Shown here piece by piece: positions 1 to 64,000 of a stretch of 64,000 nucleotides of DNA. Under the pieces are notes generated by a model. It was not told where the DNA came from and did no database searches. It was given only the letters and a program-made list of their open reading frames with translations. The stretch's first letter is position 1; every line of letters begins with the position of its first letter. Source of the stretch: Catenuloplanes niger (GTDB lineage Bacteria; Actinomycetota; Actinomycetes; Mycobacteriales; Micromonosporaceae); assembly GCF_031458255.1 (NCBI RefSeq), contig NZ_JAVDYC010000001.1, positions 6,209,001-6,273,000 on the forward strand. The letters run 5' to 3'. A program made the translations under genes and the position numbers.

Positions 1-186
1 GAGCCGATGCCGAAGAACCACGCGCTGCTGTACGCGTCGGCGGCGGCATGGATCGGCGTTGCCGTGGTGCAGATCCGGGGCGACCTCCGGGTCTCGGTGA
101 CCGCAGCGGTGCTCACCTGCGTCGTCACCGGTGCCGCGTCGATCGCGCTTGCCGGGGCACCACGGAACTTCCGCCTCCGGCGCTGA
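1..186 (+). CDS. Membrane protein, C-terminal part (cut by window edge)
   Basis: The reading frame is open from the first base and stops at 184-186. It encodes about 61 residues with two hydrophobic stretches (roughly residues 9-25 and 36-52) and a basic tail ending LRR. An ATG at position 7 could be a true start, but the frame also continues to the window edge, so the gene may be longer. I do not recognise a family. The next gene starts 15 bases downstream behind a strong ribosome binding site, so the two are probably co-transcribed. Confidence 0.5.
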   Translation, partial: EPMPKNHALLYASAAAWIGVAVVQIRGDLRVSVTAAVLTCVVTGAASIALAGAPRNFRLRR

Positions 187-201
187 CGGAAAGGAGGCCA
201 G

Positions 202-936
202 ATGTTCCTTCGGACCGAAGGCGTGCCGCGCCGGCTGGATGCGACGGTTCTCGTCGCGGCGGTCGGTGTCCTCGCCTTCCTGGTGCTGATCGGCCTCGAC
301 CGCCCGTGGATCATCACCGTGTCGGTCGCCGCCGCGGCGCTCGCGCTCGACTCGGCGGTGGCGCTCGTGCGGTCGAGAACCGGTCGTGCCGGCGGACGAC
401 GGCCGGATCCGGCCGTGCGGAAGCGCCGGGCCGCGATCGTGGCGTCGGTGAGCTTCGGCGCGTACCTCGTGTTCCTGTTCACCATGGACTCGCTGCCGTT
501 GGCGCGGTGGCGGCCCGTCATGGCCGGTCTGCTGCTGGCGTTCGTCGTGGGGTCGAGCGTCCGTGGGGCGGTGATGCGCGTCGTCAACACGTCCGGGGCG
601 GAACGCGGGAGACGACTCCTCGAGGACCGGCGCGGGGACGCCGGAGGCACGCTCGTGCTGCGGCGGGGCGGCGTCGGCGAGGTCGGCTTCCTGAGCCGGA
701 TGCAGGTGACGGTCGACGGGGACCCGGTGGCGATGCTCGCGTACCGCGGTGAGCTCGCCGTGGCTCTCGCACCGGGGAAGTACGAGATCGCCGCCCGGCT
801 CAACCGGTTGTACGGCGGGCCGCTGCGGGTCGTGGTGGACGCGGGCGAGACCGTCGCCGTGAGCCTGTCGACCGAGATGCCCGCGGACCTCGACCTCGGT
901 GCGCGTCGCGACGGGATCCGGGTGGAGCGGGAGTAG
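202..936 (+). CDS. Membrane protein with C-terminal beta-rich domain, unknown function
   Basis: This 244-residue protein begins at an ATG with a near-perfect Shine-Dalgarno AAGGAGG at 191-197. The N-terminal half contains four hydrophobic segments (about residues 15-32, 36-55, 77-95 and 103-120). The C-terminal 110 residues are soluble and rich in alternating beta-type sequence (TLVLRRGG, MQVTVDGD, GKYEIAARL), which resembles a small carbohydrate-binding-like or PEGA-like beta sandwich. That fold suggestion is an inference. It is probably co-transcribed with the membrane protein just upstream. No catalytic motif is visible. Confidence 0.7.
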   Translation: MFLRTEGVPRRLDATVLVAAVGVLAFLVLIGLDRPWIITVSVAAAALALDSAVALVRSRTGRAGGRRPDPAVRKRRAAIVASVSFGAYLVFLFTMDSLPLARWRPVMAGLLLAFVVGSSVRGAVMRVVNTSGAERGRRLLEDRRGDAGGTLVLRRGGVGEVGFLSRMQVTVDGDPVAMLAYRGELAVALAPGKYEIAARLNRLYGGPLRVVVDAGETVAVSLSTEMPADLDLGARRDGIRVERE

Positions 937-942
937 CGCGGG

Positions 943-1764
943 TCAGCCGGCCAGCGCGGCGGCCTCCGGCGGGGTCAGCCGGCCGTCGGCGACGACGACG
1001 GTGTGGTGCCGGGAGACGGTGCCGCCGGCCGGGACGATCAGCGGCTTCTCCCAGGCCAGGGCCACGCAGACGCCGGGGTAGATGCCGGTGCGGGCGAACC
1101 AGTGGTCGCCGTCGCCGAGGCCGGAGAAGACCAGCGTGTGGTCGGTGGCGGCGAACGCGACCCAGGCGGCGGTGCCGCCGTTGACCGTGGCCTCACCGGT
1201 CGCGCCGGTCGCGTCGAGGACGTCGGCGGGGCCGGGGGCGCAGCGCCAGAAGAAGCCGCCGTAGCCCGCGGCGTCCGGGCGGCCGTTGGTGGCGGGGCTG
1301 CCGAGCGGGATGTCGCGGTCCGGCGGGGCGGTCAGCGTGTACGACGCCTCCAGCGCCCACGCGCGCTCCGACACCGGGCGGGCGGAGATCGTGCGATCCT
1401 CGGTGATCAGCAGGGTGCCGTCGCGGTCCAGCCAGTGCAGCGTGGCGGTGAACGCGTCCTCGGCGGCGGTGGGGGACAGGCGGGCGGTGACGATCCGGCC
1501 GTGGTCGTCGAGCCAGGTGTAGCCCCGGTCGCGGACGTACGTGCGGCCGCCCCACAGGTTCGTGCCGGCCACGTCCTGCATGGCGACGGAGGCGCCGAGG
1601 TGCCAGCGGTGGTCCTCGGGGAACGCGTCGGTGACCGGGACGCCGGCGAGCGTGGTCACCGGGTGCAGGTAGGGGCGGGGGCCGAGTGTCGGGTCCACGT
1701 CGGTGCCGTCCTGGAGGCGGGCCACCACGGTGCCGCCGACGGTGAGCCGGGCTGATTCGGGCAT
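943..1764 (-). CDS. DUF6807 / PmoA-like family protein
   Basis: The product is 273 residues. Its sequence pattern (YLHPVTTLAGVPVTD, DHRWHLGASVAMQDV, NLWGGRTYV) is that of the DUF6807 family, often labelled 'methane oxygenase PmoA' in databases. The label is misleading, because these are soluble beta-rich proteins found beside sugar-catabolic genes and usually regulated by LacI-type repressors. The start at 1764 is chosen because GGAGGTG lies 7 bases upstream; an in-frame ATG at 1806 has no such site and would overlap the operator. A LacI-like operator sits 24-40 bases upstream. The 3' end meets the preceding gene tail to tail. A role in sugar metabolism is inferred. Confidence 0.75.
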   Translation of the reverse strand: MPESARLTVGGTVVARLQDGTDVDPTLGPRPYLHPVTTLAGVPVTDAFPEDHRWHLGASVAMQDVAGTNLWGGRTYVRDRGYTWLDDHGRIVTARLSPTAAEDAFTATLHWLDRDGTLLITEDRTISARPVSERAWALEASYTLTAPPDRDIPLGSPATNGRPDAAGYGGFFWRCAPGPADVLDATGATGEATVNGGTAAWVAFAATDHTLVFSGLGDGDHWFARTGIYPGVCVALAWEKPLIVPAGGTVSRHHTVVVADGRLTPPEAAALAG

Positions 1765-1787
1765 GCGTGCCACCTCCGGGAATGGAT

Positions 1788-1803
1788 GGGAAAGCGCTTG
1801 CCA
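1788..1803. promoter_or_regulatory. LacI-family operator-like palindrome (AAGCGCTT core)
   Basis: The sequence GGGAAAGCGCTTGCC contains the perfect 8-bp palindrome AAGCGCTT at 1792-1799. It lies just upstream of the leftward DUF6807 gene, where a LacI/GalR repressor would block transcription. Related AGCGCT-cored palindromes lie before the GH2 and GH53 genes in this window. Confidence 0.5.
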
Positions 1804-1878
1804 CACCCTAGCGGTCGTCGATCGGTGCCGTCACGCTTCTCAGGATCGTCACAGCGACCGGCGGCCAGGATCGGTCGC

Positions 1879-2748
1879 ATGTTGCAGCGGTCTCGGGTGC
1901 GTACACATCGGGCGGTCGTTCTCGCGGCGGTGTCGCGGCCGTGGTTCTGGCCGGTGTCGTGGGTGCCGGCCTACCTCGGCCTGGTGCTGGCCGCCGGGGA
2001 GCTGACGCCGCGCGACCCGTGGCGGGCCGGGCTGACGCTGCTGGTGCTCGGGCCGCTGATCTGGGGTGCGGTGCTGGCTCACAACGACCTGCACGACCTG
2101 CCGACCGACCGGCTCAACCCGCGCAAGACCGGTGCGGGTGCGGTACCACCGCGTCATCTCCGCGCGTACGCGGTCATCGCGGCGCTCGCGGCGCTGGCGA
2201 CGGCCGCGCTGATCGGACCGCTGTTCGTGCTCGGCGTCGCCGGGGTGCTGGCGCTCGGCTGGGCCTACAGCGCGCCGCCGCTGCGGCTCAAGGCCCGGGC
2301 CGGCGCGGACGTGCTGGTCAACGCGCTGGTCGTGGGCGTGGTCGCGCCGCTCGGCGGCTGGTCCGTCGGCAGGGACCCGTGGGACTTCCCGTGGCAGCTG
2401 GCGTTGCTCGGGCTGCTCTTCGCGGCCGCGTTCTACGTCCCCACCACGGTCGTGGACCGGCCCGCCGACCTGCGCGCCGGGTACTCCACGATCGCGGTCC
2501 GGTTCGGCGCGGGCGGCGCCTACCGGCTGGGACTGTCGCTGTGGGCGCTCGCGCTCGGCCTGTCGCTGGCCTGCGCCAGCGCGGACGTGCTGATCCCCGC
2601 CGCGACGCTGCCCTACCAGCTGCTGCTCGCCCCGGTGCTGCTCGGCGCGTACGCCTGGCTGACCAGGTCGCCGTCGATCCCCAGGCTGGCCGTGCTCGCG
2701 CTGCTCTTCGCGCTCCCGTCGGCCGGTTTCGCGCTGTCGATCACCTGA
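1879..2748 (+). CDS. UbiA-family prenyltransferase
   Basis: This 289-residue integral membrane protein carries the two aspartate-rich motifs of the UbiA superfamily: HNDLHDLPTDRLNPRKT near residue 75 (NDxxDxxxD type) and DRPADLRAGYSTIAVRFG near residue 195. A WAYSAPPLRLK segment follows the first, as in chlorophyll synthase/DGGGP-synthase-like members. These enzymes transfer a prenyl chain to an aromatic or lipid acceptor at the membrane, with Mg2+ bound by the aspartates. The acceptor cannot be told from the sequence. The start at 1879 has AGGA 8 bases upstream; an upstream in-frame ATG at 1786 would overlap the divergent gene's promoter and adds only a basic, low-complexity extension. Confidence 0.85.
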   Translation: MLQRSRVRTHRAVVLAAVSRPWFWPVSWVPAYLGLVLAAGELTPRDPWRAGLTLLVLGPLIWGAVLAHNDLHDLPTDRLNPRKTGAGAVPPRHLRAYAVIAALAALATAALIGPLFVLGVAGVLALGWAYSAPPLRLKARAGADVLVNALVVGVVAPLGGWSVGRDPWDFPWQLALLGLLFAAAFYVPTTVVDRPADLRAGYSTIAVRFGAGGAYRLGLSLWALALGLSLACASADVLIPAATLPYQLLLAPVLLGAYAWLTRSPSIPRLAVLALLFALPSAGFALSIT

Positions 2749-2872
2749 GCCGCCCGGCCGCCGTCGGTCGCATGTGGATCCAGGATTGCCGAAGGTGCGG
2801 GCGCGCTGCGCCCCGTCGGTGCTCTGTGCGAGCGACGCTCGGCGTGACGCCGCAGGGGCGGTCGCATGGTGT

Positions 2873-2935
2873 GCCGCCGGAGCGCCGCCGGCCGCCGGAG
2901 CGCCGCCGGCCGCCGGAGCGCCGCCGGCCGCCGGA
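2873..2935. repeat. 18-bp tandem repeat, about 3.5 copies
   Basis: The unit GCCGCCGGAGCGCCGCCG is repeated three times without change (2873-2890, 2891-2908, 2909-2926), and a half copy follows. It fills most of the 250-base interval between the prenyltransferase and the convergent EamA gene. The units are partly self-complementary (CGCCGGCCGGCG type), so the tract could fold and act as a transcription barrier. No gene is visible in the rest of 2749-2998. Confidence 0.85.
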
Positions 2936-2998
2936 TGCCGCTGGTGGCCGGATGCCGCCGACGGCCGGAGCGTCTCCCGCCGTCAGCGGCGCTGTTGC

Positions 2999-4045
2999 CT
3001 ACCTGAGTGCCGCCGAAGCCATCCCGCTCGCCGCGGTGCCGTCGGTGGCCCCGGCATCGTCGATCACCGGAACCCCGTCGGCCGCTTGAGCGGCGCCTCC
3101 CGCTTGAGCGGCGCCTCCCGCCTCGGCCCCGGCGGCGGCCGGAGCGGCCTGCGGCGGGGCCGCGTGCACGGCCGCGATCCCGAAGAGGATCAGCACGCCG
3201 CCGGCCAGCTGTGTGGCGGTGAGATTCTCGCCGAGCAGCAGCCACGCGAAGATCGAGGCGAACACGACCTCCAGCAGCCCGATGAACGACGCCAGCCGCG
3301 ATCCCAGCCGCCCCGCGCCGAAGATGCCGGTCGCGTACGCGATCGCGGTGCCGAAGATCGCCACCACGGCCAGCGGTACGAACCACGGCACCGCGGAGCC
3401 GAGCAGCGTCACGTCGCCGAAGTCCGCGGTGAACGGCAGCAGGCCCACCGTGCCGATCAGGGCCAGCGTCAACCCGCCGAGCAGCAGTCCGGCGCCGGCC
3501 AGCGCGACCGGGGGCAGTCCGGCGGCCGGCCGCGCGCCGACCACGAAGTAGATCGCGCAGCCGACGGCCGCGGCGAACGCCAGTGTCAGCCCGACCGGGT
3601 CGACGGCGCGCACCGCGCCGGGGCCGATCACCAGCACCAGGCCGCCGATCGCGAGCACGGAGCCGAGCAGCACGATCGCGTGCGGGGCCCGCCGGGTGCT
3701 CACCCACGCCCAGAGCACGAGCAGCAGCGGCGCGAGGTATTCGACCAGCAGCGCGGTGGAGACCGGGATGCGGGAGATCGCCGCGAAGTAGGCGAACTGG
3801 GTGAACGCCACCGCGATCGCGCCCATGCCGAGCACTCGCCAGCGCCCCTCCCACAGCGTGGCCCAGCGCCCGCGCAGCGACCACAGCACGAACGGCAGGA
3901 GCAGCAGACCCGCGGAGAGGGTACGGGCGGAGACCGCGGCCGCCGGGGACCAGCCCGCCTCCAGGAGCGGTTTGACGAAGGCACCCGACGTGGCGAAGGA
4001 CGCGGCCGACGCGAGCGCGGCAACCAGACCGGTGGACTGCTTCAC
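2999..4045 (-). CDS. EamA/DMT-family transporter
   Basis: The 348-residue product has about ten hydrophobic segments arranged as two EamA repeats (residues about 5-135 and 150-285). Typical signatures are ARTLSAGLLLLPFVLW, YFAAISRIPVSTALLVEYLAP and GLLEVVFASIFAWLLLGENL. Family members export small metabolites or amino acids across the cytoplasmic membrane; the substrate is unknown. The C-terminal 55 residues are a non-membrane Ala/Gly-rich tail with the short repeat GGAAQA, which looks like low-complexity drift into the adjoining repeat tract. It is divergent from the CGNR gene, with 69 bases between the starts. Confidence 0.9.
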   Translation of the reverse strand: MKQSTGLVAALASAASFATSGAFVKPLLEAGWSPAAAVSARTLSAGLLLLPFVLWSLRGRWATLWEGRWRVLGMGAIAVAFTQFAYFAAISRIPVSTALLVEYLAPLLLVLWAWVSTRRAPHAIVLLGSVLAIGGLVLVIGPGAVRAVDPVGLTLAFAAAVGCAIYFVVGARPAAGLPPVALAGAGLLLGGLTLALIGTVGLLPFTADFGDVTLLGSAVPWFVPLAVVAIFGTAIAYATGIFGAGRLGSRLASFIGLLEVVFASIFAWLLLGENLTATQLAGGVLILFGIAAVHAAPPQAAPAAAGAEAGGAAQAGGAAQAADGVPVIDDAGATDGTAASGMASAALR

Positions 4046-4114
4046 GATGCACCCCTGTCATGGGTTAACGTTCGTATGCCCCTGACGCTAGGCTCGTACC
4101 CGTGAGGAGTCAAA

Positions 4115-4675
4115 TTGCTTTTTGCCCCTGACACCGAAGAGGCGCTGGACTTCATCGTCGCGCTGATGAACACGGCGGCCGGCGCGACCCGGTCCGGCAC
4201 GGACGAGCTGACCACGGTCGCGCAGCTGCGCGAGCTGATCGGGCGGTACACGTACTCCGGGCGGATCGACTACGACGAGCCGGAGCTGCGCGCGGTGCGG
4301 CGCACCCGGGAGCTGCTGCGCGAGGTGTGGACGCTGGACCGGGACGCCGCGGTCGAGGTGGTCAACCGGATGCTGCGCGAGGGGAGGGCGCTGCCCTACC
4401 TGGCCCGCCACGACGACCTGGACTGGCACCTGCACGCCACCGACCCGGACGCGCCGCTGGCCGTGCGCATGCGGGTCGAGGCCGCGCTCGCGCTGATCGA
4501 CGTGATCCGGATGGACGAGACGGGCCGGCTGCGGGTCTGCGGCGCGACCGACTGCACCGGGGTCTTCGTCGACCTGTCCAAGAACGGGTCCAAGCGGTTC
4601 TGCAGCGTGCGGTGCGGCAACCGGATGAACATGATCGCCCACCGGACCCGCAAGCACCTCAACGGCAACCCGTGA
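4115..4675 (+). CDS. CGNR zinc-finger, ABATE-domain regulator
   Basis: This 186-residue protein has the ABATE domain (old DUF1470) in the N-terminal two thirds and a C-terminal CGNR zinc finger. The presumed zinc ligands are C142, C147, C163 and C167, and the finger includes DLSKNGSKRFC and the defining CGNR at 167-170. Proteins of this family are predicted DNA-binding regulators. The start is a TTG with GAGGAG 5 bases upstream at 4104-4109; no better start is present. Divergent placement against the EamA transporter suggests it may regulate that exporter, which is an inference from context. Confidence 0.85.
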   Translation: MLFAPDTEEALDFIVALMNTAAGATRSGTDELTTVAQLRELIGRYTYSGRIDYDEPELRAVRRTRELLREVWTLDRDAAVEVVNRMLREGRALPYLARHDDLDWHLHATDPDAPLAVRMRVEAALALIDVIRMDETGRLRVCGATDCTGVFVDLSKNGSKRFCSVRCGNRMNMIAHRTRKHLNGNP

Positions 4676-4739
4676 CGGCCCGCCGCTGCTCCGGTGCGCG
4701 CACAGCATAGGACCCGCACCCGCCGAGACAGGAGCGCAG

Positions 4740-5213
4740 ATGACCCACGCACCCGCCACCGACCTCGTCCTCGTCGCCGAGGACGACCCCGACGTTCGCG
4801 AGCTGATCGCCATGTCGGTCGAGGGCGCGGGGCTGCGCACGGTCTGTGCCACGGACGGGATCACCGCCGCGCGCATCCTGGAGACCGCGACGCCCCGGGC
4901 GATCATCACGGATGTCGGCATGCCGGCCATGACCGGCCTGGAGCTGTGCCGCCTGGTGCGCGCGCAGGCGCAGTTCCGGGACCTGCCGGTGATCATGGTG
5001 TCGGCCGCGATCGACGACGCGGACATCGAGGCCGGGTACGCGGCCGGTGCCACCGACTACCTGGTCAAGCCGTTCTCGCCGCGCCGGTTCCGGGCCCGGC
5101 TGGCCGAGCTGCTGGACCACCGCGCCCCGATCCGCCGCCACGTGCCGCACCACGCCCGCCCGCACCGTTTCGCGGCACCGGCCGGCCCGCGCAACATGCC
5201 CGCACGCTGGTAA
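4740..5213 (+). CDS. Single-domain response regulator (receiver only)
   Basis: The 157-residue product is a CheY-like receiver. The acidic pocket is ED at 14-16, the phospho-acceptor is D58 in ITDVGMPAMTGLELC, the switch serine is S88 and the conserved lysine is K110 in YLVKPFSP. There is no DNA-binding output domain, so it should act through protein-protein contacts or in a phosphorelay. No histidine kinase lies nearby. AGGAG precedes the ATG. The last 11 residues and the stop codon come from the first unit of a 41-bp tandem repeat, so the C terminus was evidently shaped by repeat expansion. Confidence 0.9.
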   Translation: MTHAPATDLVLVAEDDPDVRELIAMSVEGAGLRTVCATDGITAARILETATPRAIITDVGMPAMTGLELCRLVRAQAQFRDLPVIMVSAAIDDADIEAGYAAGATDYLVKPFSPRRFRARLAELLDHRAPIRRHVPHHARPHRFAAPAGPRNMPARW

Positions 5214-5390
5214 CCGACCTCGCCGGCCCGCGCAACATGCCCGCACGCTGGTAACCGACCTCGCCGGCCCGCGTGACATGCCCGCACGCCGGTGACCGGC
5301 CCGCCGGCCCCGCGCGACGTGCGCACGCGCCGGTGACCGCCGGCCCCGCCGGCGGGCGGAATATGTCCGCGCGCCGGTGAGCGCCGCCGC
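5181..5390. repeat. 41-bp tandem repeat array, decaying to the right
   Basis: Units begin at 5181, 5222 and 5263, exactly 41 bases apart. The first two are identical (core CGCGCAACATGCCCGCACGC followed by TGGTAACCGACCTC) and the third has a few changes. Two or three more degenerate copies run up to the smpB start region (…CGCGCGACGTGCGCACGC…, …GGAATATGTCCGCGCGCC…). The first unit supplies the 3' end of the response regulator gene. Confidence 0.85.
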
Positions 5391-5404
5391 GTAACCTGGC
5401 GCGC

Positions 5405-5923
5405 ATGGCGAAGCGGGAGGACGGCGACGGGCGCACGCTCGTCGCGTCGAACAAGAAGGCCCGGCACGAGTACACGATCGTGAAGACCTACGAGGCCGGG
5501 CTCGTGCTGTCCGGCACCGAGGTCAAGTCGTTGCGCGCCGGGCACGTCTCGCTGAACGAGGCCTTCGCCCAGGAGCTGAACGGCGAGATCATGCTGCACG
5601 GCATGCACATCGCGGACTGGGGCTTCGGCGACTGGACCCGGCACGCGCCGCGCCGCACCCGCAAGCTGCTGCTCCACCGCGTCGAGATCGACCGCATCCT
5701 GACCAAGCTGCGCGAGGGCGGCGGCCTGACGCTGGTGCCGCTGTCGCTCTACTTCGCGAACGGCTGGGCCAAGGTCGAGCTGGCGCTGGCGAAGGGCCGC
5801 CGGTCCTACGACAAGCGGCAGGCGATCGCGGAACGCGACGCGAACCGGGAGATCGCCCGCAACCTGGGCCGGCACCTGAAGGGCCAGCTCAAAGATCGGC
5901 GATCCGCGCCGCGGCCTCGATGA
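5405..5923 (+). CDS. smpB: SsrA-binding protein SmpB
   Basis: The 172-residue product matches Smp[32 protein letters not shown]-like (here [20 protein letters not shown]), [23 protein letters not shown] and [21 protein letters not shown]. SmpB binds tmRNA and carries it into stalled ribosomes during trans-translation. The family is usually near 160 residues; the tail here (residues about 160-172) is unusual because the gene runs 35 bases into the 3' end of the convergent dehydrogenase gene. The ssrA gene, often adjacent in other bacteria, is not seen immediately downstream. Confidence 0.96.
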
Positions 5924-6911
5924 TCTCCAGCCCGGCCAGCGAGTCGGCCGGGTCGACCGGCATCCGCGTGCCGTCGGTCAGCGCCGCCGCCACGCCCGCG
6001 TAGAAGCGCGGGTACGCGCCGGCCTCGGTCGGCACCGGCTCCGTGGCGTCGCCCGCACCGGTCAGGCCCCAGCGCTCGGCCGGCTCCGCGCCCCAGCCCG
6101 GTGCGGCCGGGTCGCCGCCGGCCGCGAGCGCCGGCTCCTGCCCGTCCAGCCCGTGCTTGACGAACGCGCCGGCCGAGCCGAGCACCCGGAACCGCGGGCC
6201 CGGCTGCGCGGCCAGGCGGCTCATCCACAGGTGCGAGCGCACGCCGGTGAGGTGCCGCAGCGCCACGAACGCGTCGTCCGGCACGGCCGAGCCGGACCGG
6301 ACCACGCCGAGCTCCGCGTGCTCCACCTCGGCCGGGCCGAAGAGCAGCAGCGCCTGGTCGATGACGTGCGAGCCGAGGTCGTAGAGGATGCCGGCGCCGG
6401 GCGCGGTCTCCTCCTTCCAGGAGCCCTCCTTCAGCGCGGGCTTCCACACCTCGAACCGCGACTCGAACCGGTGCACCGTGCCGAGCGCGCCGGAGTCCAG
6501 CAGCTTCCGCACGGTCAGCAGGTCGCCGTCCCAGCGCCGGTTCTGGAACACGGTCAGCGCGACGCCCGCGGCCTCGGCCGCCTCGATCAGGTCCCGGCCC
6601 TCCGCGGCCGTGGGCGCGAACGGCTTGTCGACCACCACCGGCAGCCCGGCGTCGATCGCGGCCCGGGCCTGCGGCACGTGCTGCGCGTTCGGCGAGGCCA
6701 CCACGACCAGGTCGACGCCGCCGGAGGAGAGCAGCGCGGCGAGGTCCGGCACGATCGTGGCGCCCGGATGCGCGGCGGCGGCCTGCGCGGCACGCTCGGG
6801 GTTGCCGGTCACGATCGCGGACAGTTCCAGCCCCGGCGTCGCGGCGATCAGCGGTGCGTGGAACACCCGACCGCCGAGCCCGAAACCGACCAGCCCAACG
6901 CGAATCGCCAT
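5889..6911 (-). CDS. Gfo/Idh/MocA-family oxidoreductase
   Basis: The 340-residue protein begins with a Rossmann NAD(P)-binding motif ([18 protein letters not shown]) and has the family's EKP-like signature as [10 protein letters not shown] near residue 100. The C-terminal GFO_IDH_MocA domain includes [18 protein letters not shown]. Such enzymes oxidise or reduce sugars, inositols or related polyols with NAD(P). The lysine of DKP is the expected catalytic residue. The specific substrate cannot be inferred. The gene converges on smpB with a 35-base overlap. Confidence 0.92.
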
Positions 6912-6953
6912 GAATGCCGCCCCTTTTGCCCGTACCGTCGGATGATCTTGATC

Positions 6954-7457
6954 TTAGAGAGGGAACTCCTGCGGCGTGCCGGAACCACCCGCGGCGGAGT
7001 GCGGCGGCGGTGGACGGTCGGCACCGCGCGCGAACACGCCCGGACGCGGCCGGGTCACCGTCAGCGGCACCAGGTGGACCGGCGGCCCCGGGTCCTTGAT
7101 CGGGCCCGGCGACCAGCGCACCCAGAGCGCGACCCGGCCGGCCGCGGCCTCGGCGCGCAGCTTCTCCACGGTACGGCGGCGATCCGTGTGGTCGACCTCG
7201 ATCGCGACCGGTAGCGCGCCATCCGGCCGGGCGCACGCCACGTCCAGCACCGACTTCTGCCGGTCCAGCGGCGGCGGCAGTGACACCACGCTCGGCGCCC
7301 GGCGGTAGACCCGCCACCCCTGCTCGCCGGCCCACGCCGTGATCTCGTCGATGACCAGCGCGGTCACCCGGTCCGCGCCGAGGCCGTCGAAGGTCAGGCC
7401 GTCCAGGCGCGCACCGAGCGCCGCGGCCAGCTCCACCCCGTCGTCCATGGCGACCAA
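6954..7457 (-). CDS. Conserved hypothetical protein, possible nuclease-like fold
   Basis: The 167-residue protein has no signal peptide or membrane segment. A central stretch (QKSVLDVACA…ALPVAIEVDHTDRRRTVEKL) shows the spacing of D, then E-x-D after a beta strand, that is common in PD-(D/E)XK nuclease-like folds. This resemblance is weak and functional assignment would be speculation. The C-terminal 40 residues are proline-rich and probably disordered. An alternative start is the ATG three codons downstream at 7448. It lies 42 bases upstream of the dehydrogenase on the same strand. Confidence 0.6.
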   Translation of the reverse strand: MVAMDDGVELAAALGARLDGLTFDGLGADRVTALVIDEITAWAGEQGWRVYRRAPSVVSLPPPLDRQKSVLDVACARPDGALPVAIEVDHTDRRRTVEKLRAEAAAGRVALWVRWSPGPIKDPGPPVHLVPLTVTRPRPGVFARGADRPPPPHSAAGGSGTPQEFPL

Positions 7458-7497
7458 GACTAGTTTCCTCGGTGGCCGGCGAAGCGTTCACCCATAC

Positions 7498-7821
7498 GTG
7501 ATCGAGACGTACACGGTACGGGTGGGGCAGTTCGGGCATCCGGCGCACGCGTTGCACCTGGCGCTGTCGTTCCTGACGCTCGGCTGGTGGGTGGCGATCT
7601 ACGCGGTGCACGGGCTGGTCTGGTCGCGACGCCGGGAGACCGTGACGATCACCGTGCCGGAGGGGTGCCGGGTGGAGTGGCGCGGCGGCTACCCCGAGGT
7701 GCTCGAACCGGACGAGTGGCTGGAGCCGCTCACCGCGGCCGAACGCCGCCGCGCGCTGCGCCCCTACCTGCTGCCGATCGCGATCGCGACCGTGGTGCTC
7801 GCGGTGCTGCTCATCCGCTAG
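7498..7821 (+). CDS. Small membrane protein, unknown function
   Basis: The product is 107 residues from a GTG at 7498. It contains a hydrophobic region at about residues 20-40 (LALSFLTLGWWVAIYAVHGLVW) and a C-terminal membrane anchor (YLLPIAIATVVLAVLLI). Between them lies a short soluble loop with beta character (ETVTITVPEGCRVEWRGG). An ATG at 7447 is in frame but would overlap the divergent gene's start. No family is recognised. Confidence 0.55.
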   Translation: MIETYTVRVGQFGHPAHALHLALSFLTLGWWVAIYAVHGLVWSRRRETVTITVPEGCRVEWRGGYPEVLEPDEWLEPLTAAERRRALRPYLLPIAIATVVLAVLLIR

Positions 7822-7832
7822 CCCCGCCTCGA

Positions 7833-9056
7833 TCACGGCAGGGCCGCGGCGGCCCGTTCCAGCAGCAGGGTGCGTTCGCGCTGGTTCGGGGCCAGCTCGG
7901 CCGCGCGCTCCAGCTCCTCGGCGGCGTCCGCGGCCCGCCCCAGCCGCAGCAGGATGTCGCCGCGCACCGCGCCGACCAGGTGGTGCCGGGCCATCCGCGG
8001 ATCGGCCCGGACCTCGTCGATCGCGGTCAGCGCCGCCTCCGGGCCGTCCGCGTGCAGCACCGCGACCGCGCGGTTGAGCGCCACCACCGGGGACGGCGCG
8101 ATCTGGCCGAGCGCGTCGTAGAGCGCCACGATCGCCTCCCAGTCCGTCGCCTCGAAGCGGGGCGCCCGGGTGTGCACGGCCGCGATCGCGGCCTGCACCG
8201 AGTACGGCCCGAGCGGGCGGTGCAGCGCGGTCGCCCGGTCCAGCGCGGCCAGGCCGTGCTGGATCAGCGTCCGGTCCCAGCGCGTCCGGTCCTGGTCCGG
8301 CAGCAGGATCGGCGTGCCGTCCGGCGCGGTCCGCGCCCGGAACCGGGATGCCTGCAGCTCCATCAGCGCGACCAGGCCGAACGGCTCCGGTTCGCGGGGC
8401 AGCAGGCCGGTCAGCATGCGCCCGAGCCGCATCGCCTCCTCCGCCAGGTCACGCCGGATCCACGCGTCGCCGCTGGTCGCGGCGTACCCCTCGGTGAAGA
8501 TCAGATAGACCACCTCCAGCACCGCGGGGAGGCGCTCGCCGAGGTCGGCGGGCGTCTCGAACGGGACCTTCGCCTCGGTGAGCGTGCGCTTCGCCCGGGA
8601 GATCCGCTGGCCGATCGTGGGCGACGGCACCAGGAACGCGCGGGCGATCTCGTCCGTGCTCAGGCCGCCGAGCAGGCGCAGCGTGAGCGCGGTGCGGGAT
8701 TCCCGCGGCAGCACCGGATGGCAGGCCGTGAAGATCAGCGCGAGCAGGTCGTCGTCCGACTTCCCGGACAGGGTGGGATCGAGCGCGGCGCCGAGCTGCC
8801 GGTCGTCGCGCATCCGGTCCCGCCGGATCCGGTCGATCGCCTTGTGCCGGCCGGTGGTGTGCAGCCAGGCGCCCGGGTTCGGCGGCACACCACCGGCCGG
8901 CCACTGCTCCAGCGCCGCCACGAACACGTCCTGCGCGATCTCCTCGGCCGCGCCGACGTCCCGGGTCAGCCGGGAGAGCGAGGCGATCAGCCGGGCGGAC
9001 TCGATCCGCCAGATCGCCTCGATCCGCCGTCGCACGCCGTCGGTCGGTTCCGTCAC
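7833..9056 (-). CDS. RNA polymerase sigma factor, ECF42 type with DUF6596 C-terminal domain
   Basis: The 407-residue product has a sigma-70 region 2 (RLTRDVGAAEEIAQDVFVAAL, WLHTTGRHKAIDRIRR) and region 4 (ALTLRLLGGLSTDEIARAFLVPSPTIGQRISRAKRTL). A long C-terminal extension of about 220 residues with TPR-like helices (ALNRAVAVLHADGPEAAL) follows; this extension defines the ECF42 class. These sigma factors lack a classic anti-sigma factor and are encoded next to a DGPF/YCII-like protein, as here. The extension is thought to control activity. The DGPF gene lies 7 bases upstream on the same strand, so the pair is an operon. Confidence 0.92.
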   Translation of the reverse strand: MTEPTDGVRRRIEAIWRIESARLIASLSRLTRDVGAAEEIAQDVFVAALEQWPAGGVPPNPGAWLHTTGRHKAIDRIRRDRMRDDRQLGAALDPTLSGKSDDDLLALIFTACHPVLPRESRTALTLRLLGGLSTDEIARAFLVPSPTIGQRISRAKRTLTEAKVPFETPADLGERLPAVLEVVYLIFTEGYAATSGDAWIRRDLAEEAMRLGRMLTGLLPREPEPFGLVALMELQASRFRARTAPDGTPILLPDQDRTRWDRTLIQHGLAALDRATALHRPLGPYSVQAAIAAVHTRAPRFEATDWEAIVALYDALGQIAPSPVVALNRAVAVLHADGPEAALTAIDEVRADPRMARHHLVGAVRGDILLRLGRAADAAEELERAAELAPNQRERTLLLERAAAALP

Positions 9057-9063
9057 GGCCGGA

Positions 9064-9504
9064 TCAGGAACCCTGCCGGCTCTGGACCTGGCGGGCCAGC
9101 TCCTCTTCCTTCGCCCGCAGCTCGGGCGTCATCGCGTCGCCGAAGTCGTCCATCTCGAAGAACGGCCGCAGCTCCAGCACCTGCTCGGCGCCGTAGTAGG
9201 CGTCGTGCGGGCACCGCTTCGCCCACTCGATCGCCTCCTCCATCGACGAGACCTGCCAGATCCAGTACCCGGCGATGATCTCCTTCGACTCGGTGAACGG
9301 CCCGTCCACCACGGAGGTGTCGCCGCTCGCCGCGAAGACCACCTTCGCGCCGGCCGAGCTCGGCTTCAGCCCGTCGCCGCCGAGCATGATCCCGGCCTTG
9401 ACCAGCTCCTCGTTGTACCGGCCCATCTCCGCCAGCATCTCGGTGGTCGGCTCGATCCGGACCTCGTCGGCGCCGCGTCCCTTGATCATGACCATGACCC
9501 GCAT
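9064..9504 (-). CDS. YCII-related DGPF-domain protein
   Basis: The 146-residue protein carries the DGPF signature (VVDGPFTESKEIIAGYWIWQV) of the YCII-like ferredoxin-fold family that accompanies ECF42 sigma factors. The start at 9504 is preceded by AAGGAG 8 bases upstream. An upstream in-frame ATG at 9561 lacks a ribosome site. Its biochemical role is unknown; in this gene pair it is presumed to be a partner or sensor for the sigma factor, which is inference from conserved neighbourhood. Confidence 0.9.
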   Translation of the reverse strand: MRVMVMIKGRGADEVRIEPTTEMLAEMGRYNEELVKAGIMLGGDGLKPSSAGAKVVFAASGDTSVVDGPFTESKEIIAGYWIWQVSSMEEAIEWAKRCPHDAYYGAEQVLELRPFFEMDDFGDAMTPELRAKEEELARQVQSRQGS

Positions 9505-9887
9505 GTCGCTGTCTCCTTCGCTCGTCGCTCCGGCGACCCTAGCGGCCGGATGCGCTCTCACCGGGTCGTCGATCGGCGCGGCCCGCTTTTCGACATCGGC
9601 GCGGGAGATCTCCGAAAAAACTTTCCCGGCCGCGCCCGCAGAGCCGACAAGGGCAGCTCTTCCCGCTTCCGGCGTGGTGCGGCCCGCATGCTCCCGCGGG
9701 CAAACCTCGCGGCGGCCTCCGCCTTCGCTCGGCCGCCGCGTCGGAGCCGGTGCCGTCGCCGGTCACCCACGAACGGCGCGGCCCGATCACCACCCCCACC
9801 CGCCGGCCGCCGCGGCCTCCCGGCCGTCCCGGGCCTTGCGCGCAACGGCCGGCCGGAGCCGGGCGGAGCGGGGCGTAGGCTGCGGCG
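9505..9887. other. Intergenic stretch without a recognisable gene
   Basis: These 383 bases lie between the DGPF gene promoter side and a divergent rightward operon. The promoters for both directions should be here. I see a small palindrome GGAGATCTCC near 9608 followed by a short A run, but no convincing gene, RNA or operator. Confidence 0.4.
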
Positions 9888-10322
9888 GTGGTCGATGGGG
9901 AGTGGGCTGAGCAGCGGAGACGGGCGATCCAGGCGCATACCGCCGCGGCCGAGGCGAAGCGGGCGGCCGAGGTGGCGGAGGCCCGCGAGCTGATGCGGTG
10001 GTTCGTCGACGCGGCCGCGGCCCGGGGGATCGCGGCGGAGGAGCTGACCGCAATGCCGTTCGGTGGCGGCGGCGGGCGGCTGCGGACCGGGCTGCGCGGC
10101 TGGTATCTGCGGGCCGACCGGTCGGTGGCGGTCGGCACGGACGCGGAGTTCTACTCGCTGACCGCGCCGGGCGGGCTGTGGGCGCGGCTCACCGGCGTGA
10201 CCGTCACCCCGTCGCGGCCCCGGCTGATCGTGGGCGAGGGCGGCCGGGACGGCGAGTCGATGCCGCTGGCAGAGCTCTTGCGGCGACGACTCGGCGACGA
10301 CGGCGTAGGGTGGGACGGATGA
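9888..10322 (+). CDS. Conserved hypothetical protein
   Basis: The 144-residue soluble protein begins at a GTG. Its first 50 residues are a charged, probably helical segment (EQRRRAIQAHTAAAEAKRAAEVAEARELMRW split over two helices). The rest alternates beta-like strands (GWYLRADRSVAVGTDAEFYSL). No catalytic motif is seen. It overlaps the next gene by four bases (ATGA), showing translational coupling with the two paralogous membrane proteins that follow. Confidence 0.65.
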   Translation: MVDGEWAEQRRRAIQAHTAAAEAKRAAEVAEARELMRWFVDAAAARGIAAEELTAMPFGGGGGRLRTGLRGWYLRADRSVAVGTDAEFYSLTAPGGLWARLTGVTVTPSRPRLIVGEGGRDGESMPLAELLRRRLGDDGVGWDG

Positions 10323-10882
10323 TCGAGCTCGACGTCATCTCCGGCGGCGACGGCCGGGTGGAGCGGGAACCGGGGCTGCGCGAGCGGCTCTCGGCGTACC
10401 CGCGCCCGGTGGTCGTCCTGGGGCTCGTTCTTGTTCTGGCCGTGGCGAGCGGCGTGGGCTACCTGGGGATGCGCGGCACCGGGAGCGGAGCCGGGCACGA
10501 CCTGACCGCGCACGTCGCGGTCGGCGACGACGAGCTGGCGATCCTCGGTGACGAGGCGCGGCTGCGCGGCATCGCGACCGTGACGAACGCGGACGACGAG
10601 CCGGCCGTGGTGCACGCGGTGAGCGCGGAGTGGCCGGGTGTGCGGATCGCGGTGACCGACGAGCGGGTGCACCGGGTGGCGCCGGGCGCGACCGCGCCGA
10701 TGGGCGTGACGATCACGTTCAGCTGTGTGCAGGACGCGCTGCGCGGCCTGCCCGGCCGGGCGCTGGTGGACACGCCGGACGGCGGCCGCGGCGAGGTCGA
10801 GCTGCCGATAACGGCGGTGCGGCCGTGGCACGCGATGCGGCACGGGGCCTGCGAGACGATCCAGAGCCGTCCCGCGAACTGA
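10319..10882 (+). CDS. Single-pass membrane protein, first of a paralogous pair
   Basis: The 187-residue protein has a short cytoplasmic N terminus starting MIELDV, a transmembrane helix (about residues 30-48, VVVLGLVLVLAVASGVGYLG) and an extracytoplasmic domain. That domain has a beta-sandwich-like pattern (RGIATVTNADDEPAVVHAVS, APMGVTITFSC). The neighbouring protein shares the MIELDV opening, a single membrane helix, the VVHAVSA motif and the FxC motif, so the two are paralogs. A truncated third member is found near 47 kb. Its function is unknown. Confidence 0.7.
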   Translation: MIELDVISGGDGRVEREPGLRERLSAYPRPVVVLGLVLVLAVASGVGYLGMRGTGSGAGHDLTAHVAVGDDELAILGDEARLRGIATVTNADDEPAVVHAVSAEWPGVRIAVTDERVHRVAPGATAPMGVTITFSCVQDALRGLPGRALVDTPDGGRGEVELPITAVRPWHAMRHGACETIQSRPAN

Positions 10883-10907
10883 CCCCCCGCGGGAGTAGGG
10901 TGGCCCG

Positions 10908-11498
10908 GTGATCGAGCTGGATGTCGCCCCGGAGCGGCACCCCGACGGCGACGGCGGCTGGCTGGCGTTCCAGCGGCGCAGGCTGGGTGCGTACCCGCTG
11001 GTGTTCCTGGTCGTGGTGTTCGTCGCGGGCGTGGTCGTGGGTGGCGGTGGCGTGTACTACGCCGGTGTGCTGCGGCCACGGATCGCCGCGGCCCAGGCGG
11101 CGGAGGAGGTCCGTGCGGCGGCACCGCAGTTGCTGATCGCGCGTGATCCGAACTTCTTCGAGACCACCCCCGCCGAGAACGCGATCCGGGCCAGCAGCCG
11201 GATCATCGTGTCGAACACCGGGCAGTCCGACGTCGTGGTGCACGCGGTGTCCGCGCGGTCCGGCAGCATCCGGATGACCACGGACGTGGAGAAGCCGCGC
11301 TGGCTGCAGCCCGGTGGCACGGCCGCGCTGGACGTGACGATCCTGTTCGACTGCGCGGCCGGCGCGCCGGTGCCCCCGTCCACCCGCGTGCTGGTCGAGA
11401 CCGCGGACGGCACCCGCAGCGAGATCGACTCCGCGGTGGACCTGGCGTCCGCGGACTGGCCGACGACCTACCTGACCACCTGCAAGAAGGCCGGATAG
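10908..11498 (+). CDS. Single-pass membrane protein, second of a paralogous pair
   Basis: The 196-residue product starts at a GTG and has the same architecture as its upstream neighbour: MIELDV opening, membrane helix at about residues 29-52, then an external domain with IIVSNTGQSDVVVHAVSAR and LDVTILFDC. The shared cysteine in FDC/FSC and a second cysteine near the C terminus (TTCKKAG versus GACETI) could form a disulfide. Three bases separate it from the acetyltransferase gene, so the four genes from 9888 form one unit. No family name is known to me. Confidence 0.7.
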   Translation: MIELDVAPERHPDGDGGWLAFQRRRLGAYPLVFLVVVFVAGVVVGGGGVYYAGVLRPRIAAAQAAEEVRAAAPQLLIARDPNFFETTPAENAIRASSRIIVSNTGQSDVVVHAVSARSGSIRMTTDVEKPRWLQPGGTAALDVTILFDCAAGAPVPPSTRVLVETADGTRSEIDSAVDLASADWPTTYLTTCKKAG

Positions 11499-11500
11499 GG

Positions 11501-12025
11501 ATGTTCTCGCTGGACCTGGGCGACGGGTTGCGGCTGACGCTGGCCGAGGAGCGGCATGCCGCGCCGATCACCGAGCTGATGGCGCGCAACCAGGCGCGGC
11601 TGGCGCTCTGGCAGCCGTGGGCGGCGTACCGGCCGACCGTGGAGAGCACCCGGTCGTACATTCGCGGTGGCCTGGACCGGTTCGCCGAGGGGCGCGAGCT
11701 GTACCTGATGATCGAGCACGCGGGCCGGCCGGTCGGCGCCTGCGGCATGCGGCGGGACCCGCAGACGCTGATCGCGGACGTCGGCTACTGGCTGGACGCG
11801 GCCGCCGAGGGGAAGGGCCTGGTCACCCGCGCGGTGGCGGCGCTGACCGAGGCGGCGTTCGGCACGTACGGCATGCGGCGGGTGGAGATCCGCACGATGG
11901 TGGCGAACGCGCGGGCCCGGGCGGTCGCGGAACGCTGCGGCTACGAGTTCGAGGGCGTCCTGCGGCGGGCGATGCGCTTCGCCGACCGCAACGAGGACGT
12001 GGCGCTCTACGCCGCGATCTCCTGA
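11501..12025 (+). CDS. GNAT N-acetyltransferase, RimL-like
   Basis: The 174-residue protein has the RimJ/RimL acetyltransferase pattern: GLRLTLAEERHAAPITELM, GACGMRRDPQTLIADVGYWL and the acetyl-CoA loop region GKGLVTRAVAALTEAAFGTYG, followed by RVEIRTMVANARARAVAERCGYEFEG split across motif B. Members acetylate N-terminal amines of ribosomal proteins or small molecules with acetyl-CoA. The acceptor cannot be predicted. It closes the operon that begins at 9888. Confidence 0.9.
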   Translation: MFSLDLGDGLRLTLAEERHAAPITELMARNQARLALWQPWAAYRPTVESTRSYIRGGLDRFAEGRELYLMIEHAGRPVGACGMRRDPQTLIADVGYWLDAAAEGKGLVTRAVAALTEAAFGTYGMRRVEIRTMVANARARAVAERCGYEFEGVLRRAMRFADRNEDVALYAAIS

Positions 12026-12072
12026 TCCGAGCGCCGTTCCGGCACGCGGGACGGCGCCCGGATCATGGGTGG

Positions 12073-13239
12073 TCAGGCGCCCCAGCCGGCCTGCTCGCCA
12101 CCGACCCGGTCGGCGACGATCCTCTCCTGGTAGCCGCTGCGCTTGTACGCCGCGATCGGGTCCGGGTCCAGGCCGGCGTCCACACGGACGTCGCGGAGCA
12201 GCGGCCGGACGTCCGTGTTGTACGCGTCCATCAGCACCGAGTTCGCCTCCAGCACGTCACCGGCGGCCTGCGCGGCGAAGAGCGCGTCCCGGTCCACCAG
12301 CAGCGCCTTCGCGGTCGCCTCCTGGATGTTCATCACGGACCGGATGATCGCCGGGATCTTCGCCTCGATGTTGTGGCACTGGTCGAGCATGAAGTTGATC
12401 CCGTAGGACGGCGACAGCGCGTCGGCCCGGACGATCTCGTACATGATCCGGAACAGCTGGAACGGGTCGGCCGCGCCGGCCATCAGGTCGTCGTCCGCGT
12501 AGAACCGGCTGTTGAAGTCGAACGCGCCGAGCTTCCCCTGCCGGAGCAGGAACGACACGATGAACTCGATGTTCGTGCCGGGCGCGTGGTGGCCGGTGTC
12601 GATGCAGACCGTCGCCTTCGGGCCCAGCTCCACGCAGTGCGCGTACGACGTGCCCCAGTCCGGCACGTCGGTGGCGTAGAACGCGGGCTCGAACAGCTTG
12701 TACTCCAGCAGGATCCGCTGGTCGTCGCCGAGCCGGTCGTACGCCTCCCGGAGCGCCGCCGCCAGCCGGTCCTGACGCGTCCGCAGGTCGTCCTGGCCCG
12801 GGTAGTTGAGCCCGTCGGAGAACCACAACTTCAGGTCGCGCGACCCGGTCTGGTCCATGATGTCCACGGCCTCGAGCAGGTGGTCGGTGGCCTTGCGCCG
12901 CACCGCCGGGTCCGGGTTGGTGACGGAGCCGAGCTTGTAGTCGTCGTCCTGGAACACGTTCGTGTTGATCGCGCCCAGCCGGATCCCGTGCTCCGCGGCG
13001 AAGGCGGACAGCTTCGCGTAGTCCGCGACCCGGTCCCACGGGATGTGCAGCGCCACGCTCGGCGCCACGCCGGTGAACCGGTGCACGGTGGCGGCGTCCG
13101 CGATCTTCTCCTCCGGCGTGCGCGGCACTCCGGCCTGCGCGAACACCTTGAACCGGGTGCCGGAGTTGCCGAACGCCCAGGACGGGGTCTCGATCTGCTG
13201 TGCGCGAAGCGCCTGCTTCACCGCGTTCAGGTCAGCCAT
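12073..13239 (-). CDS. rhaI: L-rhamnose isomerase, RhaI type
   Basis: The 388-residue enzyme converts L-rhamnose to L-rhamnulose in the cytoplasm. It is the actinobacterial/rhizobial RhaI type rather than the E. coli RhaA type. It is a TIM-barrel metal-dependent isomerase; likely metal or catalytic residues lie in LLEYKLFEP (E179, E184), VCIDTGHHAPG (D214, H217, H218) and AFDFNSRFYADDDL (D241 and the DDD at 249-251). The start at 13239 follows the mutarotase stop by 5 bases, with GGAG upstream. Its place beside a rhamnose mutarotase and transporter makes the substrate assignment strong. Confidence 0.93.
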   Translation of the reverse strand: MADLNAVKQALRAQQIETPSWAFGNSGTRFKVFAQAGVPRTPEEKIADAATVHRFTGVAPSVALHIPWDRVADYAKLSAFAAEHGIRLGAINTNVFQDDDYKLGSVTNPDPAVRRKATDHLLEAVDIMDQTGSRDLKLWFSDGLNYPGQDDLRTRQDRLAAALREAYDRLGDDQRILLEYKLFEPAFYATDVPDWGTSYAHCVELGPKATVCIDTGHHAPGTNIEFIVSFLLRQGKLGAFDFNSRFYADDDLMAGAADPFQLFRIMYEIVRADALSPSYGINFMLDQCHNIEAKIPAIIRSVMNIQEATAKALLVDRDALFAAQAAGDVLEANSVLMDAYNTDVRPLLRDVRVDAGLDPDPIAAYKRSGYQERIVADRVGGEQAGWGA

Positions 13240-13244
13240 GTCAC

Positions 13245-13592
13245 TCACTTCTCCGTGATGGACGCCAGCTGGTCGTCCAGGTTGAACACCTCGGTCAGCA
13301 GCACGAACCCCTCGTCCGGCGGCCGGCCGTCGATGCCGGTGAAGAACTCCGACATCTCCGACTGCCAGCGCGCGTTGACCTCGGTCCGTGCCATCGCGGC
13401 CTGCGCCGCGGCCAGGTCGTCGGCCTCGACGTATCCGATGAGGAGCCCGTCCGGGCGCAGGAACAGGGAGTAGTTGCGCCAGCCGGTGTCCCGCAGCGCG
13501 GCCAGCATGTCCGGCCAGACGGCCCGGTGCCGCGCCACGTACTCGTCGATGCGATCCGGCTTGACGTGCAGTTCGAAGCAGTACCGTGGCAC
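13245..13592 (-). CDS. rhaM: L-rhamnose mutarotase
   Basis: The 115-residue product matches RhaM/RhaU: a ferredoxin-like alpha/beta protein with CFELHVKPDRIDEYVARHRAVWPDML, GWRNYSLFLRPDGLLIGYVE and a C-terminal EVFNLD. It interconverts the alpha and beta anomers of L-rhamnose so that the isomerase receives its preferred form. The histidine in ARHRAVWP corresponds to the family's conserved active-site His. Length is typical (about 104-115). It sits between the solute-binding protein and isomerase genes on the same strand. Confidence 0.95.
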   Translation of the reverse strand: MPRYCFELHVKPDRIDEYVARHRAVWPDMLAALRDTGWRNYSLFLRPDGLLIGYVEADDLAAAQAAMARTEVNARWQSEMSEFFTGIDGRPPDEGFVLLTEVFNLDDQLASITEK

Positions 13593-13609
13593 AACTACCC
13601 CCTGATCGG

Positions 13610-14680
13610 TCAGAAGTCGAACTGGTCGATGTTCTGCGCGGTGAACTCGGTCGGCGGGCCGAGCACGATCTCACCGTCCTTGGCGATGGTGTACTCGCCG
13701 AGCTTGCCGGCGGTGAACTTCTCGCCCTCCGCGCCGGTGATCCGGCCGGACGCGAGCGCGGCACCGGCGTACGCGGCCAGGTAGCCGATGTCGGACGGGA
13801 CCCAGAGCGCGAACTTGGCGACGGTGCCGTCCTTGACGTACTCCCGCATCTGGTTCGGCAGGCCCAGGCCGGTGATCGCGACCTTGCCCTTGTAGTTGGA
13901 GGAGGAGACGTACCGCGCGGCCGCCGCGATGCCCACCGTGGTCGGCGAGACGATCACCTTCAGGTTCGGGTACGACTGCAGCAGGCCCTGCGCCTCCTGG
14001 AACGACTTCTGGTCCTCGTCGTTGCCGTAGACGGTCTTGACCAGCTTCAGCTTGCTGTACTCCGGCTTCTTCAGCTCCTCCTCGACGACCTTGATCCAGG
14101 CGTTCTGGTTGGTCGCGTTCGGCGTCGCGGACAGGATCGCGATCTCGCCCTCGCCGCCGGCCAGCTCGTTCGCCATCTTGGCCAGGCTCTCGCCGATGCC
14201 CTGCGTGGTGGCCTGGTTGATGAAGACGTCGCGGCAGTCCTTCGACGCGTCCGAGTCGAACGAGACGATCTTGATGCCGGCCTGGCGGGCCTGCTGCAGC
14301 GACGGGCAGACCGCGTTCGGGTCGTTCGCCGCGATGCCGATCACGTCCTGCTGCTGCTGGATCAGCGTGTTGATGTAGCTGACCTGGCTGGACGCGGCCG
14401 CGTCGTTCGGGCCGACCAGTTTGTACTCGCCCTTCAGTTCGCCGACCGCGACCTCGCCGCCACCGGCCAGCACGTCCGAGTACGGGTTGTTCAGCTGCTT
14501 CGGCAGGAAGGCGATCTTCAGGCCCTCCTTGATCGCGGCGTTCGGGTCGGCGGTCGCGGTGGACGCCGGGCCGGCCGCGCCGTTGTCGTCGCCCTTGCTG
14601 GTGCCGCCGCACGCGGCGATGCCCAGCGTCAGCAGCGACGCGGTGGCCACGGCCAGCGCGCGCGTGGTGTGGATCCTCAT
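13610..14680 (-). CDS. rhaS: Rhamnose ABC transporter, substrate-binding lipoprotein
   Basis: The 356-residue protein has a lipoprotein signal peptide with lipobox IAAC and lipidated cysteine C24. It belongs to the periplasmic-binding-protein type 1 sugar family (IAFLPKQLNNPYSD, IGIAANDPNAVCPSLQQA, NQATTQGIGESLAKM). It is anchored on the outer face of the membrane, binds rhamnose and delivers it to the RhaPQ permeases. The gene follows the permease genes by 37 bases in the same direction. Assignment to rhamnose rests on neighbouring rhaI and rhaM. Confidence 0.92.
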   Translation of the reverse strand: MRIHTTRALAVATASLLTLGIAACGGTSKGDDNGAAGPASTATADPNAAIKEGLKIAFLPKQLNNPYSDVLAGGGEVAVGELKGEYKLVGPNDAAASSQVSYINTLIQQQQDVIGIAANDPNAVCPSLQQARQAGIKIVSFDSDASKDCRDVFINQATTQGIGESLAKMANELAGGEGEIAILSATPNATNQNAWIKVVEEELKKPEYSKLKLVKTVYGNDEDQKSFQEAQGLLQSYPNLKVIVSPTTVGIAAAARYVSSSNYKGKVAITGLGLPNQMREYVKDGTVAKFALWVPSDIGYLAAYAGAALASGRITGAEGEKFTAGKLGEYTIAKDGEIVLGPPTEFTAQNIDQFDF

Positions 14681-14717
14681 GGGTGCCCTTCCTCTGTTGC
14701 CACGGATGATGCGAAGG

Positions 14718-15713
14718 TCAGGAGCTCTTCAGCGGTACGGTTCGGCGGCGCCGCCGGTGCACGGAGTCACGAACGCCGGTGATGATGTTGGGGAGCAGGA
14801 CCGACGCGATCAGCAGCACGCCGGTCACGATGTTCAGTGCCTGGCCGGAGACGTCCTGCAGGCGCAGCGCGTTCTGCAGCACGGCCAGCAGCAGCACGCC
14901 GGAGAGCACGCCCCACAGGCTGCCCCTGCCGCCGAAGATCGAGACGCCGCCGAGCAGCACCGCGGCCACCACCGCCAGTTCCAGCCCGGCGCCGTTGTCC
15001 GCCCGGGCGCTGGAGTAGCGCAGCGTCCACAGCACCCCGGCCAGTCCGGCGATCGCGCCGCTCACCACGTACAGCCAGAACTTGGTCCGGGCGACGTCGA
15101 TCCCGGAGAAGCGGGCGGCCTGGTCGTTCGCGCCGATCGCGAACAGCGCGCGGCCGACCGGCGTGGCGTGCAGCACCACCCCGAACGCGACCGCGAGCAC
15201 GACCAGGACGAGCAGCACGTTCGGGACCGGGCCGCCGCCGATCGTGCCGGTCACCCAGCCGGTGAACGCCCACGGGAAGTCCGCCACCGCGGCGTCGCCG
15301 AGCACCACCAGCGCGAGCCCGCGGTAGAGCGCGAGCGTGCCGATCGTGACGGCCAGCGACGGCAGGCCGAGCCGGTTGATCAGTACGCCGTTGACGGCGC
15401 CGAGCAGCGCGCCGACCAGCACGCAGAGCGGGATGATCGTCTCGATGGTCAGCCCGCGGTTCCACAGGTCGCCCATGATCGCGCTGGTCAGGCCGAGCGT
15501 GCTGGCCACGCTCAGGTCGATCTCGCCGGTGATCACGATCATCGTCATCGGCAGTGCGATCAGCGCGATCGGCAGCAGGTCCAGGACCAGGAACGTGAAG
15601 TTCGTGCTGGTGCCGAAGTTCTCCACGCCGATGCTCGCGGCGACCACGACCACCGCCGTGACCACAATGATCATGCTGTCCCAGCTGGCCAGCCGGCCCC
15701 TCAGCTCAGACAT
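14718..15713 (-). CDS. rhaQ: Rhamnose ABC transporter permease
   Basis: The 331-residue protein is a branched-chain/ribose-type (BPD_transp_2) permease with about nine hydrophobic segments. The family signature ITGEIDLSVASTLGLTSAIMG lies near residue 62 and VVAAVLLGGVSIFGGRGSLWG near residue 250. It forms the membrane channel with the RhaP permease encoded just upstream; the two reading frames overlap by 8 bases. The C terminus is basic (RRRRRTVPLKSS). Confidence 0.92.
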   Translation of the reverse strand: MSELRGRLASWDSMIIVVTAVVVVAASIGVENFGTSTNFTFLVLDLLPIALIALPMTMIVITGEIDLSVASTLGLTSAIMGDLWNRGLTIETIIPLCVLVGALLGAVNGVLINRLGLPSLAVTIGTLALYRGLALVVLGDAAVADFPWAFTGWVTGTIGGGPVPNVLLVLVVLAVAFGVVLHATPVGRALFAIGANDQAARFSGIDVARTKFWLYVVSGAIAGLAGVLWTLRYSSARADNGAGLELAVVAAVLLGGVSIFGGRGSLWGVLSGVLLLAVLQNALRLQDVSGQALNIVTGVLLIASVLLPNIITGVRDSVHRRRRRTVPLKSS

Positions 15714-16718
15714 GCGAGTCCCTCTTCCGAAGCGTCCGGGCGATGCGGACCGCGACCAGCCGGTCCGCGCCGATGGCCAGCACGATCAGCGCGCCGACGA
15801 TGGCCTGCTGCCAGAACTGGTTGATGTCCAGCACCGCGAGCGCACTGCCGATCACGGTGAGCAACAGCGCGCCGAGGCCCGCGCCCCAGATCGTGCCGCT
15901 GCCGCCGAACACCGCCACGCCGCCGACCACCACGGCCGCGACCACCTGCAACTCGTAGCCGTTGCCGGAGGAGGCGTCGACGGTGCCGAACCGGGACGCG
16001 TAGAGCACGCCGCCGAGCCCGGCCAGCGCACCGCTGATCACGAACGCGACCAGCGTGTTGCGCGCGATCCGGATGCCGGCCAGCCCGGCCGCCTGCGGGC
16101 TGGAGCCCATCGCGTAGAGCTCGCGGCCGATCCGGTAGTTGCGCATCATCAGGCCGACCCCGGCGATCACCACCAGGGCGATCAGGACCAGCCACGGTAC
16201 GCCGAGGAGCGCGCTGTTCGCGAAGTGCAGGAAGTGCCGGGGCACCTCGTCCGCCGTGACCTGCTGGCCGCCCGCCCAGGAGTAGGTGAGGCCGCGGTAG
16301 GCGTACATGGTGCCGAGCGTGACCACCAGCGCCGGCACGTTGCCGAAGTGCACCAGCGCGCCGTTGAGCACGCCGGCCACCGCACCGATCGCCAGGCCCA
16401 GCCCGAGCGCGGCAACCATCGGCAGCCCCTGGTTCTGCTGCATGACGGTGGCGACCGTGAACGCGCTCAGCCCCAGGACCGAGCCGACGCTCAGGTCGAT
16501 GTGCCGGGTGATCACCACGACCGCCATGCCGGACGCGAGCACGGCCAGGATCGCGGTGTTGAGCAGGATGTCCGTGACGCTCTGCGCGGACAGGAAGCGG
16601 GACTGGTTGATCGCGGTGAAGCCGACCAGCACCACCAGCGCGAGCACGATGCCCATCTCGCGCTGCTTGAACGGATTGGCGAACCTCGGGGCCGCCGTCT
16701 TCTCCACGGTCGCGGACG

Positions 16719-16722
<4 letters not shown>
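15706..16722 (-). CDS. rhaP: Rhamnose ABC transporter permease
   Basis: The 338-residue permease is the partner of RhaQ and shares its signatures (ITRHIDLSVGSVLGLSAF, VVAAVVVGGVAVFGGSGTIWG). It has about nine hydrophobic segments after a short cytoplasmic leader. The start is a GTG at 16722 that overlaps the ATPase stop codon (GTGA), so translation is coupled to the ATP-binding subunit. The leading residues TSATVEKTAAPRF are typical of a soluble N terminus. Confidence 0.92.
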
Positions 16723-18242
<1,520 letters not shown>

Positions 18243-18270
18243 GGGCCACCTCCGCGTCTTGTCGATGTAT

Positions 18271-18284
18271 TTGAAACATTTCAA
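18271..18284. promoter_or_regulatory. LacI-type operator for the rhamnose transporter operon
   Basis: TTGAAACATTTCAA is a perfect inverted repeat (TTGAAA, two-base centre, TTTCAA). It lies 29 bases upstream of the rhaT start in the intergenic region shared with the divergent LacI-family gene, where the encoded repressor is expected to bind. Confidence 0.75.
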
Positions 18285-18392
18285 GCCGTGCAGGGTGACG
18301 CTAGGTGGCGCCGGTCACACGTGTCAAGGCTGCGCAGGAAATCGTTAGGAAACACGGGCTTCGCACGAATGTGCGTACCGTAGGCTGTCGAT

Positions 18393-18404
18393 ACAACGTT
18401 TCAA
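18393..18404. promoter_or_regulatory. LacI-type operator before the regulator gene
   Basis: ACAACGTTTCAA has one consensus half (GTTTCAA) and a weaker left half, with the central AACGTT of LacI operators. It lies 19 bases before the regulator start, consistent with autoregulation. The rightward enzyme genes carry the stronger form TGAAACGTTTCA. Confidence 0.65.
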
Positions 18405-18422
18405 AGCCGTCAGGAGTGCGCC

Positions 18423-19469
18423 TTGGTGAGCCAGCAACGTGCCCGGCCGGGTTCCCGCACGCCCTCGGTCAAGGACGTGGCGGCCGCCGCGGACGTCTCC
18501 CTCGGCACCGTCTCCAACGTGCTCAACCGGCCGGAGCGGGTCAGCCCGGCCACCCGGGAGCGGGTCGAGCGGGCCATGGCCGAGCTGGGCTTCGTGCGCA
18601 ACGAGTCGGCCCGTCAGCTGCGCGCCGGGACCAGCCGCACGCTCGCCTACGTGATGCTGGACGCCACCAACCCGTTCTTCAACGACGTGGCCCAGGGCAT
18701 CGAGCTGGCCGCGGAGGACGCGGACCTGTCGCTGTTCATCTGCAACAGCAACGGCCGTGCCGAGCGCGAGGAGGCGCACCTCGACCGCCTGCTCCAGCAG
18801 CGCGTGCAGGGCATCCTGATCACGCCGGTCAACGCGGACGCGCCGTACCTGGACGAGATATCCCGCCGCGGCATCCCGGTGGTGATCGTCGACCGGCACC
18901 GCGACTCCGGCGGCTTCTGCTCGGTCGGCGTCGACGACGTGCTCGGCGGGCGCATCGCGGTCGAGCACCTGATCGAGCAGGGCCACGACCGGGTCGCGTT
19001 CGTCGGCGGTCCCGACTCGATCGGCCAGGTGCGCGAGCGGCTGGAGGGCGCCCGGCAGATCTGGGCCGAGTTCGGCCGCGACCCCGGCGACCTGGTCTAC
19101 CTGCCCACCGATGCGGTCACGGTCAGCGAGGGGCGGTCCGCCGGTGAGCGGCTCGCCGGCATCGCGGCCCGGCGCCGGCCCACGGCCGCGTTCTGCGCGA
19201 ACGATCTGCTGGCGCTGGGCCTGCTGCAGCAGGCCGTGGGCGCGGGCGCGCGGGTGCCGGAGGATCTGGCGATCGTCGGCTTCGACGACATCGAGTTCGC
19301 CGCCGCGGCCGCGGTGCCGCTGACCTCGGTGCGCCAGCCGCGCCAGGAGTTGGGCCGCACGGCCGCGAAGCTGCTGCTGGACGAGGCGACGAATCCGTTG
19401 CACCGGCACGACCAGGCCACCTTCATCCCCGAGCTGGTCGCCCGCGCGTCCACCGCGAACCGTTCCTGA
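18423..19469 (+). CDS. LacI-family regulator of the rhamnose locus
   Basis: The 348-residue protein has an N-terminal LacI helix-turn-helix (SVKDVAAAADVSLGTVSNVLN and hinge helix SARQLRAGTSRTLAYV). A periplasmic-binding-like sensor domain follows, with typical motifs DATNPFFNDVAQGIE, VPEDLAIVGFDDIEFA and PLTSVRQPRQELGRTAAKLL. It should repress the flanking rhamnose genes and release DNA when rhamnose or rhamnulose is bound. Two possible starts exist: TTG at 18423 and GTG at 18426, both behind AGGAG at 18412-18416. It is divergent from the transporter operon. Similar operators occur at four places around the locus. Confidence 0.9.
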   Translation: MVSQQRARPGSRTPSVKDVAAAADVSLGTVSNVLNRPERVSPATRERVERAMAELGFVRNESARQLRAGTSRTLAYVMLDATNPFFNDVAQGIELAAEDADLSLFICNSNGRAEREEAHLDRLLQQRVQGILITPVNADAPYLDEISRRGIPVVIVDRHRDSGGFCSVGVDDVLGGRIAVEHLIEQGHDRVAFVGGPDSIGQVRERLEGARQIWAEFGRDPGDLVYLPTDAVTVSEGRSAGERLAGIAARRRPTAAFCANDLLALGLLQQAVGAGARVPEDLAIVGFDDIEFAAAAAVPLTSVRQPRQELGRTAAKLLLDEATNPLHRHDQATFIPELVARASTANRS

Positions 19470-19557
19470 CGCGTTTCCGCCCGTGCGCGAGGCGCCGGCC
19501 GGCTCGGTCCGGCGACGACCGCGCACCTGGATCGGTCACGGCGCTGTTGCCTTCGTC

Positions 19558-19576
19558 ATAGGTTAGCCTTACCTAA
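19558..19576. promoter_or_regulatory. Iron box (IdeR/DmdR-type) upstream of the HtaA-like gene
   Basis: ATAGGTTAGCCTTACCTAA matches the actinobacterial iron-box consensus TTAGGTTAGGCTAACCTAA at 16 of 19 positions and keeps both half-sites (TAGGTTAG and ACCTAA). IdeR/DmdR proteins with bound Fe2+ repress genes behind such boxes. The site is about 92 bases before the GTG of the HtaA-like surface protein, so low-iron induction is predicted. Confidence 0.8.
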
Positions 19577-19668
19577 CTAGAAGCCGCTTAGGATCTCGTC
19601 GCGGAATCCCGCCCGGTGGCGCCGGCGGGCGGTTCCGCGACGACTCCCCACGACGAGCGGACCTCACT

Positions 19669-22557
19669 GTGCGATCTTTAATCGCGTTCGCGACCGTGGC
19701 CGTGCTCCTCAGTGCGGCCACCCCGGCCCCATCCACGTCCCCACCGGAACCGGCCCACCCGGCCGCGGTGGCCGAGCCGCTGCGACGCGCGGCCGGATTC
19801 ACGCTCCCCCAGCCGCAGACCGTCCCGGACGGCGGCGCGGTCACGTTCACCGCGGAGTTCCCCGGCGCGATGCTCTACACCTGGTACCGCACGGACGCCC
19901 GCGGCACCACGGCACTCCCCGGCGGCAACACCGCGTCCTACACGTTCACCGCGTCCTATCCGGACAACGGCGCGACGTACTCGGTGCGGGTCTTCGACGC
20001 CACGTTCGTCCAGCACCGGTCCGCGGAGGCGCGGCTGACCGTGACGCCGGTCGCGGCCGTCGTCACCGAACCGCCGCACGACGCCTCGGTCCGGGCCTAC
20101 CAGAACGCCCGGTTCACCGTCACGGCCGGCGGGACCGCGCCGCACACCTACCAGTGGCAACGCCGCGACGGCAGCGCCTGGACCACGATCCCGGGCGCGA
20201 CCGGGCCGGACCACACGTTCAAGACCGGACCGGCCGACGACGGCGCGGCGTTCCGCGTCGTGGTCGGCAACGCGTACGGGCCGGCCGTCACCTCGGCCGA
20301 GGCCACGCTCGACGTGGTCAGCGGCGGCGGCAGCCTCGACCCGGTCGCCCGGGCCAGCCTGGAATGGGGCGTCAACGAGATCTACCAGGGCGGCAACCCG
20401 GCCAACACCGGCTGCAACTACTTCTCCGCCGGTACGCAGGAGACGTTCGCGGGCCGGCAGGGCGACGTCCGGATCGTCCACCGCATGCCGGACGGCAGCG
20501 CGCAGGGCGTCTCGGACGCGACCAAGTGCATCCCGAGCACCGGATCCCAGCTCAACCAGCGCGTCCTCTTCACCGGCGGCGCCGGTACGGCCAACGCGGT
20601 GACCGGTGCGGCCACGATCCGGTGGACCGGCGCGTTCACCGCGAACGCGTACTCCGGCATGGTCACCTGGTACCTGCGCGACCCGGTGCTGACGGTCGCG
20701 GAGGACGGCACCGGCACGCTCACCGCGACCGCCGGTGGCATGGCGGCCAGCCGCACCGACCCGGGCACGAAGGAGCCGGTCCCGCCGCGCACGGTCACGG
20801 TCGCCACGTTCGACCGGGTGCTGCTGGCCACGGACGGCGTGCAGATCTCGCCGCGCTTCTCCGGCGTCGACTACTTCCCGCTGGCCGACGGCGTGCGGTC
20901 GACGGCCTCGGCGATCCCGGCCGCGGTCAAGGCCGCCCAGCCGGACTGGGGCGCCTGGCCCGAGTCCTTCGTGGACTTCCAGTACGAGACGCAGCTGTCC
21001 AGCTACTGGCACACCAGCGGCCTGCCGGCCGACACCGACAAACCCCCGTTCGACCTGACGGTACGGTTCGACTCCGCGCCGGACGTGAAGGACGTGCCGG
21101 TCATCCTGGCCAACCCGGCCGCCGGCGCGGCCGCGCCCTACGTCGAGGGACGCGACCTCACGGTCACGGCCGACATCGACGGGGTCGCGGACCTCCGGTG
21201 GGAGCGGTCCACGTCGGCCAACGGGCCGTGGACCGCGATCGCGGGCGAGACCGGCGAGACGCTCACCATCCCGGCGATCACCTCGGCCTGGAACGGCGTG
21301 TACGTGCGGATCGTCGCCGTCAACGCGGACGGCCGGGCCGTCTCCACGGCGCTCCGGCTGCAGACCGCGCCGTACGCCGCACCCACGTTCACCCGGCAGC
21401 CGGCCGACCTGGCCGCGATCTCCGGCAACCGGGCCGTCGTCGACTTCGACGTCACCGGCAACCCGGCGATCGACGCGTCCTCGATCGTGCTGGAACGCAG
21501 CGACGACGCGGGCGCCACCTGGCGGCCGTGGGCCGGCGCGGAATCCGCACCGTCGCAGATCACGATCCCGTCGGTGCCACTGGACGCGAACGGCGCGCGC
21601 GGCCGGATCGTCGCGGTCAACGTCGAGGGCGCGCGGTCGGTCTCCGGCACGTTCGGCTTCCGCGTCTTCCGCGGCACCGGGCGGCCGCAGCTCGTGGTGA
21701 TCCCGTCAGCGCCGATCGACCCGGCCACGGAGACCCGGCTGACCGTCGTCGCGGCCGGCTTCCACGTGCCGGACTGGGCGAGCGCAACCGAGACGTACTC
21801 GCTGGACCTGGGGCTCTTCGACACCACGTCGTGGCAGCCGGGCCGGACCGGGCACCGCAACTGGATCGCCACCTCGCCGGACACCTCCGGCGGCCAGATC
21901 TACCACGGCTGGATGGCGACCACCGGCGGCACGTTCACCGCGGGCATCCGGGTGCCGGCCGGTGCGCTGGCCCCCGGGAAGACGTACGGCGTCGGCGCGT
22001 TCCTGCGGCTCACGGACATCTCGACCTGGCAGGACACGTTCACCAACCGGTCGCTGGACGCGTGGACGCAGGTTTGGCCGGCCCCGGCCGCGGACGGCGC
22101 GCAGACGATCAGCGTCGAGGTGGTGGACGCGCCGGGCGAGTTCATCTGGAGCATCGACGGTGACCGCGCGGTGAACCTCGGCCAGGCGGTCTTCCAGGAC
22201 ACGTACCTGCAAGCCACCGGCGACATCGCGCCGATCACGGTGACCGACACCCGGGCCGGCGGGCCGGCATGGGCGGTCTCCGGACAGATCTCCGACTTCA
22301 GCGGCGGGCTCTCCGGCCGCTACCTCGGCTGGTCACCCGTGGTGATCACACCGGGCGCGGGCGCGGTGGCCGGAGCGCCGGTGGAACCGGGCATCGGCGG
22401 CGGCCTCGGCCTGACCGAGTCGGCCACGCTGGCCGACGCGGCGGGCGGGCACGGGCGCGGCACGGCGAGCGTCGGCGCCGGACTCGACCTGCGGCTGCCG
22501 CTGACCACGCCACCCGGCAGCTACACGGCGACGCTCACGGTCACCGCGCTCTCCTGA
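19669..22557 (+). CDS. Secreted HtaA-domain protein with Ig-like repeats and WxL-like C terminus
   Basis: The 962-residue protein starts at a GTG with a signal peptide (about residues 1-25). In order it shows an Ig-like domain (about 45-126), a second (about 132-216), an HtaA-type region (about 225-468: SLEWGVNEIYQ, GAATIRWTGAF, DPVLTVAEDGTGTLTA, FVDFQYETQLSSYWHTSG), two further Ig-like domains (about 480-566 and 572-667), a beta-rich domain (about 672-815) and a C-terminal WxL-like domain (about 820-962; WAV at 868-870, LGW at 886-888). HtaA domains bind heme in corynebacteria. WxL domains hold proteins at the cell surface by partnering with DUF916 proteins, and one such gene follows. A heme or iron capture role fits the iron box upstream, but substrate binding is inferred. 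Confidence 0.75.
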   Translation: MRSLIAFATVAVLLSAATPAPSTSPPEPAHPAAVAEPLRRAAGFTLPQPQTVPDGGAVTFTAEFPGAMLYTWYRTDARGTTALPGGNTASYTFTASYPDNGATYSVRVFDATFVQHRSAEARLTVTPVAAVVTEPPHDASVRAYQNARFTVTAGGTAPHTYQWQRRDGSAWTTIPGATGPDHTFKTGPADDGAAFRVVVGNAYGPAVTSAEATLDVVSGGGSLDPVARASLEWGVNEIYQGGNPANTGCNYFSAGTQETFAGRQGDVRIVHRMPDGSAQGVSDATKCIPSTGSQLNQRVLFTGGAGTANAVTGAATIRWTGAFTANAYSGMVTWYLRDPVLTVAEDGTGTLTATAGGMAASRTDPGTKEPVPPRTVTVATFDRVLLATDGVQISPRFSGVDYFPLADGVRSTASAIPAAVKAAQPDWGAWPESFVDFQYETQLSSYWHTSGLPADTDKPPFDLTVRFDSAPDVKDVPVILANPAAGAAAPYVEGRDLTVTADIDGVADLRWERSTSANGPWTAIAGETGETLTIPAITSAWNGVYVRIVAVNADGRAVSTALRLQTAPYAAPTFTRQPADLAAISGNRAVVDFDVTGNPAIDASSIVLERSDDAGATWRPWAGAESAPSQITIPSVPLDANGARGRIVAVNVEGARSVSGTFGFRVFRGTGRPQLVVIPSAPIDPATETRLTVVAAGFHVPDWASATETYSLDLGLFDTTSWQPGRTGHRNWIATSPDTSGGQIYHGWMATTGGTFTAGIRVPAGALAPGKTYGVGAFLRLTDISTWQDTFTNRSLDAWTQVWPAPAADGAQTISVEVVDAPGEFIWSIDGDRAVNLGQAVFQDTYLQATGDIAPITVTDTRAGGPAWAVSGQISDFSGGLSGRYLGWSPVVITPGAGAVAGAPVEPGIGGGLGLTESATLADAAGGHGRGTASVGAGLDLRLPLTTPPGSYTATLTVTALS

Positions 22558-22580
22558 CCCCCTTCTTCCACCCGCGGTGC

Positions 22581-22620
22581 GGGCGCCACCCAGGTCGTTC
22601 CGGCGACCTGGGTGACGCCC
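22581..22620. terminator. Strong hairpin between the two surface-protein genes
   Basis: A 17-bp stem with one mismatch (GGGCGCCACCCAGGTCG at 22581-22597 pairing with 22604-22620) and a 6-base loop follows the HtaA-like gene by 23 bases. There is no T tract. It may attenuate or terminate transcription so that the first gene is expressed more than the second. Confidence 0.55.
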
Positions 22621-22649
22621 GGATCGGACCTGCCCACGGGAGATCCACG

Positions 22650-23831
22650 ATGTCAGTCAGCACTCGGCGGGTTGCGCGAGCGGTGCTGGCGGCGGCACTC
22701 GCCGTCGCCGTCGGTCCTGCCCCGGCCGGCACCGCGACAGCCACGCCGGGCGGTGCGCCCGGCGCGCTGCCGGCGGTGGGGTGGGGTGGCGGGCTGCCGG
22801 CGGTGCTGCCGGGCGGTGCGCTGCCGGGCGGTTCACCGGCCGTGCTGCCGGGCGGTTCACCGGCCGTGCTGCCGGGAGCTTCGTCGGGTGCGCTGCCGGC
22901 GGTGGCGCCGGGGGACGGGGCGACGCTGACCTGGTCGGTGCGGCCGACGCCGAGCCCGGAACGGCCGGACCGGCCGAACTTCGCCTGGGACCTGGAGCCG
23001 GGACAGCGGATCGAGGACAGCATCCGGGTGCGGAACCTCGGCACCGAGCCGCTGCCCCTGGTGATCTACGCCAGCGACGCGTTCACCACGTCCAGCGGCG
23101 CCATCGACCTGCTGCGGGCCGGCACCGCGCCCACCGGCGTGGGCGCGTGGACCGCGCTCGGCACGGCGGAGATCACCGTACCGGCGGAGGGTTTCGTCGA
23201 CGTCCCGTTCGTCCTGGCCGTGCCCGCGGGCGCGGAGGCGGGGGACCACACCGGGGGGATCGTCACGTCCTACCGCGCCCCCGGCACGGACGGCGAGGGC
23301 CGGGCGGTCGTGGTCGACCGGCGGCTCGGCTCGCGGATGTACGTCCGGGTCGGTGGTGAGCTGCACCCGCGCCTGGACGTCACCGGGGTCGACGTCACCT
23401 ATCGGGGCGCTCCGGAGCCGTGGACGGCCGGCGACGCGACGGTCACCTACACCGTCACGAACCGGGGTAACGTGCGGCTCGGTGCGGAGCAGGTGATCAT
23501 GACCGCCGGGCCGTTCGGGCTGCTCGGCCGCCAGACCGTGCCGGCACCGATGCCGGAACTGCTGCCCGGGAACTCACTGACCCATGCGATCGAGGTCGCC
23601 GGAGTGTGGCCGCTTCTCCGGACGACCGCTGAGGTCCGCGTGCGTCCGGTACCGACCCGGCAGTACGACGTCTTCGCGCCGGACACGCCGCTCGCGACCG
23701 GCACCGCCACCGCCTGGTCGATCCCGTGGCCGCAGCTGCTCACCTGCCTGGCAGCCGGTCTCGTGGCCTTCCTCGCGACCCGCCGCAGGCGCTCCCGGCC
23801 CGCCTCGTCCTCCGCGGCGAAGACCATCTGA
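22650..23831 (+). CDS. DUF916-like surface protein with C-terminal membrane anchor
   Basis: The 393-residue protein has a signal peptide (ending near residue 32, ATATPGG), then a Gly/Pro/Ala-rich linker with the repeat GGSPAVLP. Two beta-sandwich regions follow: WDLEPGQRIEDSIRVRNLGTE…VPFVLAVPAGAEAGDHTGGI resembles DUF916, and VTYTVTNRGNVRLG resembles the following DUF3324-type domain. It ends with a membrane helix (LLTCLAAGLVAFLATRRRR) and a positive stop-transfer tail. In Firmicutes such proteins bind peptidoglycan and tether WxL proteins. Its position directly after a WxL-like protein suggests the same partnership here. Confidence 0.75.
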   Translation: MSVSTRRVARAVLAAALAVAVGPAPAGTATATPGGAPGALPAVGWGGGLPAVLPGGALPGGSPAVLPGGSPAVLPGASSGALPAVAPGDGATLTWSVRPTPSPERPDRPNFAWDLEPGQRIEDSIRVRNLGTEPLPLVIYASDAFTTSSGAIDLLRAGTAPTGVGAWTALGTAEITVPAEGFVDVPFVLAVPAGAEAGDHTGGIVTSYRAPGTDGEGRAVVVDRRLGSRMYVRVGGELHPRLDVTGVDVTYRGAPEPWTAGDATVTYTVTNRGNVRLGAEQVIMTAGPFGLLGRQTVPAPMPELLPGNSLTHAIEVAGVWPLLRTTAEVRVRPVPTRQYDVFAPDTPLATGTATAWSIPWPQLLTCLAAGLVAFLATRRRRSRPASSSAAKTI

Positions 23832-23998
23832 CTCTCCGGCGCGGTGTCGCATCGGGTCACCGCAGCAGCCGCGAAGTCCGCTGCGGCCGGCACGAGATCA
23901 GCCGGTCACGGCGAGCCGCGATCACGGCGGCGCCCGGCCGCGCTGCGCGGGAGTGCCTGGGCGATCCCTGCGCCGCTCTTGTCCGCTCGGCGGGAAAG

Positions 23999-24067
23999 GA
24001 TCATTGATCGATGCGAAGTGGTTGTCAACGGCCTCAGTGGACCGCTACTACGCATCGGTCAATGATC
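23999..24067. repeat. 17-bp inverted repeat around a 35-base spacer
   Basis: GATCATTGATCGATGCG (23999-24015) is the reverse complement of CGCATCGGTCAATGATC (24051-24067) with a single mismatch. The arms are AT-richer than the surroundings. It could be a structured RNA, a protein binding site pair, or the remnant of a small mobile element. No target duplication or transposase is visible. Confidence 0.75.
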
Positions 24068-24155
24068 GATCGCGTCGAAGGGTGCCGGCGTGGCGATCGA
24101 AGATGGTGGGCGGTCGGGTGAGACGTGGCGAGGCTGGATACCTATATCGCGAAAT

Positions 24156-24176
24156 ATCGGGCGCGGGGCGCCCGAT
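24156..24176. terminator. Hairpin ATCGGGCGC-GGG-GCGCCCGAT
   Basis: A perfect 9-bp stem with a 3-base loop lies 325 bases after the DUF916-like gene. It lacks a T run, so a terminator role is only possible, not shown. Confidence 0.45.
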
Positions 24177-24177
24177 G

Positions 24178-24370
24178 GGCTGGCTCCGCTGGCTCGGCTC
24201 GGCTGGCTCAGCTCGGCTGGGCCGGCTCCGCTGGCTCGGCTCGGCTGGGGCCGGCTCGGCTGGGCTGACTTAGCTGGGCTGGCTCGGCTGAGCTGGCTTG
24301 GCTTGGCTGGGTTGGCTCCGCTGGGTCGGCTCCGCTGGCTCGGCTGGGGCCGGCTCGGCTGGGCGCCGAT
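24178..24370. repeat. Short tandem repeat tract of GGCTC/GGCTG pentamers
   Basis: About 190 bases consist almost entirely of GGCTC, GGCTG and GGCTT units in changing order, with a longer period visible around GGCTCGGCTGGGGCCGGCTC. All three reading frames give low-complexity sequence, so this is minisatellite-like DNA rather than a gene. Confidence 0.8.
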
Positions 24371-24433
24371 CGCTCCAGCCGAGCTTCGCTGCCGGCGCTC
24401 CACCGGCTGGGTGAGCTGTTGGCGAAGCGCCAG

Positions 24434-24445
24434 TTGAACGTTTCA
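24434..24445. promoter_or_regulatory. LacI-type operator, distal site
   Basis: TTGAACGTTTCA has a perfect right half and a one-base-shorter left half relative to TGAAACGTTTCA. It lies 70 bases upstream of the stronger proximal site, so repression by looping or cooperative binding is possible. Confidence 0.6.
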
Positions 24446-24503
24446 TGCATGAGGCCGGGGGTTGACCCGGCGCCGTCGCCCGCCGTAACCTGTCCGAAAT
24501 TCA

Positions 24504-24515
24504 TGAAACGTTTCA
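24504..24515. promoter_or_regulatory. LacI-type operator, proximal site
   Basis: TGAAACGTTTCA is a perfect 12-bp palindrome 62 bases before the aldolase start. It shares the GTTTCA half-site with the operators around the regulator gene at 18.3-18.4 kb, tying the rightward enzyme genes to the same LacI-family regulator. Confidence 0.75.
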
Positions 24516-24577
24516 CGGCAGCCTGCCTCCGGCACGGCGTGTCTGGAAGTCCCGACCATCTCCGCGAGAAGGACACC

Positions 24578-26608
24578 ATGACGAACCCCGCAGTGCGTGA
24601 CCTGCTGACCCGCAGCAACCGGCTGGGCGCGGACCCGCGCAACACCAACTACGCCGGTGGCAACACGTCCGCGAAGGCGACCGACACGGATCCGGTGACC
24701 GGCGCGCCGACCGAGCTGGTCTGGGTGAAGGGGTCGGGCGGTGACCTCGGCACGCTGCGGGAGAGCGGTCTCGCGGTGCTGCGGCTCGACCGGCTGCGGG
24801 CGCTCGTGGACGTCTATCCGGGGGTGGAGCGCGAGGACGAGATGGTGGCCGCGTTCGACTACTGCCTGCACGGGCGCGGGGGTGCGGCGCCGTCGATCGA
24901 CACCGCGATGCACGGGCTGGTGGACGCTGCGCACGTCGACCACCTGCACCCGGACGCCGGCATCGCGATCGCGACCGCGGCGGACGGGCCGGCGCTGACC
25001 AAGGAGATCTTCGGCGACCGGGTGGTCTGGGTGCCGTGGCGGCGGCCCGGTTTCCAGCTGGGGCTGGACATCGCGGCGGTCCAGCGGGCGAACCCGCAGG
25101 CGATCGGCTGCGTCCTCGGCGGTCACGGCATCACGGCGTGGGGTGCGACCAGCGAGGAGTGCGAGCGCAACTCGCTCACCGTCATCGAGACCGCGGCGGC
25201 CTACATCGAGGCGAACGGCCGACCGGAGCCGTTCGGCGCGCTGCGGGTCCCGGCGCTGGACGAGGCGGCCCGGCATGCCCGCGCGGCCGCGCTGTTCCCG
25301 GTGGTCCGCGGGCTGGTGTCGACCGACCGGCCGCAGGTCGGGCACTACACGGACGCGCCCGAGGTACTCGACTTCGTGGGCCGGGAGCGGCTGGCCGAGC
25401 TGGCGGAGAAGGGCACGTCCTGTCCGGACCACTTCCTCCGTACCAAGGTCAAGCCTCTGGTCCTGGATCTGGGTCCGGACGCGTCCCTGGAGGACACCGT
25501 GGCCCGGCTGACCGAGCTGCACGAGGCGTACCGGGCGGACTACCGGGCCTACTACGAGCGGCACGCCACGGCGGACTCCCCGGCGATGCGTGGCGCGGAT
25601 CCGGCGATCGTGTTGGTGCCCGGCGTGGGCATGTTCTCGTTCGGGGCGAACAAGCAGACCGCGCGGGTGGCCGGCGAGTTCTACGTCAACGCGATCAACG
25701 TGATGCGCGGCGCCGAGGCGCTGTCCACCTACGCGCCGATCGACGAGGCGGAGAAGTTCCGGATCGAGTACTGGGCGCTGGAGGAGGCGAAACTTCAGCG
25801 CATGCCGAAGCCGAAGCCGCTCGCCACCCGGATCGCGTTCGTGACCGGCGGCGGCTCCGGCATCGGCCGGGCGATCGCGCTGCGCCTCGCGGCCGAGGGC
25901 GCCTGCGTCGTGGTCGCGGACCGCAACTTTGACACGGCGCGCACGGTGGCGGGCGAGATCGGCGACACCGACCGGGCGATCGCGGTCGAGGCGGACGTGA
26001 CGGACGGCGACGCGGTGGCCGAGGCGCTGCGGGCGGCCGTGCTCGCGTTCGGCGGCGTCGACCTGATCGTCAACAACGCCGGGCTCTCCGTCTCCAAGCC
26101 GTTGCTGGAGACCACGGACGCGGACTGGGACCTGCAGCACGACGTGATGGCGAAGGGCTCGTTCCTGGTCTCCCGCGAGGCCGCGCGGATCCTCGTCGCG
26201 CAGGGGATGGGCGGCGACATCGTCTACATCTCCTCGAAGAACTCGCTCTTCGCCGGGCCGAACAACGTGGCGTACGGTGCCGCGAAGGCCGATCAGGCGC
26301 ACCAGGTCCGGCTGCTCGCGGCCGAGCTGGGCGGCCACGGGATTCGCGTCAACGGCATCAACCCGGACGGCGTGGTCCGCGGCTCCGGCATCTTCGCGGG
26401 CGGCTGGGGCGCCAAGCGGGCCGCGGTCTACGGCGTGCCGGAGGAGGAGCTGGGCGCCTACTACGCGCAGCGCACGCTGCTGAAGCGCGAGGTGCTGCCG
26501 GAGCACGTGGCGAACGCGGTGTTCGTGCTGACCGCGGGCGAGCTGTCGCACACCACCGGCCTGCACGTCCCGGTCGACGCCGGCGTCGCCGCGGCCTTCC
26601 TCCGATGA
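24578..26608 (+). CDS. rhaD: Bifunctional rhamnulose-1-phosphate aldolase / lactaldehyde dehydrogenase
   Basis: The 676-residue protein fuses a class II aldolase/adducin domain (about residues 1-400; SGGDLGTLRESG-like, HVDHLHPDAGIAIATA with metal-binding histidines, CVLGGHGITAWG) to a short-chain dehydrogenase (about 418-676). In the dehydrogenase the nucleotide motif is VTGGGSGIGRA starting at residue 422 and the catalytic motif is YGAAK at 566-570. It cleaves L-rhamnulose-1-phosphate to DHAP and L-lactaldehyde and oxidises the aldehyde to lactate with NAD. AAGGA precedes the ATG. The kinase gene overlaps its stop by four bases. Equivalent fusions are known as RhaEW in bacilli. Confidence 0.93.
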   Translation: MTNPAVRDLLTRSNRLGADPRNTNYAGGNTSAKATDTDPVTGAPTELVWVKGSGGDLGTLRESGLAVLRLDRLRALVDVYPGVEREDEMVAAFDYCLHGRGGAAPSIDTAMHGLVDAAHVDHLHPDAGIAIATAADGPALTKEIFGDRVVWVPWRRPGFQLGLDIAAVQRANPQAIGCVLGGHGITAWGATSEECERNSLTVIETAAAYIEANGRPEPFGALRVPALDEAARHARAAALFPVVRGLVSTDRPQVGHYTDAPEVLDFVGRERLAELAEKGTSCPDHFLRTKVKPLVLDLGPDASLEDTVARLTELHEAYRADYRAYYERHATADSPAMRGADPAIVLVPGVGMFSFGANKQTARVAGEFYVNAINVMRGAEALSTYAPIDEAEKFRIEYWALEEAKLQRMPKPKPLATRIAFVTGGGSGIGRAIALRLAAEGACVVVADRNFDTARTVAGEIGDTDRAIAVEADVTDGDAVAEALRAAVLAFGGVDLIVNNAGLSVSKPLLETTDADWDLQHDVMAKGSFLVSREAARILVAQGMGGDIVYISSKNSLFAGPNNVAYGAAKADQAHQVRLLAAELGGHGIRVNGINPDGVVRGSGIFAGGWGAKRAAVYGVPEEELGAYYAQRTLLKREVLPEHVANAVFVLTAGELSHTTGLHVPVDAGVAAAFLR

Positions 26609-28029
26609 GCGTTTTCGCGGCGGTCGACCTCGGCGCGTCCTCCGGCCGGGTGATCAGGGCGACGCTGGACGGCGGCGCGCTGAGCCTCGACGAGGTGCAC
26701 CGCTTCCCGAACGAGCCGGTCAGCATCAACGGCACGCTGCACTGGGACATTTTGGCGCTGTACCGCGGTGTGCTGGAGGGACTGCGCCGGGCCGGGCCGG
26801 TGGACAGCATCGGCATCGACTCGTGGGCGGTCGACTACGGCCTGCTCGACGCGACCGGCGCGCTGCTCGGCAACCCGGTGCACTACCGGGACGCGCGCAC
26901 CACCGGCGTCTGGCGGGAGGTGGCGGCGGCGATCGGCGAGGAGCGGCTCTACGGCATCACCGGCCTGCAACAGCTGAACTTCAACACGCTCTACCAGCTG
27001 TCGGCCGCGCGTGGCACGCCGGTGCTGGCCGCCGCCCGGCACCTGCTGATGATCCCGGACCTGATCGCGTTCTGGCTCACCGGCGAGATCGGCGCGGAGA
27101 TCACCAACGCGTCCACCACCCAGCTCTACGACCTGCGCACGCGTGCCTGGTCCACGGAGCTGATCGCGGCGGCGGGCCTCGACCCGGGCCTGTTCCCGCC
27201 GCTGCGCGAGCCGGGCACGGTGATCGGCCGGGCCCGGGACCTCGACGGGCAGCCGGTGGTCGTCGCGGTCGGCTCGCACGACACCGCCTCGGCCGTGGTC
27301 GCGGTGCCGGCCGCGGACGCGCACTTCGCGTACATCTCCTGCGGCACCTGGTCGCTGGTCGGCGTGGAGCTGGACCGGCCGGTGCTCACCGAGGCCAGCC
27401 GCGCCGCGAACTTCACCAACGAGGGCGGCGTCGACGGCACCGTCCGCTACCTGCGCAACGTGATGGGTCTCTGGCTGCTCCAGGAGTCCTGCCGCGCGTG
27501 GGGCGACCCGGACCTGCCCGCACTGCTGGTCGAGGCCGCGGCGCGGGAGCCGTTCGTCTCGGTGGTCGACCCGGACCACGGCGACTTCCTCGCACCCGGG
27601 GACATGCCGGCCCGGATCGCGGCGTTCTGCCGCCGCACCGGCCAGCCGGTCCCGGCGGATCGCGCCGCGGTCGTGCGGACCGTCGTGGACAGTCTCGCGC
27701 TCGCCCACCGGCGCACGGTCCGGGAGGCCGCCGCGCTCTCCGGCACGCGCGTCGACGTGGTGCACGTGGTCGGCGGCGGCGCCCGCAACGCGCTGCTCTG
27801 CCAGCTCACCGCGGACGCGACCGGCCTGCCGGTGCTGGCCGGCCCGGTCGAGGCGACCGCGCTCGGCAACGTCCTGGTGCAGGCCCGCGCGGCCGGTGCC
27901 GCCGGCCCGGACCTGACCGCGCTGCGCGCGCTGCTGCGCGACACCCAGCGGCTCACCCGCTACGAGCCGTCCGGTGACCAGGCCGCATGGGACGCCGCCG
28001 CCTCGCGTCTGGGCCGGCCGAACCCCTGA
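26605..28029 (+). CDS. rhaB: Rhamnulokinase
   Basis: The 474-residue protein belongs to the FGGY kinase family: AAVDLGASSGRVIRA at the N terminus for ATP phosphates, IGIDSWAVDYGLLD, SHDTASAVVAVPA and the C-terminal HVVGGGARNALLCQLTADATG. It phosphorylates L-rhamnulose at O-1 to give the substrate of the aldolase encoded upstream. Length matches bacterial RhaB (about 480-490). The ATGA overlap with the aldolase gene shows translational coupling. The rhamnose pathway is complete within this window. Confidence 0.94.
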   Translation: MSVFAAVDLGASSGRVIRATLDGGALSLDEVHRFPNEPVSINGTLHWDILALYRGVLEGLRRAGPVDSIGIDSWAVDYGLLDATGALLGNPVHYRDARTTGVWREVAAAIGEERLYGITGLQQLNFNTLYQLSAARGTPVLAAARHLLMIPDLIAFWLTGEIGAEITNASTTQLYDLRTRAWSTELIAAAGLDPGLFPPLREPGTVIGRARDLDGQPVVVAVGSHDTASAVVAVPAADAHFAYISCGTWSLVGVELDRPVLTEASRAANFTNEGGVDGTVRYLRNVMGLWLLQESCRAWGDPDLPALLVEAAAREPFVSVVDPDHGDFLAPGDMPARIAAFCRRTGQPVPADRAAVVRTVVDSLALAHRRTVREAAALSGTRVDVVHVVGGGARNALLCQLTADATGLPVLAGPVEATALGNVLVQARAAGAAGPDLTALRALLRDTQRLTRYEPSGDQAAWDAAASRLGRPNP

Positions 28030-28135
28030 GAGCCGGCGGGGGTACGCCGCACGTGCGACGCGGCGTACCCCGGCGAGCGGCCGGACCGTCGTCGTCCGCC
28101 GGATATATCGACGTCGGCCGTTGCGTGGACGGGTG

Positions 28136-28171
28136 GAGCGCTCTATAAACAACATTGACTGAAAGCGCTCT
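28136..28171. promoter_or_regulatory. Two AGCGCT-cored LacI-like sites before the GH2 gene
   Basis: GAGCGCTC (28136-28143) and GAAAGCGCTCTC (28161-28172) lie 26 bases apart and 30-60 bases before the glycosidase start. They differ from the AACGTT-cored rhamnose operators and resemble the sites before the GH53 and DUF6807 genes, so a different LacI/GalR repressor is likely. Confidence 0.55.
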
Positions 28172-28199
28172 CTCCGTCCTCCACCACGGGAGCAGGCCG

Positions 28200-30911
28200 A
28201 TGAAGAAGGTCCTGACCTGGCTGGCGACCGCCGTCCTGGCCGCCGGTTCCGCGATCCTGGTGTATCCCGGCGTCGCGACCGCCGCGTACATCCCGAAGAC
28301 GCCGCCGCTGTCCACGCCGTGGACGTCGCAGGTGTCGCTGACCGACCCGCTGCCGGAGTACCCGCGGCCGCAGCTGACCCGCCCGGACTGGCAGAGCCTG
28401 AACGGCCAGTGGCAGTTCGCCGCGTCGACGCAGATCGGCACGCCACCGACCGGGCAGAACCTGGCCGAGACCGTGCTGGTGCCGTACCCGATCGAGTCCG
28501 CGCTCTCCGGGATCATGCGGCACGAGAACAACATGTTCTACCGGCGTACGTTCACCGTGCCGGCGTCCTGGTCCGGGCGGCGGGTGCAGCTCAACTTCGG
28601 CGCGGTCACCTGGCGGGCGAACGTGTGGGTGAACGGTGCCGCCGCGGGCTCGCACACCGGCGGGTACGACGCGTGGTCGCTGGACGTCACGCCGCACCTG
28701 AACGGCGGGACCAACGAGATCATCGTCGGCGTGCACTCGCCGGTGGACGCGGCCGGCATCCCGCTCGGCAAGCAGCGGCTCAACCCGAGCGGCATCTTCT
28801 ACACCGCGGCGTCCGGGATCTGGCAGAGCGTATGGCTGGAACCGACCACCGCCGGGCGCGTCACCCGGCTGGACACCACTCCGGACGTACCCGGGCAGGC
28901 TTTCGATCTTGATGTCCGGACCGTGAACGCGGCCGGGCAGACCGTCACCGCGACCGTCTCCACCGGCGGCACCACGGTGGCGACCGCGTCCGCGCCGGCC
29001 GGCACCCGGCTGCGGATCCCGCTGCCGAACGCGCGCCTGTGGAGCCCGGACGACCCGTTCCTCTACGACCTGCGCGTCACGCTCTCCGGCGGCGACAGCG
29101 TGGGCGGATACTTCGGCATGCGGTCCGTCTCGACCGCGGTGGTGAACGGGTTCCTGCGGCCGGTCGTCAACGGACGGTTCTACTTCCAGATGGGCACGCT
29201 GGACCAGGGCTACTGGCCGGACGGCATCTACACCGCACCGACCGACGAGGCGCTGCGCTTCGACCTGGAACGACAGAAGGCGTTCGGCTACAACACGGTC
29301 CGCAAGCACATCAAGGTCGAGCCGGCGCGCTGGTTCTACCACGCGGACCGGCTCGGGTTGCTGGTCATGCAGGACATGCCGTCGATGCGCACCGGCGTCA
29401 CGCCGTCCGCGGCCGACCGGGTCACCTTCGAGGACGAGCTGCGGCGGATGATCGACCAGCTGCGCGGGATCACGTCGATCGTGCAGTGGATCCCGTTCAA
29501 CGAGGGCTGGGGCGAGTACGACGAGGCCCGGATCACCGACCTGGTCAAGAACTACGACCCGACCCGCCTGGTGAACGGCAACTCCGGCTCGAACTGCTGC
29601 GGGCGCGACCCGGGCAACGGCGACGTGGTCGACGACCACATCTACGTCGGCCCGGGACTGACCCAGCCGCCGAGCGCCACCCGGATCGCGCAGCTCGGCG
29701 AGTTCGGCGGGCTCGGGCTGCGCGTGGCCGGGCACGAATGGTCGCCGGGCAACGGGTTCAGCTACGAGATGGTCGCGGACGACGCCGCACTGAACCGGCG
29801 GTACGTCGAGGTGACCGACACGCTTCAGGGGCTGATCCGGTCGCGCGGGCTGTCCGGGTCGATCTACACCGAGCCGACCGACGTGGAGAACGAGGTCAAC
29901 GGCCTCTACACGTACGACCGGCGGGTCCTCAAGATGAACGCCGACCAGATCCGGGCCGCGCACCTGGCCGTCCAGGGTGCCGCGGCATGGCTGCGGCCCG
30001 GCGAGTCGATCTCGCTCGGCGTGACCACGCCCGGCTTCACCGACCGCTACCTGCGTCACGTGAACTCGCTCGGCGTGACGTCCCCGGTCGGCGACGCGCT
30101 GTCCCGGCAGGACACCACGTTCCGGGTCCGGGCCGGGCTGGCCGGCAGCGGCTGCTGGTCGTTCGAGTCACGCAACCAGCCGGGCCGCTACCTGCGGCAC
30201 GCGAACTCCCGGGTCCGGCTGGACGCGTCCGACGGCAGCGCGCTGTTCGCCGCGGACGCCACGTTCTGCGCGCGGACCGGCCGGACCGCGGCCGGGATCT
30301 CGTTCGAGGCCTACAACCAGCCGGGCCGGTTCCTGCGGCACTACAACGGCGAGGTGTGGATCGCGGCGGCGACCGAGAACCCCGCGTCGTACGCCGCGGA
30401 CACGACCTGGCAGGTCGCGTCCCCGTGGTGGCGCAGCGGCGCGGACCTGACCGCGGGCACGCGCGTCTCGCTGGGCGTCACCACGCCCGGCTTCACCGAC
30501 CGCTACCTGCGGCACCAGGACTCGCTCGGCGTCACGTCCGTGGTCACCACGGCCTCGGACGCGACCACCCGGGCGGACGCCACGTTCACGGTCCGGCCCG
30601 GTCTCGCCGACCCGTCCTGCTACTCGCTCGAATCGGTCAACTACCCGGGCCGCTACCTGCGCCACTCCAACTTCCGCCTGCGCCTGGACGCCTCCGACGG
30701 CGGCGTGGTGTTCCCGTGGGACGCCACGTTCTGCGCGGAGCCGGGCGCCGGCGGCGTGACGCTGCGGTCCTACAACATGGCCGGGCACGCGATCCGGCAC
30801 TACAGCGCCCAGGTGTGGATCGCCACCGCCGGCGGCCCGCACACGCCGCAGGACTCCGCGGCGGGCTACCCCGCCGACACGTCCTGGCGGATCGCGGCGC
30901 CGCTGGGCTGA
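28200..30911 (+). CDS. Secreted GH2-family glycosidase with two AbfB (CBM42) domains
   Basis: The 903-residue protein has a signal peptide (cleavage near residue 28). It then has the GH2 sugar-binding domain (about 55-215: PRPQLTRPDWQSLNGQWQF, FYRRTFTVP), the Ig-like domain (about 218-312) and the TIM barrel (about 315-595). The acid/base is in WIPFNEGWGEY (E435) and the nucleophile candidate is E501 in LGEFGG. Two AbfB domains follow (about 602-742 and 753-903), each with the repeated RYLRH and LRH.N motifs; AbfB modules bind arabinofuranose side chains. The enzyme should act outside the cell on a decorated plant polysaccharide such as arabinogalactan or rhamnogalacturonan. The exact glycosidic bond is not predictable. 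GGGAG precedes the ATG. Confidence 0.88.
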   Translation: MKKVLTWLATAVLAAGSAILVYPGVATAAYIPKTPPLSTPWTSQVSLTDPLPEYPRPQLTRPDWQSLNGQWQFAASTQIGTPPTGQNLAETVLVPYPIESALSGIMRHENNMFYRRTFTVPASWSGRRVQLNFGAVTWRANVWVNGAAAGSHTGGYDAWSLDVTPHLNGGTNEIIVGVHSPVDAAGIPLGKQRLNPSGIFYTAASGIWQSVWLEPTTAGRVTRLDTTPDVPGQAFDLDVRTVNAAGQTVTATVSTGGTTVATASAPAGTRLRIPLPNARLWSPDDPFLYDLRVTLSGGDSVGGYFGMRSVSTAVVNGFLRPVVNGRFYFQMGTLDQGYWPDGIYTAPTDEALRFDLERQKAFGYNTVRKHIKVEPARWFYHADRLGLLVMQDMPSMRTGVTPSAADRVTFEDELRRMIDQLRGITSIVQWIPFNEGWGEYDEARITDLVKNYDPTRLVNGNSGSNCCGRDPGNGDVVDDHIYVGPGLTQPPSATRIAQLGEFGGLGLRVAGHEWSPGNGFSYEMVADDAALNRRYVEVTDTLQGLIRSRGLSGSIYTEPTDVENEVNGLYTYDRRVLKMNADQIRAAHLAVQGAAAWLRPGESISLGVTTPGFTDRYLRHVNSLGVTSPVGDALSRQDTTFRVRAGLAGSGCWSFESRNQPGRYLRHANSRVRLDASDGSALFAADATFCARTGRTAAGISFEAYNQPGRFLRHYNGEVWIAAATENPASYAADTTWQVASPWWRSGADLTAGTRVSLGVTTPGFTDRYLRHQDSLGVTSVVTTASDATTRADATFTVRPGLADPSCYSLESVNYPGRYLRHSNFRLRLDASDGGVVFPWDATFCAEPGAGGVTLRSYNMAGHAIRHYSAQVWIATAGGPHTPQDSAAGYPADTSWRIAAPLG

Positions 30912-30924
30912 CCCGCGGCCCGGC

Positions 30925-30956
30925 CCGGGATCGAGACGCCCGCGCCTCGATCCCGG
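30925..30956. terminator. Bidirectional hairpin between convergent genes
   Basis: CCGGGATCGAG (30925-30935) pairs perfectly with CTCGATCCCGG (30946-30956). It lies between the GH2 gene and the convergent SUKH-like gene and probably ends transcription from both sides. Confidence 0.7.
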
Positions 30957-30989
30957 CGGGTCGCTCCGCGCCGCGGCCGGGCCCTCGGG

Positions 30990-31556
30990 TCAGTTCTTGA
31001 TGCGGGTCAGCAGGCCGAGCTCGGGGTGCAGCGCGCCGTCCTGGGCGAGGGCCCGGAAGTCGGGCTCGACCTCGGCGAGCGTGAGCGTGCCGGCCCGCAC
31101 CGCGGCGACCCGGACCATGGACCAGAGGAAGACGTCGAGGTTGTCGAAGCGGGTGTCCGCCTCGAGCGCCTCCTCCTCGTGGAACCAGACCGCGACCTGG
31201 CCGTTCGTCAGCACCACGTAGTAGTTGCCGCCGCCGTCCGCGCCGATCGAGTAGACGTCGTCGTCGGTCAGCTCGGTCCCGTCGGAGTCGGCGAGGCCGA
31301 CCCCGTTCCCGGCGAAGTCGAAGCCGTACGACCACTCGTAGGCGTCCAGGATCTGCGGGAACGTCCCGGCCCGGACGCGGCGGTCCAGCCCGGTCAGCGC
31401 GGCCGCGTCCGCGGGGGCGAGCCGGGCGGCGAACGGCGCGACCGGGCGGATCGAGTCCGGGACCTCCACCCGGTCCTCGTCGGCGAGCCAGCGCGCCACG
31501 TCCGCGTCGAGGTCACGCTCGACGTACCCGGTCAGGTCAGCAACGGTGAGGGTCAC
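30990..31556 (-). CDS. SMI1/KNR4 (SUKH)-like protein
   Basis: The 188-residue protein starts at a GTG. The pattern VPDSIRPVAPFAARL…FAGNGVGLADSDGTEL…VYSIGADGGGNYYVVLTNGQVAVWFHEE is like SMI1/KNR4 (SUKH) proteins, in which a conserved G-x-G..D..Y/F segment precedes a W-F strand. Many SUKH proteins are immunity factors for secreted toxins, while others have unknown roles. No toxin gene is adjacent, though a TNT-domain toxin-like gene lies 25 kb away. The family call is moderate and a role in immunity would be inference. Confidence 0.6.
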   Translation of the reverse strand: MTLTVADLTGYVERDLDADVARWLADEDRVEVPDSIRPVAPFAARLAPADAAALTGLDRRVRAGTFPQILDAYEWSYGFDFAGNGVGLADSDGTELTDDDVYSIGADGGGNYYVVLTNGQVAVWFHEEEALEADTRFDNLDVFLWSMVRVAAVRAGTLTLAEVEPDFRALAQDGALHPELGLLTRIKN

Positions 31557-31703
31557 CAGCGGATCGTAACCGCATCGGTCGACCCGGCCGACGCAGATCG
31601 ATGACGGTGCGCGCGACTCCCCGGCCGGGCGCCTGCGGAAAAGCCGTCGCCGGTACGGCACACCGCGGCCTGGCGTGCGGACAGGTCTCGAAGCGGAGGA
31701 GTG

Positions 31704-32001
31704 GTGACCCAAGACCGTCGTCGGTTCCGGCACGGGCAGGGTCACGTTCGTGCCCGGCGACGCCGGCGCACACGTCGCGGCGGAGCCGGCCGACGTGGTC
31801 GAGTTCGTCGCGGCGGACGAGCGTGGCTGGGATCGGTACGCGGCCGCGAGCTGGCTCAACATGCGGCGGTGGCTGGACGCGCACCCGGACGACGCGCTGG
31901 CGCCGCAGATCCGGGCCGAGCTGACCCGGGCACCACCGCAGCATGTGCGCTGGCAGCGACCGTACCTCGGCTGGGGTGTCTTCGCCCTGATGCGGCGATA
32001 A
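31704..32001 (+). pseudogene. Small hypothetical gene with an apparent 1-base frameshift near its start
   Basis: A GTG at 31704 follows the strong ribosome site GGAGGA (31695-31700). It opens GTGACC, but the extra C in ACCC at 31708-31710 puts it out of frame. If that C is removed the frame reads VTKTVVGSG and joins the coherent downstream frame (RVTFVPGDAGAHVAAEP…ERGWDRYAAASWLNMRRWL…LGWGVFALMRR) to the stop at 32001. As written, only a GTG at 31750 is available (83 residues). It may be a true mutation or a sequence error. The product is not recognised. Confidence 0.5.
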
Positions 32002-32094
32002 CACCGACGCGACGGGGCGAAGCCACGGCAACGGTACGTCAAGATCGGTCTGCTAGCCTCTGCGCCGTTCCATTGTGGAAACCCTGGAGGTGCC

Positions 32095-32316
32095 ATGGCA
32101 GTCACCGGTGATCTGAGCAAGATCGTCGACAAGGAGTACCAGGACAAGAGCCTCGAGGAGATCGCGGCCGCGCCGGTCGCGGCCCTCGCCGGCATCAGCG
32201 AGACGGGTGCGAAGCACCTGCGCGACGCCCTGGGCATCAAGACGATCGGCGAGCTCGGCCGGAACAAGTACTTCCGCGCCTCCGCGGCGATCGTCGACCT
32301 GCTCGACGCCAAGTAG
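32095..32316 (+). CDS. Small helix-hairpin-helix-like protein
   Basis: The 73-residue protein has GGAGG about 6 bases before its ATG. The central region APVAALAGISETGAKHL, followed by LGIKTIGELGRN, resembles the helix-hairpin-helix fold seen in DUF4332-like and DNA-binding proteins: a paired helix unit with the turn GIS-ETG. It has no cysteines or membrane segment. Related short proteins are widespread in actinobacteria without known function. A bidirectional terminator follows 9 bases after the stop. Confidence 0.75.
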   Translation: MAVTGDLSKIVDKEYQDKSLEEIAAAPVAALAGISETGAKHLRDALGIKTIGELGRNKYFRASAAIVDLLDAK

Positions 32317-32325
32317 CACCGAAGC

Positions 32326-32363
32326 GGATCACGAGGGGGCACTCGCGTACCCCCTCGTGATCC
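32326..32363. terminator. Strong bidirectional terminator hairpin
   Basis: A perfect 14-bp stem (GGATCACGAGGGGG at 32326-32339 with 32350-32363) and a 10-base loop sits exactly between the convergent gene ends at 32316 and 32368. Confidence 0.85.
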
Positions 32364-32367
32364 GTGC

Positions 32368-32862
32368 CTACGGTGATTCGACGAGGGCTGCGTTCCAGAC
32401 CTCGGAGGCCTCCTCGTGGGAGTTGACGCCCTCGTGGAAGGCGTCGGCGAGTTTCAGGAACTCCTCACGCTCGACGTTGTCGAAGCCGAGGAACCTCGGG
32501 CGGTGCACGGCGAAACCGTCCCTGTCGGTGTGCGGGCGGTACGGGACGGCCACCGCCATGGCGCTCCGCTCCGGGAAGTAGGAGACGGCGCGCACGATCA
32601 GCGCGTCTGTGCGCGGCGTGGCGGCGAGGTGGATGAAACCCTCGACGACGAGTGCGGCGCGGGTCGCCGCGAACCCGTTGGACTCGAGTGCCTCCTGGCC
32701 GTTCAGGGCCGAGATGCCCGGGTCGTCGTCGGCGAAGCGGGCCATGGCGCGGTCGCCGTCGGCCTGCTCGTATCCCATCAACGGGACGAGCTTGTCGCCG
32801 GCGGACACGCTCCAGATGCCGTGCGCTGCGAGGAACCCCGCTAGGCGGGCTGTCTCTTGCAT
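32368..32862 (-). CDS. Hypothetical protein
   Basis: The 164-residue soluble protein begins MQETARL at 32862; an in-frame GTG at 32877 is an alternative. It has no signal peptide or membrane helix. Recognisable patches are MGYEQADGDRAMARFADDD, VEGFIHLAATPRTDALIVRAV and LGFDNVEREEFLKLADAFHEGV, which suggest an alpha/beta fold. Two tryptophans and a conserved-looking DNVEREEF helix are notable. I do not recognise a family. Codon use is typical of the window but slightly less GC-biased at third positions than the neighbours, which may hint at transfer. Confidence 0.65.
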   Translation of the reverse strand: MQETARLAGFLAAHGIWSVSAGDKLVPLMGYEQADGDRAMARFADDDPGISALNGQEALESNGFAATRAALVVEGFIHLAATPRTDALIVRAVSYFPERSAMAVAVPYRPHTDRDGFAVHRPRFLGFDNVEREEFLKLADAFHEGVNSHEEASEVWNAALVESP

Positions 32863-32941
32863 GGCTCGGAACGATACGGCACCTCGGCTACACCTGAGGT
32901 TGCGCGCGTTTGTCAAGATGCCGATCCGGGTGAGGCCGAGA

Positions 32942-33487
32942 TCACAGGTGGCTGACCTCGTTGAACGCGATCAGCGCGGGTGGCCGGCCCGGCCGGTAGA
33001 GGATCGTGGTGAGGCCGCAGTTGACCGCGTTCAGCCCGAGCCAGCGCGGCTCCGGCGCGTCCAGCGCGTCCCGGACGAACCAGGCCACCGTGAACGCGTG
33101 CGTGACGATCACCTCGTGCGTCTCGGTCTCGGCCGGCCGCGCGAACCGGTCCAGGGCCGCGCGGGCCAGCGTCTCGCCGAGCGCGTACTCCTCGTCGGTG
33201 ACCGGCGCCAGGAAGTCCCGGAACACGGGCGGCAGCGCGGCCGGCTCGCCGACCGGCGGGATGTAGTCACCACAGACCTCGAGCTCCCGCACCGGTACGC
33301 CCGGCAGCCGCGCCGCGATGATCCGGGCGGTCTCCGCGGCGCGCGGCAGCGGACCGTGGTGCAGTGCCGCGATCGGCAGCGCGGCCAGCCGGGCGCCGGT
33401 GGCCGCGGCCTGCCGGCGCCCGGTCCCGGTGAGCACGCCGTCCGCGGCCTCGCCGTGCCGGACCAGATGCACGTAACGCCCTGTCAT
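32942..33487 (-). CDS. Histidine phosphatase superfamily protein
   Basis: The 181-residue protein opens with YVHLVRHGEA, the RHG motif carrying the catalytic phospho-histidine (H10). The second conserved histidine is in VTHAFTVAW near residue 130, and further branch residues are HHGPLPRAAETARIIA. It is a small phosphoglycerate-mutase-like phosphatase. The cytoplasmic substrate is unknown. The start at 33487 places the RHG motif at the usual position; the upstream ATG at 33553 would add an unrelated 22-residue leader. Confidence 0.92.
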   Translation of the reverse strand: MTGRYVHLVRHGEAADGVLTGTGRRQAAATGARLAALPIAALHHGPLPRAAETARIIAARLPGVPVRELEVCGDYIPPVGEPAALPPVFRDFLAPVTDEEYALGETLARAALDRFARPAETETHEVIVTHAFTVAWFVRDALDAPEPRWLGLNAVNCGLTTILYRPGRPPALIAFNEVSHL

Positions 33488-33618
33488 GATGTTGTCTTCA
33501 TCCCTTGTGGACTGCCGGGTGCACGAAAAGTAACGGCCCTCACCGGCGAACATGACACTGAGTGGTCAGATCCGAGGTTTCTGTAACCCCCGGTATGACT
33601 TTCGGTAGATTGAACCCG

Positions 33619-35793
33619 ATGGCTGGTCACTCTACGGTATGTCGCGTGAGTGCCGTGAGATCATTGAGTGCCCTCCCGATCCGCTCCGTCGCGGACCGGC
33701 TGCGCCTGGCGCACCGGGCGACGTTCCTGGGCCGGCAGCCGGAGATCACGGCGTTCCACGAACTGTTGCGGCCGGACGGTCCACACGCGCTGCTGGTGGT
33801 CGAGGGGCCGGCCGGGATCGGCAAGACCGCGCTGCTCGCCCGGTTCGCCGACGAGGCCCGCGCGGCCGGCCGGCCGGTACTGCGGGTCGACGGCCGGGAC
33901 GGCGACGAGGAGCGCGCGGGCGCGGCCGGGCCGGGCGCGCCCGTGGTGCTGGTCGACGACGCGGACCGGATCCCGGCGCTGGAGGCGTGGCTCCGTGACC
34001 GGCTGCTGCCGCGGCTGCCGATGGACGCGCGCGTGGTGCTGGCCGCGCGCCGGTCGCCGGTCACCCGGTGGAGCGCGGACCCGGGCTGGTTCCAGGCGAT
34101 CCGCCCGCTGTCGCTCGGCCCGCTGAGCCGGATGGACTCGAGCTCGCTGCTGCACCGGTTCGGCGTCGCGCCGCACCTGCGCCGCGAGATGATCGCGTTC
34201 GCCGGCGGGAACCCGTCCGCGCTCGCGCTCGCGGCCCGCACCGCGCAGTCGCCCACCCGGGACGGTGACGGCTGGGTGCCGACGCAGGAGCTGCTGGACC
34301 GGGTGGTCGCGGCGTGCGCCGGGCCGTTCCCGTCCGCCACCCACCGGCGCGCGTTGCAGGCCGCCGCGCACTCCATCGTGATCACCGAGGACCTGTTGCG
34401 CGCGGTGGTCGGTGACGAGGCCGCCGCGATGTTCGAGTGGCTGCGCACCCAGTCCTTCATGCACGTGTCACCGTTCGGCCTGGTCCCGAACGGCACGGTC
34501 CGCGCGTCGGTGGAGGCGCAACTGGCCCGGCGTGACCCGGACGGCCACCGCGCGCTGCACGACCGGATCCGCGACTACCTGTTCGAGCGTGCCCGGATCG
34601 CGGCCGGCGACGCGGTCATGCCGGCCATGGTGATGCTCGGCTACCTGCACCGCCGGTTCGGCGCGACCGCGTTCTACGACGCGATCCTCGGCATGCCGAC
34701 CGGCGCGCCGGACGACGCGACCGCGGAGCTGACCACCAGCGGCGTGTACGAGGACCGGGTCGACCCGGCCGAACTGCCCGCGCTGCTGGCGCTCAGCGAC
34801 GAGCCGGAGCTGGTGGAGTTCTGGTTCGGCCGGCAGCCGTCCGCGTTCCGCGCCTACCGGCGGGAGGCGCCGATCCCGCTGCTGGACACCGCGCGCGTCG
34901 GACCGTTCCACCCGCTGGAGCCGCGGGCCGGGCGCGGTGAGCTGATCGGCTTCTCCGCGCTGCTGCGGCTCGGCGTGGAGGACCTGGCCGAGTGCGAGCA
35001 CGACCCGGTGCTCGCGGCGGCGTGGGCGTTCACGCACACGGCCGCGCCGCTCGCCGCCGGGGAGGAGCTGGACGTGCTCCGGTTCGTGGCGCGGCCCGCG
35101 GCCGGCCCGCCCGCGGCTCAGCGCCCCGCCGGCGAGCGCCTGGCCGACCCGCTGGAGCGCCGCCGCGCCGACGCGGTGCAGGATCTCGCGGTCTACCGGG
35201 TGCTCGGCCGCGCGGTCCGGCCGGACCACCCGGCCTGGACGTTCCTGGCGACCGGCGACCCGGCGCTGTGGACCGGCGCGTTGCGCTACTTCGACATGCC
35301 GGGTACCGGGCTGGCCGTGCCCAGCGGCGGCCGGGACCGGCACCTGTTCGCGCACGACTGGCGGGCGGCGCCGCCGGAGGAGTGGCTGGCCGGGAACTCC
35401 CGGCGCCCGGTCGAGGAGCTGCCGCCGCGCGCGGACACCGGCCTGGCCGTGCTGACCCGGGCCGAGTTCGACACCGAGGTCCGGGCCGCGCTGCGCGCCT
35501 GGCGCCGCCCGGAGCGGCTGGCGGAGAGCCCGCTGCTGCGCACCGGCCTGGTCCGGGACGCGGACGACCCGGTCGAGTCGCTGCGCCGCACGCTGGCCGG
35601 GGCCGTGGAGGCGCTGGGCCGGCACGGCCGGACCGCGAAGCAGCACCGCGTGCTGACCACCACGTTCCTGAGCGGCGCGCCGACCCAGGAGGCGGCGGCG
35701 CGCCGGCTCGGGCTGCCGTTCAGCACGTACCGTCGCCACCTCACGATCGGGCTGACGACGATCTGCGACCGGCTCTGGCTGGGCGAGGAGTGA
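33619..35793 (+). CDS. Large ATPase regulator with C-terminal helix-turn-helix-like region
   Basis: The product is about 724 residues from ATG 33619 (GTG at 33562 and 33646 are alternatives). After a short leader comes a NACHT/AAA-type ATPase: FLGRQPEITAFHELL, Walker A GPAGIGKTALL and a Walker B-like VVLVDDADRI, as in LuxR/MalT-like STAND regulators. A long helical middle region without clear TPR signatures follows. The last 60 residues (TAKQHRVLTTTFLSG…TQEAAARRLGLPFSTYRRHL) look like a helix-turn-helix of the sigma-4/LuxR kind. It probably senses a ligand with ATP and binds DNA. The ligand is unknown. A promoter and small ORF lie just downstream. Confidence 0.75.
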   Translation: MAGHSTVCRVSAVRSLSALPIRSVADRLRLAHRATFLGRQPEITAFHELLRPDGPHALLVVEGPAGIGKTALLARFADEARAAGRPVLRVDGRDGDEERAGAAGPGAPVVLVDDADRIPALEAWLRDRLLPRLPMDARVVLAARRSPVTRWSADPGWFQAIRPLSLGPLSRMDSSSLLHRFGVAPHLRREMIAFAGGNPSALALAARTAQSPTRDGDGWVPTQELLDRVVAACAGPFPSATHRRALQAAAHSIVITEDLLRAVVGDEAAAMFEWLRTQSFMHVSPFGLVPNGTVRASVEAQLARRDPDGHRALHDRIRDYLFERARIAAGDAVMPAMVMLGYLHRRFGATAFYDAILGMPTGAPDDATAELTTSGVYEDRVDPAELPALLALSDEPELVEFWFGRQPSAFRAYRREAPIPLLDTARVGPFHPLEPRAGRGELIGFSALLRLGVEDLAECEHDPVLAAAWAFTHTAAPLAAGEELDVLRFVARPAAGPPAAQRPAGERLADPLERRRADAVQDLAVYRVLGRAVRPDHPAWTFLATGDPALWTGALRYFDMPGTGLAVPSGGRDRHLFAHDWRAAPPEEWLAGNSRRPVEELPPRADTGLAVLTRAEFDTEVRAALRAWRRPERLAESPLLRTGLVRDADDPVESLRRTLAGAVEALGRHGRTAKQHRVLTTTFLSGAPTQEAAARRLGLPFSTYRRHLTIGLTTICDRLWLGEE

Positions 35794-35877
35794 CGACCCG
35801 CGGGGGTACGGACCGGGTGGCGGAATCGTCGCGACGGCCGAATTACGCATCCGTTCGCGATCGCGCCGAATAAATGC

Positions 35878-35907
35878 TTGCCATTCTCGAGGGCCGGCGA
35901 TTAACGT
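35878..35907 (+). promoter_or_regulatory. Predicted sigma-70-type promoter
   Basis: TTGCCA (35878-35883) and TAACGT (35902-35907) are separated by 18 bases in an unusually AT-rich patch. The predicted start of transcription is near 35914, about 82 bases before the small ORF. Confidence 0.55.
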
Positions 35908-35995
35908 ATCCATCAGCTTCGGGTGGCCGGAGCCATGAGGGAAGCCGGCGACGGTAAACCGCGACGGTGAAATGATGAGGGCGAAGGAGGCGGTC

Positions 35996-36106
35996 ATGTC
36001 GGGTCAGATGCTTCGCGCGGCGGCGTCCTCGGCGCCGGACTGTCTCACCGGCCGTGGCTATCCGAGCCTGGCCCTCCTTGCGCCTCGGGGCGGTTGTCCG
36101 AGCTGA
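35996..36106 (+). CDS. 36-residue small ORF between promoter and terminator
   Basis: An ATG at 35996 follows a perfect AAGGAGG (35984-35990) with 5-base spacing and reads 36 codons to a TGA. The peptide begins MSGQMLRAAASS, contains two cysteines (CLTG and GGCPS) and no membrane segment. A predicted promoter lies upstream, and an intrinsic terminator with a T run starts 22 bases after the stop. This gives the ORF its own complete transcription unit, or makes it the leader of an attenuator for the tRNA genes that follow. No family is recognised. Confidence 0.55.
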   Translation: MSGQMLRAAASSAPDCLTGRGYPSLALLAPRGGCPS

Positions 36107-36128
36107 CCGGCGTCAGCGCGCGACCACG

Positions 36129-36165
36129 CCGCCCCTCCCGTCACGGGACCGGGCGGTTTTTCTTT
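36129..36165 (+). terminator. Intrinsic terminator before the tRNA array
   Basis: CCGCCC (36129-36134) pairs with GGGCGG (36151-36156), with an inner CCCG-TCA-CGGG stem, followed directly by TTTTTCTTT. It is the clearest Rho-independent terminator in the window and lies 42 bases before the first tRNA. Confidence 0.85.
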
Positions 36166-36206
36166 GCCCTCCCGAAATGCATTGATCGCAATTCTTCTTT
36201 CATCAT

Positions 36207-36280
36207 GCCTTCGTATCCCAATTGGTAGAGGAACGGCGTTGAGGACGCCGTCGTTGCGCGTTCGAATCGCGCCGGAGGCA
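36207..36280 (+). tRNA. tRNA with anticodon GAG (Leu) on a short-variable-arm body
   Basis: The 74-base cloverleaf has acceptor GCCTTCG/CGGAGGC, an imperfect D stem, anticodon stem CGGCG/CGCCG with loop TTGAGGA (anticodon GAG), a 5-base variable region and T arm GCGCG-TTCGAAT-CGCGC. The discriminator is A. The anticodon decodes leucine CUC, yet bacterial leucine tRNAs normally have a long variable arm. CCA is not encoded. Its true amino acid is therefore uncertain. Confidence 0.75.
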
Positions 36281-36294
36281 CGTGGCAACATCGG

Positions 36295-36369
36295 GCCCGG
36301 GTAGCCCAACTGGCAGGAGGCGCGCCGTTCAGGGCGGCGACAGTGTGCGTTCGAATCGCACCCCGGGCA
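36295..36369 (+). tRNA. tRNA with anticodon CAG (Leu) on a short-variable-arm body
   Basis: The 75-base cloverleaf has acceptor GCCCGGG/CCCGGGC, anticodon stem CGCCG/CGGCG with loop TTCAGGG (anticodon CAG), variable region ACAGT and T arm GTGCG-TTCGAAT-CGCAC. The discriminator is A and CCA is not encoded. It shares the D-arm irregularity (C13 opposite A22) and the TTCGAAT T-loop with the preceding tRNA, so the two are probably related by duplication. A leucine anticodon without the long variable arm is abnormal. Confidence 0.75.
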
Positions 36370-36385
36370 CGTACGGCAGGAACAT

Positions 36386-36458
36386 GGGGTCGTAGCTCAT
36401 CGGGAAGAGCGCTGTCCTCGCACGGCAGAGGTGGCGGGTTCGAGTCCCGCCGGCTCCA
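36386..36458 (+). tRNA. tRNA-Ala (anticodon CGC)
   Basis: The 73-base cloverleaf has acceptor GGGGTCG/CGGCTCC with wobble pairs, D stem GCTC/GAGC, anticodon stem CTGTC/GGCAG with loop CTCGCAC (anticodon CGC), variable region of 5 and T arm GCGGG-TTCGAGT-CCCGC. The discriminator is A. The usual G3-U70 pair for alanine identity is present as G3-T70 in the acceptor. Confidence 0.8.
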
Positions 36459-36476
36459 CGCACGAAACGGATCGAC

Positions 36477-36500
36477 CCGGTCCGGCATCCGCCGGACCGG
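36477..36500. other. Perfect hairpin between tRNA-Ala and tRNA-Tyr
   Basis: CCGGTCCGGC-ATCC-GCCGGACCGG forms a 10-bp stem with a tetraloop. It could be an RNA processing signal or terminator splitting the array into two units. Confidence 0.6.
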
Positions 36501-36505
36501 CCCGC

Positions 36506-36588
36506 GCGGGCGCGCCGACGCTGGAGAGTCGGGGGCGGCTGTAAACCGTCCGCATGGTCTGAGCAGGTTCGAATCCTGTCGCCCGCAC
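36506..36588 (+). tRNA. tRNA-Tyr (anticodon GTA)
   Basis: Acceptor GCGGGCG/CGCCCGC, D stem CCGA/TCGG, anticodon stem GGCGG/CCGTC with loop CTGTAAA (anticodon GTA), an extended variable region of about 12 bases as expected for bacterial tyrosine tRNA, and T loop TTCGAAT. The discriminator is A at 36587. The body differs strongly from usual actinobacterial tRNA-Tyr. Confidence 0.8.
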
Positions 36589-36600
36589 GCACGTTCCCAC

Positions 36601-36671
36601 GTCCGCATGTCCGAGAGGCCAGGAGCGCGACTGCAAATCGCGTCACACCGGTTCGAATCCGGTTGCGGACT
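36601..36671 (+). tRNA. tRNA-Cys (anticodon GCA)
   Basis: Acceptor GTCCGCA/TGCGGAC, D stem TCC/GGA, anticodon stem CGCGA/TCGCG with loop CTGCAAA (anticodon GCA) and T arm ACCGG-TTCGAAT-CCGGT. The discriminator is T, which is the main cysteine identity base. It lies 12 bases after the tyrosine gene. Confidence 0.85.
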
Positions 36672-36675
36672 CGCG

Positions 36676-36734
36676 GCGCGACCCGGGGAGCGGCGGTGGA
36701 CCGCACGGTCCGCCGCCGCTCCCCGGAGTCGCGC
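36676..36734. terminator. Long hairpin ending the tRNA array
   Basis: GCGCGAC and the following CCGGGGAGCGGCGG pair with CCGCCGCTCCCCGG and GTCGCGC over about 59 bases. It sits between tRNA-Cys and the convergent YcxB-like gene and should terminate both. Confidence 0.75.
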
Positions 36735-36735
36735 G

Positions 36736-37254
36736 TCAGCGGACGCGGACCGGCTCGTCGATGATCATGCCGCGTTCGACGAGGAAGTCCTCCAGTGTCT
36801 GCTCCTGCTCGTCGGTGAGCGGGGCGCGGGGCACGTCGAAGGAGCGGCCGCCCTCCTCGGCGCGGAAGAAGTAGGCGTGCGGGATGCGGACCGCGTAGCG
36901 GATGCCGGCCCAGTTCCAGGTGGTGCTGCCGATCGGCGTGCTGGACTCGAGGGCCTCGTCGGTGATCAGCCAGTCGCGCGGGGTGCACCAGGAGGCGGGG
37001 ACGGCGAGCTCGTCCTGCCAGCGGTCGTGCGCGCGGATGCACAGCCCGACGCCGATCAGGACCAGCGCGGGACCGGCCAGTGCCAGCTCGTCCTTGATGC
37101 CGGCGGACAGCAGCGCGGTGAGGCCCCAGGCGATCCCGGCCGCGAGCAGCAGCACGCCGCCGAGCAGGCTCGGCGCGGCGGCGGCACGGCCCGCCTGGGC
37201 TCGCTGTTCGCGGAAGTACTCCCGGGGACGCGCGTACGTGAACTCGATTCGCAC
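36736..37254 (-). CDS. YcxB-like membrane protein
   Basis: The 172-residue protein starts at a GTG (VRIEFTYARPREYFREQRAQ). It has two close membrane helices (about residues 33-50 and 56-75) and a soluble C-terminal domain. That domain follows the YcxB pattern: LITDEALESSTPIGSTTWNW, AYFFRAEEGGRSFDVPRAPL and a final helix TDEQEQTLEDFLVERG. YcxB-like proteins are small bacterial membrane proteins of unknown function. It is probably monocistronic; the upstream pfl operon ends about 130 bases before its start. Confidence 0.75.
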   Translation of the reverse strand: MRIEFTYARPREYFREQRAQAGRAAAAPSLLGGVLLLAAGIAWGLTALLSAGIKDELALAGPALVLIGVGLCIRAHDRWQDELAVPASWCTPRDWLITDEALESSTPIGSTTWNWAGIRYAVRIPHAYFFRAEEGGRSFDVPRAPLTDEQEQTLEDFLVERGMIIDEPVRVR

Positions 37255-37349
37255 CGGTTGATCGTAGGGTGTCGGTCCAACGGGACACTGTGGAGGCGGT
37301 GCGCAAGCCGCAAACCAGCCCTTTCCGCGCCGGCCGGCGGGGCTTACCA

Positions 37350-37381
37350 GGGGCCCGGCCCGGCCGGGCCGGGCCGGGCCC
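37350..37381. terminator. GC-only palindromic tract after pflA
   Basis: A run of GGCCC/GGGCC units (GGGCCCGGCCCGGCCGGGCC and onward) forms several alternative stems directly after the pflA stop codon. It probably acts as the operon terminator on the minus strand. Confidence 0.55.
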
Positions 37382-37382
37382 G

Positions 37383-38117
37383 TCAGGTGACGGTCAGGCC
37401 GCGGGCGCGAAAGATGTCGCGGGCCGCCTCGACCGCCTCGTGCGACGGCGGCACCGTGTCGCGCAACGGGAACTCCAGGCCGATCGCGTCGTACTTGTGC
37501 TGGCCGAGCCGGTGGAACGGCAGCACCTCGACGCGCTCGACCGTGGGCAGCTCCGCGGCGAAGTCGGCGATCCCGCCGATGTTCGACGGATCGTCGGTCA
37601 GGCCGGGGACCAGCACGAACCGTACCCAGACCGGCTTGTGCAACGCGGCCAGGCGGCGGCCGAAGCGCAGCGTCGGCGCGATCTCGCCGGTGCCGGTGAC
37701 CCGGCGGTAGGTGGCCGGGTCGGCGGACTTGACGTCCAGCAGCACCAGGTCGACCGCGTCCAGCAGCGTGTCCGAGGCCCGGTCGCCGTAGAAGCCGGAC
37801 GTGTCCAGCGCGGTGTGCAGGCCGCGCATCCGGCACGCGTGCAGGAACGCCTCCGTGAACCGGGCCTGCTGCAGCGGCTCGCCGCCGCTCAGCGTCACCC
37901 CGCCGCCGCTGACCCGGATGAACCGCTCGTAACCGTGCAGCGCGCTCATCAGGTCGTCCACGGTCATCAGCGTGCCGCTGCGCCGGTACCAGGTGTCGGG
38001 GGAGTGGCAGTAGAGGCAGCGGAGCGGGCAGCCGGCCAGGAACGCCACGAAACGGGTGCCGGGCCCGTCCACGCCGATCGACGTGTCGAACGAGTGGACG
38101 GACCCCGTGATGTTCAC
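37383..38117 (-). CDS. pflA: Pyruvate formate-lyase activating enzyme
   Basis: The 244-residue radical SAM enzyme has the cluster motif C30-xxx-C34-xx-C37 ([15 protein letters not shown]), at nearly the same place as in E. coli PFL-activase, and the SAM-binding [14 protein letters not shown]. It uses a 4Fe-4S cluster and S-adenosylmethionine to abstract hydrogen from a glycine of PflB, creating the glycyl radical. It overlaps the pflB stop by four bases, so the two are co-translated. The assignment is firm. Confidence 0.97.
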
Positions 38118-40372
38118 AGCGACCCGTGGAAGGTCCGGGAGACCACGTCGCGCTGCTGCTCCCGGGTCAGCCGCACGAAGTTCACCGCGTAACCGGAGAC
38201 CCGGACGGTGAGCTGCGGGTACTTCTCCGGGTGCTCCATCGCGTCCTCCAGCGTGGCGCGGTCCAGCACGTTGACGTTCATGTGGAAGCCACCGGTCCCG
38301 GTGTAGCCGTCCAGCACACCGACCAGGTCGGTGATCCGGTCCGCGCGGGTGTGCCCGAGGCCGTCCGGCGTGACCGTGCAGGTCAGCGAGATGCCGTCCC
38401 GGGCCGAGGCGTACGGCAGCTTCGCCACCGAGAGCGCGGCCGCGACCAGGCCGTGCTTGTCCCGGCCGTTCATCGGGTTCGCGCCCGGTGCGAACGGCTG
38501 GCCGGCGCGGCGGCCGTCCGGCGTGTTGCCGGTGTGCTTGCCGTAGACCACGTTCGAGGTGATGGTCAGCACACTCATCGTCGGCTCCGCGCCCCGGTAG
38601 GCCGGCTGCCGCCGGATCCGGGACATGAACTCCTCGACCAGCCAGGTGGCCATCGCGTCGACCCGGTCGTCGTTGTTGCCGAAGCTCGGGTAGTCGCCCT
38701 CGATCTCGTAGTCCACGGCCAGCCCGGTGTCGTCGCGGACGACGCGGACGGTCGCGTACCGGATGGCGGAGAGGCTGTCCACGGCCACGCTCAGGCCGGC
38801 GATGCCGGTGGCCAGGAAGCGATGCACGGGGTAGTCGTGCAGCGCCATCTCCAGCCGCTCGTACGCGTACCTGTCGTGCATGGCGTGAATGACGTTGAGC
38901 GCGTCCACGTACGTCTCGGCCAGCCAGTCCAGCGTGCGTTCGTACGCCGCGACCACCTCGCCGAACTCCAGGACGTCACCGGTCAGCGGCGCCGACACCG
39001 GCGCCACCTGGTCACCGGACATCTCGTCCCGGCCGCCGTTGATCGCGTAGAGCAGCGCCTTCGCCACGTTCGCCCGGGCGCCGAAGAACTGCATCTGCTT
39101 GCCGACCCGCATGCCGGACACGCAGCACGCGATCGCGGTGTCGTCGCCGTACTCGGTGCGCAGCGCGTCGTCGTTCTCGTACTGGATCGCGCTGGTGTCC
39201 AGCGACACCTGCGCGCAGAACCGCTTGAAGCCCGCGGGCAGCGCGGCGGACCACAGTACGGTCAGGTTCGGCTCCGGCGCCGGGCCCAGGTTGTACAGCG
39301 TCTGCAGGTAGCGGAAGCTGGTCCGGGTCACCAGCGGGCGGCCGTCCGCGCCGAGGCCGCCGAGGCTCTCGGTCACCCAGGTCGGGTCGCCGGAGAAGAG
39401 CGCGTCGTACTCCGGCGTGCGCAGGAACCGGATGATCCGCAGCTTGATCACGAAGTCGTCGACCAGTTCCTGCGCCTCGATCTCGGTCAGGTCACCGGCC
39501 GCGATGTCCCGCTGCAGGTACACGTCGACGAACGTGGCGGTCCGGCCGAGCGACATCGCGGCGCCGTTCTGCTCCTTCGTCGCGGCCAGGTAGGCGAAGT
39601 ACAGCCACTGGATCGCCTCGCGCCCGGTCGTGGCCGGCCCGGAGATGTCGTACCCGTAGGACGCGGCCATCTCCTTCAGTTCGCGCAGCGCGCGGACCTG
39701 CTCGGCCAGTTCCTCCCGGTCCCGGATCACGTGCTCGGTCGACCGCGCGTGGTCCAGCGCGCCCTTCAGCGTGATCCGCTCGGTGATCAGCCGGTCCACG
39801 CCGTAGAGCGCGACCCGCCGGTAGTCACCGATGATCCGGCCGCGGCCGTAGGCGTCCGGCAGGCCGGTGATGATGTGCGAGCGACGGGCCTTCAGCACCG
39901 CCTGGGGGTACGCGTCGAACACCGCGTCGTTGTGGGTCTTGCGGTACTTGCCGAACGTCTCCCGCACGGCCGGGTCCAGCTCGTACCCGTAGGCCTTCAG
40001 CCCGTTCTCCACCATCCGCAGGCCGCCGTTCGGCATGATCGCCCGGCGCAGCGGTGCGTCCGTCTGCAGGCCGACGATCAGCTCGTTGTCCCGGTCGATG
40101 TACCCCGGCGCGTGGCTGGTGATCGTCGACGGTGTGCGCGCGTCCACGTCGTAGACGCCGCGCTCGCGCTCCACCGGGAACATCGCCTGCAGCTTCGCCC
40201 AGACGTCCAGCGTCCGGCAGGTCGGGCCGGTGAGGAAGTGGTGGTCCCCCTCGTACGGCGTGTAGTTGTCCCGGATGAAGCCGGCCACGTCGACGTCCCG
40301 CCGCCAGTCCGTGCCGGCGAAGCCCCGCCACGCGTCCGCGGTCGACGTCCGCGCCTCTGCCTGTGCCGTCAT
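38114..40372 (-). CDS. pflB: Formate C-acetyltransferase (pyruvate formate-lyase)
   Basis: The 752-residue enzyme splits pyruvate and CoA into acetyl-CoA and formate anaerobically. The catalytic pair is C416-C417 in IACCVSGM and the radical glycine is G727 in [13 protein letters not shown]; both positions agree with E. coli PflB (C418/C419 and G734 of 759). Other family blocks include [14 protein letters not shown] and [18 protein letters not shown]. The enzyme is oxygen-sensitive in its active form, so expression under oxygen limitation is expected. It is the second gene after a small unknown ORF on the same strand. Confidence 0.97.
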
Positions 40373-40387
40373 CGCCGGCCTCCCCTC

Positions 40388-40576
40388 TCACCGTTCACGA
40401 CCAGCGTCGTCCCGGCGGGGGCGCGCGGACAGGGCCGGAGGTCCCGGTCCGCACGTCCGTTGGGCCGTCCACACCGTCGAGATCCGGGCGCCGGCCGCGG
40501 CGTCGTCGACGAGCAGGACGAGGTTGCCGTCGTGGTCGCTGTAGAGGACCTCGATCCGCACGCCCGCGTCCGCCAT
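40388..40576 (-). CDS. Small hypothetical protein upstream of pflB
   Basis: A 62-residue frame opens MADAGVRIEVLYSDHDGNLV and continues LLVDDAAAGARISTVWTAQ before a basic, less ordered tail. The first 35 residues look like a genuine strand-turn-strand unit. It ends 15 bases before the pflB start. The ribosome site is weak (GGGCGG). It may be a small regulator or a remnant. No family is recognised. Confidence 0.4.
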   Translation of the reverse strand: MADAGVRIEVLYSDHDGNLVLLVDDAAAGARISTVWTAQRTCGPGPPALSARPRRDDAGRER

Positions 40577-40593
40577 CCGCCCGGCGATCGTTC

Positions 40594-40779
40594 GCGCACC
40601 CGTGCCTGGACCGGAGCGAGCGCCGGCAGCACCTGGCCGGCGCGCTCGGGGCGGCCCTGCTGTCCCGGCTGATCGCGCTGGAGTGGGTGCGTCGCCGGCC
40701 CGCCGGCCGTGCGGTGCTGGTGACGGACGCGGGCCGCGCCGGGCTGCGCGAGCACTTCGGGTGCGACCTCGCGCGCTGA
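40594..40779 (+). pseudogene. C-terminal remnant of an ArsR-type regulator
   Basis: The frame reads LDRSERRQHLAGALGAALL, SRLIALEWVRRRPAGRAVLV and TDAGRAGLREHFGCDL. This is the typical C-terminal end of a class of actinobacterial ArsR-family regulators: DWTERRPHLAGALG…RALRVTPAGREGL…FG type. The N-terminal winged helix is missing upstream, where the opposite strand holds another small ORF. It is best read as a truncated gene next to the pfl operon, which it may once have controlled. Confidence 0.65.
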
Positions 40780-42999
<2,220 letters not shown>

Positions 43000-43011
43000 C
43001 GTTTCGACCAG

Positions 43012-43050
43012 GACGAAGCCGGTCGCGGGATTGCCGCGGCCGGCTTCGTC
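43012..43050. terminator. Hairpin after argG
   Basis: GACGAAGCCGG (43012-43022) pairs with CCGGCTTCGTC (43040-43050), with an inner CGCGG/CCGCG stem. It follows the argG stop by 12 bases. Confidence 0.8.
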
Positions 43051-43100
43051 GTGTTCCGCTCTCAACCTTTGGCGGGACAGCGAGCGTTTGGCCGGGTGTG

Positions 43101-43616
43101 ATGTCAACAGACGACGGGTTCCGCGAGTTCGTCCGGGAGCACTGGGGGCCGCTGACGCGGACCGCCTACCTGCTCACCGGCGACCGGGGCCACGCGGAGG
43201 ACCTGGTCCAGACCGCGCTGGAGAAGACGCACCGGAAGTGGCGCACGGTGTCCCGGATGGACGCACCGGTCGCGTACGTGCGCAAGGCCATGGTCAACAC
43301 CGCGATCTCCTGGCGGCGGCGGCGCGGCTTCGGGCGCGGCACCGGCGCGGGCCCGGAGCCGGCCGCGGCGGGTGACCCGTACCAGCAGGTCGTCGACCGG
43401 CAACGGTTGACCACCGCGCTGCGCGCGCTGCCCCCGAAGATGCGCGCGGTGCTGGTGCTGCGCTACTTCGAGGACCTCACCGAAGCCGACGTGGCGGCCA
43501 CCCTGGGCTGCTCGGTCGGCACCGTGAAGAGCCAGGTGTCCCGCGGGCTGCAACGCCTGCGCGCCGAGATGGCCGACGCCCCGACGACCACCGTCCTGCA
43601 GGAGAGCCGCGCATGA
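43101..43616 (+). CDS. SigE-family ECF sigma factor
   Basis: The 171-residue protein has sigma region 2 (GFREFVREHWGPLTRTAYLLTGDRGHAEDLVQTALEK split over helices; YVRKAMVNTAISWRRRR) and region 4 (LPPKMRAVLVLRYFEDLTEADVAATLGCSVGTVKSQVSRGL). This is the actinobacterial SigE (TIGR02983-like) type. The start is ATG 43101 or GTG 43098. It overlaps the following membrane protein gene by four bases, which marks that gene as its likely anti-sigma or partner. The regulon is unknown. Confidence 0.92.
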   Translation: MSTDDGFREFVREHWGPLTRTAYLLTGDRGHAEDLVQTALEKTHRKWRTVSRMDAPVAYVRKAMVNTAISWRRRRGFGRGTGAGPEPAAAGDPYQQVVDRQRLTTALRALPPKMRAVLVLRYFEDLTEADVAATLGCSVGTVKSQVSRGLQRLRAEMADAPTTTVLQESRA

Positions 43617-45001
43617 CCATCGAAACCACGCTGCGTGACGAGCTCGCGGCCCGGGCCGCCACGCTCGATCTGCCGGACGACCCGTGGCCCGCGTTCGCCG
43701 GCCGGGAGCGCCGGCACCGCCGCATCCGGCGCGCCCGGGCCGGCGTCGTCGCGGGCGCGCTGGCCGTGCTGACCGTGCTGCAGTTCGGCGCGGTGCCGAT
43801 GCCCGGCTGGGCGCCCGGCATCGCGGTCGCCGCGGCGAACAACGCGCTGCTGAACAGCCCGGTCCGCGGCTCGCTGGCCGGCGACACCGCCTGGCTGGAG
43901 GGCATGCGCGACCGGGTCGAGGACCTGCCGGAGGCGGAGGAGTACTGGCGGATCGACGACAAGAGCAAGATCCGGTTCCTGTACGCGGCGGACGTCGGCG
44001 ACGCCCGTCTGGTGCTGATGTACCTGCCGCTGCGCTGGGGATTCTTCACCGACTCGGCACTGGTCTGGTACGAGGGCGCCGCCGGTGCCGCACCGGAGGA
44101 GATGATGCTGAGCGCCTCCGGCGACAGCGAGCAGCGGGCCGCGGTCACGACGGCCGTGACGGCCGGCACCCGGGCGCACGCGGTCGTGGTCGGCCCGGTC
44201 GGCACCACCGCGTCGATCAGCAGCGGCTTCAGCTACGGCGCGGACGGCCGGGTGCACCACAACCCGCCGGTCAGCGGCCCACCCGGCAGCGGCATCGCGG
44301 AACTGGTGCTCCCGCCCACGCCCGTGCTGCCACCGTTCCGGATGACGCTCACCGACGGCGGCCGGGAGATCCCGCTCGGCAGCACGGCCGGCGGCGGCGG
44401 GGACGGCGTCACGCCCGACCCGGCCCCGTTCCGCGCGGCCGCCGCGGCCGCGCTCGGCGATCGGCCGTTCGACGCCGGGATGCTCGGCGGCTGGCTGGAG
44501 TCCGCGCTCCACGCCCACGGCCTGACGCTGGACGCCGTGCGCGTCGGCGTGCGCTGGACCGGCACCGTCGGCGGGCGCCCGGCCGCGCTGTTCACGGTGC
44601 ACCGGCCCGGCGAGGGCGTGCTCGCGTTCGCGGTCCGGGGCCTCGATCCGCCGCACGGGTCCCGCGAGGACCTCCGCCTGCTGCTGCCGGCGGACGGCGC
44701 GGACCGGCGCCCGATCGGCTGGCGCCTGCACGCCGAGACCGGCGACGCGCACACCGACCGGGTGCACGTGGTGGCCCCGGCCGGCACGGCCCGGCTCACC
44801 ATCAGCGTCGGCGGCGGCGCCCCGGCCGAGGTCCCGCTGGACGCGGCCGGTCACGGCGAGACCCGGGTCGCCCCGGACGCGGCGGCCACCATGACGGCCT
44901 ACGCACCGGACGGCACCGAGATCGCCTCCTCCCCGCTGACCCCGTTCACCGACGGCGGCGGCATCACCGGCGACACCCCGGCCACCCGCGTCGTCCCCTG
45001 A
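43613..45001 (+). CDS. Membrane-anchored partner of the SigE-type sigma factor
   Basis: The 462-residue protein has a cytoplasmic N terminus of about 40 residues (LRDELAARAATLDLPDDPWPAF, then arginine-rich), one membrane helix (about 41-60, AGVVAGALAVLTVLQFGAV) and a large external domain of unknown fold. The short helical cytoplasmic part is where an anti-sigma contact would be, although no zinc-binding HxxxCxxC is present. The external region has beta-rich stretches (IRFLYAADVGDARLVLMYL) and Gly/Pro linkers. The ATGA overlap with the sigma gene supports joint function. A strong terminator follows. Confidence 0.7.
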   Translation: MTIETTLRDELAARAATLDLPDDPWPAFAGRERRHRRIRRARAGVVAGALAVLTVLQFGAVPMPGWAPGIAVAAANNALLNSPVRGSLAGDTAWLEGMRDRVEDLPEAEEYWRIDDKSKIRFLYAADVGDARLVLMYLPLRWGFFTDSALVWYEGAAGAAPEEMMLSASGDSEQRAAVTTAVTAGTRAHAVVVGPVGTTASISSGFSYGADGRVHHNPPVSGPPGSGIAELVLPPTPVLPPFRMTLTDGGREIPLGSTAGGGGDGVTPDPAPFRAAAAAALGDRPFDAGMLGGWLESALHAHGLTLDAVRVGVRWTGTVGGRPAALFTVHRPGEGVLAFAVRGLDPPHGSREDLRLLLPADGADRRPIGWRLHAETGDAHTDRVHVVAPAGTARLTISVGGGAPAEVPLDAAGHGETRVAPDAAATMTAYAPDGTEIASSPLTPFTDGGGITGDTPATRVVP

Positions 45002-45008
45002 CCCCACA

Positions 45009-45054
45009 ACGACCGTGCCGGTCCCGCACCCCCGGGCGGGACCGGCACGGTCGT
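45009..45054. terminator. 19-bp perfect hairpin
   Basis: ACGACCGTGCCGGTCCCGC (45009-45027) pairs perfectly with 45036-45054 around an 8-base loop, immediately after the sigma/partner operon. Confidence 0.88.
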
Positions 45055-45394
45055 ATCCGTGCGCCGGGCCGCCCGGCGACCGGGAAGCGGGCGGGTGGCG
45101 AGAATCGCGGCCCGGCCGTCCACCACCACGCCGGCCGAACGCCACGGTTTTGGCGTCGACCTCCAGCGGCTTTCTGAAATCGAATCTGGTCAACCCGTCG
45201 GGAACGATGTCGGGAGTGACCCATGATTCGTTGATCGAGCCGTCGACACCAACGTCGGCCGATGCCGGAACGGGGTGGCCGGATATCCTGATCGGGCCTC
45301 CGAGCCGGCGGACCGGGACGCGTATCCGGTGGCACGGCCGGCTCGATCAGCGCGTGTGCTCGCCCGAGGCGACCGACCTCCGGAAGGGGGCGTG
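45055..45394. other. Intergenic stretch without a recognisable gene
   Basis: These 340 bases between the terminator and the MFS gene show no credible coding frame with a ribosome site. The last 15 bases contain GGAAGGGGG, the ribosome site for the MFS transporter. Promoter elements are not obvious. Confidence 0.4.
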
Positions 45395-46717
45395 ATGGCG
45401 CCATCGCCGGACGGGACGGTGCCGTGGGCGGTGTGGCGGGTCGCGCTGGTGGTGTCCGGCGGGGCGTTTCTGAGCACGCTGGACGCGGCCGTGGTCGGGG
45501 TGGGGCTGGAGGCGCTCGGCCGGGAGCTGGGAGCCGGGCTGGGGCGGGCGCAGTGGGTGGCGACCGGATATCTGCTGGCGTTCGCGGCCGTGCTGCCCGC
45601 CGGCGGCTGGCTGATGCGGCGGGCCGGCACGGAACGGCTGTGGCTCGGCGGCATGGCCGCGTTCCTGGCCGCGAGTGCCGGGTGTGCGCTGGCCGGCGGC
45701 GTGGAGTGGCTGATCGCGCTGCGTGTGCTGCAGGGCGTGGCCGGTGGGCTGGTCCTGCCGGCCGGGCAGGCGGTCATCGGGCGGCTGGTCGGGCCGCTGC
45801 GGCTCGGCCGGGTGCTGGGGACGACCGGGATCGTGGTCACGCTCGGGCCCGCGCTCGGTCCGGTCGCCGGCGGGCTGCTGATCGACACGGCCGGGTGGCG
45901 CTGGATGTTCCTGATCAACCTGCCGGTGGGGCTGCCGCTGCTCGGGGCGGCGTGGCGGCTGCTGCCCCGCGCGCCCGGCGACCGGGTGGCCGCGGGCGCG
46001 CTGGACGTACCCGGGTTGTCGCTGCTCGCGATCGGGCTGCCGCTGGTCGTCTACGGCGGCACGGGCGCGCCGCTGCCGCTGGCGGCCGGGCTCGCGGCGC
46101 TGACCGCGTTCGGCTGGCTGGCGATGCGCGGCCGGCGGCCGATCCTCGACCTGACGATCTACACCAACCGGCGGTACGCGGCCGCGACCGTCACCGTGGC
46201 GTTCTCCGGCGCGGCGCTGTTCGGCGGCCAGGTCGTGCTGCCGCTCTACCTGCAGCTCGGGCGCGGGGTGTCGGCGGCCGAGGCCGGGCTGCTGCTGGTT
46301 CCGGCCGGGCTCGGGACGGTGGCCGGGCTGCCGGTCGCGGGCCGGCTCGTCGACCGCCACGGCGCCGGCGTGGTGGCCGCGGCCGGTGCGGTGCTCACGG
46401 CCGTACCCACGGCTGGGCTTGCTCTTGATCTGCCGTGGCCGCTGGTGCAGGCGCTGCTGGTGGCGCGCGGCGCCGGGATGGCGCTGGTGATGATGCCCGG
46501 CACGACCGGCGCGTTCACCGCGGTGACGGCCGCGCAGCTGCCGGACGCGACCACACAGATCAGCATCGTGTCCCGGGTCGCGGGCGCGGCGGCCACGGCC
46601 GGGCTGGTGATCGCGTTCGGGCACGGCACGGGGACGGCGTTCGCGCTGCTCGCGGCCGCGTCCCTCGGCTGCGGTCCGGCCGCGGTGCTGCTGGCGATCG
46701 AGGAGCGCCGCCGGTGA
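45395..46717 (+). CDS. MFS transporter, DHA2 (EmrB/QacA) type
   Basis: The 440-residue protein has about 13-14 hydrophobic segments and the DHA2 hallmarks: FLSTLDAAVVGVGLEALGREL in helix 1, QWVATGYLLAFAAVLPAGGWL and GTTGIVVTLGPALGPVAGGLL (motif C) in helix 5. Such proteins export drugs or metabolites using the proton gradient. The start at 45395 follows AAGGGGG; a GTG three bases upstream is equally possible. A bidirectional terminator follows. No regulator is adjacent. Confidence 0.92.
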   Translation: MAPSPDGTVPWAVWRVALVVSGGAFLSTLDAAVVGVGLEALGRELGAGLGRAQWVATGYLLAFAAVLPAGGWLMRRAGTERLWLGGMAAFLAASAGCALAGGVEWLIALRVLQGVAGGLVLPAGQAVIGRLVGPLRLGRVLGTTGIVVTLGPALGPVAGGLLIDTAGWRWMFLINLPVGLPLLGAAWRLLPRAPGDRVAAGALDVPGLSLLAIGLPLVVYGGTGAPLPLAAGLAALTAFGWLAMRGRRPILDLTIYTNRRYAAATVTVAFSGAALFGGQVVLPLYLQLGRGVSAAEAGLLLVPAGLGTVAGLPVAGRLVDRHGAGVVAAAGAVLTAVPTAGLALDLPWPLVQALLVARGAGMALVMMPGTTGAFTAVTAAQLPDATTQISIVSRVAGAAATAGLVIAFGHGTGTAFALLAAASLGCGPAAVLLAIEERRR

Positions 46718-46733
46718 GCCACGAACGGTAAGT

Positions 46734-46773
46734 GGCCGCAGCGGCCCTGCGGGGGCAGGGGGCCGCTGCGGCC
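46734..46773. terminator. Bidirectional hairpin after the MFS gene
   Basis: GGCCGCAGCGGCCC (46734-46747) pairs with 46760-46773 and is extended inward by CTGC/GCAG. It lies between the MFS gene and the convergent truncated gene. Confidence 0.8.
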
Positions 46774-46899
46774 GGGAGGAAGGGCGCCATCCGGGGGAGG
46801 ATCGCGTGTCCTGTTTGTATCCGCGACGGCGTGCCGGCAAACATCCGGTGACCCACGTTTTCGCGTGCCGATCGGCCGCGCCGCGCCGGTGCCGGGTCC

Positions 46900-47237
46900 G
46901 CCGAGGGTCTGGGTGACCGTGGTACCTCCACCGGCCGCGGGCCCGCGTTGACCAGCAGGATCGGGCCGGTCAGCTGGGCGCTCAGCAGGTTACCCCCGGT
47001 GTGCCGCGGCGTCTCACCGGGCCGGATCACCAGCGCGACCGTGGCGGCCTGTTCCCGGAGCGCCCGGTCGTGTTCCCGGCGCGCACCCAGCACCGCACCA
47101 CCGGCTGCGCCGGCGATCAGGACGACGGCCGCCAGCGGTACGCAGCCGGCCGCGCGCCGGCGCCCGTCCGTGGTGCGGTGCCCGGCCCGGTCGTCGCCGG
47201 CCGGGTCGAGCTCGATGATCCGCGGGTCATCCGTCAT
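46900..47237 (-). pseudogene. Truncated third member of the MIELD membrane-protein family
   Basis: The frame from ATG 47237 begins MTDDPRIIELDPAGDD, has one membrane helix (AAVVLIAGAAGGAVLGA) and continues NLLSAQLTGPILLVNAGPRPVEV, where the external domain of the 10.3-11.5 kb paralogs should begin. Beyond about residue 110 the family pattern (VVHAVSA, FDC) is lost. The open frame runs on as Arg/Pro-rich sequence through a terminator hairpin and into the MFS gene on the other strand until 46560. It is therefore best read as a 3'-truncated gene. It overlaps the end of the upstream gene by 11 bases. Confidence 0.6.
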
Positions 47238-47688
47238 GGTGTTCGGCGCGGGCGATCTCGTCGAACGCGGTCGTCAGACAGTCGCCGAACGGCCGCGTCG
47301 TCAGCAGGCTCGCGATCAGCAGCGCACCGTGCCGGGCCTGGGTCAGCGCCTTCGGCGGCGCGTCGTCGCCCTCCGGGTCGTAGACGCCCAGCGCGCCGGC
47401 CAGCAGCACCAGCACCACCTGCGGATCCACGTCGTCCTGCCAGGTCATCGCGTCCCGCACGCAGCCGGCCAGCACCGCGCGCACGTCGTCGCTGTCCACG
47501 CCGTCCGGGTGCGACTCCTCGACCAGCAAGCGCACCACCGCGCCGAGCACCCGCCCGGTCCGTTCCTGGTCCTGCGCCGCCAGCGCCTCGACCGCGGTGC
47601 CGAACGCCGCCGCGTCCCGCGCCCGCGCGGCCTCGACCGCGTCGGTGGCGGGAACGGCGATGGCGCGGGCGGCGGCGGGAAGCTTCAT
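47227..47688 (-). CDS. Conserved hypothetical helical protein
   Basis: The 153-residue soluble protein is predicted to be mostly helical. It has two similar halves of the pattern DAAAFGTAVEALAAQDQERTGRVLGAVVRLLVEE and DPQVVLVLLAGALGVYDPEGDD. Two cysteines (AGCVRDAM and GDCLTTAF) are present. It has no membrane segment or signal. The gene overlaps the truncated membrane-protein gene by 11 bases, so they once formed an operon. I do not recognise a function. Confidence 0.7.
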   Translation of the reverse strand: MKLPAAARAIAVPATDAVEAARARDAAAFGTAVEALAAQDQERTGRVLGAVVRLLVEESHPDGVDSDDVRAVLAGCVRDAMTWQDDVDPQVVLVLLAGALGVYDPEGDDAPPKALTQARHGALLIASLLTTRPFGDCLTTAFDEIARAEHHDG

Positions 47689-47709
47689 GCTCCGGAGCGT
47701 AGTACGCCG

Positions 47710-48471
47710 CTACCCGAGCACCGTCGCGTCGCGCAGATAGAGCGGGGACCAGGCCGGCGCGCCCGTGGTGCCGTGCCGCGGGTCCACGCCGACGAACGGC
47801 ATCCGCTTGATCATCGTGGTGGTGTGCCGCGCGTCCCAGTCCACCGTGGTCCGCTGCCGGAGCCGTTCCGCGCAGCGCCACTCCCGGCGCCCGAAGTCGA
47901 CGATCGTGTCGTGGCCGTGCACCTGCCCGAACGGCGGGAACTCGGTGCCGGTCAGCCAGCCGTGGTAGAGGTCCGGCCCGGCCTCCGCCCACAGCGGGCC
48001 GCGGAGGCTGCGCAGCAGGTCGTCCGGGCGGGTGTTCAGCAGCTCCGCGGTGGTGCCCGCGGTCACCGGCCCGCCCAGCGCCCGCCACGACTCGACGGTC
48101 AGGCCGGCGTGGGTGACCAGCAGTTCCTCGCCGCGCGCGGTGCGGACCGCGGCGGCGACCCGCATGCGGTCGCGAAGCCACCAGTCGGCGATCCGGCGGG
48201 CGTCCGTGTCGTCGAGCGGCTCGGGCCAGAAGGGGTCGCTCAGGCCGGCGTAGGGCGCCTCGTGGTTGCCGATGAGCTGGATCCACCGGGCGGGGGACTC
48301 CCGCAGCCGCTCGCCGACCAGCTTCAGCACGCCCGCGCTGTCCGGCCCGCGATCCACCAGGTCACCGACCTGGATGACGGTGACCTCCGGGTCCTCGGCC
48401 AGCGCGGGCAGCACCGCGGCCAGCCGGTCCGCACACCCACCCACGTCCCCGACGATCACCACGGTCGACAT
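47710..48471 (-). CDS. Metallophosphoesterase with altered first motif
   Basis: The 253-residue protein follows the calcineurin-like phosphoesterase order: VVIVGDVGG (normally GDxHG), QVGDLVDRG, LIGNHEAPY, LVTHAGL and QVHGHDTI. It resembles bacterial serine/threonine or diadenosine-tetraphosphate phosphatases. The first-motif histidine that binds one metal is replaced by glycine (D9-V10-G11), which should weaken the M1 site. The start at 48471 places the motif at the usual distance from the N terminus; the upstream ATG at 48519 adds an unrelated leader. Confidence 0.85.
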   Translation of the reverse strand: MSTVVIVGDVGGCADRLAAVLPALAEDPEVTVIQVGDLVDRGPDSAGVLKLVGERLRESPARWIQLIGNHEAPYAGLSDPFWPEPLDDTDARRIADWWLRDRMRVAAAVRTARGEELLVTHAGLTVESWRALGGPVTAGTTAELLNTRPDDLLRSLRGPLWAEAGPDLYHGWLTGTEFPPFGQVHGHDTIVDFGRREWRCAERLRQRTTVDWDARHTTTMIKRMPFVGVDPRHGTTGAPAWSPLYLRDATVLG

Positions 48472-48628
48472 CCGGCCCCTTCCGACGGCATCCGCCAAAC
48501 GTACCCACGCGGCCCGCACCCGGCCCGCCGGGCCGCGCTACCGGGGGACACCGCGCGCCTCCACGGTCATCCGCCCGTGGTCGGTCAGGCCGGCCGCGGG
48601 GGTCGGTCAGGCCGGCTGTGTGGGTGGG

Positions 48629-49603
48629 TCAGAGCCAGCCGCGGCGGGCGGCCTGGAAGGCGAGACCGGTGCGGGTGTCGACGCCGGCGATGGACATCAG
48701 GCGGTCGAGGCGGCGCTGGACGGTGCGGCGGCTGACGCCGAGCTGGGAGGCGATCGACTTGTCCGGCAGCCCCGCGACGAACAGCGACAGCAGGTGCTTC
48801 TCGCTGGCGTCCGCGTCGGCCTCCTCGATGACGCCGTCGGCCAGGCGCAGCGGGGTGGCGCGCTCCCAGTGCGACTCGAAGAGCGCGAGCAGCGCGTCCA
48901 GCAGTTCGCTGCGGTGGACCAGCGCTGCGGTGGGCTCGACGAAGCCGCGTTCGCCGTCCGGGACGAGTGGACAGATCGCGGTGCGGCGGTCCGCGATCGC
49001 GAGGCGCACCGGGAGCGCGGGCAGCGTGCGGGCCTCCTCGCCGAGGCGGACGCTCTCCGTGATGCCGGTCAGCTCGCCCGGGTCGGTGAGCAGGCCGCGC
49101 TCGTATATCGCCCGGTATCGCACGCCGCGCCGGAGCGCGCCGGACTCCTCGGTGTTCTCCGTGCCGGGCATGGCGAGCGGGTTCGTCCGGCAGAACCAGA
49201 GGATCTCCTCGCGCGCCTCCATCTGCACCGTGTGCAGCCGGGCGCGCAGCGCGGCGCGGCCGTGCACGATCTCGACCAGGCGGTCCGCGTCGCGGCGCCG
49301 GGCGATGTCGCGGAACTCCTCGGACAGCGCGGCGACCGAGCGGCGGGCCTCCTCCAGCGCGGCCTGGCGGCGCAGCAGGCGGTCGCCGAGCGCGACGTCG
49401 GGGGCGAGCGCCACGTAGACGGCGGCGTCGCCGGTGCGTTCCGCGGCGAGTCCCTGGTCGCGCAGCGCGTGCAGGGCGCGGGCCGCCTCGTCGTGCCGGA
49501 CCGACGCCCGCCGGGCGACCTCCTCGACGTCGGCGGAGCCGAGCCGGATCAGCGCCCGGTAGACGCGGTCGTGCTCCGGATCCAGCAGTGCCCCGTCCTC
49601 CAT
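48629..49603 (-). CDS. TrmB-like regulator with C-terminal LuxR-type helix-turn-helix
   Basis: The 324-residue protein begins with a TrmB-like winged helix (EHDRVYRALIRLGSADVEEVARRASVRHDEAARALHAL split over helices) and a coiled-coil (LLRRQAALEEARRSVAALSEEFRDI). A sensor domain follows, and then a LuxR-type helix-turn-helix (ASEKHLLSLFVAGLPDKSIASQLGVSRRTVQRRL read across two helices). This two-HTH architecture is common in actinobacteria. The start is ATG 49603; another ATG lies two codons upstream. It follows the PfkB kinase gene by 50 bases on the same strand and may be co-transcribed with it. Confidence 0.85.
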   Translation of the reverse strand: MEDGALLDPEHDRVYRALIRLGSADVEEVARRASVRHDEAARALHALRDQGLAAERTGDAAVYVALAPDVALGDRLLRRQAALEEARRSVAALSEEFRDIARRRDADRLVEIVHGRAALRARLHTVQMEAREEILWFCRTNPLAMPGTENTEESGALRRGVRYRAIYERGLLTDPGELTGITESVRLGEEARTLPALPVRLAIADRRTAICPLVPDGERGFVEPTAALVHRSELLDALLALFESHWERATPLRLADGVIEEADADASEKHLLSLFVAGLPDKSIASQLGVSRRTVQRRLDRLMSIAGVDTRTGLAFQAARRGWL

Positions 49604-49653
49604 GACCACACTCTACGAAGGCGACCTGAAATTCGGTCATACTGCCCCGGTCA

Positions 49654-50514
49654 TCACGTGTCTGTATGGTGCATCCACGTGCGGGTGCCGAAGTGTGCGC
49701 AGGCCCGCGCCGCGGTGTGGGCCGCGGGAGCCAGCAGCGACGGCAGCGCCGCGAGCCCCCGGGTGGCGACCGCGAAGGTGAGCGCGCCGTGGAAGACGTC
49801 GCCCGCGCCGAGCGTGTCCACGACGGCCACCGCGGGCACCGGGACCTCGCCGGCCGTGCCGCCGGGACCCCACCACCGGATCGGGCCGGCGCCGGCGGTG
49901 ATCGCGAGCCACGGCACGCCGTACCCTCGGATGATCTCCTGCGGTGGTCCGGCGGCCGGCGGGCGGAAGTCGGCCGAGGCCGCGACCACGTCGACCAGCG
50001 GCAGCAGCCGTTCCGTGCCGTCCTTCCAGCTGCCCGCGTCCAGCAGGGTGGCGATCCCGCGCCGCCGCGCCTCGGTCAGCACCGCCTCCGCGAGCGCCGG
50101 ATGGTGCCCGTCCACCTGCACCGCGGACACCCCGGCGAGATCGAGATCCGCCGGCGGTACGAGGTGCGCGCCGGCCGCGTCGGTGGACGCCACGGCGCGC
50201 TCGCCGGTCGCGGCCGTGACCAGGACGCTCGACACCGACGGCGGCCCGTCGTGGTCCGGCGCGAGGTCCCGCAGCCGGACGCCGCACTCCGCGAGGTCGG
50301 CCCGGACGCCGGTCGCGAGCGGATGCCGGCCGACGGCGGTGAGCAGCGTCGGGGTGCCGCCCAGATGCGCGAACGTGACCGCCGCGTTGGTGGCCGGCCC
50401 GCCCGCCGCGACGGTCTGCCGCAGCGCGGTGACCTTCTCGTTCGCGCCGGGCACCCGGGCCACCGACTGGATCACGTCGAGCGTGCACAGACCTGCGAAG
50501 ACGGCGTGGACCAC
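49654..50514 (-). CDS. PfkB-family carbohydrate kinase
   Basis: The 286-residue protein shows the ribokinase fold: FAGLCTLDVIQSVARVPG at the N terminus, GGPATNAAVTFAHLGG (signature 1 region) and VVDTLGAGDVFHGALTFA (signature 2, with the catalytic aspartate in GAGD). It phosphorylates a sugar, nucleoside or related small molecule with ATP. The substrate is unknown. The start is a GTG at 50514, 11 bases after the stop of a small upstream ORF; AAGGTG just before it can serve as ribosome site. Confidence 0.9.
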   Translation of the reverse strand: MVHAVFAGLCTLDVIQSVARVPGANEKVTALRQTVAAGGPATNAAVTFAHLGGTPTLLTAVGRHPLATGVRADLAECGVRLRDLAPDHDGPPSVSSVLVTAATGERAVASTDAAGAHLVPPADLDLAGVSAVQVDGHHPALAEAVLTEARRRGIATLLDAGSWKDGTERLLPLVDVVAASADFRPPAAGPPQEIIRGYGVPWLAITAGAGPIRWWGPGGTAGEVPVPAVAVVDTLGAGDVFHGALTFAVATRGLAALPSLLAPAAHTAARACAHFGTRTWMHHTDT

Positions 50515-50525
50515 GCCTGCGCACC

Positions 50526-50708
50526 TTACGGCCTGGGACGGCACCCGCAGTAGCAGGGTGTGCCGGGCGCCGGCCGGTACCACGTGCGGGACGCCCACGG
50601 CCGCCGCGGCGCGAACGAGCGGCGCGGCATCGGCGGCGGGTCCTCATCGACCGGTGTCACGCCGGACGGCGTCCAGGGCTCGTACTCGTCGCCACTGAAA
50701 GGGGTCAC
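50526..50708 (-). CDS. 60-residue small protein with Cys-rich tail, upstream of the kinase
   Basis: A GTG at 50708 follows a strong GGAGG with 8-base spacing. The product starts TPFSGDEYEPWTPSG, is rich in proline and arginine, and ends PAPGTPCYCGCRPRP with three clustered cysteines. The stop lies 11 bases before the kinase start, so the two are likely co-translated. The CxCxC tail could bind metal, which is a guess from residue pattern only. No family is recognised. Confidence 0.5.
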   Translation of the reverse strand: MTPFSGDEYEPWTPSGVTPVDEDPPPMPRRSFAPRRPWASRTWYRPAPGTPCYCGCRPRP

Positions 50709-50880
50709 CGCGCTCACCTCCGCGTCCGAAAGAACACTCACAGTCTGTAAGGACGGGCCGCGCAACGCCCACCGCAGCGGCTGCCGTGAAGGCGACATGG
50801 CGACATGTGGACACGTGCAGCATTTCCACGATCCGGCGCGTGACAGGGTGACACGTTCTCATCCGCACAGGAGCGCGCCC

Positions 50881-51393
50881 ATGGTCGACCACCCGCCCGA
50901 GGAGTTCGCGGACCTGTACCGGGGGCACTTCCACCGGCTGGCCGTGCAGCTCTACGCGTACCTCGGTGATCACGCCGAGGCGCAGGACCTGGTGCAGGAG
51001 GCGTTCTGCCGCGCGCTGGAGCGCTGGCCGGCGGTCCGCGGCTACGACGATCCGCCGGCCTGGGTCCGCCGGGTCGCCTGGAATCTCGCCACCAGTCGCA
51101 TGCGCCGCGTCCAGGTCGCGCTGCGGCACCTCGCCGGTCAGCGCGAACAGCACGCCGCCGGCCCGGAACCCGATCACGTCGACCTGGTCCGCGCGCTCGC
51201 CGCACTGCCCGCCCGGCAGCGGCGGGCCGTGGTCCTGCACTACCTCGGCGCGCTGACCACGGCGGAGATCGCGGCGCAGGAGGAGGTGGCCGAGGGCACG
51301 GTCCGGTCCTGGCTGTCCCGGGGCCGGACCGCGCTGGCCGCCCGACTCGACGACGATCCGATCCTGGTCCTGCCGGAGGTGCACCATGGCTGA
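50881..51393 (+). CDS. ECF sigma factor, SigE-like
   Basis: The 170-residue protein has region 2 (EEFADLYRGHFHRLAVQLYAYLGDHAEAQDLVQEAFCRAL across two helices; WVRRVAWNLATSRMRR) and region 4 (LPARQRRAVVLHYLGALTTAEIAAQEEVAEGTVRSWLSRGR). The ATG at 50881 has AGGAG about 12 bases upstream. It overlaps the next gene by 8 bases, marking that membrane protein as its likely partner. This is the second sigma/membrane-protein pair in the window. Confidence 0.92.
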   Translation: MVDHPPEEFADLYRGHFHRLAVQLYAYLGDHAEAQDLVQEAFCRALERWPAVRGYDDPPAWVRRVAWNLATSRMRRVQVALRHLAGQREQHAAGPEPDHVDLVRALAALPARQRRAVVLHYLGALTTAEIAAQEEVAEGTVRSWLSRGRTALAARLDDDPILVLPEVHHG

Positions 51394-52627
51394 TCACCTG
51401 CACGACGTCTTCGCCCGGTTCGAGGCGTCGGTCGCGCCCACGTTCCGCCCGGTGCCGGTGACCGAGCTGTCGGCCCGACGCCGCTCCGGCCGGCCGCGCC
51501 GGCTGCGGGCCGGGCTGCTGGCCGGCGTGCTGGTGCTGGTGGCGGGCGGTCCGGTGGGCGCGCTGACGTTCGGCGCCTCGTCCCCGGACGCGGCGCCGGA
51601 GGCACCGGTGCGGGACATCGGCCAGATCCGGCTGCCGGGCTGGGAGCACCGGGCACCGGCGCAGTTCGGCTACGCGGCCGGCACGCTCTGGGCCTACGGC
51701 GAGGGGCGATGCGCCGAGAACGTCTGTGTCGACTCCGAACTGGCCACCTCGACGGACGACGGCATGACGTGGCGGGCCCGGCCCGGCGGCCGCGAGTACC
51801 GGGACGCGAGGCTGATCGTCTCGCCGCTGGGCAATGTGTACCTGCGGGAGCAGGACTCCGGCACCATCGCGCGGGTGCTGCCGGACACCGGCGAGAGCGT
51901 GCTGACACCCGCGCTTCCCGGCCCGCGCGATCTGCTGGTGGTGAACGGCGGCGACCTGATCCTGGAGTGCCCGGGCCAGGAGACGTACGGCGGCCAGGAG
52001 GCCCTGGCCTGCGACCGCCCCGAGATCGCCGACCTGACCGGGGCCGTCGAGCCGGTGGCCCCGGCCGGCATGGGCCGGCTCACCCAGCTGGCGCCGGACG
52101 GCCGGGGCCGCACCTGGCTGCTGGGGCATGAGCCGGAGTCCCGCAGCTTCTGGCTCAGTTCGTCGGCGGACGGCGGCCGGACCTGGGGCACGCCGGTGAG
52201 GCGGGAGAGCGCGGCGGAGATCCGGCTGGCGGTCTCCCCGATCGACGGAGACGCCTGGCTGGTGGCCGGCGACCCGGTGCGGGCCTGGGCGGTCACCCAC
52301 GACGGCGACGGCCCGGTCGTGGCGGCCGGCGACGGCCGCGGCGTGGCGCGCGCCGGTGGGTCGCACGCGGAGGTCACGCAGTTCGACGATGCGAAGGCGT
52401 CGATGATCCGTGCGCTCGGCGACGGGGTGCTCGCGGTGGCGACGCCGGGCGACGGTGTCTGGGTGGTGCAGCCGGACGAAGGGCGGGGGCCGGTGGTCGA
52501 CGACTTCGTGGCGGTGGACATGGCGATGCACGCGGACGGTGGGCTGTTCCTCCGGGACGCGGACGGCCGCGTGGTGATCAGCGCCGGGCGCGGCTGGGAA
52601 CGCAGCATGGCCTGGCCGGTGCCGTGA
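51386..52627 (+). CDS. Membrane-anchored beta-propeller partner of the sigma factor
   Basis: The 413-residue protein has a cytoplasmic N terminus of about 50 residues (MADHLHDVFARFEASVAPTF), a membrane helix (about 52-72, LRAGLLAGVLVLVAGGPVGAL) and a large external domain. That domain contains Asp-box motifs (STDDGMTW, SADGGRTW), which mark sialidase/BNR-type beta-propellers. The propeller probably senses an external ligand or protein, and the short N terminus contacts the sigma factor. No zinc anti-sigma motif is present. The 8-base overlap with the sigma gene supports this pairing. Confidence 0.75.
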   Translation: MADHLHDVFARFEASVAPTFRPVPVTELSARRRSGRPRRLRAGLLAGVLVLVAGGPVGALTFGASSPDAAPEAPVRDIGQIRLPGWEHRAPAQFGYAAGTLWAYGEGRCAENVCVDSELATSTDDGMTWRARPGGREYRDARLIVSPLGNVYLREQDSGTIARVLPDTGESVLTPALPGPRDLLVVNGGDLILECPGQETYGGQEALACDRPEIADLTGAVEPVAPAGMGRLTQLAPDGRGRTWLLGHEPESRSFWLSSSADGGRTWGTPVRRESAAEIRLAVSPIDGDAWLVAGDPVRAWAVTHDGDGPVVAAGDGRGVARAGGSHAEVTQFDDAKASMIRALGDGVLAVATPGDGVWVVQPDEGRGPVVDDFVAVDMAMHADGGLFLRDADGRVVISAGRGWERSMAWPVP

Positions 52628-52667
52628 CGGTCGCGGGGCGGGGCCGGGCCGGCCCCGCCCCGGTCGC

Positions 52668-53762
52668 TCAGCTGATCCAGCGCACCGCGGAGTTGAACAC
52701 GCCGGTCCAGTTGAAGACCGCCATGTTGTCCCAGCCGTCGCCGGAGTTCTGGATGTCGCGCGGGTCCCAGCCGTTGCCGGGCACCGCGTACCAGGTGGGC
52801 TCCCAGTAGAAGACGCCGATCGCGCCGCCCGCCTTCGCCGCGTTCTGCACCGCGGCGAACGCGGCGCCCTGCCCGGCCCAGGTCGCCGGGTAGCCCGGGC
52901 AGGCGGTGGTGATGCTGTTGCCGGTGCCGTCCGCGTTGTCCAGCGTGAACGGCGTCGCCGTCTCCGCGAGCACCACCGGCTTGCCGTACCGGCTGATCAT
53001 GTCCTTGATGACCGTGGTCAGGTTGGCGGTCGTGCCGTGCCAGTTGCAGTAGTACGACAGCGCGGTGACGTCCCAGGTGACGCCGGCCGCGCGGATGCCG
53101 TCGTAGAACCAGCGCGCGTTCGCCAGGCTGTCCGAGTTCGCGGTGTGGATCAGCACCTGGGTGCCGCTGTTGCACGCCTTGACCGCGTCGTAGCCGGACT
53201 TCAGCAGCGTGGCCAGCGGCCCGAAGTTGTTGTTCACGATCCGGCCGTCGTTCCACAGCATGCCGACGTTGATCTCGTTGCCGATCTGGATGCTGTCCGG
53301 CGTGGTGCCCTGCGCCTTCAGGCTGCCGCACAGCCCGTACGTGTGCTGGTAGACGTCCGTCGCCAGCGCGCTGATCCCGTGGCTCGCCCAGGCCGCCGGT
53401 TTGGTCTGCACGCCCGGGTCGGCCCAGGTGTCCGAGTAGTGGAAGTCGACCAGGAGCTTGAAGCCCTTGGCCTTGACCGTGCGCGCGTACGCCAGCACCT
53501 TCGCCGCGTTGTTGTAGCCGCTGACCGGGTTCACCCACACCCGCAGCCGGACGTAGTTGACGCCCGCGCCGGCCAGGATGTCGAGCGGGTCGGCCGGCGC
53601 GCCGGCGGCCGTGTAGTACCGCGCGCCGAGGTCGGTGGCGCGCTGCAGCGTGGAGACGTCGGCGCCGCGCATGGACAGCGTGCCGGCCTGGGCCGGGGAC
53701 GCGACCCCGACCAGCACGGCGGCACCGAGCACGGTCGCGGCGAGGACGGATCGCAACGACAT
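52668..53762 (-). CDS. Secreted GH53 endo-beta-1,4-galactanase
   Basis: The 364-residue enzyme has a signal peptide (cleavage near AQA, residues 24-26) and a GH53 TIM barrel: MRGADVSTLQR, NYVRLRVWVNP, GFKLLVDFHYSDTWADPG. The acid/base is E163 in QIGNEINVGMLW and the nucleophile is E267 in VVLAETATPF. It hydrolyses beta-1,4-galactan side chains of pectin (arabinogalactan type I) outside the cell. Length is typical of the family. A perfect LacI-type operator lies upstream, which fits induction by galacto-oligosaccharides. Confidence 0.95.
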   Translation of the reverse strand: MSLRSVLAATVLGAAVLVGVASPAQAGTLSMRGADVSTLQRATDLGARYYTAAGAPADPLDILAGAGVNYVRLRVWVNPVSGYNNAAKVLAYARTVKAKGFKLLVDFHYSDTWADPGVQTKPAAWASHGISALATDVYQHTYGLCGSLKAQGTTPDSIQIGNEINVGMLWNDGRIVNNNFGPLATLLKSGYDAVKACNSGTQVLIHTANSDSLANARWFYDGIRAAGVTWDVTALSYYCNWHGTTANLTTVIKDMISRYGKPVVLAETATPFTLDNADGTGNSITTACPGYPATWAGQGAAFAAVQNAAKAGGAIGVFYWEPTWYAVPGNGWDPRDIQNSGDGWDNMAVFNWTGVFNSAVRWIS

Positions 53763-53792
53763 GGGGCCTCCTCATGGATGAGCTTCGATGTT

Positions 53793-53808
53793 CTGTGAGC
53801 GCTCACAG
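53793..53808. promoter_or_regulatory. Perfect 16-bp LacI-type operator CTGTGAGCGCTCACAG
   Basis: The palindrome is 31 bases upstream of the leftward GH53 start. It has the AGCGCT core shared by the sites before the GH2 gene (28.1 kb) and the DUF6807 gene (1.8 kb). Confidence 0.8.
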
Positions 53809-53849
53809 TAGACGTTCCACAGCAAATCCAAAAGCCCTCCACGGTACGT

Positions 53850-53863
53850 TGGGAGCGCTCACA
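53850..53863. promoter_or_regulatory. Second LacI-type site TGGGAGCGCTCACA
   Basis: It shares the right half GCTCACA with the perfect operator 56 bases away and has a TGGGAGC left half like CebR-type sites. It lies between the GH53 gene and the rightward dehydrogenase, 70 bases before the latter's start, so it could control both. Confidence 0.65.
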
Positions 53864-53932
53864 GGCGAGCTCCGAGACCGGCGCCGGGTACCCTCGCCTC
53901 CGCACAGTGCACACACGAAGGTGAGGAACCCC

Positions 53933-54814
53933 ATGGACGTCGGTTTCGTCGGGCTCGGCGGGATGGGCCGGCCGATGGTCGCCAACCTGGTCCGGGCCGG
54001 CCACTCGGTCCGGGTGTGGAACCGGTCGCCGGAGCCGGTCCGGGCCTCGGTCGCGGACGGCGCCGTCGACGCCGGCTCGCTCGCCGAGGTCTGGCAGGCC
54101 GACGTGGTGCTGTCGATGCTGGCCGACGACGCCTCCGTGCGCGCGGTGCTGCTGGACGACGCGCTGCTGGCCGGCGCGCGCGCGACGATCCACGTCAACA
54201 TGGCCACGGTCTCGGTCGCGCTCGCCCGGGAGGCCGCGGAGCGGCACGCCGCGCACGGCATCGGCTACGTCTCCGCGCCGGTGCTGGGCCGGATCGAGGT
54301 CGCCACGGCCGGCAAGCTGAACATCCTCGCGTCCGGCCCGGCCGCGCTGCTGGAGCGGGTCGAGCCGCTGTTCGCCGCGCTGGGGCAGCGCACCTGGCCG
54401 CTCGGTGACGGCCCGGAACAGGCCGTGATCACCAAGATCTCGGCGAACTTCATGATCGCGTCGGCGATCGAGGCGATGGGTGAGGCGGCCGCGCTCACCG
54501 AGGCGCACGGGGTCGACCCGGGCGCGCTGATCGAGCTGCTGACGAACAGCATCTTCCCCGGCGTGGTCTACACCGCCTACGGCAACATGATCAAGGAGCG
54601 GCGGTACGAGCCGGCGAACTTCCGGGTGCCGCTCGGGCTCAAGGACGTCACGCTCGGCCTGACCGCCGGCTTCGACGCCCGGGTGCCGATGCCGTTCGCC
54701 GGGATTCTCCGCGACCGCTTCCTGGACGCGATCGCGCACGGCGACGCCGACCGGGACTGGGGCGCGATCGCCGAGGTCTCCCGCCGCCGCGCCAACCTGC
54801 CCCGCGAGTCCTGA
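53933..54814 (+). CDS. NAD(P)-dependent beta-hydroxyacid dehydrogenase family protein
   Basis: The 293-residue protein begins with the dinucleotide motif VGFVGLGGMGRPMVANL and follows the 3-hydroxyisobutyrate/tartronate-semialdehyde/6-phosphogluconate reductase family: YVSAPVLGRIEVATAGKLNI (substrate region) and ITKISANFMIASAIEAMGEA, whose lysine (K in TKISANF) is the expected catalytic residue. The ATG at 53933 follows GAGGA. The substrate is a small beta-hydroxyacid, not defined by sequence. It is divergent from the galactanase and shares its operator region. Confidence 0.92.
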   Translation: MDVGFVGLGGMGRPMVANLVRAGHSVRVWNRSPEPVRASVADGAVDAGSLAEVWQADVVLSMLADDASVRAVLLDDALLAGARATIHVNMATVSVALAREAAERHAAHGIGYVSAPVLGRIEVATAGKLNILASGPAALLERVEPLFAALGQRTWPLGDGPEQAVITKISANFMIASAIEAMGEAAALTEAHGVDPGALIELLTNSIFPGVVYTAYGNMIKERRYEPANFRVPLGLKDVTLGLTAGFDARVPMPFAGILRDRFLDAIAHGDADRDWGAIAEVSRRRANLPRES

Positions 54815-54830
54815 CCACCCCGCGACGACC

Positions 54831-54862
54831 GAGGCGTCCTTCACGTCGCCGAAGGACGCCTC
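54831..54862. terminator. Hairpin after the dehydrogenase gene
   Basis: GAGGCGTCCTTC (54831-54842) pairs perfectly with GAAGGACGCCTC (54851-54862) around an 8-base loop, 16 bases after the stop codon. Confidence 0.75.
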
Positions 54863-55000
54863 GCTGACCGCGCCTCGCTTGCGGCATCTCGCTGGCGCGT
54901 CTCGCTTGCGGCGTCTCCCTTGCGACGCCTCACTTGGCGCGTCTCGCTGGCGGCGTCTCGCTCGCGGTGCGCCGGTGCGGTCCTCGCGCGGGCGCGTCGC
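54863..55000. repeat. Degenerate short repeats of GCGTCTCGCTTGCGGC
   Basis: About eight imperfect copies of a unit like GCGTCTCGCTTGCGGC run from the terminator to near the end of the sulfotransferase gene. No coding frame is credible here. The repeats resemble other locally expanded short sequences in this window. Confidence 0.7.
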
Positions 55001-55042
55001 TCCGGGGGATCGCGCTCCGGGTGGATCGCTTCCGGGGATCGG

Positions 55043-55813
55043 TCAGGGGCGGAGGCGGCGGCGCAGCAGCGCGCCCGCGGTGACGGCGGCGGCGCCGATC
55101 GCGGCGGTGGCGACCACCGGGGCCAGTGCCTTCCGCCGCTGGGCGCCGCTGATCCGGGCGAACTCCTGCTGGTCGTTGACGTGCGGGAACGGTTCGTCCG
55201 GCGGTGTGGTGCCGAGGAAGTCGCAGAGCGGCTTCCACCCGTCCGCCACCTCGAAGACCAGCAGCCGGTCGGCCGGCACCGCCGCGATCACCTCCGCCGT
55301 GTGCTCCTCGAACAGCCGCGCGAACCGCTCCGCGCCGCCGCCCAGGTCACCGCGGAACGACCGCTGCCGGACCAGCCGCTCGGTCATCTCGAAGAACGCG
55401 CCCATGTCCGGCCGCAGCCGGCCGCCGAACCGCATCAGCGGCCCGATCACCGGGTGTCGGGCCTGGCGCAGCGCCCGCAGGATCGTGGCGTCCATGCTGC
55501 GATGCCACCGGTACGGGTCGCGCACGGTCAGCACCACGCGCGCGTCCGGGTAGGCCTCGACCAGCTCGCGCCAGAACGCCACCCCGGGCCAGTCCAGCGT
55601 GCTGTCGAAACCGTCGAAGATCTCCTCCCACGGCGGGTCGACCGCGCTGTCCGCCGCGTCCGCGGCCTTGGCGGCGGCCAGCCAGCCGCGGGCCCGCGAC
55701 GGCCGCTCCAGCACCGAGAGCATGTGGTAGCACGGCCCGTAGCCGAGTCGCTCCAGCGCGACCTTCAGCGACGCCGTACCGGTTCGGCCGAATCCCACCC
55801 CGATGACCCGCAT
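55043..55813 (-). CDS. Sulfotransferase-family protein with C-terminal membrane helix
   Basis: The 256-residue protein begins VIGVGFGRTGTASLKVALERLG, a P-loop-like 5'-phosphosulfate-binding segment of the sulfotransferase superfamily. It has the 3'-phosphate region VVLTVRDPYRWHRSMDATI. Members move a sulfuryl group from PAPS, although some in this actinobacterial group may have other roles. The last 25 residues form a membrane helix with an Arg-rich end (AIGAAAVTAGALLRRRLRP), which is unusual and suggests membrane attachment. The start at 55813 matches the motif spacing. Confidence 0.85.
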   Translation of the reverse strand: MRVIGVGFGRTGTASLKVALERLGYGPCYHMLSVLERPSRARGWLAAAKAADAADSAVDPPWEEIFDGFDSTLDWPGVAFWRELVEAYPDARVVLTVRDPYRWHRSMDATILRALRQARHPVIGPLMRFGGRLRPDMGAFFEMTERLVRQRSFRGDLGGGAERFARLFEEHTAEVIAAVPADRLLVFEVADGWKPLCDFLGTTPPDEPFPHVNDQQEFARISGAQRRKALAPVVATAAIGAAAVTAGALLRRRLRP

Positions 55814-55886
55814 GTGGGGTGACGCTACGCGCGGTGAGAGCGACCGGGATCGATTCACCTTCTTTATTTCATCGACCGAAAAAGTC

Positions 55887-56552
55887 TCAGTCCGCGGCCG
55901 GGTCCTCCTCGACCAGATAACCGTGATCGATCAGCCAGTCCACCGAGATCTCGTCACCGGCGGCCGGCAGGAACCGCCCGTCCAGTTTGTACTGCAGGCC
56001 GAGGCCGGGCTGGCCGAACCAGGGCGCGATCGGGCCGGCCTCCACCGTGAACGGGCGCAGCACGCAGTACACGTGATAGTTGCTCTGCGGCGCGCCGGCG
56101 GGCGTGTTCAGGTTCTGCGGCGGCAGCGCCCGCTGCAGGTAGAGCGTGTCCACCGGGGCCAGGTACCGCCCGCCGTCGTAGCCGAACCGGTCGATCCGGG
56201 CGCCCGCGACCATGGTCTGCTCGTAGCGGACCGCGACGCCACGCAGGATCAGGAAACCGTCCTCCGGCGGGTACCGCCAGCCCTGCGCCGTACGGTAGCG
56301 CTCGGTGAACGCCTCCTTGGCCATCCCGCCGAACCGCCGGTACCCGGTCATCAGCGACCCGGCCGGCTCGTCGTCCGGCAGCTGCTCCGGCCCGAGCTCG
56401 CCGCGGTTCGCGTAGAAGTCGCCGGTCGGTTCCGCGACCGGCGGCGTACCCGGGCGGCAGGGGCCGGAGATCGCGGCGGCGGCCGGTGGTGGGGCGGCGA
56501 CGGCGACGAGGACGGCCGTGACCACGGCGGTGGCGAGCGAGCGGATCTTCAC
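55887..56552 (-). CDS. Secreted TNT-domain protein (predicted NAD+ glycohydrolase)
   Basis: The 221-residue protein has a signal peptide (SLATAVVTAVLVAVAAPPPAAAA) and a TNT (tuberculosis necrotizing toxin, DUF4237) domain: FYANRGELGPEQLPDDEPAGS, GYRRFGGMAKEAF, RIDRFGYDGGRYLAPVDTLYLQRALPPQNLN read over adjacent strands. The TNT domain of M. tuberculosis CpnT hydrolyses NAD+. Here it stands alone behind a signal peptide rather than at the end of a large pore protein. The start is GTG 56552 behind GGGGG; an ATG at 56579 is an alternative. No adjacent immunity gene is obvious. Confidence 0.85.
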   Translation of the reverse strand: MKIRSLATAVVTAVLVAVAAPPPAAAAISGPCRPGTPPVAEPTGDFYANRGELGPEQLPDDEPAGSLMTGYRRFGGMAKEAFTERYRTAQGWRYPPEDGFLILRGVAVRYEQTMVAGARIDRFGYDGGRYLAPVDTLYLQRALPPQNLNTPAGAPQSNYHVYCVLRPFTVEAGPIAPWFGQPGLGLQYKLDGRFLPAAGDEISVDWLIDHGYLVEEDPAAD

Positions 56553-56648
56553 CGGTACCCCCAGACGAAATGTCTCCAAACAGGAGCATTCTGGGTGGCA
56601 TCCGGCGGTGATGAGCCGGAATTCGGCAAGATCGCCCAGATCCGGCCG

Positions 56649-57599
56649 CTAGCGGGTATGGTCCCGGAACGCCGACCGGTACGCGGCCGGGCTGGTGCCC
56701 ACGGTCCGCCGGAACCGCTCCCGGAACGCGGTCGGCGATCCGAACCCGACCTGCCCGGCGATCCGGTCCACCGGGTGCCCGGTCGTCTCCAGCAGGTGCT
56801 GCGCCCGCCGGATGCGCGCCCGCAGCAGCCACTGCAGCGGCGTGCTGCCCAGCTGCTCGCGGAAGTGCCGGTTCAGCGTGCGGGTGCTCATCCCGGCCCG
56901 CCGCGCGATGTCGTCCAGCGTCAGTTCGCGGTGCGCGTGCTCCTCCAGCCAGCGCAGCAGCGGCTCCAGCTCCGACCCGCGCGGCGTCGCCGGCAGCGGC
57001 CCCACGATGAACTGCGCCTGCCCGCCCTCCCGCTCCAGCGGCATCACGGACAGCCGCGCCGCGTCCGCCGCCACCGCCGAGCCGTGATCGCGGCGCACCA
57101 GGTGCAGGCACAGGTCCAGCCCAGCGGCCGCGCCCGCGGACGTCAGCAGCTGCCCCTCGTCCACGTAGAGCACGTCCGGGTCGACGGTGATCTCCGGGTG
57201 CCGCTCCGCGAGCGTCGCCGCGGCCAGCCAGTGCGTGGTGGCGCGCCGCCCGTTCAGCAGCCCGGTTCGCGCCAGCACCAGCGCGCCGGAACAGATCGAC
57301 GCGATCCGGGTGCCGCGCGCGGCCGTGTCCCGCAGCGCCGTCAACGCGGCCTCCGGCACCGGGGCGTCCGCGTCCGCCAGCCCGGGCACGATGATCGTGT
57401 CCGCCTCCGCGAGCGCGTCCAGGCCGTGCGGCGCCCGCAGCGTGAACGCGCCGGCCCCGACGTCCCCGTCCGGACCGCAGACCAGCACCCGGTACGGCGT
57501 GCGCCCGTCCGGCAGGCGGGTGCGGCCGAACACCTCCAGCGGCGTCGCGAGATCGAACGGGACGACGCCGTCCAGCGCCAGCACGGCCACCGTATGCAT
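56649..57599 (-). CDS. GlxA-type AraC-family regulator
   Basis: The 316-residue protein combines an N-terminal DJ-1/PfpI-like domain (VAVLALDGVVPFDLATPLEVFG; IASICSGALVLARTGLL with the nucleophile-elbow cysteine) with a C-terminal AraC helix-turn-helix pair (LTLDDIARRAGMSTRTLNRHF; VDRIAGQVGFGSPTAFRERFRR). GlxA-like proteins regulate amine or stress metabolism genes. The ligand is unknown. It lies upstream of the TNT gene on the same strand with a 70-base gap, so it could control that gene, though the link is only positional. Confidence 0.92.
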   Translation of the reverse strand: MHTVAVLALDGVVPFDLATPLEVFGRTRLPDGRTPYRVLVCGPDGDVGAGAFTLRAPHGLDALAEADTIIVPGLADADAPVPEAALTALRDTAARGTRIASICSGALVLARTGLLNGRRATTHWLAAATLAERHPEITVDPDVLYVDEGQLLTSAGAAAGLDLCLHLVRRDHGSAVAADAARLSVMPLEREGGQAQFIVGPLPATPRGSELEPLLRWLEEHAHRELTLDDIARRAGMSTRTLNRHFREQLGSTPLQWLLRARIRRAQHLLETTGHPVDRIAGQVGFGSPTAFRERFRRTVGTSPAAYRSAFRDHTR

Positions 57600-57730
57600 G
57601 GCTGGAATTCAACCATGCGCGGCTTCGCCATCGCCGCGGTGAGCTGCGGTTCAGTGCTTGGCGAGAATCCGTTGGAACGTGGCATTTTCGCCAGTACCCG
57701 GCGGCGCCGGTGCCGCCTACCGTCGTCGCG

Positions 57731-58321
57731 GTGACGAAGTTCCTCCTCGCCGTGCACGTGCTGGCCGCGATCATCGCCATCGGGCCGATCACGGTGGCGG
57801 CCAGCATGTTCCCGGCCGTGACCCGGCGCGCGCTGGCCGGCCCGCCGGACCCGCAGGCGGCCTCCTGGGCGCGCCTGCTGCACCGGATCTGCCGCGTCTA
57901 CGCGGTCGTCGGCGTCGCCGTGCCGGTCTTCGGCCTCGCCACGGCCAGCAGCCTCGGCGTCCTCACCGACGCGTGGCTGCTGGTCTCGATGGCCCTCACC
58001 GCGGCCGCGGCCCTGCTGCTCATCCTGATCGTGCTGCCCGGCCAGGCCACGCTCCTCACCGCCCTGCCCCCGGCCGGGGCCGTCGGCCTGATGCCGGCCG
58101 AGGCCGCCGGGCGGGCCTCGTCCGTCGTGAACGCCGGTTCGGTCGCTCCGGTGGCCGCCGGTGCCGTTCCGCGGGCCGCGGTCGGCGGTCCGGCCCCGGC
58201 GGCCGTGGCCGCCGCGCGTGCGATCCCGCGGCTGGCGATGGCTACCGGGATGTTCAACCTGCTGTGGGCGGTCGTCACGGTGCTGATGATCGTCCGACCC
58301 GGCTCCACGACGGGCGCGTGA
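57731..58321 (+). CDS. Integral membrane protein, DUF2269-like
   Basis: The 196-residue product from GTG 57731 has four hydrophobic segments, with the first (LLAVHVLAAIIAIGPITVAASMF) containing the HxxAxxxxxG pattern of DUF2269-like and related small membrane proteins. A Gly/Ala-rich loop (about residues 110-165) separates helices 3 and 4. A GTG at 57710 is an alternative start. It overlaps the following small gene by four bases (GTGA). Function is unknown. Confidence 0.65.
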   Translation: MTKFLLAVHVLAAIIAIGPITVAASMFPAVTRRALAGPPDPQAASWARLLHRICRVYAVVGVAVPVFGLATASSLGVLTDAWLLVSMALTAAAALLLILIVLPGQATLLTALPPAGAVGLMPAEAAGRASSVVNAGSVAPVAAGAVPRAAVGGPAPAAVAAARAIPRLAMATGMFNLLWAVVTVLMIVRPGSTTGA

Positions 58322-58587
58322 CCGTGGTCCGCCTGCTCCGCGCCGCCGCGGCCGTCGAGGCGCTGTCACTGCTCGTGCTGCTGACCAACCTCGCCACCGT
58401 GCACGCCGACGCGATCGCGTCCCTGATGGGCCCGGTCCACGGCTGCGCCTACCTCTTCGTCATCATCGCCGCGTTCCGCCTGCCCGGCCTCACCCGCGCC
58501 GGGCGACTCTCCTCGCTCGTACCCGGGATCGGTGGTCTTCTGGTCCTGCGCGTCTCAGGGTTTTCCCGCACCCGCAATCCCGGGTGA
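58318..58587 (+). CDS. DUF3817-like small membrane protein
   Basis: The 89-residue protein starts at a GTG overlapping the preceding stop. Two or three hydrophobic segments include VRLLRAAAAVEALSLLVLLTN and IASLMGPVHGCAYLFVIIAAF; the GPVHG motif is typical of DUF3817 proteins. Such proteins occur beside other small membrane proteins and have no assigned role. The C terminus is Gly/Arg-rich. Confidence 0.7.
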   Translation: MTVVRLLRAAAAVEALSLLVLLTNLATVHADAIASLMGPVHGCAYLFVIIAAFRLPGLTRAGRLSSLVPGIGGLLVLRVSGFSRTRNPG

Positions 58588-59148
58588 CGCCGGATGCTCA
58601 CCTGTCGATATCCACGGCAGGATGACCAGTGCGTCTTCCCGGGGGGAACGGGGATCCGGGGGTGCGGCCACCGTGCCGTACCCCCGGATCGGGGCCCGGT
58701 CCGCGACGACGGGCGAGGCGCTCACCGTCCTCACCTCGGCCGCTCGCCTCCCCACGCCCCGCGCACGGCGGTCGCGCCGGCCACGACGCACGGCCGCATG
58801 TCCACGTTGGTGCGCGCCACCGGCTCCGGGTGCCGTTCGGCCGTCCGCCGCGAGCGCCGGAACGCTGCGGCGTCTCCGTGACGACGGCCGCGAGGGCGGC
58901 GCGCGGACGGGTTCCGTCACCCCGGCGGAGCCCCGGTCCGGAGCCGGTGCGGTGCTTGCGGTGATCGCCGAGACGCGGTGGCGGGAGGCCGTGCGAGCCC
59001 GGCCCGACGCGGGCCGGCGTGGCCGCGCCGAGCGCGTCCCGGTGGTCGTTTTGCGTCGCCACGGACGGCGGACGGAATTCGTGGTGGTGCCCGCGCGGCG
59101 GCCGGGTCGACGACGGTGGCGGCATGGGCCGGCCCGCGAAAGGTATTC
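58588..59148. other. Intergenic region with one hairpin, no convincing gene
   Basis: Several long frames exist here on both strands, but none has a ribosome site with a plausible protein pattern. A perfect 11-bp hairpin (GATCCGGGGGT at 58653-58663 with 58680-58690) is a likely terminator for the upstream pair. Confidence 0.5.
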
Positions 59149-59361
59149 GTGCCCGTGGATGTCATCGCCCGCGACGACGCCACCGTGCGCCGGCTCGGCC
59201 GGCTGCGGCGGACCCACTCGCTGCCCGGCGTGCTCAAGGTGATCCTGCCCGGCGCCGACCCGCGAACGGCCCGCCGCCAGGCCGCGGACGACGGCTGGGA
59301 AGAGGTGTTCTTCGAGCTCGCCACCTGGGATCTCCACGCCGCGCTCGCGTTGCTCGACTGA
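59149..59361 (+). CDS. Small hypothetical protein
   Basis: The 70-residue protein from GTG 59149 (AAAGG upstream) reads PVDVIARDDATVRRLGRLRR, then LPGVLKVILPGADPRTARRQ, and ends FFELATWDLHAALALLD. It looks like a compact alpha/beta protein. It has no cysteine or membrane helix. No family is recognised. Confidence 0.5.
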   Translation: MPVDVIARDDATVRRLGRLRRTHSLPGVLKVILPGADPRTARRQAADDGWEEVFFELATWDLHAALALLD

Positions 59362-59475
59362 TGTCAGGTCGCGCTCGCGCGGGGTCTCCTCCCCGACGGC
59401 GCGGAACGGGCCGAGCGGGGGACTCGCGGCGGACAAAGGGATTCGCCCGCCGTCCGCCGCGGGGACGACGGGCCC

Positions 59476-60132
59476 ATGGACGCGATGCGGGACGCCCGTG
59501 ATCTGGTCACCGCACACGTTCCCGGTGCGGTCTGGGCGATCCTCGCGGGCAGCGTGCTGGGACCGCACCGTACCGCGGGATCCGATCCGGACATCGTGGT
59601 GATGTACGACGAGGGCCCGGCTATCGGGTGAGCCGGTATTTCGTGGCCGGCCGATGGAGCTGTTCGTGCACACGCCGGCGAATCTGGAGCGGTCATGGCG
59701 CGGGAGTCGGCCGCGCGCACGCCGAGCACGCACCGGATGATCGCGCACGGGGCCGTGCTGTGCGGTGATCCGGGTGAGCCGCGGGAGCGGTGCGCCCGGG
59801 TGCTCGCGGCGGGACCGGCGCCGCTGACCGAGGCGGAGCGGGATCGCATCCGGTACGCGCTGGTCGACCTGCTCGACGATCACGCGCACGCGGCCGACCC
59901 GGGGGAGCGGGCCGTGATCGCGGCGACGCTGTGGCCGTAGGTCGCGCGGGCGGCGCCGGCGTTCGCCGGGCGGTGGGTCAGCAACGGCAAGTGGCTGCTG
60001 CGGGACCTCGATGCCGGGTTCACCTCCCGGTGGCCGGCGGCCCGCGACGATCCGGCCGCGCTGACCGGCCAGGTGCTGGCCCGGGCCGGTGGCCTGCTGT
60101 TCGACGGCTACCGGGCGGCGGCACCCGACTGA
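59476..60132 (+). pseudogene. Decayed nucleotidyltransferase gene
   Basis: The start encodes AVWAILAGSVLGPHRTAGSDPDIVVMYDE, read as the GS…D-x-D nucleotidyltransferase motif. The frame then stops at 59629-59631. The family continues in frame +1 as EPVFRGRPMELFVHTPANLE, shifts again near 59690 to ARESAARTPSTHRMIAHG, runs to an in-frame TAG at 59938, and resumes as WVSNGKWLLRDLDAGF to a final TGA at 60132. Two frameshifts and one nonsense codon show the gene is dead. Intact relatives are about 220-residue minimal nucleotidyltransferases. Confidence 0.75.
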
Positions 60133-60205
60133 TCGGCGTTTCGAGGGGATTTGCGGGGGTATGCGATACCGCAGTCCACGGAACATCGGGGGAAAGGCGT
60201 GGCTC

Positions 60206-60868
60206 ATGGACGCGGTTGAGGCGATCAAGCAGGACCACCAGCGGATGGAGGAGATCTTCGCGCGGCTGGAGGCCGGGGACGGCGACCGGCGGGAGCTGCT
60301 GACCGAGGTCGAGAACCGGCTGGAGGCGCACTCGCACGCGGAGGAGCAGGAGGTGTATCCGGCGATCAAGAAGGCGGCGCCGGACGAGGCGGACGAGGTC
60401 GACCACGGGTACGACGAGCACGCCGAGGCCGAGTCGCTGCTGCACAAGGCGCAGAGCCTGGTGGACTCGCCGGACTTCGACGACGCGCTGCAGGAGTTCC
60501 TCGAGGCGGTCCGGCACCACGTCAACGAGGAGGAGAACGAGATCCTGCCGGCGCTGGCGGACGCCGTCGACGACGCGGAACTGGCCCGGCTCGGCGAGGC
60601 CTTCGAGGCGAAGCGGCGGGAGGAACTGCGCGACGCCGGCCTCGACGAGGACGACGAGGCACACGGCACCGCCACGGACCTCGACGAGATCAGTGACGCG
60701 CCCGCGAAGCCGGCGTCCGGCATCACCGCGGCCGGTGGGGACGGCGCGTCGGCGGACCTCGACGAGATGACGCGGGCGGAGCTCTACGAGGAGGCCAGGC
60801 GCGCGGAGGTGCCGGGGCGCTCGCACATGAGCAAGGACGAGCTGAAGGACGCGCTCCAGCACACGTGA
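60206..60868 (+). CDS. Hemerythrin HHE-domain protein with C-terminal Rho-N/SAP-like tail
   Basis: The 220-residue protein has a hemerythrin-like four-helix domain (about 1-135) with histidines in IKQDHQRMEEIF, LEAHSHAEEQEVYPAI, EVDHGYDEHAEAE and VRHHVNEEENEILPAL, which can hold a di-iron centre. After an acidic linker, residues about 185-220 (MTRAELYEEARRAEVPG, MSKDELKDAL) resemble the Rho N-terminal or SAP-like motif often appended to actinobacterial proteins. It may sense oxygen, iron or nitric oxide. GGGGGAAAGG precedes the ATG. Confidence 0.88.
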   Translation: MDAVEAIKQDHQRMEEIFARLEAGDGDRRELLTEVENRLEAHSHAEEQEVYPAIKKAAPDEADEVDHGYDEHAEAESLLHKAQSLVDSPDFDDALQEFLEAVRHHVNEEENEILPALADAVDDAELARLGEAFEAKRREELRDAGLDEDDEAHGTATDLDEISDAPAKPASGITAAGGDGASADLDEMTRAELYEEARRAEVPGRSHMSKDELKDALQHT

Positions 60869-60874
60869 CCGGCG

Positions 60875-62755
60875 TCAGCGCAGGCGGCGGTACCCGTCGG
60901 CGATGACCCGGGCGAGTGCGTCGGTGGCCCGTTCGGCGGTGGCGGCATCCCAGCGGGAGCCGTCCCCGCCGGTCGCCGCGGCCCGGCCCGCGAGGTAGGC
61001 GGCGGCCAGCCGGCCGGCCTCGCCGACCTCGGCGCCGGTCGCCTCGACCAGCGGCAGCGCGAGCAGCCGGGCGGCGAGGTCACGAGCCGCGTCGGCACCG
61101 CCGCCCCGGCCCCGCCCGGCAGCACTCCCGGAGCCGGCAGCACTCCCGGAGCCGGCAGCACTCCCGGAGCCGGCAGCACTCCCGGAGCCGGCACGATCCC
61201 CGGGGCCAGCATGATCACCGAGGTCGGCGCCACCGCCGGCGCCGAGACGATCGCCGGAGACAGCACGATCGCGGAGGCCGGCGCGATCACCGGGGCCGGC
61301 ACCGTTGCCGGGGGCGGCAGCAGTACCGGGGACGGCGGCGGCGTACGCCGCGTCGCTGGGAATCGCGGCCAGCGAGAACCGCACGGCCCGCAGTGGCGCC
61401 GGGGCGGCCGTCTCCTCCGCGGGTGGCGCCGGCCGCGTCTCGACCGGCGCCCGGGCCGCGGCCAGCGCCCGGTCGTAGCCGCTGATCCGCAGCAGCGGTG
61501 CCGCGCCGACCGTCAGCGTCGCCTCGCCGGCCGCGCGCGTGACCGTGCCGCGGGAGCCCGGCGCGATCGCGGCACGCAACTCGTCCGTGCCGGCCAGCAG
61601 CTCCCGGTACGACTCGTGGGTGAGCACGTCGACGGCGTCGACCGCGGGCACGCCGACCCGGCTGCCGTAGGGCAGGCGCAGGCCGCGACCGAGGACCTGT
61701 TCGGTGAGCGTCTCCGAGGCGAGCGCGCGCAGCGCCAGGATGACGCCCACGTTGGGCACGTCCCAGCCGGAGCTGAGCTTGTCGACCGCGACGACCGCGC
61801 GTACCGGTGAATCGGACTCGGACACGTGGGTCAGCGCGCGCAGCGCGTCGTCGCCGGATCTGGACGTCACCAGCAGCACCCGCCCGGCGCCCGGCAGCAG
61901 CCCGGCGAGTTCCTCCGCGACCTGCGCGGCCTCGTCGATGGCACGGCACACCACGAAGATCAACGGCGTCACCGGCGGTACGCCGTGCGCCCGGGCCCAG
62001 GCGTGCCAGGCGCTCTCCTTGGCCTCGCGCAACCGGCACGCGTCCCGCAGCCGCTCCTCCCGGTCCGCGGCGGCGCCGCCCACCAGCACCGGCACCGAGA
62101 CCAGGCCGTCCGTGATCGCGGAGGCGAGCGGATAGCGGAACACCACCCGGTCCCGGTCCGCCCGGTCCGGCGTGGCCGTGAAGCCGATCAGCGCGCGTGG
62201 CGCGAGGTCCCGCACGGCCGCGCCGAACGCGCGCGCCGACTCCCGGTACACGTGGTGCTCGTCCGCGATCACCACCAGGTCGTCCGTCTCCGCCAGCCGC
62301 TGGTACAGCCCGCCGCCGAGCGACTCGTCGACCGCGCGCAGCCGGCGGTTGACCGTGGCGCCCGGCCGGATCAGCTGCTGCACCGTGAAAACGTAGAGCG
62401 TCAGGCCGTCCCGCGGTGGTGCCGGCCCGGTCACCACCGAGACCGGGTGCTCGGCGCCCGGCACGAAGCGCGGGTGGCCGGGCGTGAAGTTGCCGATCGT
62501 CTTGTCCCGGACCGCGGTGCCGGGCGTGACGATCAGGACGTGCCCCACGCCGTGCTCGGCCAGGTAGTCGACCAGCGCCGCGCTCACGTACGACTTGCCG
62601 ACGCCGGTGGCCAGCTCGCAGACCACCTCGCGCCCGTCACCCGGCGCGACCGCACGGGCCGCCGCCGCCAGCGCGGCCGCGTTCGGCGCCCGCAGGTCCA
62701 TCGTGGCCGCGATCCGCGCGACCAGGCCCGGGTCGTACGGCAGCCAGTCGCTCAC
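60875..62755 (-). CDS. Type III restriction Res-like helicase, apparently lacking the nuclease domain
   Basis: The 626-residue protein starts at a GTG overlapping the methyltransferase stop (GTGA). It has superfamily 2 helicase motifs: Walker A ELATGVGKS, DEHH box VVIADEHHVYRE, motif III IGFTATPDR, and SSGWDVPNVGVILALRAL with ETLTEQVLGRGLRL (motifs V-VI). After about residue 480 comes a long Gly/Ser/Ala/Asp linker with an exact 6-residue repeat, then a short helical end (TAERATDALARVIADGYRRLR). Family Res proteins (about 900-1000 residues) continue into a PD-(D/E)XK nuclease, and none is visible here. It should translocate on or alter DNA together with the Mod subunit. Confidence 0.85.
   Translation of the reverse strand: MSDWLPYDPGLVARIAATMDLRAPNAAALAAAARAVAPGDGREVVCELATGVGKSYVSAALVDYLAEHGVGHVLIVTPGTAVRDKTIGNFTPGHPRFVPGAEHPVSVVTGPAPPRDGLTLYVFTVQQLIRPGATVNRRLRAVDESLGGGLYQRLAETDDLVVIADEHHVYRESARAFGAAVRDLAPRALIGFTATPDRADRDRVVFRYPLASAITDGLVSVPVLVGGAAADREERLRDACRLREAKESAWHAWARAHGVPPVTPLIFVVCRAIDEAAQVAEELAGLLPGAGRVLLVTSRSGDDALRALTHVSESDSPVRAVVAVDKLSSGWDVPNVGVILALRALASETLTEQVLGRGLRLPYGSRVGVPAVDAVDVLTHESYRELLAGTDELRAAIAPGSRGTVTRAAGEATLTVGAAPLLRISGYDRALAAARAPVETRPAPPAEETAAPAPLRAVRFSLAAIPSDAAYAAAVPGTAAAPGNGAGPGDRAGLRDRAVSGDRLGAGGGADLGDHAGPGDRAGSGSAAGSGSAAGSGSAAGSGSAAGRGRGGGADAARDLAARLLALPLVEATGAEVGEAGRLAAAYLAGRAAATGGDGSRWDAATAERATDALARVIADGYRRLR
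61121..61192. repeat. 18-bp tandem repeat, four exact copies, inside the Res-like gene
   Basis: AGCACTCCCGGAGCCGGC occurs at 61121, 61139, 61157 and 61175 without change. Being a multiple of three it keeps the frame and encodes (GSGSAA)n on the minus strand, so copy-number change would alter linker length without breaking the protein. Confidence 0.92.
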
Positions 62756-64000
62756 CGCACCACCCGCCGGTGCCGGAGCAGGTCGTCCGGCGCCTTCAGC
62801 ACGCGCGAGCCGGGCCGCAGCGCGCGCAGCAGCGTGGCCGTGCCGGGGAGCACGGCCCGGCCGACGATCGTGACGGTCTCGTCCGGGCGCAGCGCCGCGA
62901 CCGCGTCCGCCGCGACCCGGTCGTCGACCACGCCGTCCGCGACCGCGAGCCGGGTGCGCCCGCGGACGCCGCTGAACGGCCCGTGCGGCAGCACCCGGAA
63001 GCCGAGCTGCGCCGCCACGAACTCGGGCGGCAGCGTCTCCAGCAGCAGCCGCCCGCCGGAGAGCCGGTAGCGCGCGGGGGAGACGGCCAGCGCCCGGAAC
63101 CCGCCGCCGCCGGGCCACTCGCGCACCACCGTGCGACGCGTCCGGGAGGCGAGGCCGAGCCGCCGGTGCAGCACGCCGAGCGCGTCCGCGCCGACGCCGT
63201 CCAGCAGTCCGTGACCCGCGAGCGCCGTCACGGTACGCCGCGCGGCCACCACGTCGGCGGGCGTGACGCCGTCCGGCAGCGGCTCGGCGGGCGAGACGGC
63301 CTCGTCGCGGGTGACGCCGCCCGGGTCGGTGCCGTCCACCACCATCCGCAGCCGGGGCAGCGTGAACGCCGCGACCGTGGCCGCGCTCTGCTCGACCGCG
63401 ACCCAGCGCCGGCCGAGCTTGTGCGCCACCGCCGCGGTGGTGCCGGAGCCGGCGAACGCGTCGACGACCAGGTCGCCGGGGCCGGTGGCGATCTCGATGA
63501 TCCGGCGCAGCAGCGGCTCCGGCTTGGGCGTGGCGAACGGCTCCGCGCCCGGGAAGAGCCGCCGCAGGTGGTCGCGCTTGGCGTCCTGGTTCGTGCCGAC
63601 CTCGTCCGCCGGCCACCAGGTGCGCGGGACCAGGCCGGGCTGCACCTCGTGCCGGTACCGCTTGATCACCGGCAGGCTGTCGCCGGTGCGGCCGAACCAG
63701 ACCCGGCCCTCCGCACGGGCGCGGTCCAGCGTGGCCGGGCTGAACCGCCAGTACGACCCGGCCGGCGGGCGGACCACCCGGCCGGACGGCAGCTCGACCG
63801 CGAACCGGTTGCGCTCACTGCCGCTCTTCGCGGTGCCGTTGTCGCCCTGCAGCCACGGCCCGCGCGGGTCGCCGTCCGGGTTCCGGTACCGCCCGTCGAC
63901 GAGCGCGGTGCGCGGCAGCAGGTTCCGCACCGAGCGCCAGCCGGGCCCGGACGGCGCGTAGACGTGGATGTAGTCGTGCGCGGAGGAGAGGTCCGTGTCG
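62752..64000 (-). CDS. Type III restriction-modification methyltransferase Mod (5' end beyond the window)
   Basis: The frame is open to the right edge; the first visible residues include SSAHDYIHVYAPSG, as in Mod proteins after the DPPY motif. Visible features are RWFSPATLDRARAEGRV-like (here WRFSPATLDRARAEGRVWFG), GTNQDAKRDHLRRLFPG, FATPKPEPLLRRIIEIA and the SAM-binding motif I VVDAFAGSGTTAAVAHKLG. The order (catalytic motif first, SAM motif later) is that of N6-adenine beta-class enzymes. The catalytic DPPY lies outside the window. It is translationally coupled to the Res-like helicase. Confidence 0.88.
   Translation of the reverse strand, partial: DTDLSSAHDYIHVYAPSGPGWRSVRNLLPRTALVDGRYRNPDGDPRGPWLQGDNGTAKSGSERNRFAVELPSGRVVRPPAGSYWRFSPATLDRARAEGRVWFGRTGDSLPVIKRYRHEVQPGLVPRTWWPADEVGTNQDAKRDHLRRLFPGAEPFATPKPEPLLRRIIEIATGPGDLVVDAFAGSGTTAAVAHKLGRRWVAVEQSAATVAAFTLPRLRMVVDGTDPGGVTRDEAVSPAEPLPDGVTPADVVAARRTVTALAGHGLLDGVGADALGVLHRRLGLASRTRRTVVREWPGGGGFRALAVSPARYRLSGGRLLLETLPPEFVAAQLGFRVLPHGPFSGVRGRTRLAVADGVVDDRVAADAVAALRPDETVTIVGRAVLPGTATLLRALRPGSRVLKAPDDLLRHRRVVR

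Follow-up and report, generated by a model that had tools for sequence, protein, structure and literature searches.

Why bacteria, plasmids and phages carry redundant arrays of tRNA genes, and how such arrays are controlled, is the question raised by a small tRNA cluster of Catenuloplanes niger. We analysed a stretch of 64,000 nucleotides of its genome (contig NZ_JAVDYC010000001.1, positions 6,209,001 to 6,273,000), referred to here as the window. ARAGORN calls exactly five tRNA genes in the whole 64-kb window, all on the plus strand at 36207-36672, and thus confirms the five-member array which an earlier note had read from the sequence alone; the members called are Leu-GAG, Leu-CAG, Ala-CGC, Tyr-GTA and Cys-GCA. 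Our main reading, to which we assign a probability of roughly 0.87, is that these genes form a spare set of redundant and divergent tRNAs behind a ribosome-mediated transcription attenuator, which would be switched on when the matching tRNAs run short.

A redundant array and its surroundings

The array consists of the following genes, each given with its evidence:

36207..36281, plus strand: tRNA-Leu(GAG) with a short variable arm (ARAGORN, Rfam, alignment of short-arm Leu tRNAs)
36295..36370, plus strand: tRNA-Leu(CAG) with a short variable arm (ARAGORN, Rfam, alignment of short-arm Leu tRNAs)
36386..36459, plus strand: tRNA-Ala(CGC) with G3:U70 (ARAGORN, Rfam; G3:U70 from the sequence)
36506..36588, plus strand: tRNA-Tyr(GTA), divergent (ARAGORN; Rfam only below the cut-off, as tRNA-Sec)
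36601..36672, plus strand: tRNA-Cys(GCA) with U73 (ARAGORN, Rfam; U73 from the sequence)

Three of the five (Leu-GAG, Ala and Cys) score above the Rfam gathering score and four match RF00005 at the E-value threshold; the Tyr gene matches tRNA-Sec below the cut-off of that model. G3:U70 in tRNA-Ala and U73 in tRNA-Cys are identity elements. The host genome is one contig of 9.74 Mb with 63 RF00005 matches. Among the loci read, another host gene exists for each of the five array anticodons, which makes the array redundant, and the host's standard leucine set comprises long-arm tRNAs for GAG, CAG, UAA, UAG and CAA. The array Tyr and Cys genes are indeed divergent, as had been suspected, with alignment scores of 0.63 and 0.65 against the host's own copies. 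At anticodon loop position 32 or 38, both Leu tRNAs and the Ala tRNA differ from the canonical host copies and the Tyr and Cys tRNAs are the same, which suggests that nuclease resistance through the anticodon loop would be at most partial.

The array is present in all five genomes of the genus, our own included. In the stretches examined, ARAGORN calls no Tyr or Cys in one relative (G001), no Ala in a second (G002) and no Cys in a third (G004), in which BLAST still shows a Cys-like piece. The downstream side of the array is partly rearranged among the relatives. The earlier suggestion that the array is cargo of a former mobile element stands in so far as short-arm leucine tRNAs also occur in arrays of plasmids, phages and viral contigs. 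However, the upstream neighbour gene (window 33562-35793) is found no more than about 2 kb from the array in 4/4 genus relatives, and therefore the array now seems to be inherited vertically within the genus. This neighbour has weak matches to AAA/STAND-type ATPases, below the Pfam cut-offs. Downstream, at window 37383-40372, lie a pyruvate formate-lyase-like gene and a radical SAM gene, a pair which seems unusual for a filamentous actinomycete.

Short-arm leucine tRNAs in the Actinobacteria

Both leucine-anticodon tRNAs of the window lack the long variable arm, with variable regions of 4-5 nt, and the D-stem is disturbed in both, which we read as a C13.A22 mismatch; on these points the earlier note was right. 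Their common TTCGAAT T-loop is no sign of a private duplication, contrary to what had been proposed, since the array Tyr and Cys tRNAs carry the same loop; the two Leu genes align with a score of 0.72 of full identity. In an alignment of 18 short-arm Leu tRNAs, of which the genus supplies 10, 96.4% of cells pair and 17 of the 20 pairs change on both sides. None of 500 shuffles reaches this covariation, and these tRNAs thus fold better than expected by chance. A73, A14 and A15 are invariant in all 18. Within this set, U10-A25 replaces G10-C25 in the Leu-GAG genes, and the D-arm of one tRNA, the Mycolicibacterium CAG, is of another kind.

The earlier note had further supposed that body and anticodon are in conflict and that the tRNAs, charged with another amino acid, would mistranslate CUC/CUG codons. 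A scan of one-genome-per-species contigs for the D-arm pattern gave at least 119 stretches, and 80 among the matches listed were examined. These 80 comprise 62 single Leu tRNAs of 74-77 nt (43 UAA, 12 CAA, 6 UAG, 1 CAG), 12 clusters, one tRNA-Phe and 5 stretches without a tRNA under the pattern. Among the matches listed, the single genes come mostly from Actinobacteria such as Nocardia, Gordonia, Corynebacterium, Mycobacterium, Microbacterium and Bifidobacterium. For three such genomes the RF00005 matches were listed, and in two of them every match of at least 80 nt was read. Nocardia carnea has long-arm Leu tRNAs for CAA, UAG, CAG and GAG and a short one for UAA; Mycobacterium sp. SM1 has long-arm ones for GAG, UAG and CAG and short ones for UAA and CAA. 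In neither genome did the RF00005 matches of at least 80 nt, all of them read, or the short tRNAs, read in part, include a long-arm UAA reader. In N. carnea, the only UUA reader found is a short-arm tRNA, and in Mycobacterium sp. SM1 the same holds for both UUA and UUG, so that, given the standard code, such bodies would have to carry leucine in these two genomes. Judging from these sequences, a short-arm tRNA-Leu with such a D-arm is a normal component of many actinobacterial chromosomes and is presumably charged with leucine.

The window Leu tRNAs share the features of this type, namely a Leu anticodon, A73/A14/A15, a D-arm of the GCCCAA..GG.AG.AGGC type and a short variable region. Recoding by another amino acid would be in line with the absence of the long arm that the host's own Leu tRNAs possess, but we regard it as scarcely credible and have rejected it: in the two other actinobacteria the UUA reader, or both the UUA and the UUG reader, were found only in short-arm form, the host keeps its long-arm set for five anticodons, and the nearest relative of both window tRNAs (scores of 0.74 and 0.73; 57 own and 28 other tRNAs compared) is a Mycobacterium Leu-CAA of this very kind. 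The constancy of A73, A14 and A15 likewise argues against it, as does the near absence of long arms from the family loci fetched, where 158 of 160 Leu tRNA calls (157/159 distinct genes) belong to the short-arm type.

A class-level search for the pattern gave matches in 4 of 246 genomes, at five places: one is the window array, one another array (G048), and each of the remaining three a lone Leu-UAG gene, with no array in the stretch examined. Short-arm Leu tRNAs are also seen in large arrays from non-Actinobacteria or metagenome bins (L212, from Cyanobacteria bacterium UBA11153, L214, L250 and L267), and by eye none of these four has a matching leader. A tRNA-Leu(TAG) with a short variable loop in a mycobacterial tRNA cluster is already in print (PMC6582537); it shows the same oddity with another anticodon, and the accessible part of that paper proposes no function or regulation for it. 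For M. tuberculosis, only tRNA-Leu-2, 3 and 5 are named with a long variable loop in the accessible part of PMC11541572.

Leader peptides matched to their tRNA arrays

Upstream of the array lies a leader-terminator unit (35996-36165) which the earlier note does not mention. Its elements and the sequences around it are:

35878..35907, plus strand: putative promoter, TTGCCA-N18-TAACGT (by eye; weak)
35984..35990, plus strand: Shine-Dalgarno sequence AAGGAGG (from the sequence), 5 nt 5' of the ATG
35996..36106, plus strand: leader ORF of 36 codons, MSGQMLRAAASSAPDCLTGRGYPSLALLAPRGGCPS (ORF and translation; conserved in the genus)
36087..36094, plus strand: predicted antiterminator 5' strand GGGGCGGU at the ORF end, GGGGCGGT (minimum-energy fold of 36080-36170; duplex test at 99 other loci)
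36102..36117, plus strand: predicted small hairpin holding the stop codon, within the antiterminator (fold)
36128..36165, plus strand: intrinsic terminator, a GC-rich hairpin with a T-rich end at 36157-36165 (fold; conserved in the genus)

In the alignment, the promoter-like sequence is similar in three of the four other genus genomes, the exception being G003. The motif AGCTTCG follows the presumed promoter at window 35915-35921, is also found in several relatives and perhaps lies near the 5' end of the transcript. A consensus promoter and terminator scan of 35700-36800 reported nothing; it probably missed the terminator because its model requires a single uninterrupted stem immediately 5' of the T-run.

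The terminator and the leader ORF, with its MSGQ start, are conserved in 5/5 genus genomes, the relatives of MSGQMLRAAASSAPDCLTGRGYPSLALLAPRGGCPS being MSGQALLAAPLGLDCLYPALLAASGGRPH, MSGQVLRAARSAVAFPARSCPAALGCLYLSLLAPRGGCPS, MSGQKLLAAAAAARLDLDCLYQALLADRGGYLS and MSGQVLRAARSAAASSAQACLAALGYLPLALLGYRGGCPS. Each of the five peptides contains the residues to which the array tRNAs correspond (Leu, Ala, Cys and Tyr), and C-L-Y is contiguous in three of them. Within the genus, the match lags behind gene content: the relative without Tyr and Cys genes yet keeps C-L-Y in its leader, and the one without an Ala gene yet keeps many Ala codons. The ORF end (36087-36094) resembles the 3' arm of the terminator and pairs with its 5' arm (36128-36135), which would also be the 3' strand of the antiterminator; 21 nt separate the leader ORF from the terminator hairpin. 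RNA folding predicts the antiterminator when the ORF end is included (36080-36170) and the terminator when it is left out (36120-36170). The predicted antiterminator excludes the terminator, and a ribosome at the stop codon may mask the ORF end. The whole-leader fold has no extra stability over shuffled sequences (z -1.35).

At 99 other loci, the predicted duplex between ORF end and terminator 5' arm comes to -19.7 kcal/mol, as opposed to -14.3 kcal/mol for shuffled ORF ends (mean z -2.13; 57/99 below -2; 61/99 in the best 5% of shuffles), and the gap from stop codon to hairpin is 14-24 nt (5th to 95th percentile). Pairs with swapped partners reach -18.4, so that a locus's own partners are only slightly better, because both the ORF end and the terminator arm are conserved.

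We then compared leaders and arrays beyond the genus. A family-wide search gave matches in 266/300 genomes, single-tRNA-size matches included, and 112 loci picked by hand among the matches listed were put to a leader rule which considers only Shine-Dalgarno sequence, ORF length, hairpin and T-run and is blind to peptide composition. As these loci were chosen by similarity to the window array, related arrays are over-represented. They yielded 115 clusters of at least two tRNAs in 107 loci, and the rule found a leader in 99/115; of the 16 clusters without one, 8 share their locus with another cluster that does have a leader. The rule also finds a leader-like ORF at 8/31 canonical tRNA upstreams and in 11/182 random stretches. 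A minority of the chosen leaders or starts may thus be wrong; such false leaders would dilute a match and not produce it. The window's own array (L075), which had been lost to a short upstream sequence, was restored from the window for the composition test, which brought the totals to 100 leaders and 85 distinct arrays. A single family, apparently the Micromonosporaceae, accounts for all of these arrays except one. Scores omit the start codon and, except in the shortest leaders, the last six codons.

In the 85 distinct arrays, a fraction of 0.711 of the scored leader residues has a tRNA in the leader's own array, compared to 0.547 after shuffling (sd 0.010; 0/5000). For the 30 arrays of at most six tRNAs the values are 0.514 and 0.310 (0/5000), and when each peptide family contributes a single leader (n=39) they are 0.655 and 0.494 (0/5000). 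All 20 amino acids are commoner in the leader when their tRNA is in the array, from 1.4-fold (Ala) to 6.0-fold (Trp), and on average 97.4% of the array amino acids occur in their own leader (79.9% shuffled). The signal is confined to the ORF frame (frame 0 z 15.6; +1 -0.9; +2 -0.9; antisense -3.9). Over the six codons nearest the stop it is weak or absent (z -1.5 to 2.9), it is still weak at codon 7 (z 2.7), and it jumps at codons 8 and 9 (z 7.1 and 8.0), as expected if the antiterminator fixes the ORF end and stalling must occur upstream of it. Chance ORFs as the source of the leaders were tested with the other frames, antisense, random stretches, canonical upstreams, shuffles and the use of one leader per peptide family, and were rejected. 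Good matches among small arrays include MRCLYYAPDRWCG for Tyr and Cys, MLCTSLYLAPDRWRG for Leu, Tyr and Cys, MYCWQQPCHYPGPIGRRS for Trp, Gln, Tyr and Cys, MSISLLSGRRRWRN for Leu, Ser and Ile and MTLQALRLLDRWRC for Leu, Thr and Leu; by eye, matches are poor for Trp-Leu (L169) and for two Leu-Leu arrays (L091 and L102). The window leader taken by itself matches modestly, with 0.45 of residues in its set; 81 leaders from other genera, when scored on this set, give 0.32, and 9 of them attain 0.45. The claim rests on the comparison across arrays. Taken together, an attenuator's parts are found here: a leader ORF with a ribosome binding site 5' of the genes, both in the window and in those 99 clusters, regulatory codons which match the operon product across the array set, and an intrinsic terminator between leader ORF and tRNA genes.

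The host carries a second array at 8.40 Mb, with nine divergent tRNAs (Trp, Gly, Gln, Met, Ser, Arg, Pro, Val and Val), which obeys the same leader-array rule with other amino acids than the window array:

L050 7218-8846 (C1 8402217-8403845): second array
L050 7218-7349: its own matching leader
L050 7677-8114: HNH endonuclease gene inside the array, between tRNA-Gly and tRNA-Gln

Its leader MMRMSPDTMWQALQSPVAMVERPGSSFRGHGVFRGSQRWCGLG, followed by a terminator, stands 5' of the tRNAs, and 75% of its scored residues fall in its own set. Scored on this set, 84 other leaders give 47%, and a single one of them attains 75%. The fold of this leader shows the terminator, and its duplex (-19.4) is no better than shuffled ones (-20.2).

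Outside the family, leaders were picked out among many loci and serve as illustrations, not as a sample. Two Nonomuraea arrays (Ala, Gly, Leu, Glu, Arg and Cys) have leaders MYRAAATLEQERCHHLRPAALGRALAGAASG and MLRAAAALMQERCYCRRPAALGCALLRTASG, with 0.75 and 0.83 of residues in the set, as compared to 0.49 when 85 family leaders are scored on it; in the second, the Cys gene about 1.8 kb further on was counted in. The replicon of this second array is labelled a plasmid, yet measures 11.85 Mb. By eye, leaders are credible at the Nonomuraea loci L078, L207 and L333 (where the fixed rule ranked another ORF first and the matching ORF second), at an Arthrobacter locus (L334) and in a viral contig (L392), and plausible at L344. 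On the Arthrobacter plasmid NZ_CP104273.1, a 52-residue leader holding all 20 amino acids (L334 158-316) precedes 37 tRNAs for all 20 amino acids. The AT-rich viral contig IMGVR_UViG_3300028909_000017 (L392) has nine tRNAs (Leu, Tyr, Leu, Trp, four Ser and Cys), and its leader MTFSKSNSASLCSLDYSLLYWSLMRPGNC, before a terminator, is rich in Ser, Leu, Tyr, Trp and Cys (0.73 in the set versus 0.32), with Ser codons that cover the four Ser tRNAs. No credible leader was found in three Mycolicibacterium/Mycobacterium plasmid arrays (L077, L079 and L335). Among 80 of the 120 viral loci, 56 clusters had enough upstream sequence and 18 of these a leader-like ORF, most of which do not match by eye.

tRNA loss as the probable signal, and known systems

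According to our main reading, RNA polymerase would first transcribe the leader, whose body holds codons for the array tRNAs and whose last codons would form the antiterminator 5' strand opposite the terminator 5' arm. As long as Leu, Ala, Tyr and Cys tRNAs are ample, a ribosome reaching the stop codon would cover the ORF end, the terminator would form and the array would stay off. If the cell lacks one of the four, or has it only in uncharged form, the ribosome would stall upstream, allowing the antiterminator to form and the array to be transcribed; the tRNAs thus supplied would free the ribosome and complete a feedback circuit. Such a switch would be of most use if it were set off by the disappearance of a tRNA, for example through anticodon nucleases or toxins, since extra tRNA is no cure for amino-acid starvation.

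The codons of the leaders bear on this choice. Codons readable by the anticodons of the own array make up 0.778, as opposed to 0.704 when anticodons are permuted within each amino acid (sd 0.009; 0/2000). The strongest shifts, in counts uncorrected for relatedness or test number, are those for Gly-TCC (18/55 with the tRNA, 6/113 without), Leu-GAG (CUC/CUU 117/242 and 11/63 of Leu codons), Ser-GCT (AGC/AGU 73/148 and 4/33 of Ser codons) and Leu-CAA (6/23 and 9/282). A shift is absent for many anticodons and not significant for any Ala or Val anticodon, and some, such as Ala-CGC, Val-GAC and Thr-TGT, show the opposite trend. We take these codon counts as a sign that the leaders track individual tRNA species, and we therefore prefer the loss of a tRNA to a lack of its amino acid as the signal.

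The same attenuator could instead respond to amino-acid starvation, as in the trp/his type, with the arrays raising decoding capacity for scarce aminoacyl-tRNAs. In trp/his attenuators any uncharged tRNA stalls the ribosome equally, and leader composition alone cannot separate starvation from tRNA loss; we nevertheless consider starvation unlikely to be the signal, given the isoacceptor-level match, the many amino acids served by arrays at once and the fact that more tRNA does not cure a lack of amino acid. That the arrays are decaying, now functionless cargo of a former plasmid or phage would accord with similar arrays on plasmids and in viral contigs, with the array genes missing within the genus and with the HNH gene inside the second array. 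It is nonetheless improbable, as the stems are preserved by compensatory change and leader ORF and terminator are kept throughout the genus and matched to array content across the family. Shared descent alone, without function, might also link leaders to arrays, because both are related across genomes and the shuffles model no tree. Yet the signal holds with one leader per peptide family and is missing from other frames, and the match recurs in Nonomuraea and in the AT-rich viral contig, which makes this explanation very improbable.

Beyond the window, we lean somewhat towards the broader view that such arrays are widespread self-monitoring tRNA reserves of actinobacteria, plasmids and some phages, which would sense tRNAs isoacceptor by isoacceptor, release divergent, probably nuclease-resistant replacements and then shut themselves off. 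The leader peptides would name the tRNAs whose loss each array answers, and tRNA-targeting attacks would become predictable genome by genome. If true, these leaders would also be small natural devices that detect when an individual tRNA species is lost.

Related arrays have been described in other contexts. The Anabaena trn operon is a redundant array of 26 tRNA genes, normally silent and induced by translational stress; its regulator is the ribbon-helix-helix repressor TrcR and not an attenuator, and the terms attenuation, terminator and leader are absent from the main text, as far as accessible (PMC10272220). The tRNA array units of mycobacteria, plasmids and phages are redundant, divergent clusters with HNH genes and a putative antidefence role; they resemble the family studied here but contain at least 20 tRNAs each, and the accessible parts of both papers describe no regulation (PMC5966550, PMC12803027). 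With five genes the window array falls below the size of at least 20 tRNAs set for such units in the accessible text of PMC5966550, and some larger family arrays reach it. Phage tRNAs act as replacements that resist anticodon nucleases; the likely purpose, replacing tRNAs destroyed by nucleases, is the same, but unlike in our proposal, the accessible part of that paper describes no sensing of tRNA loss (PMC10264068). Among the papers listed by our searches of the open-access literature, we found no report of an attenuator ahead of such an array. Attenuators and tRNA arrays have each been described, and within this scope their combination is apparently unreported. Ribosome-mediated transcription attenuators of amino-acid operons are of the trp, his and ilv type. 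Like these, the leaders described here combine a peptide with regulatory codons, an antiterminator over the ORF end and an intrinsic terminator. What differs from these operons is that tRNA genes are the putative targets of control and that each leader spells out the content of its own array, from one or few up to about twenty amino acids, matched partly at the level of the isoacceptor.
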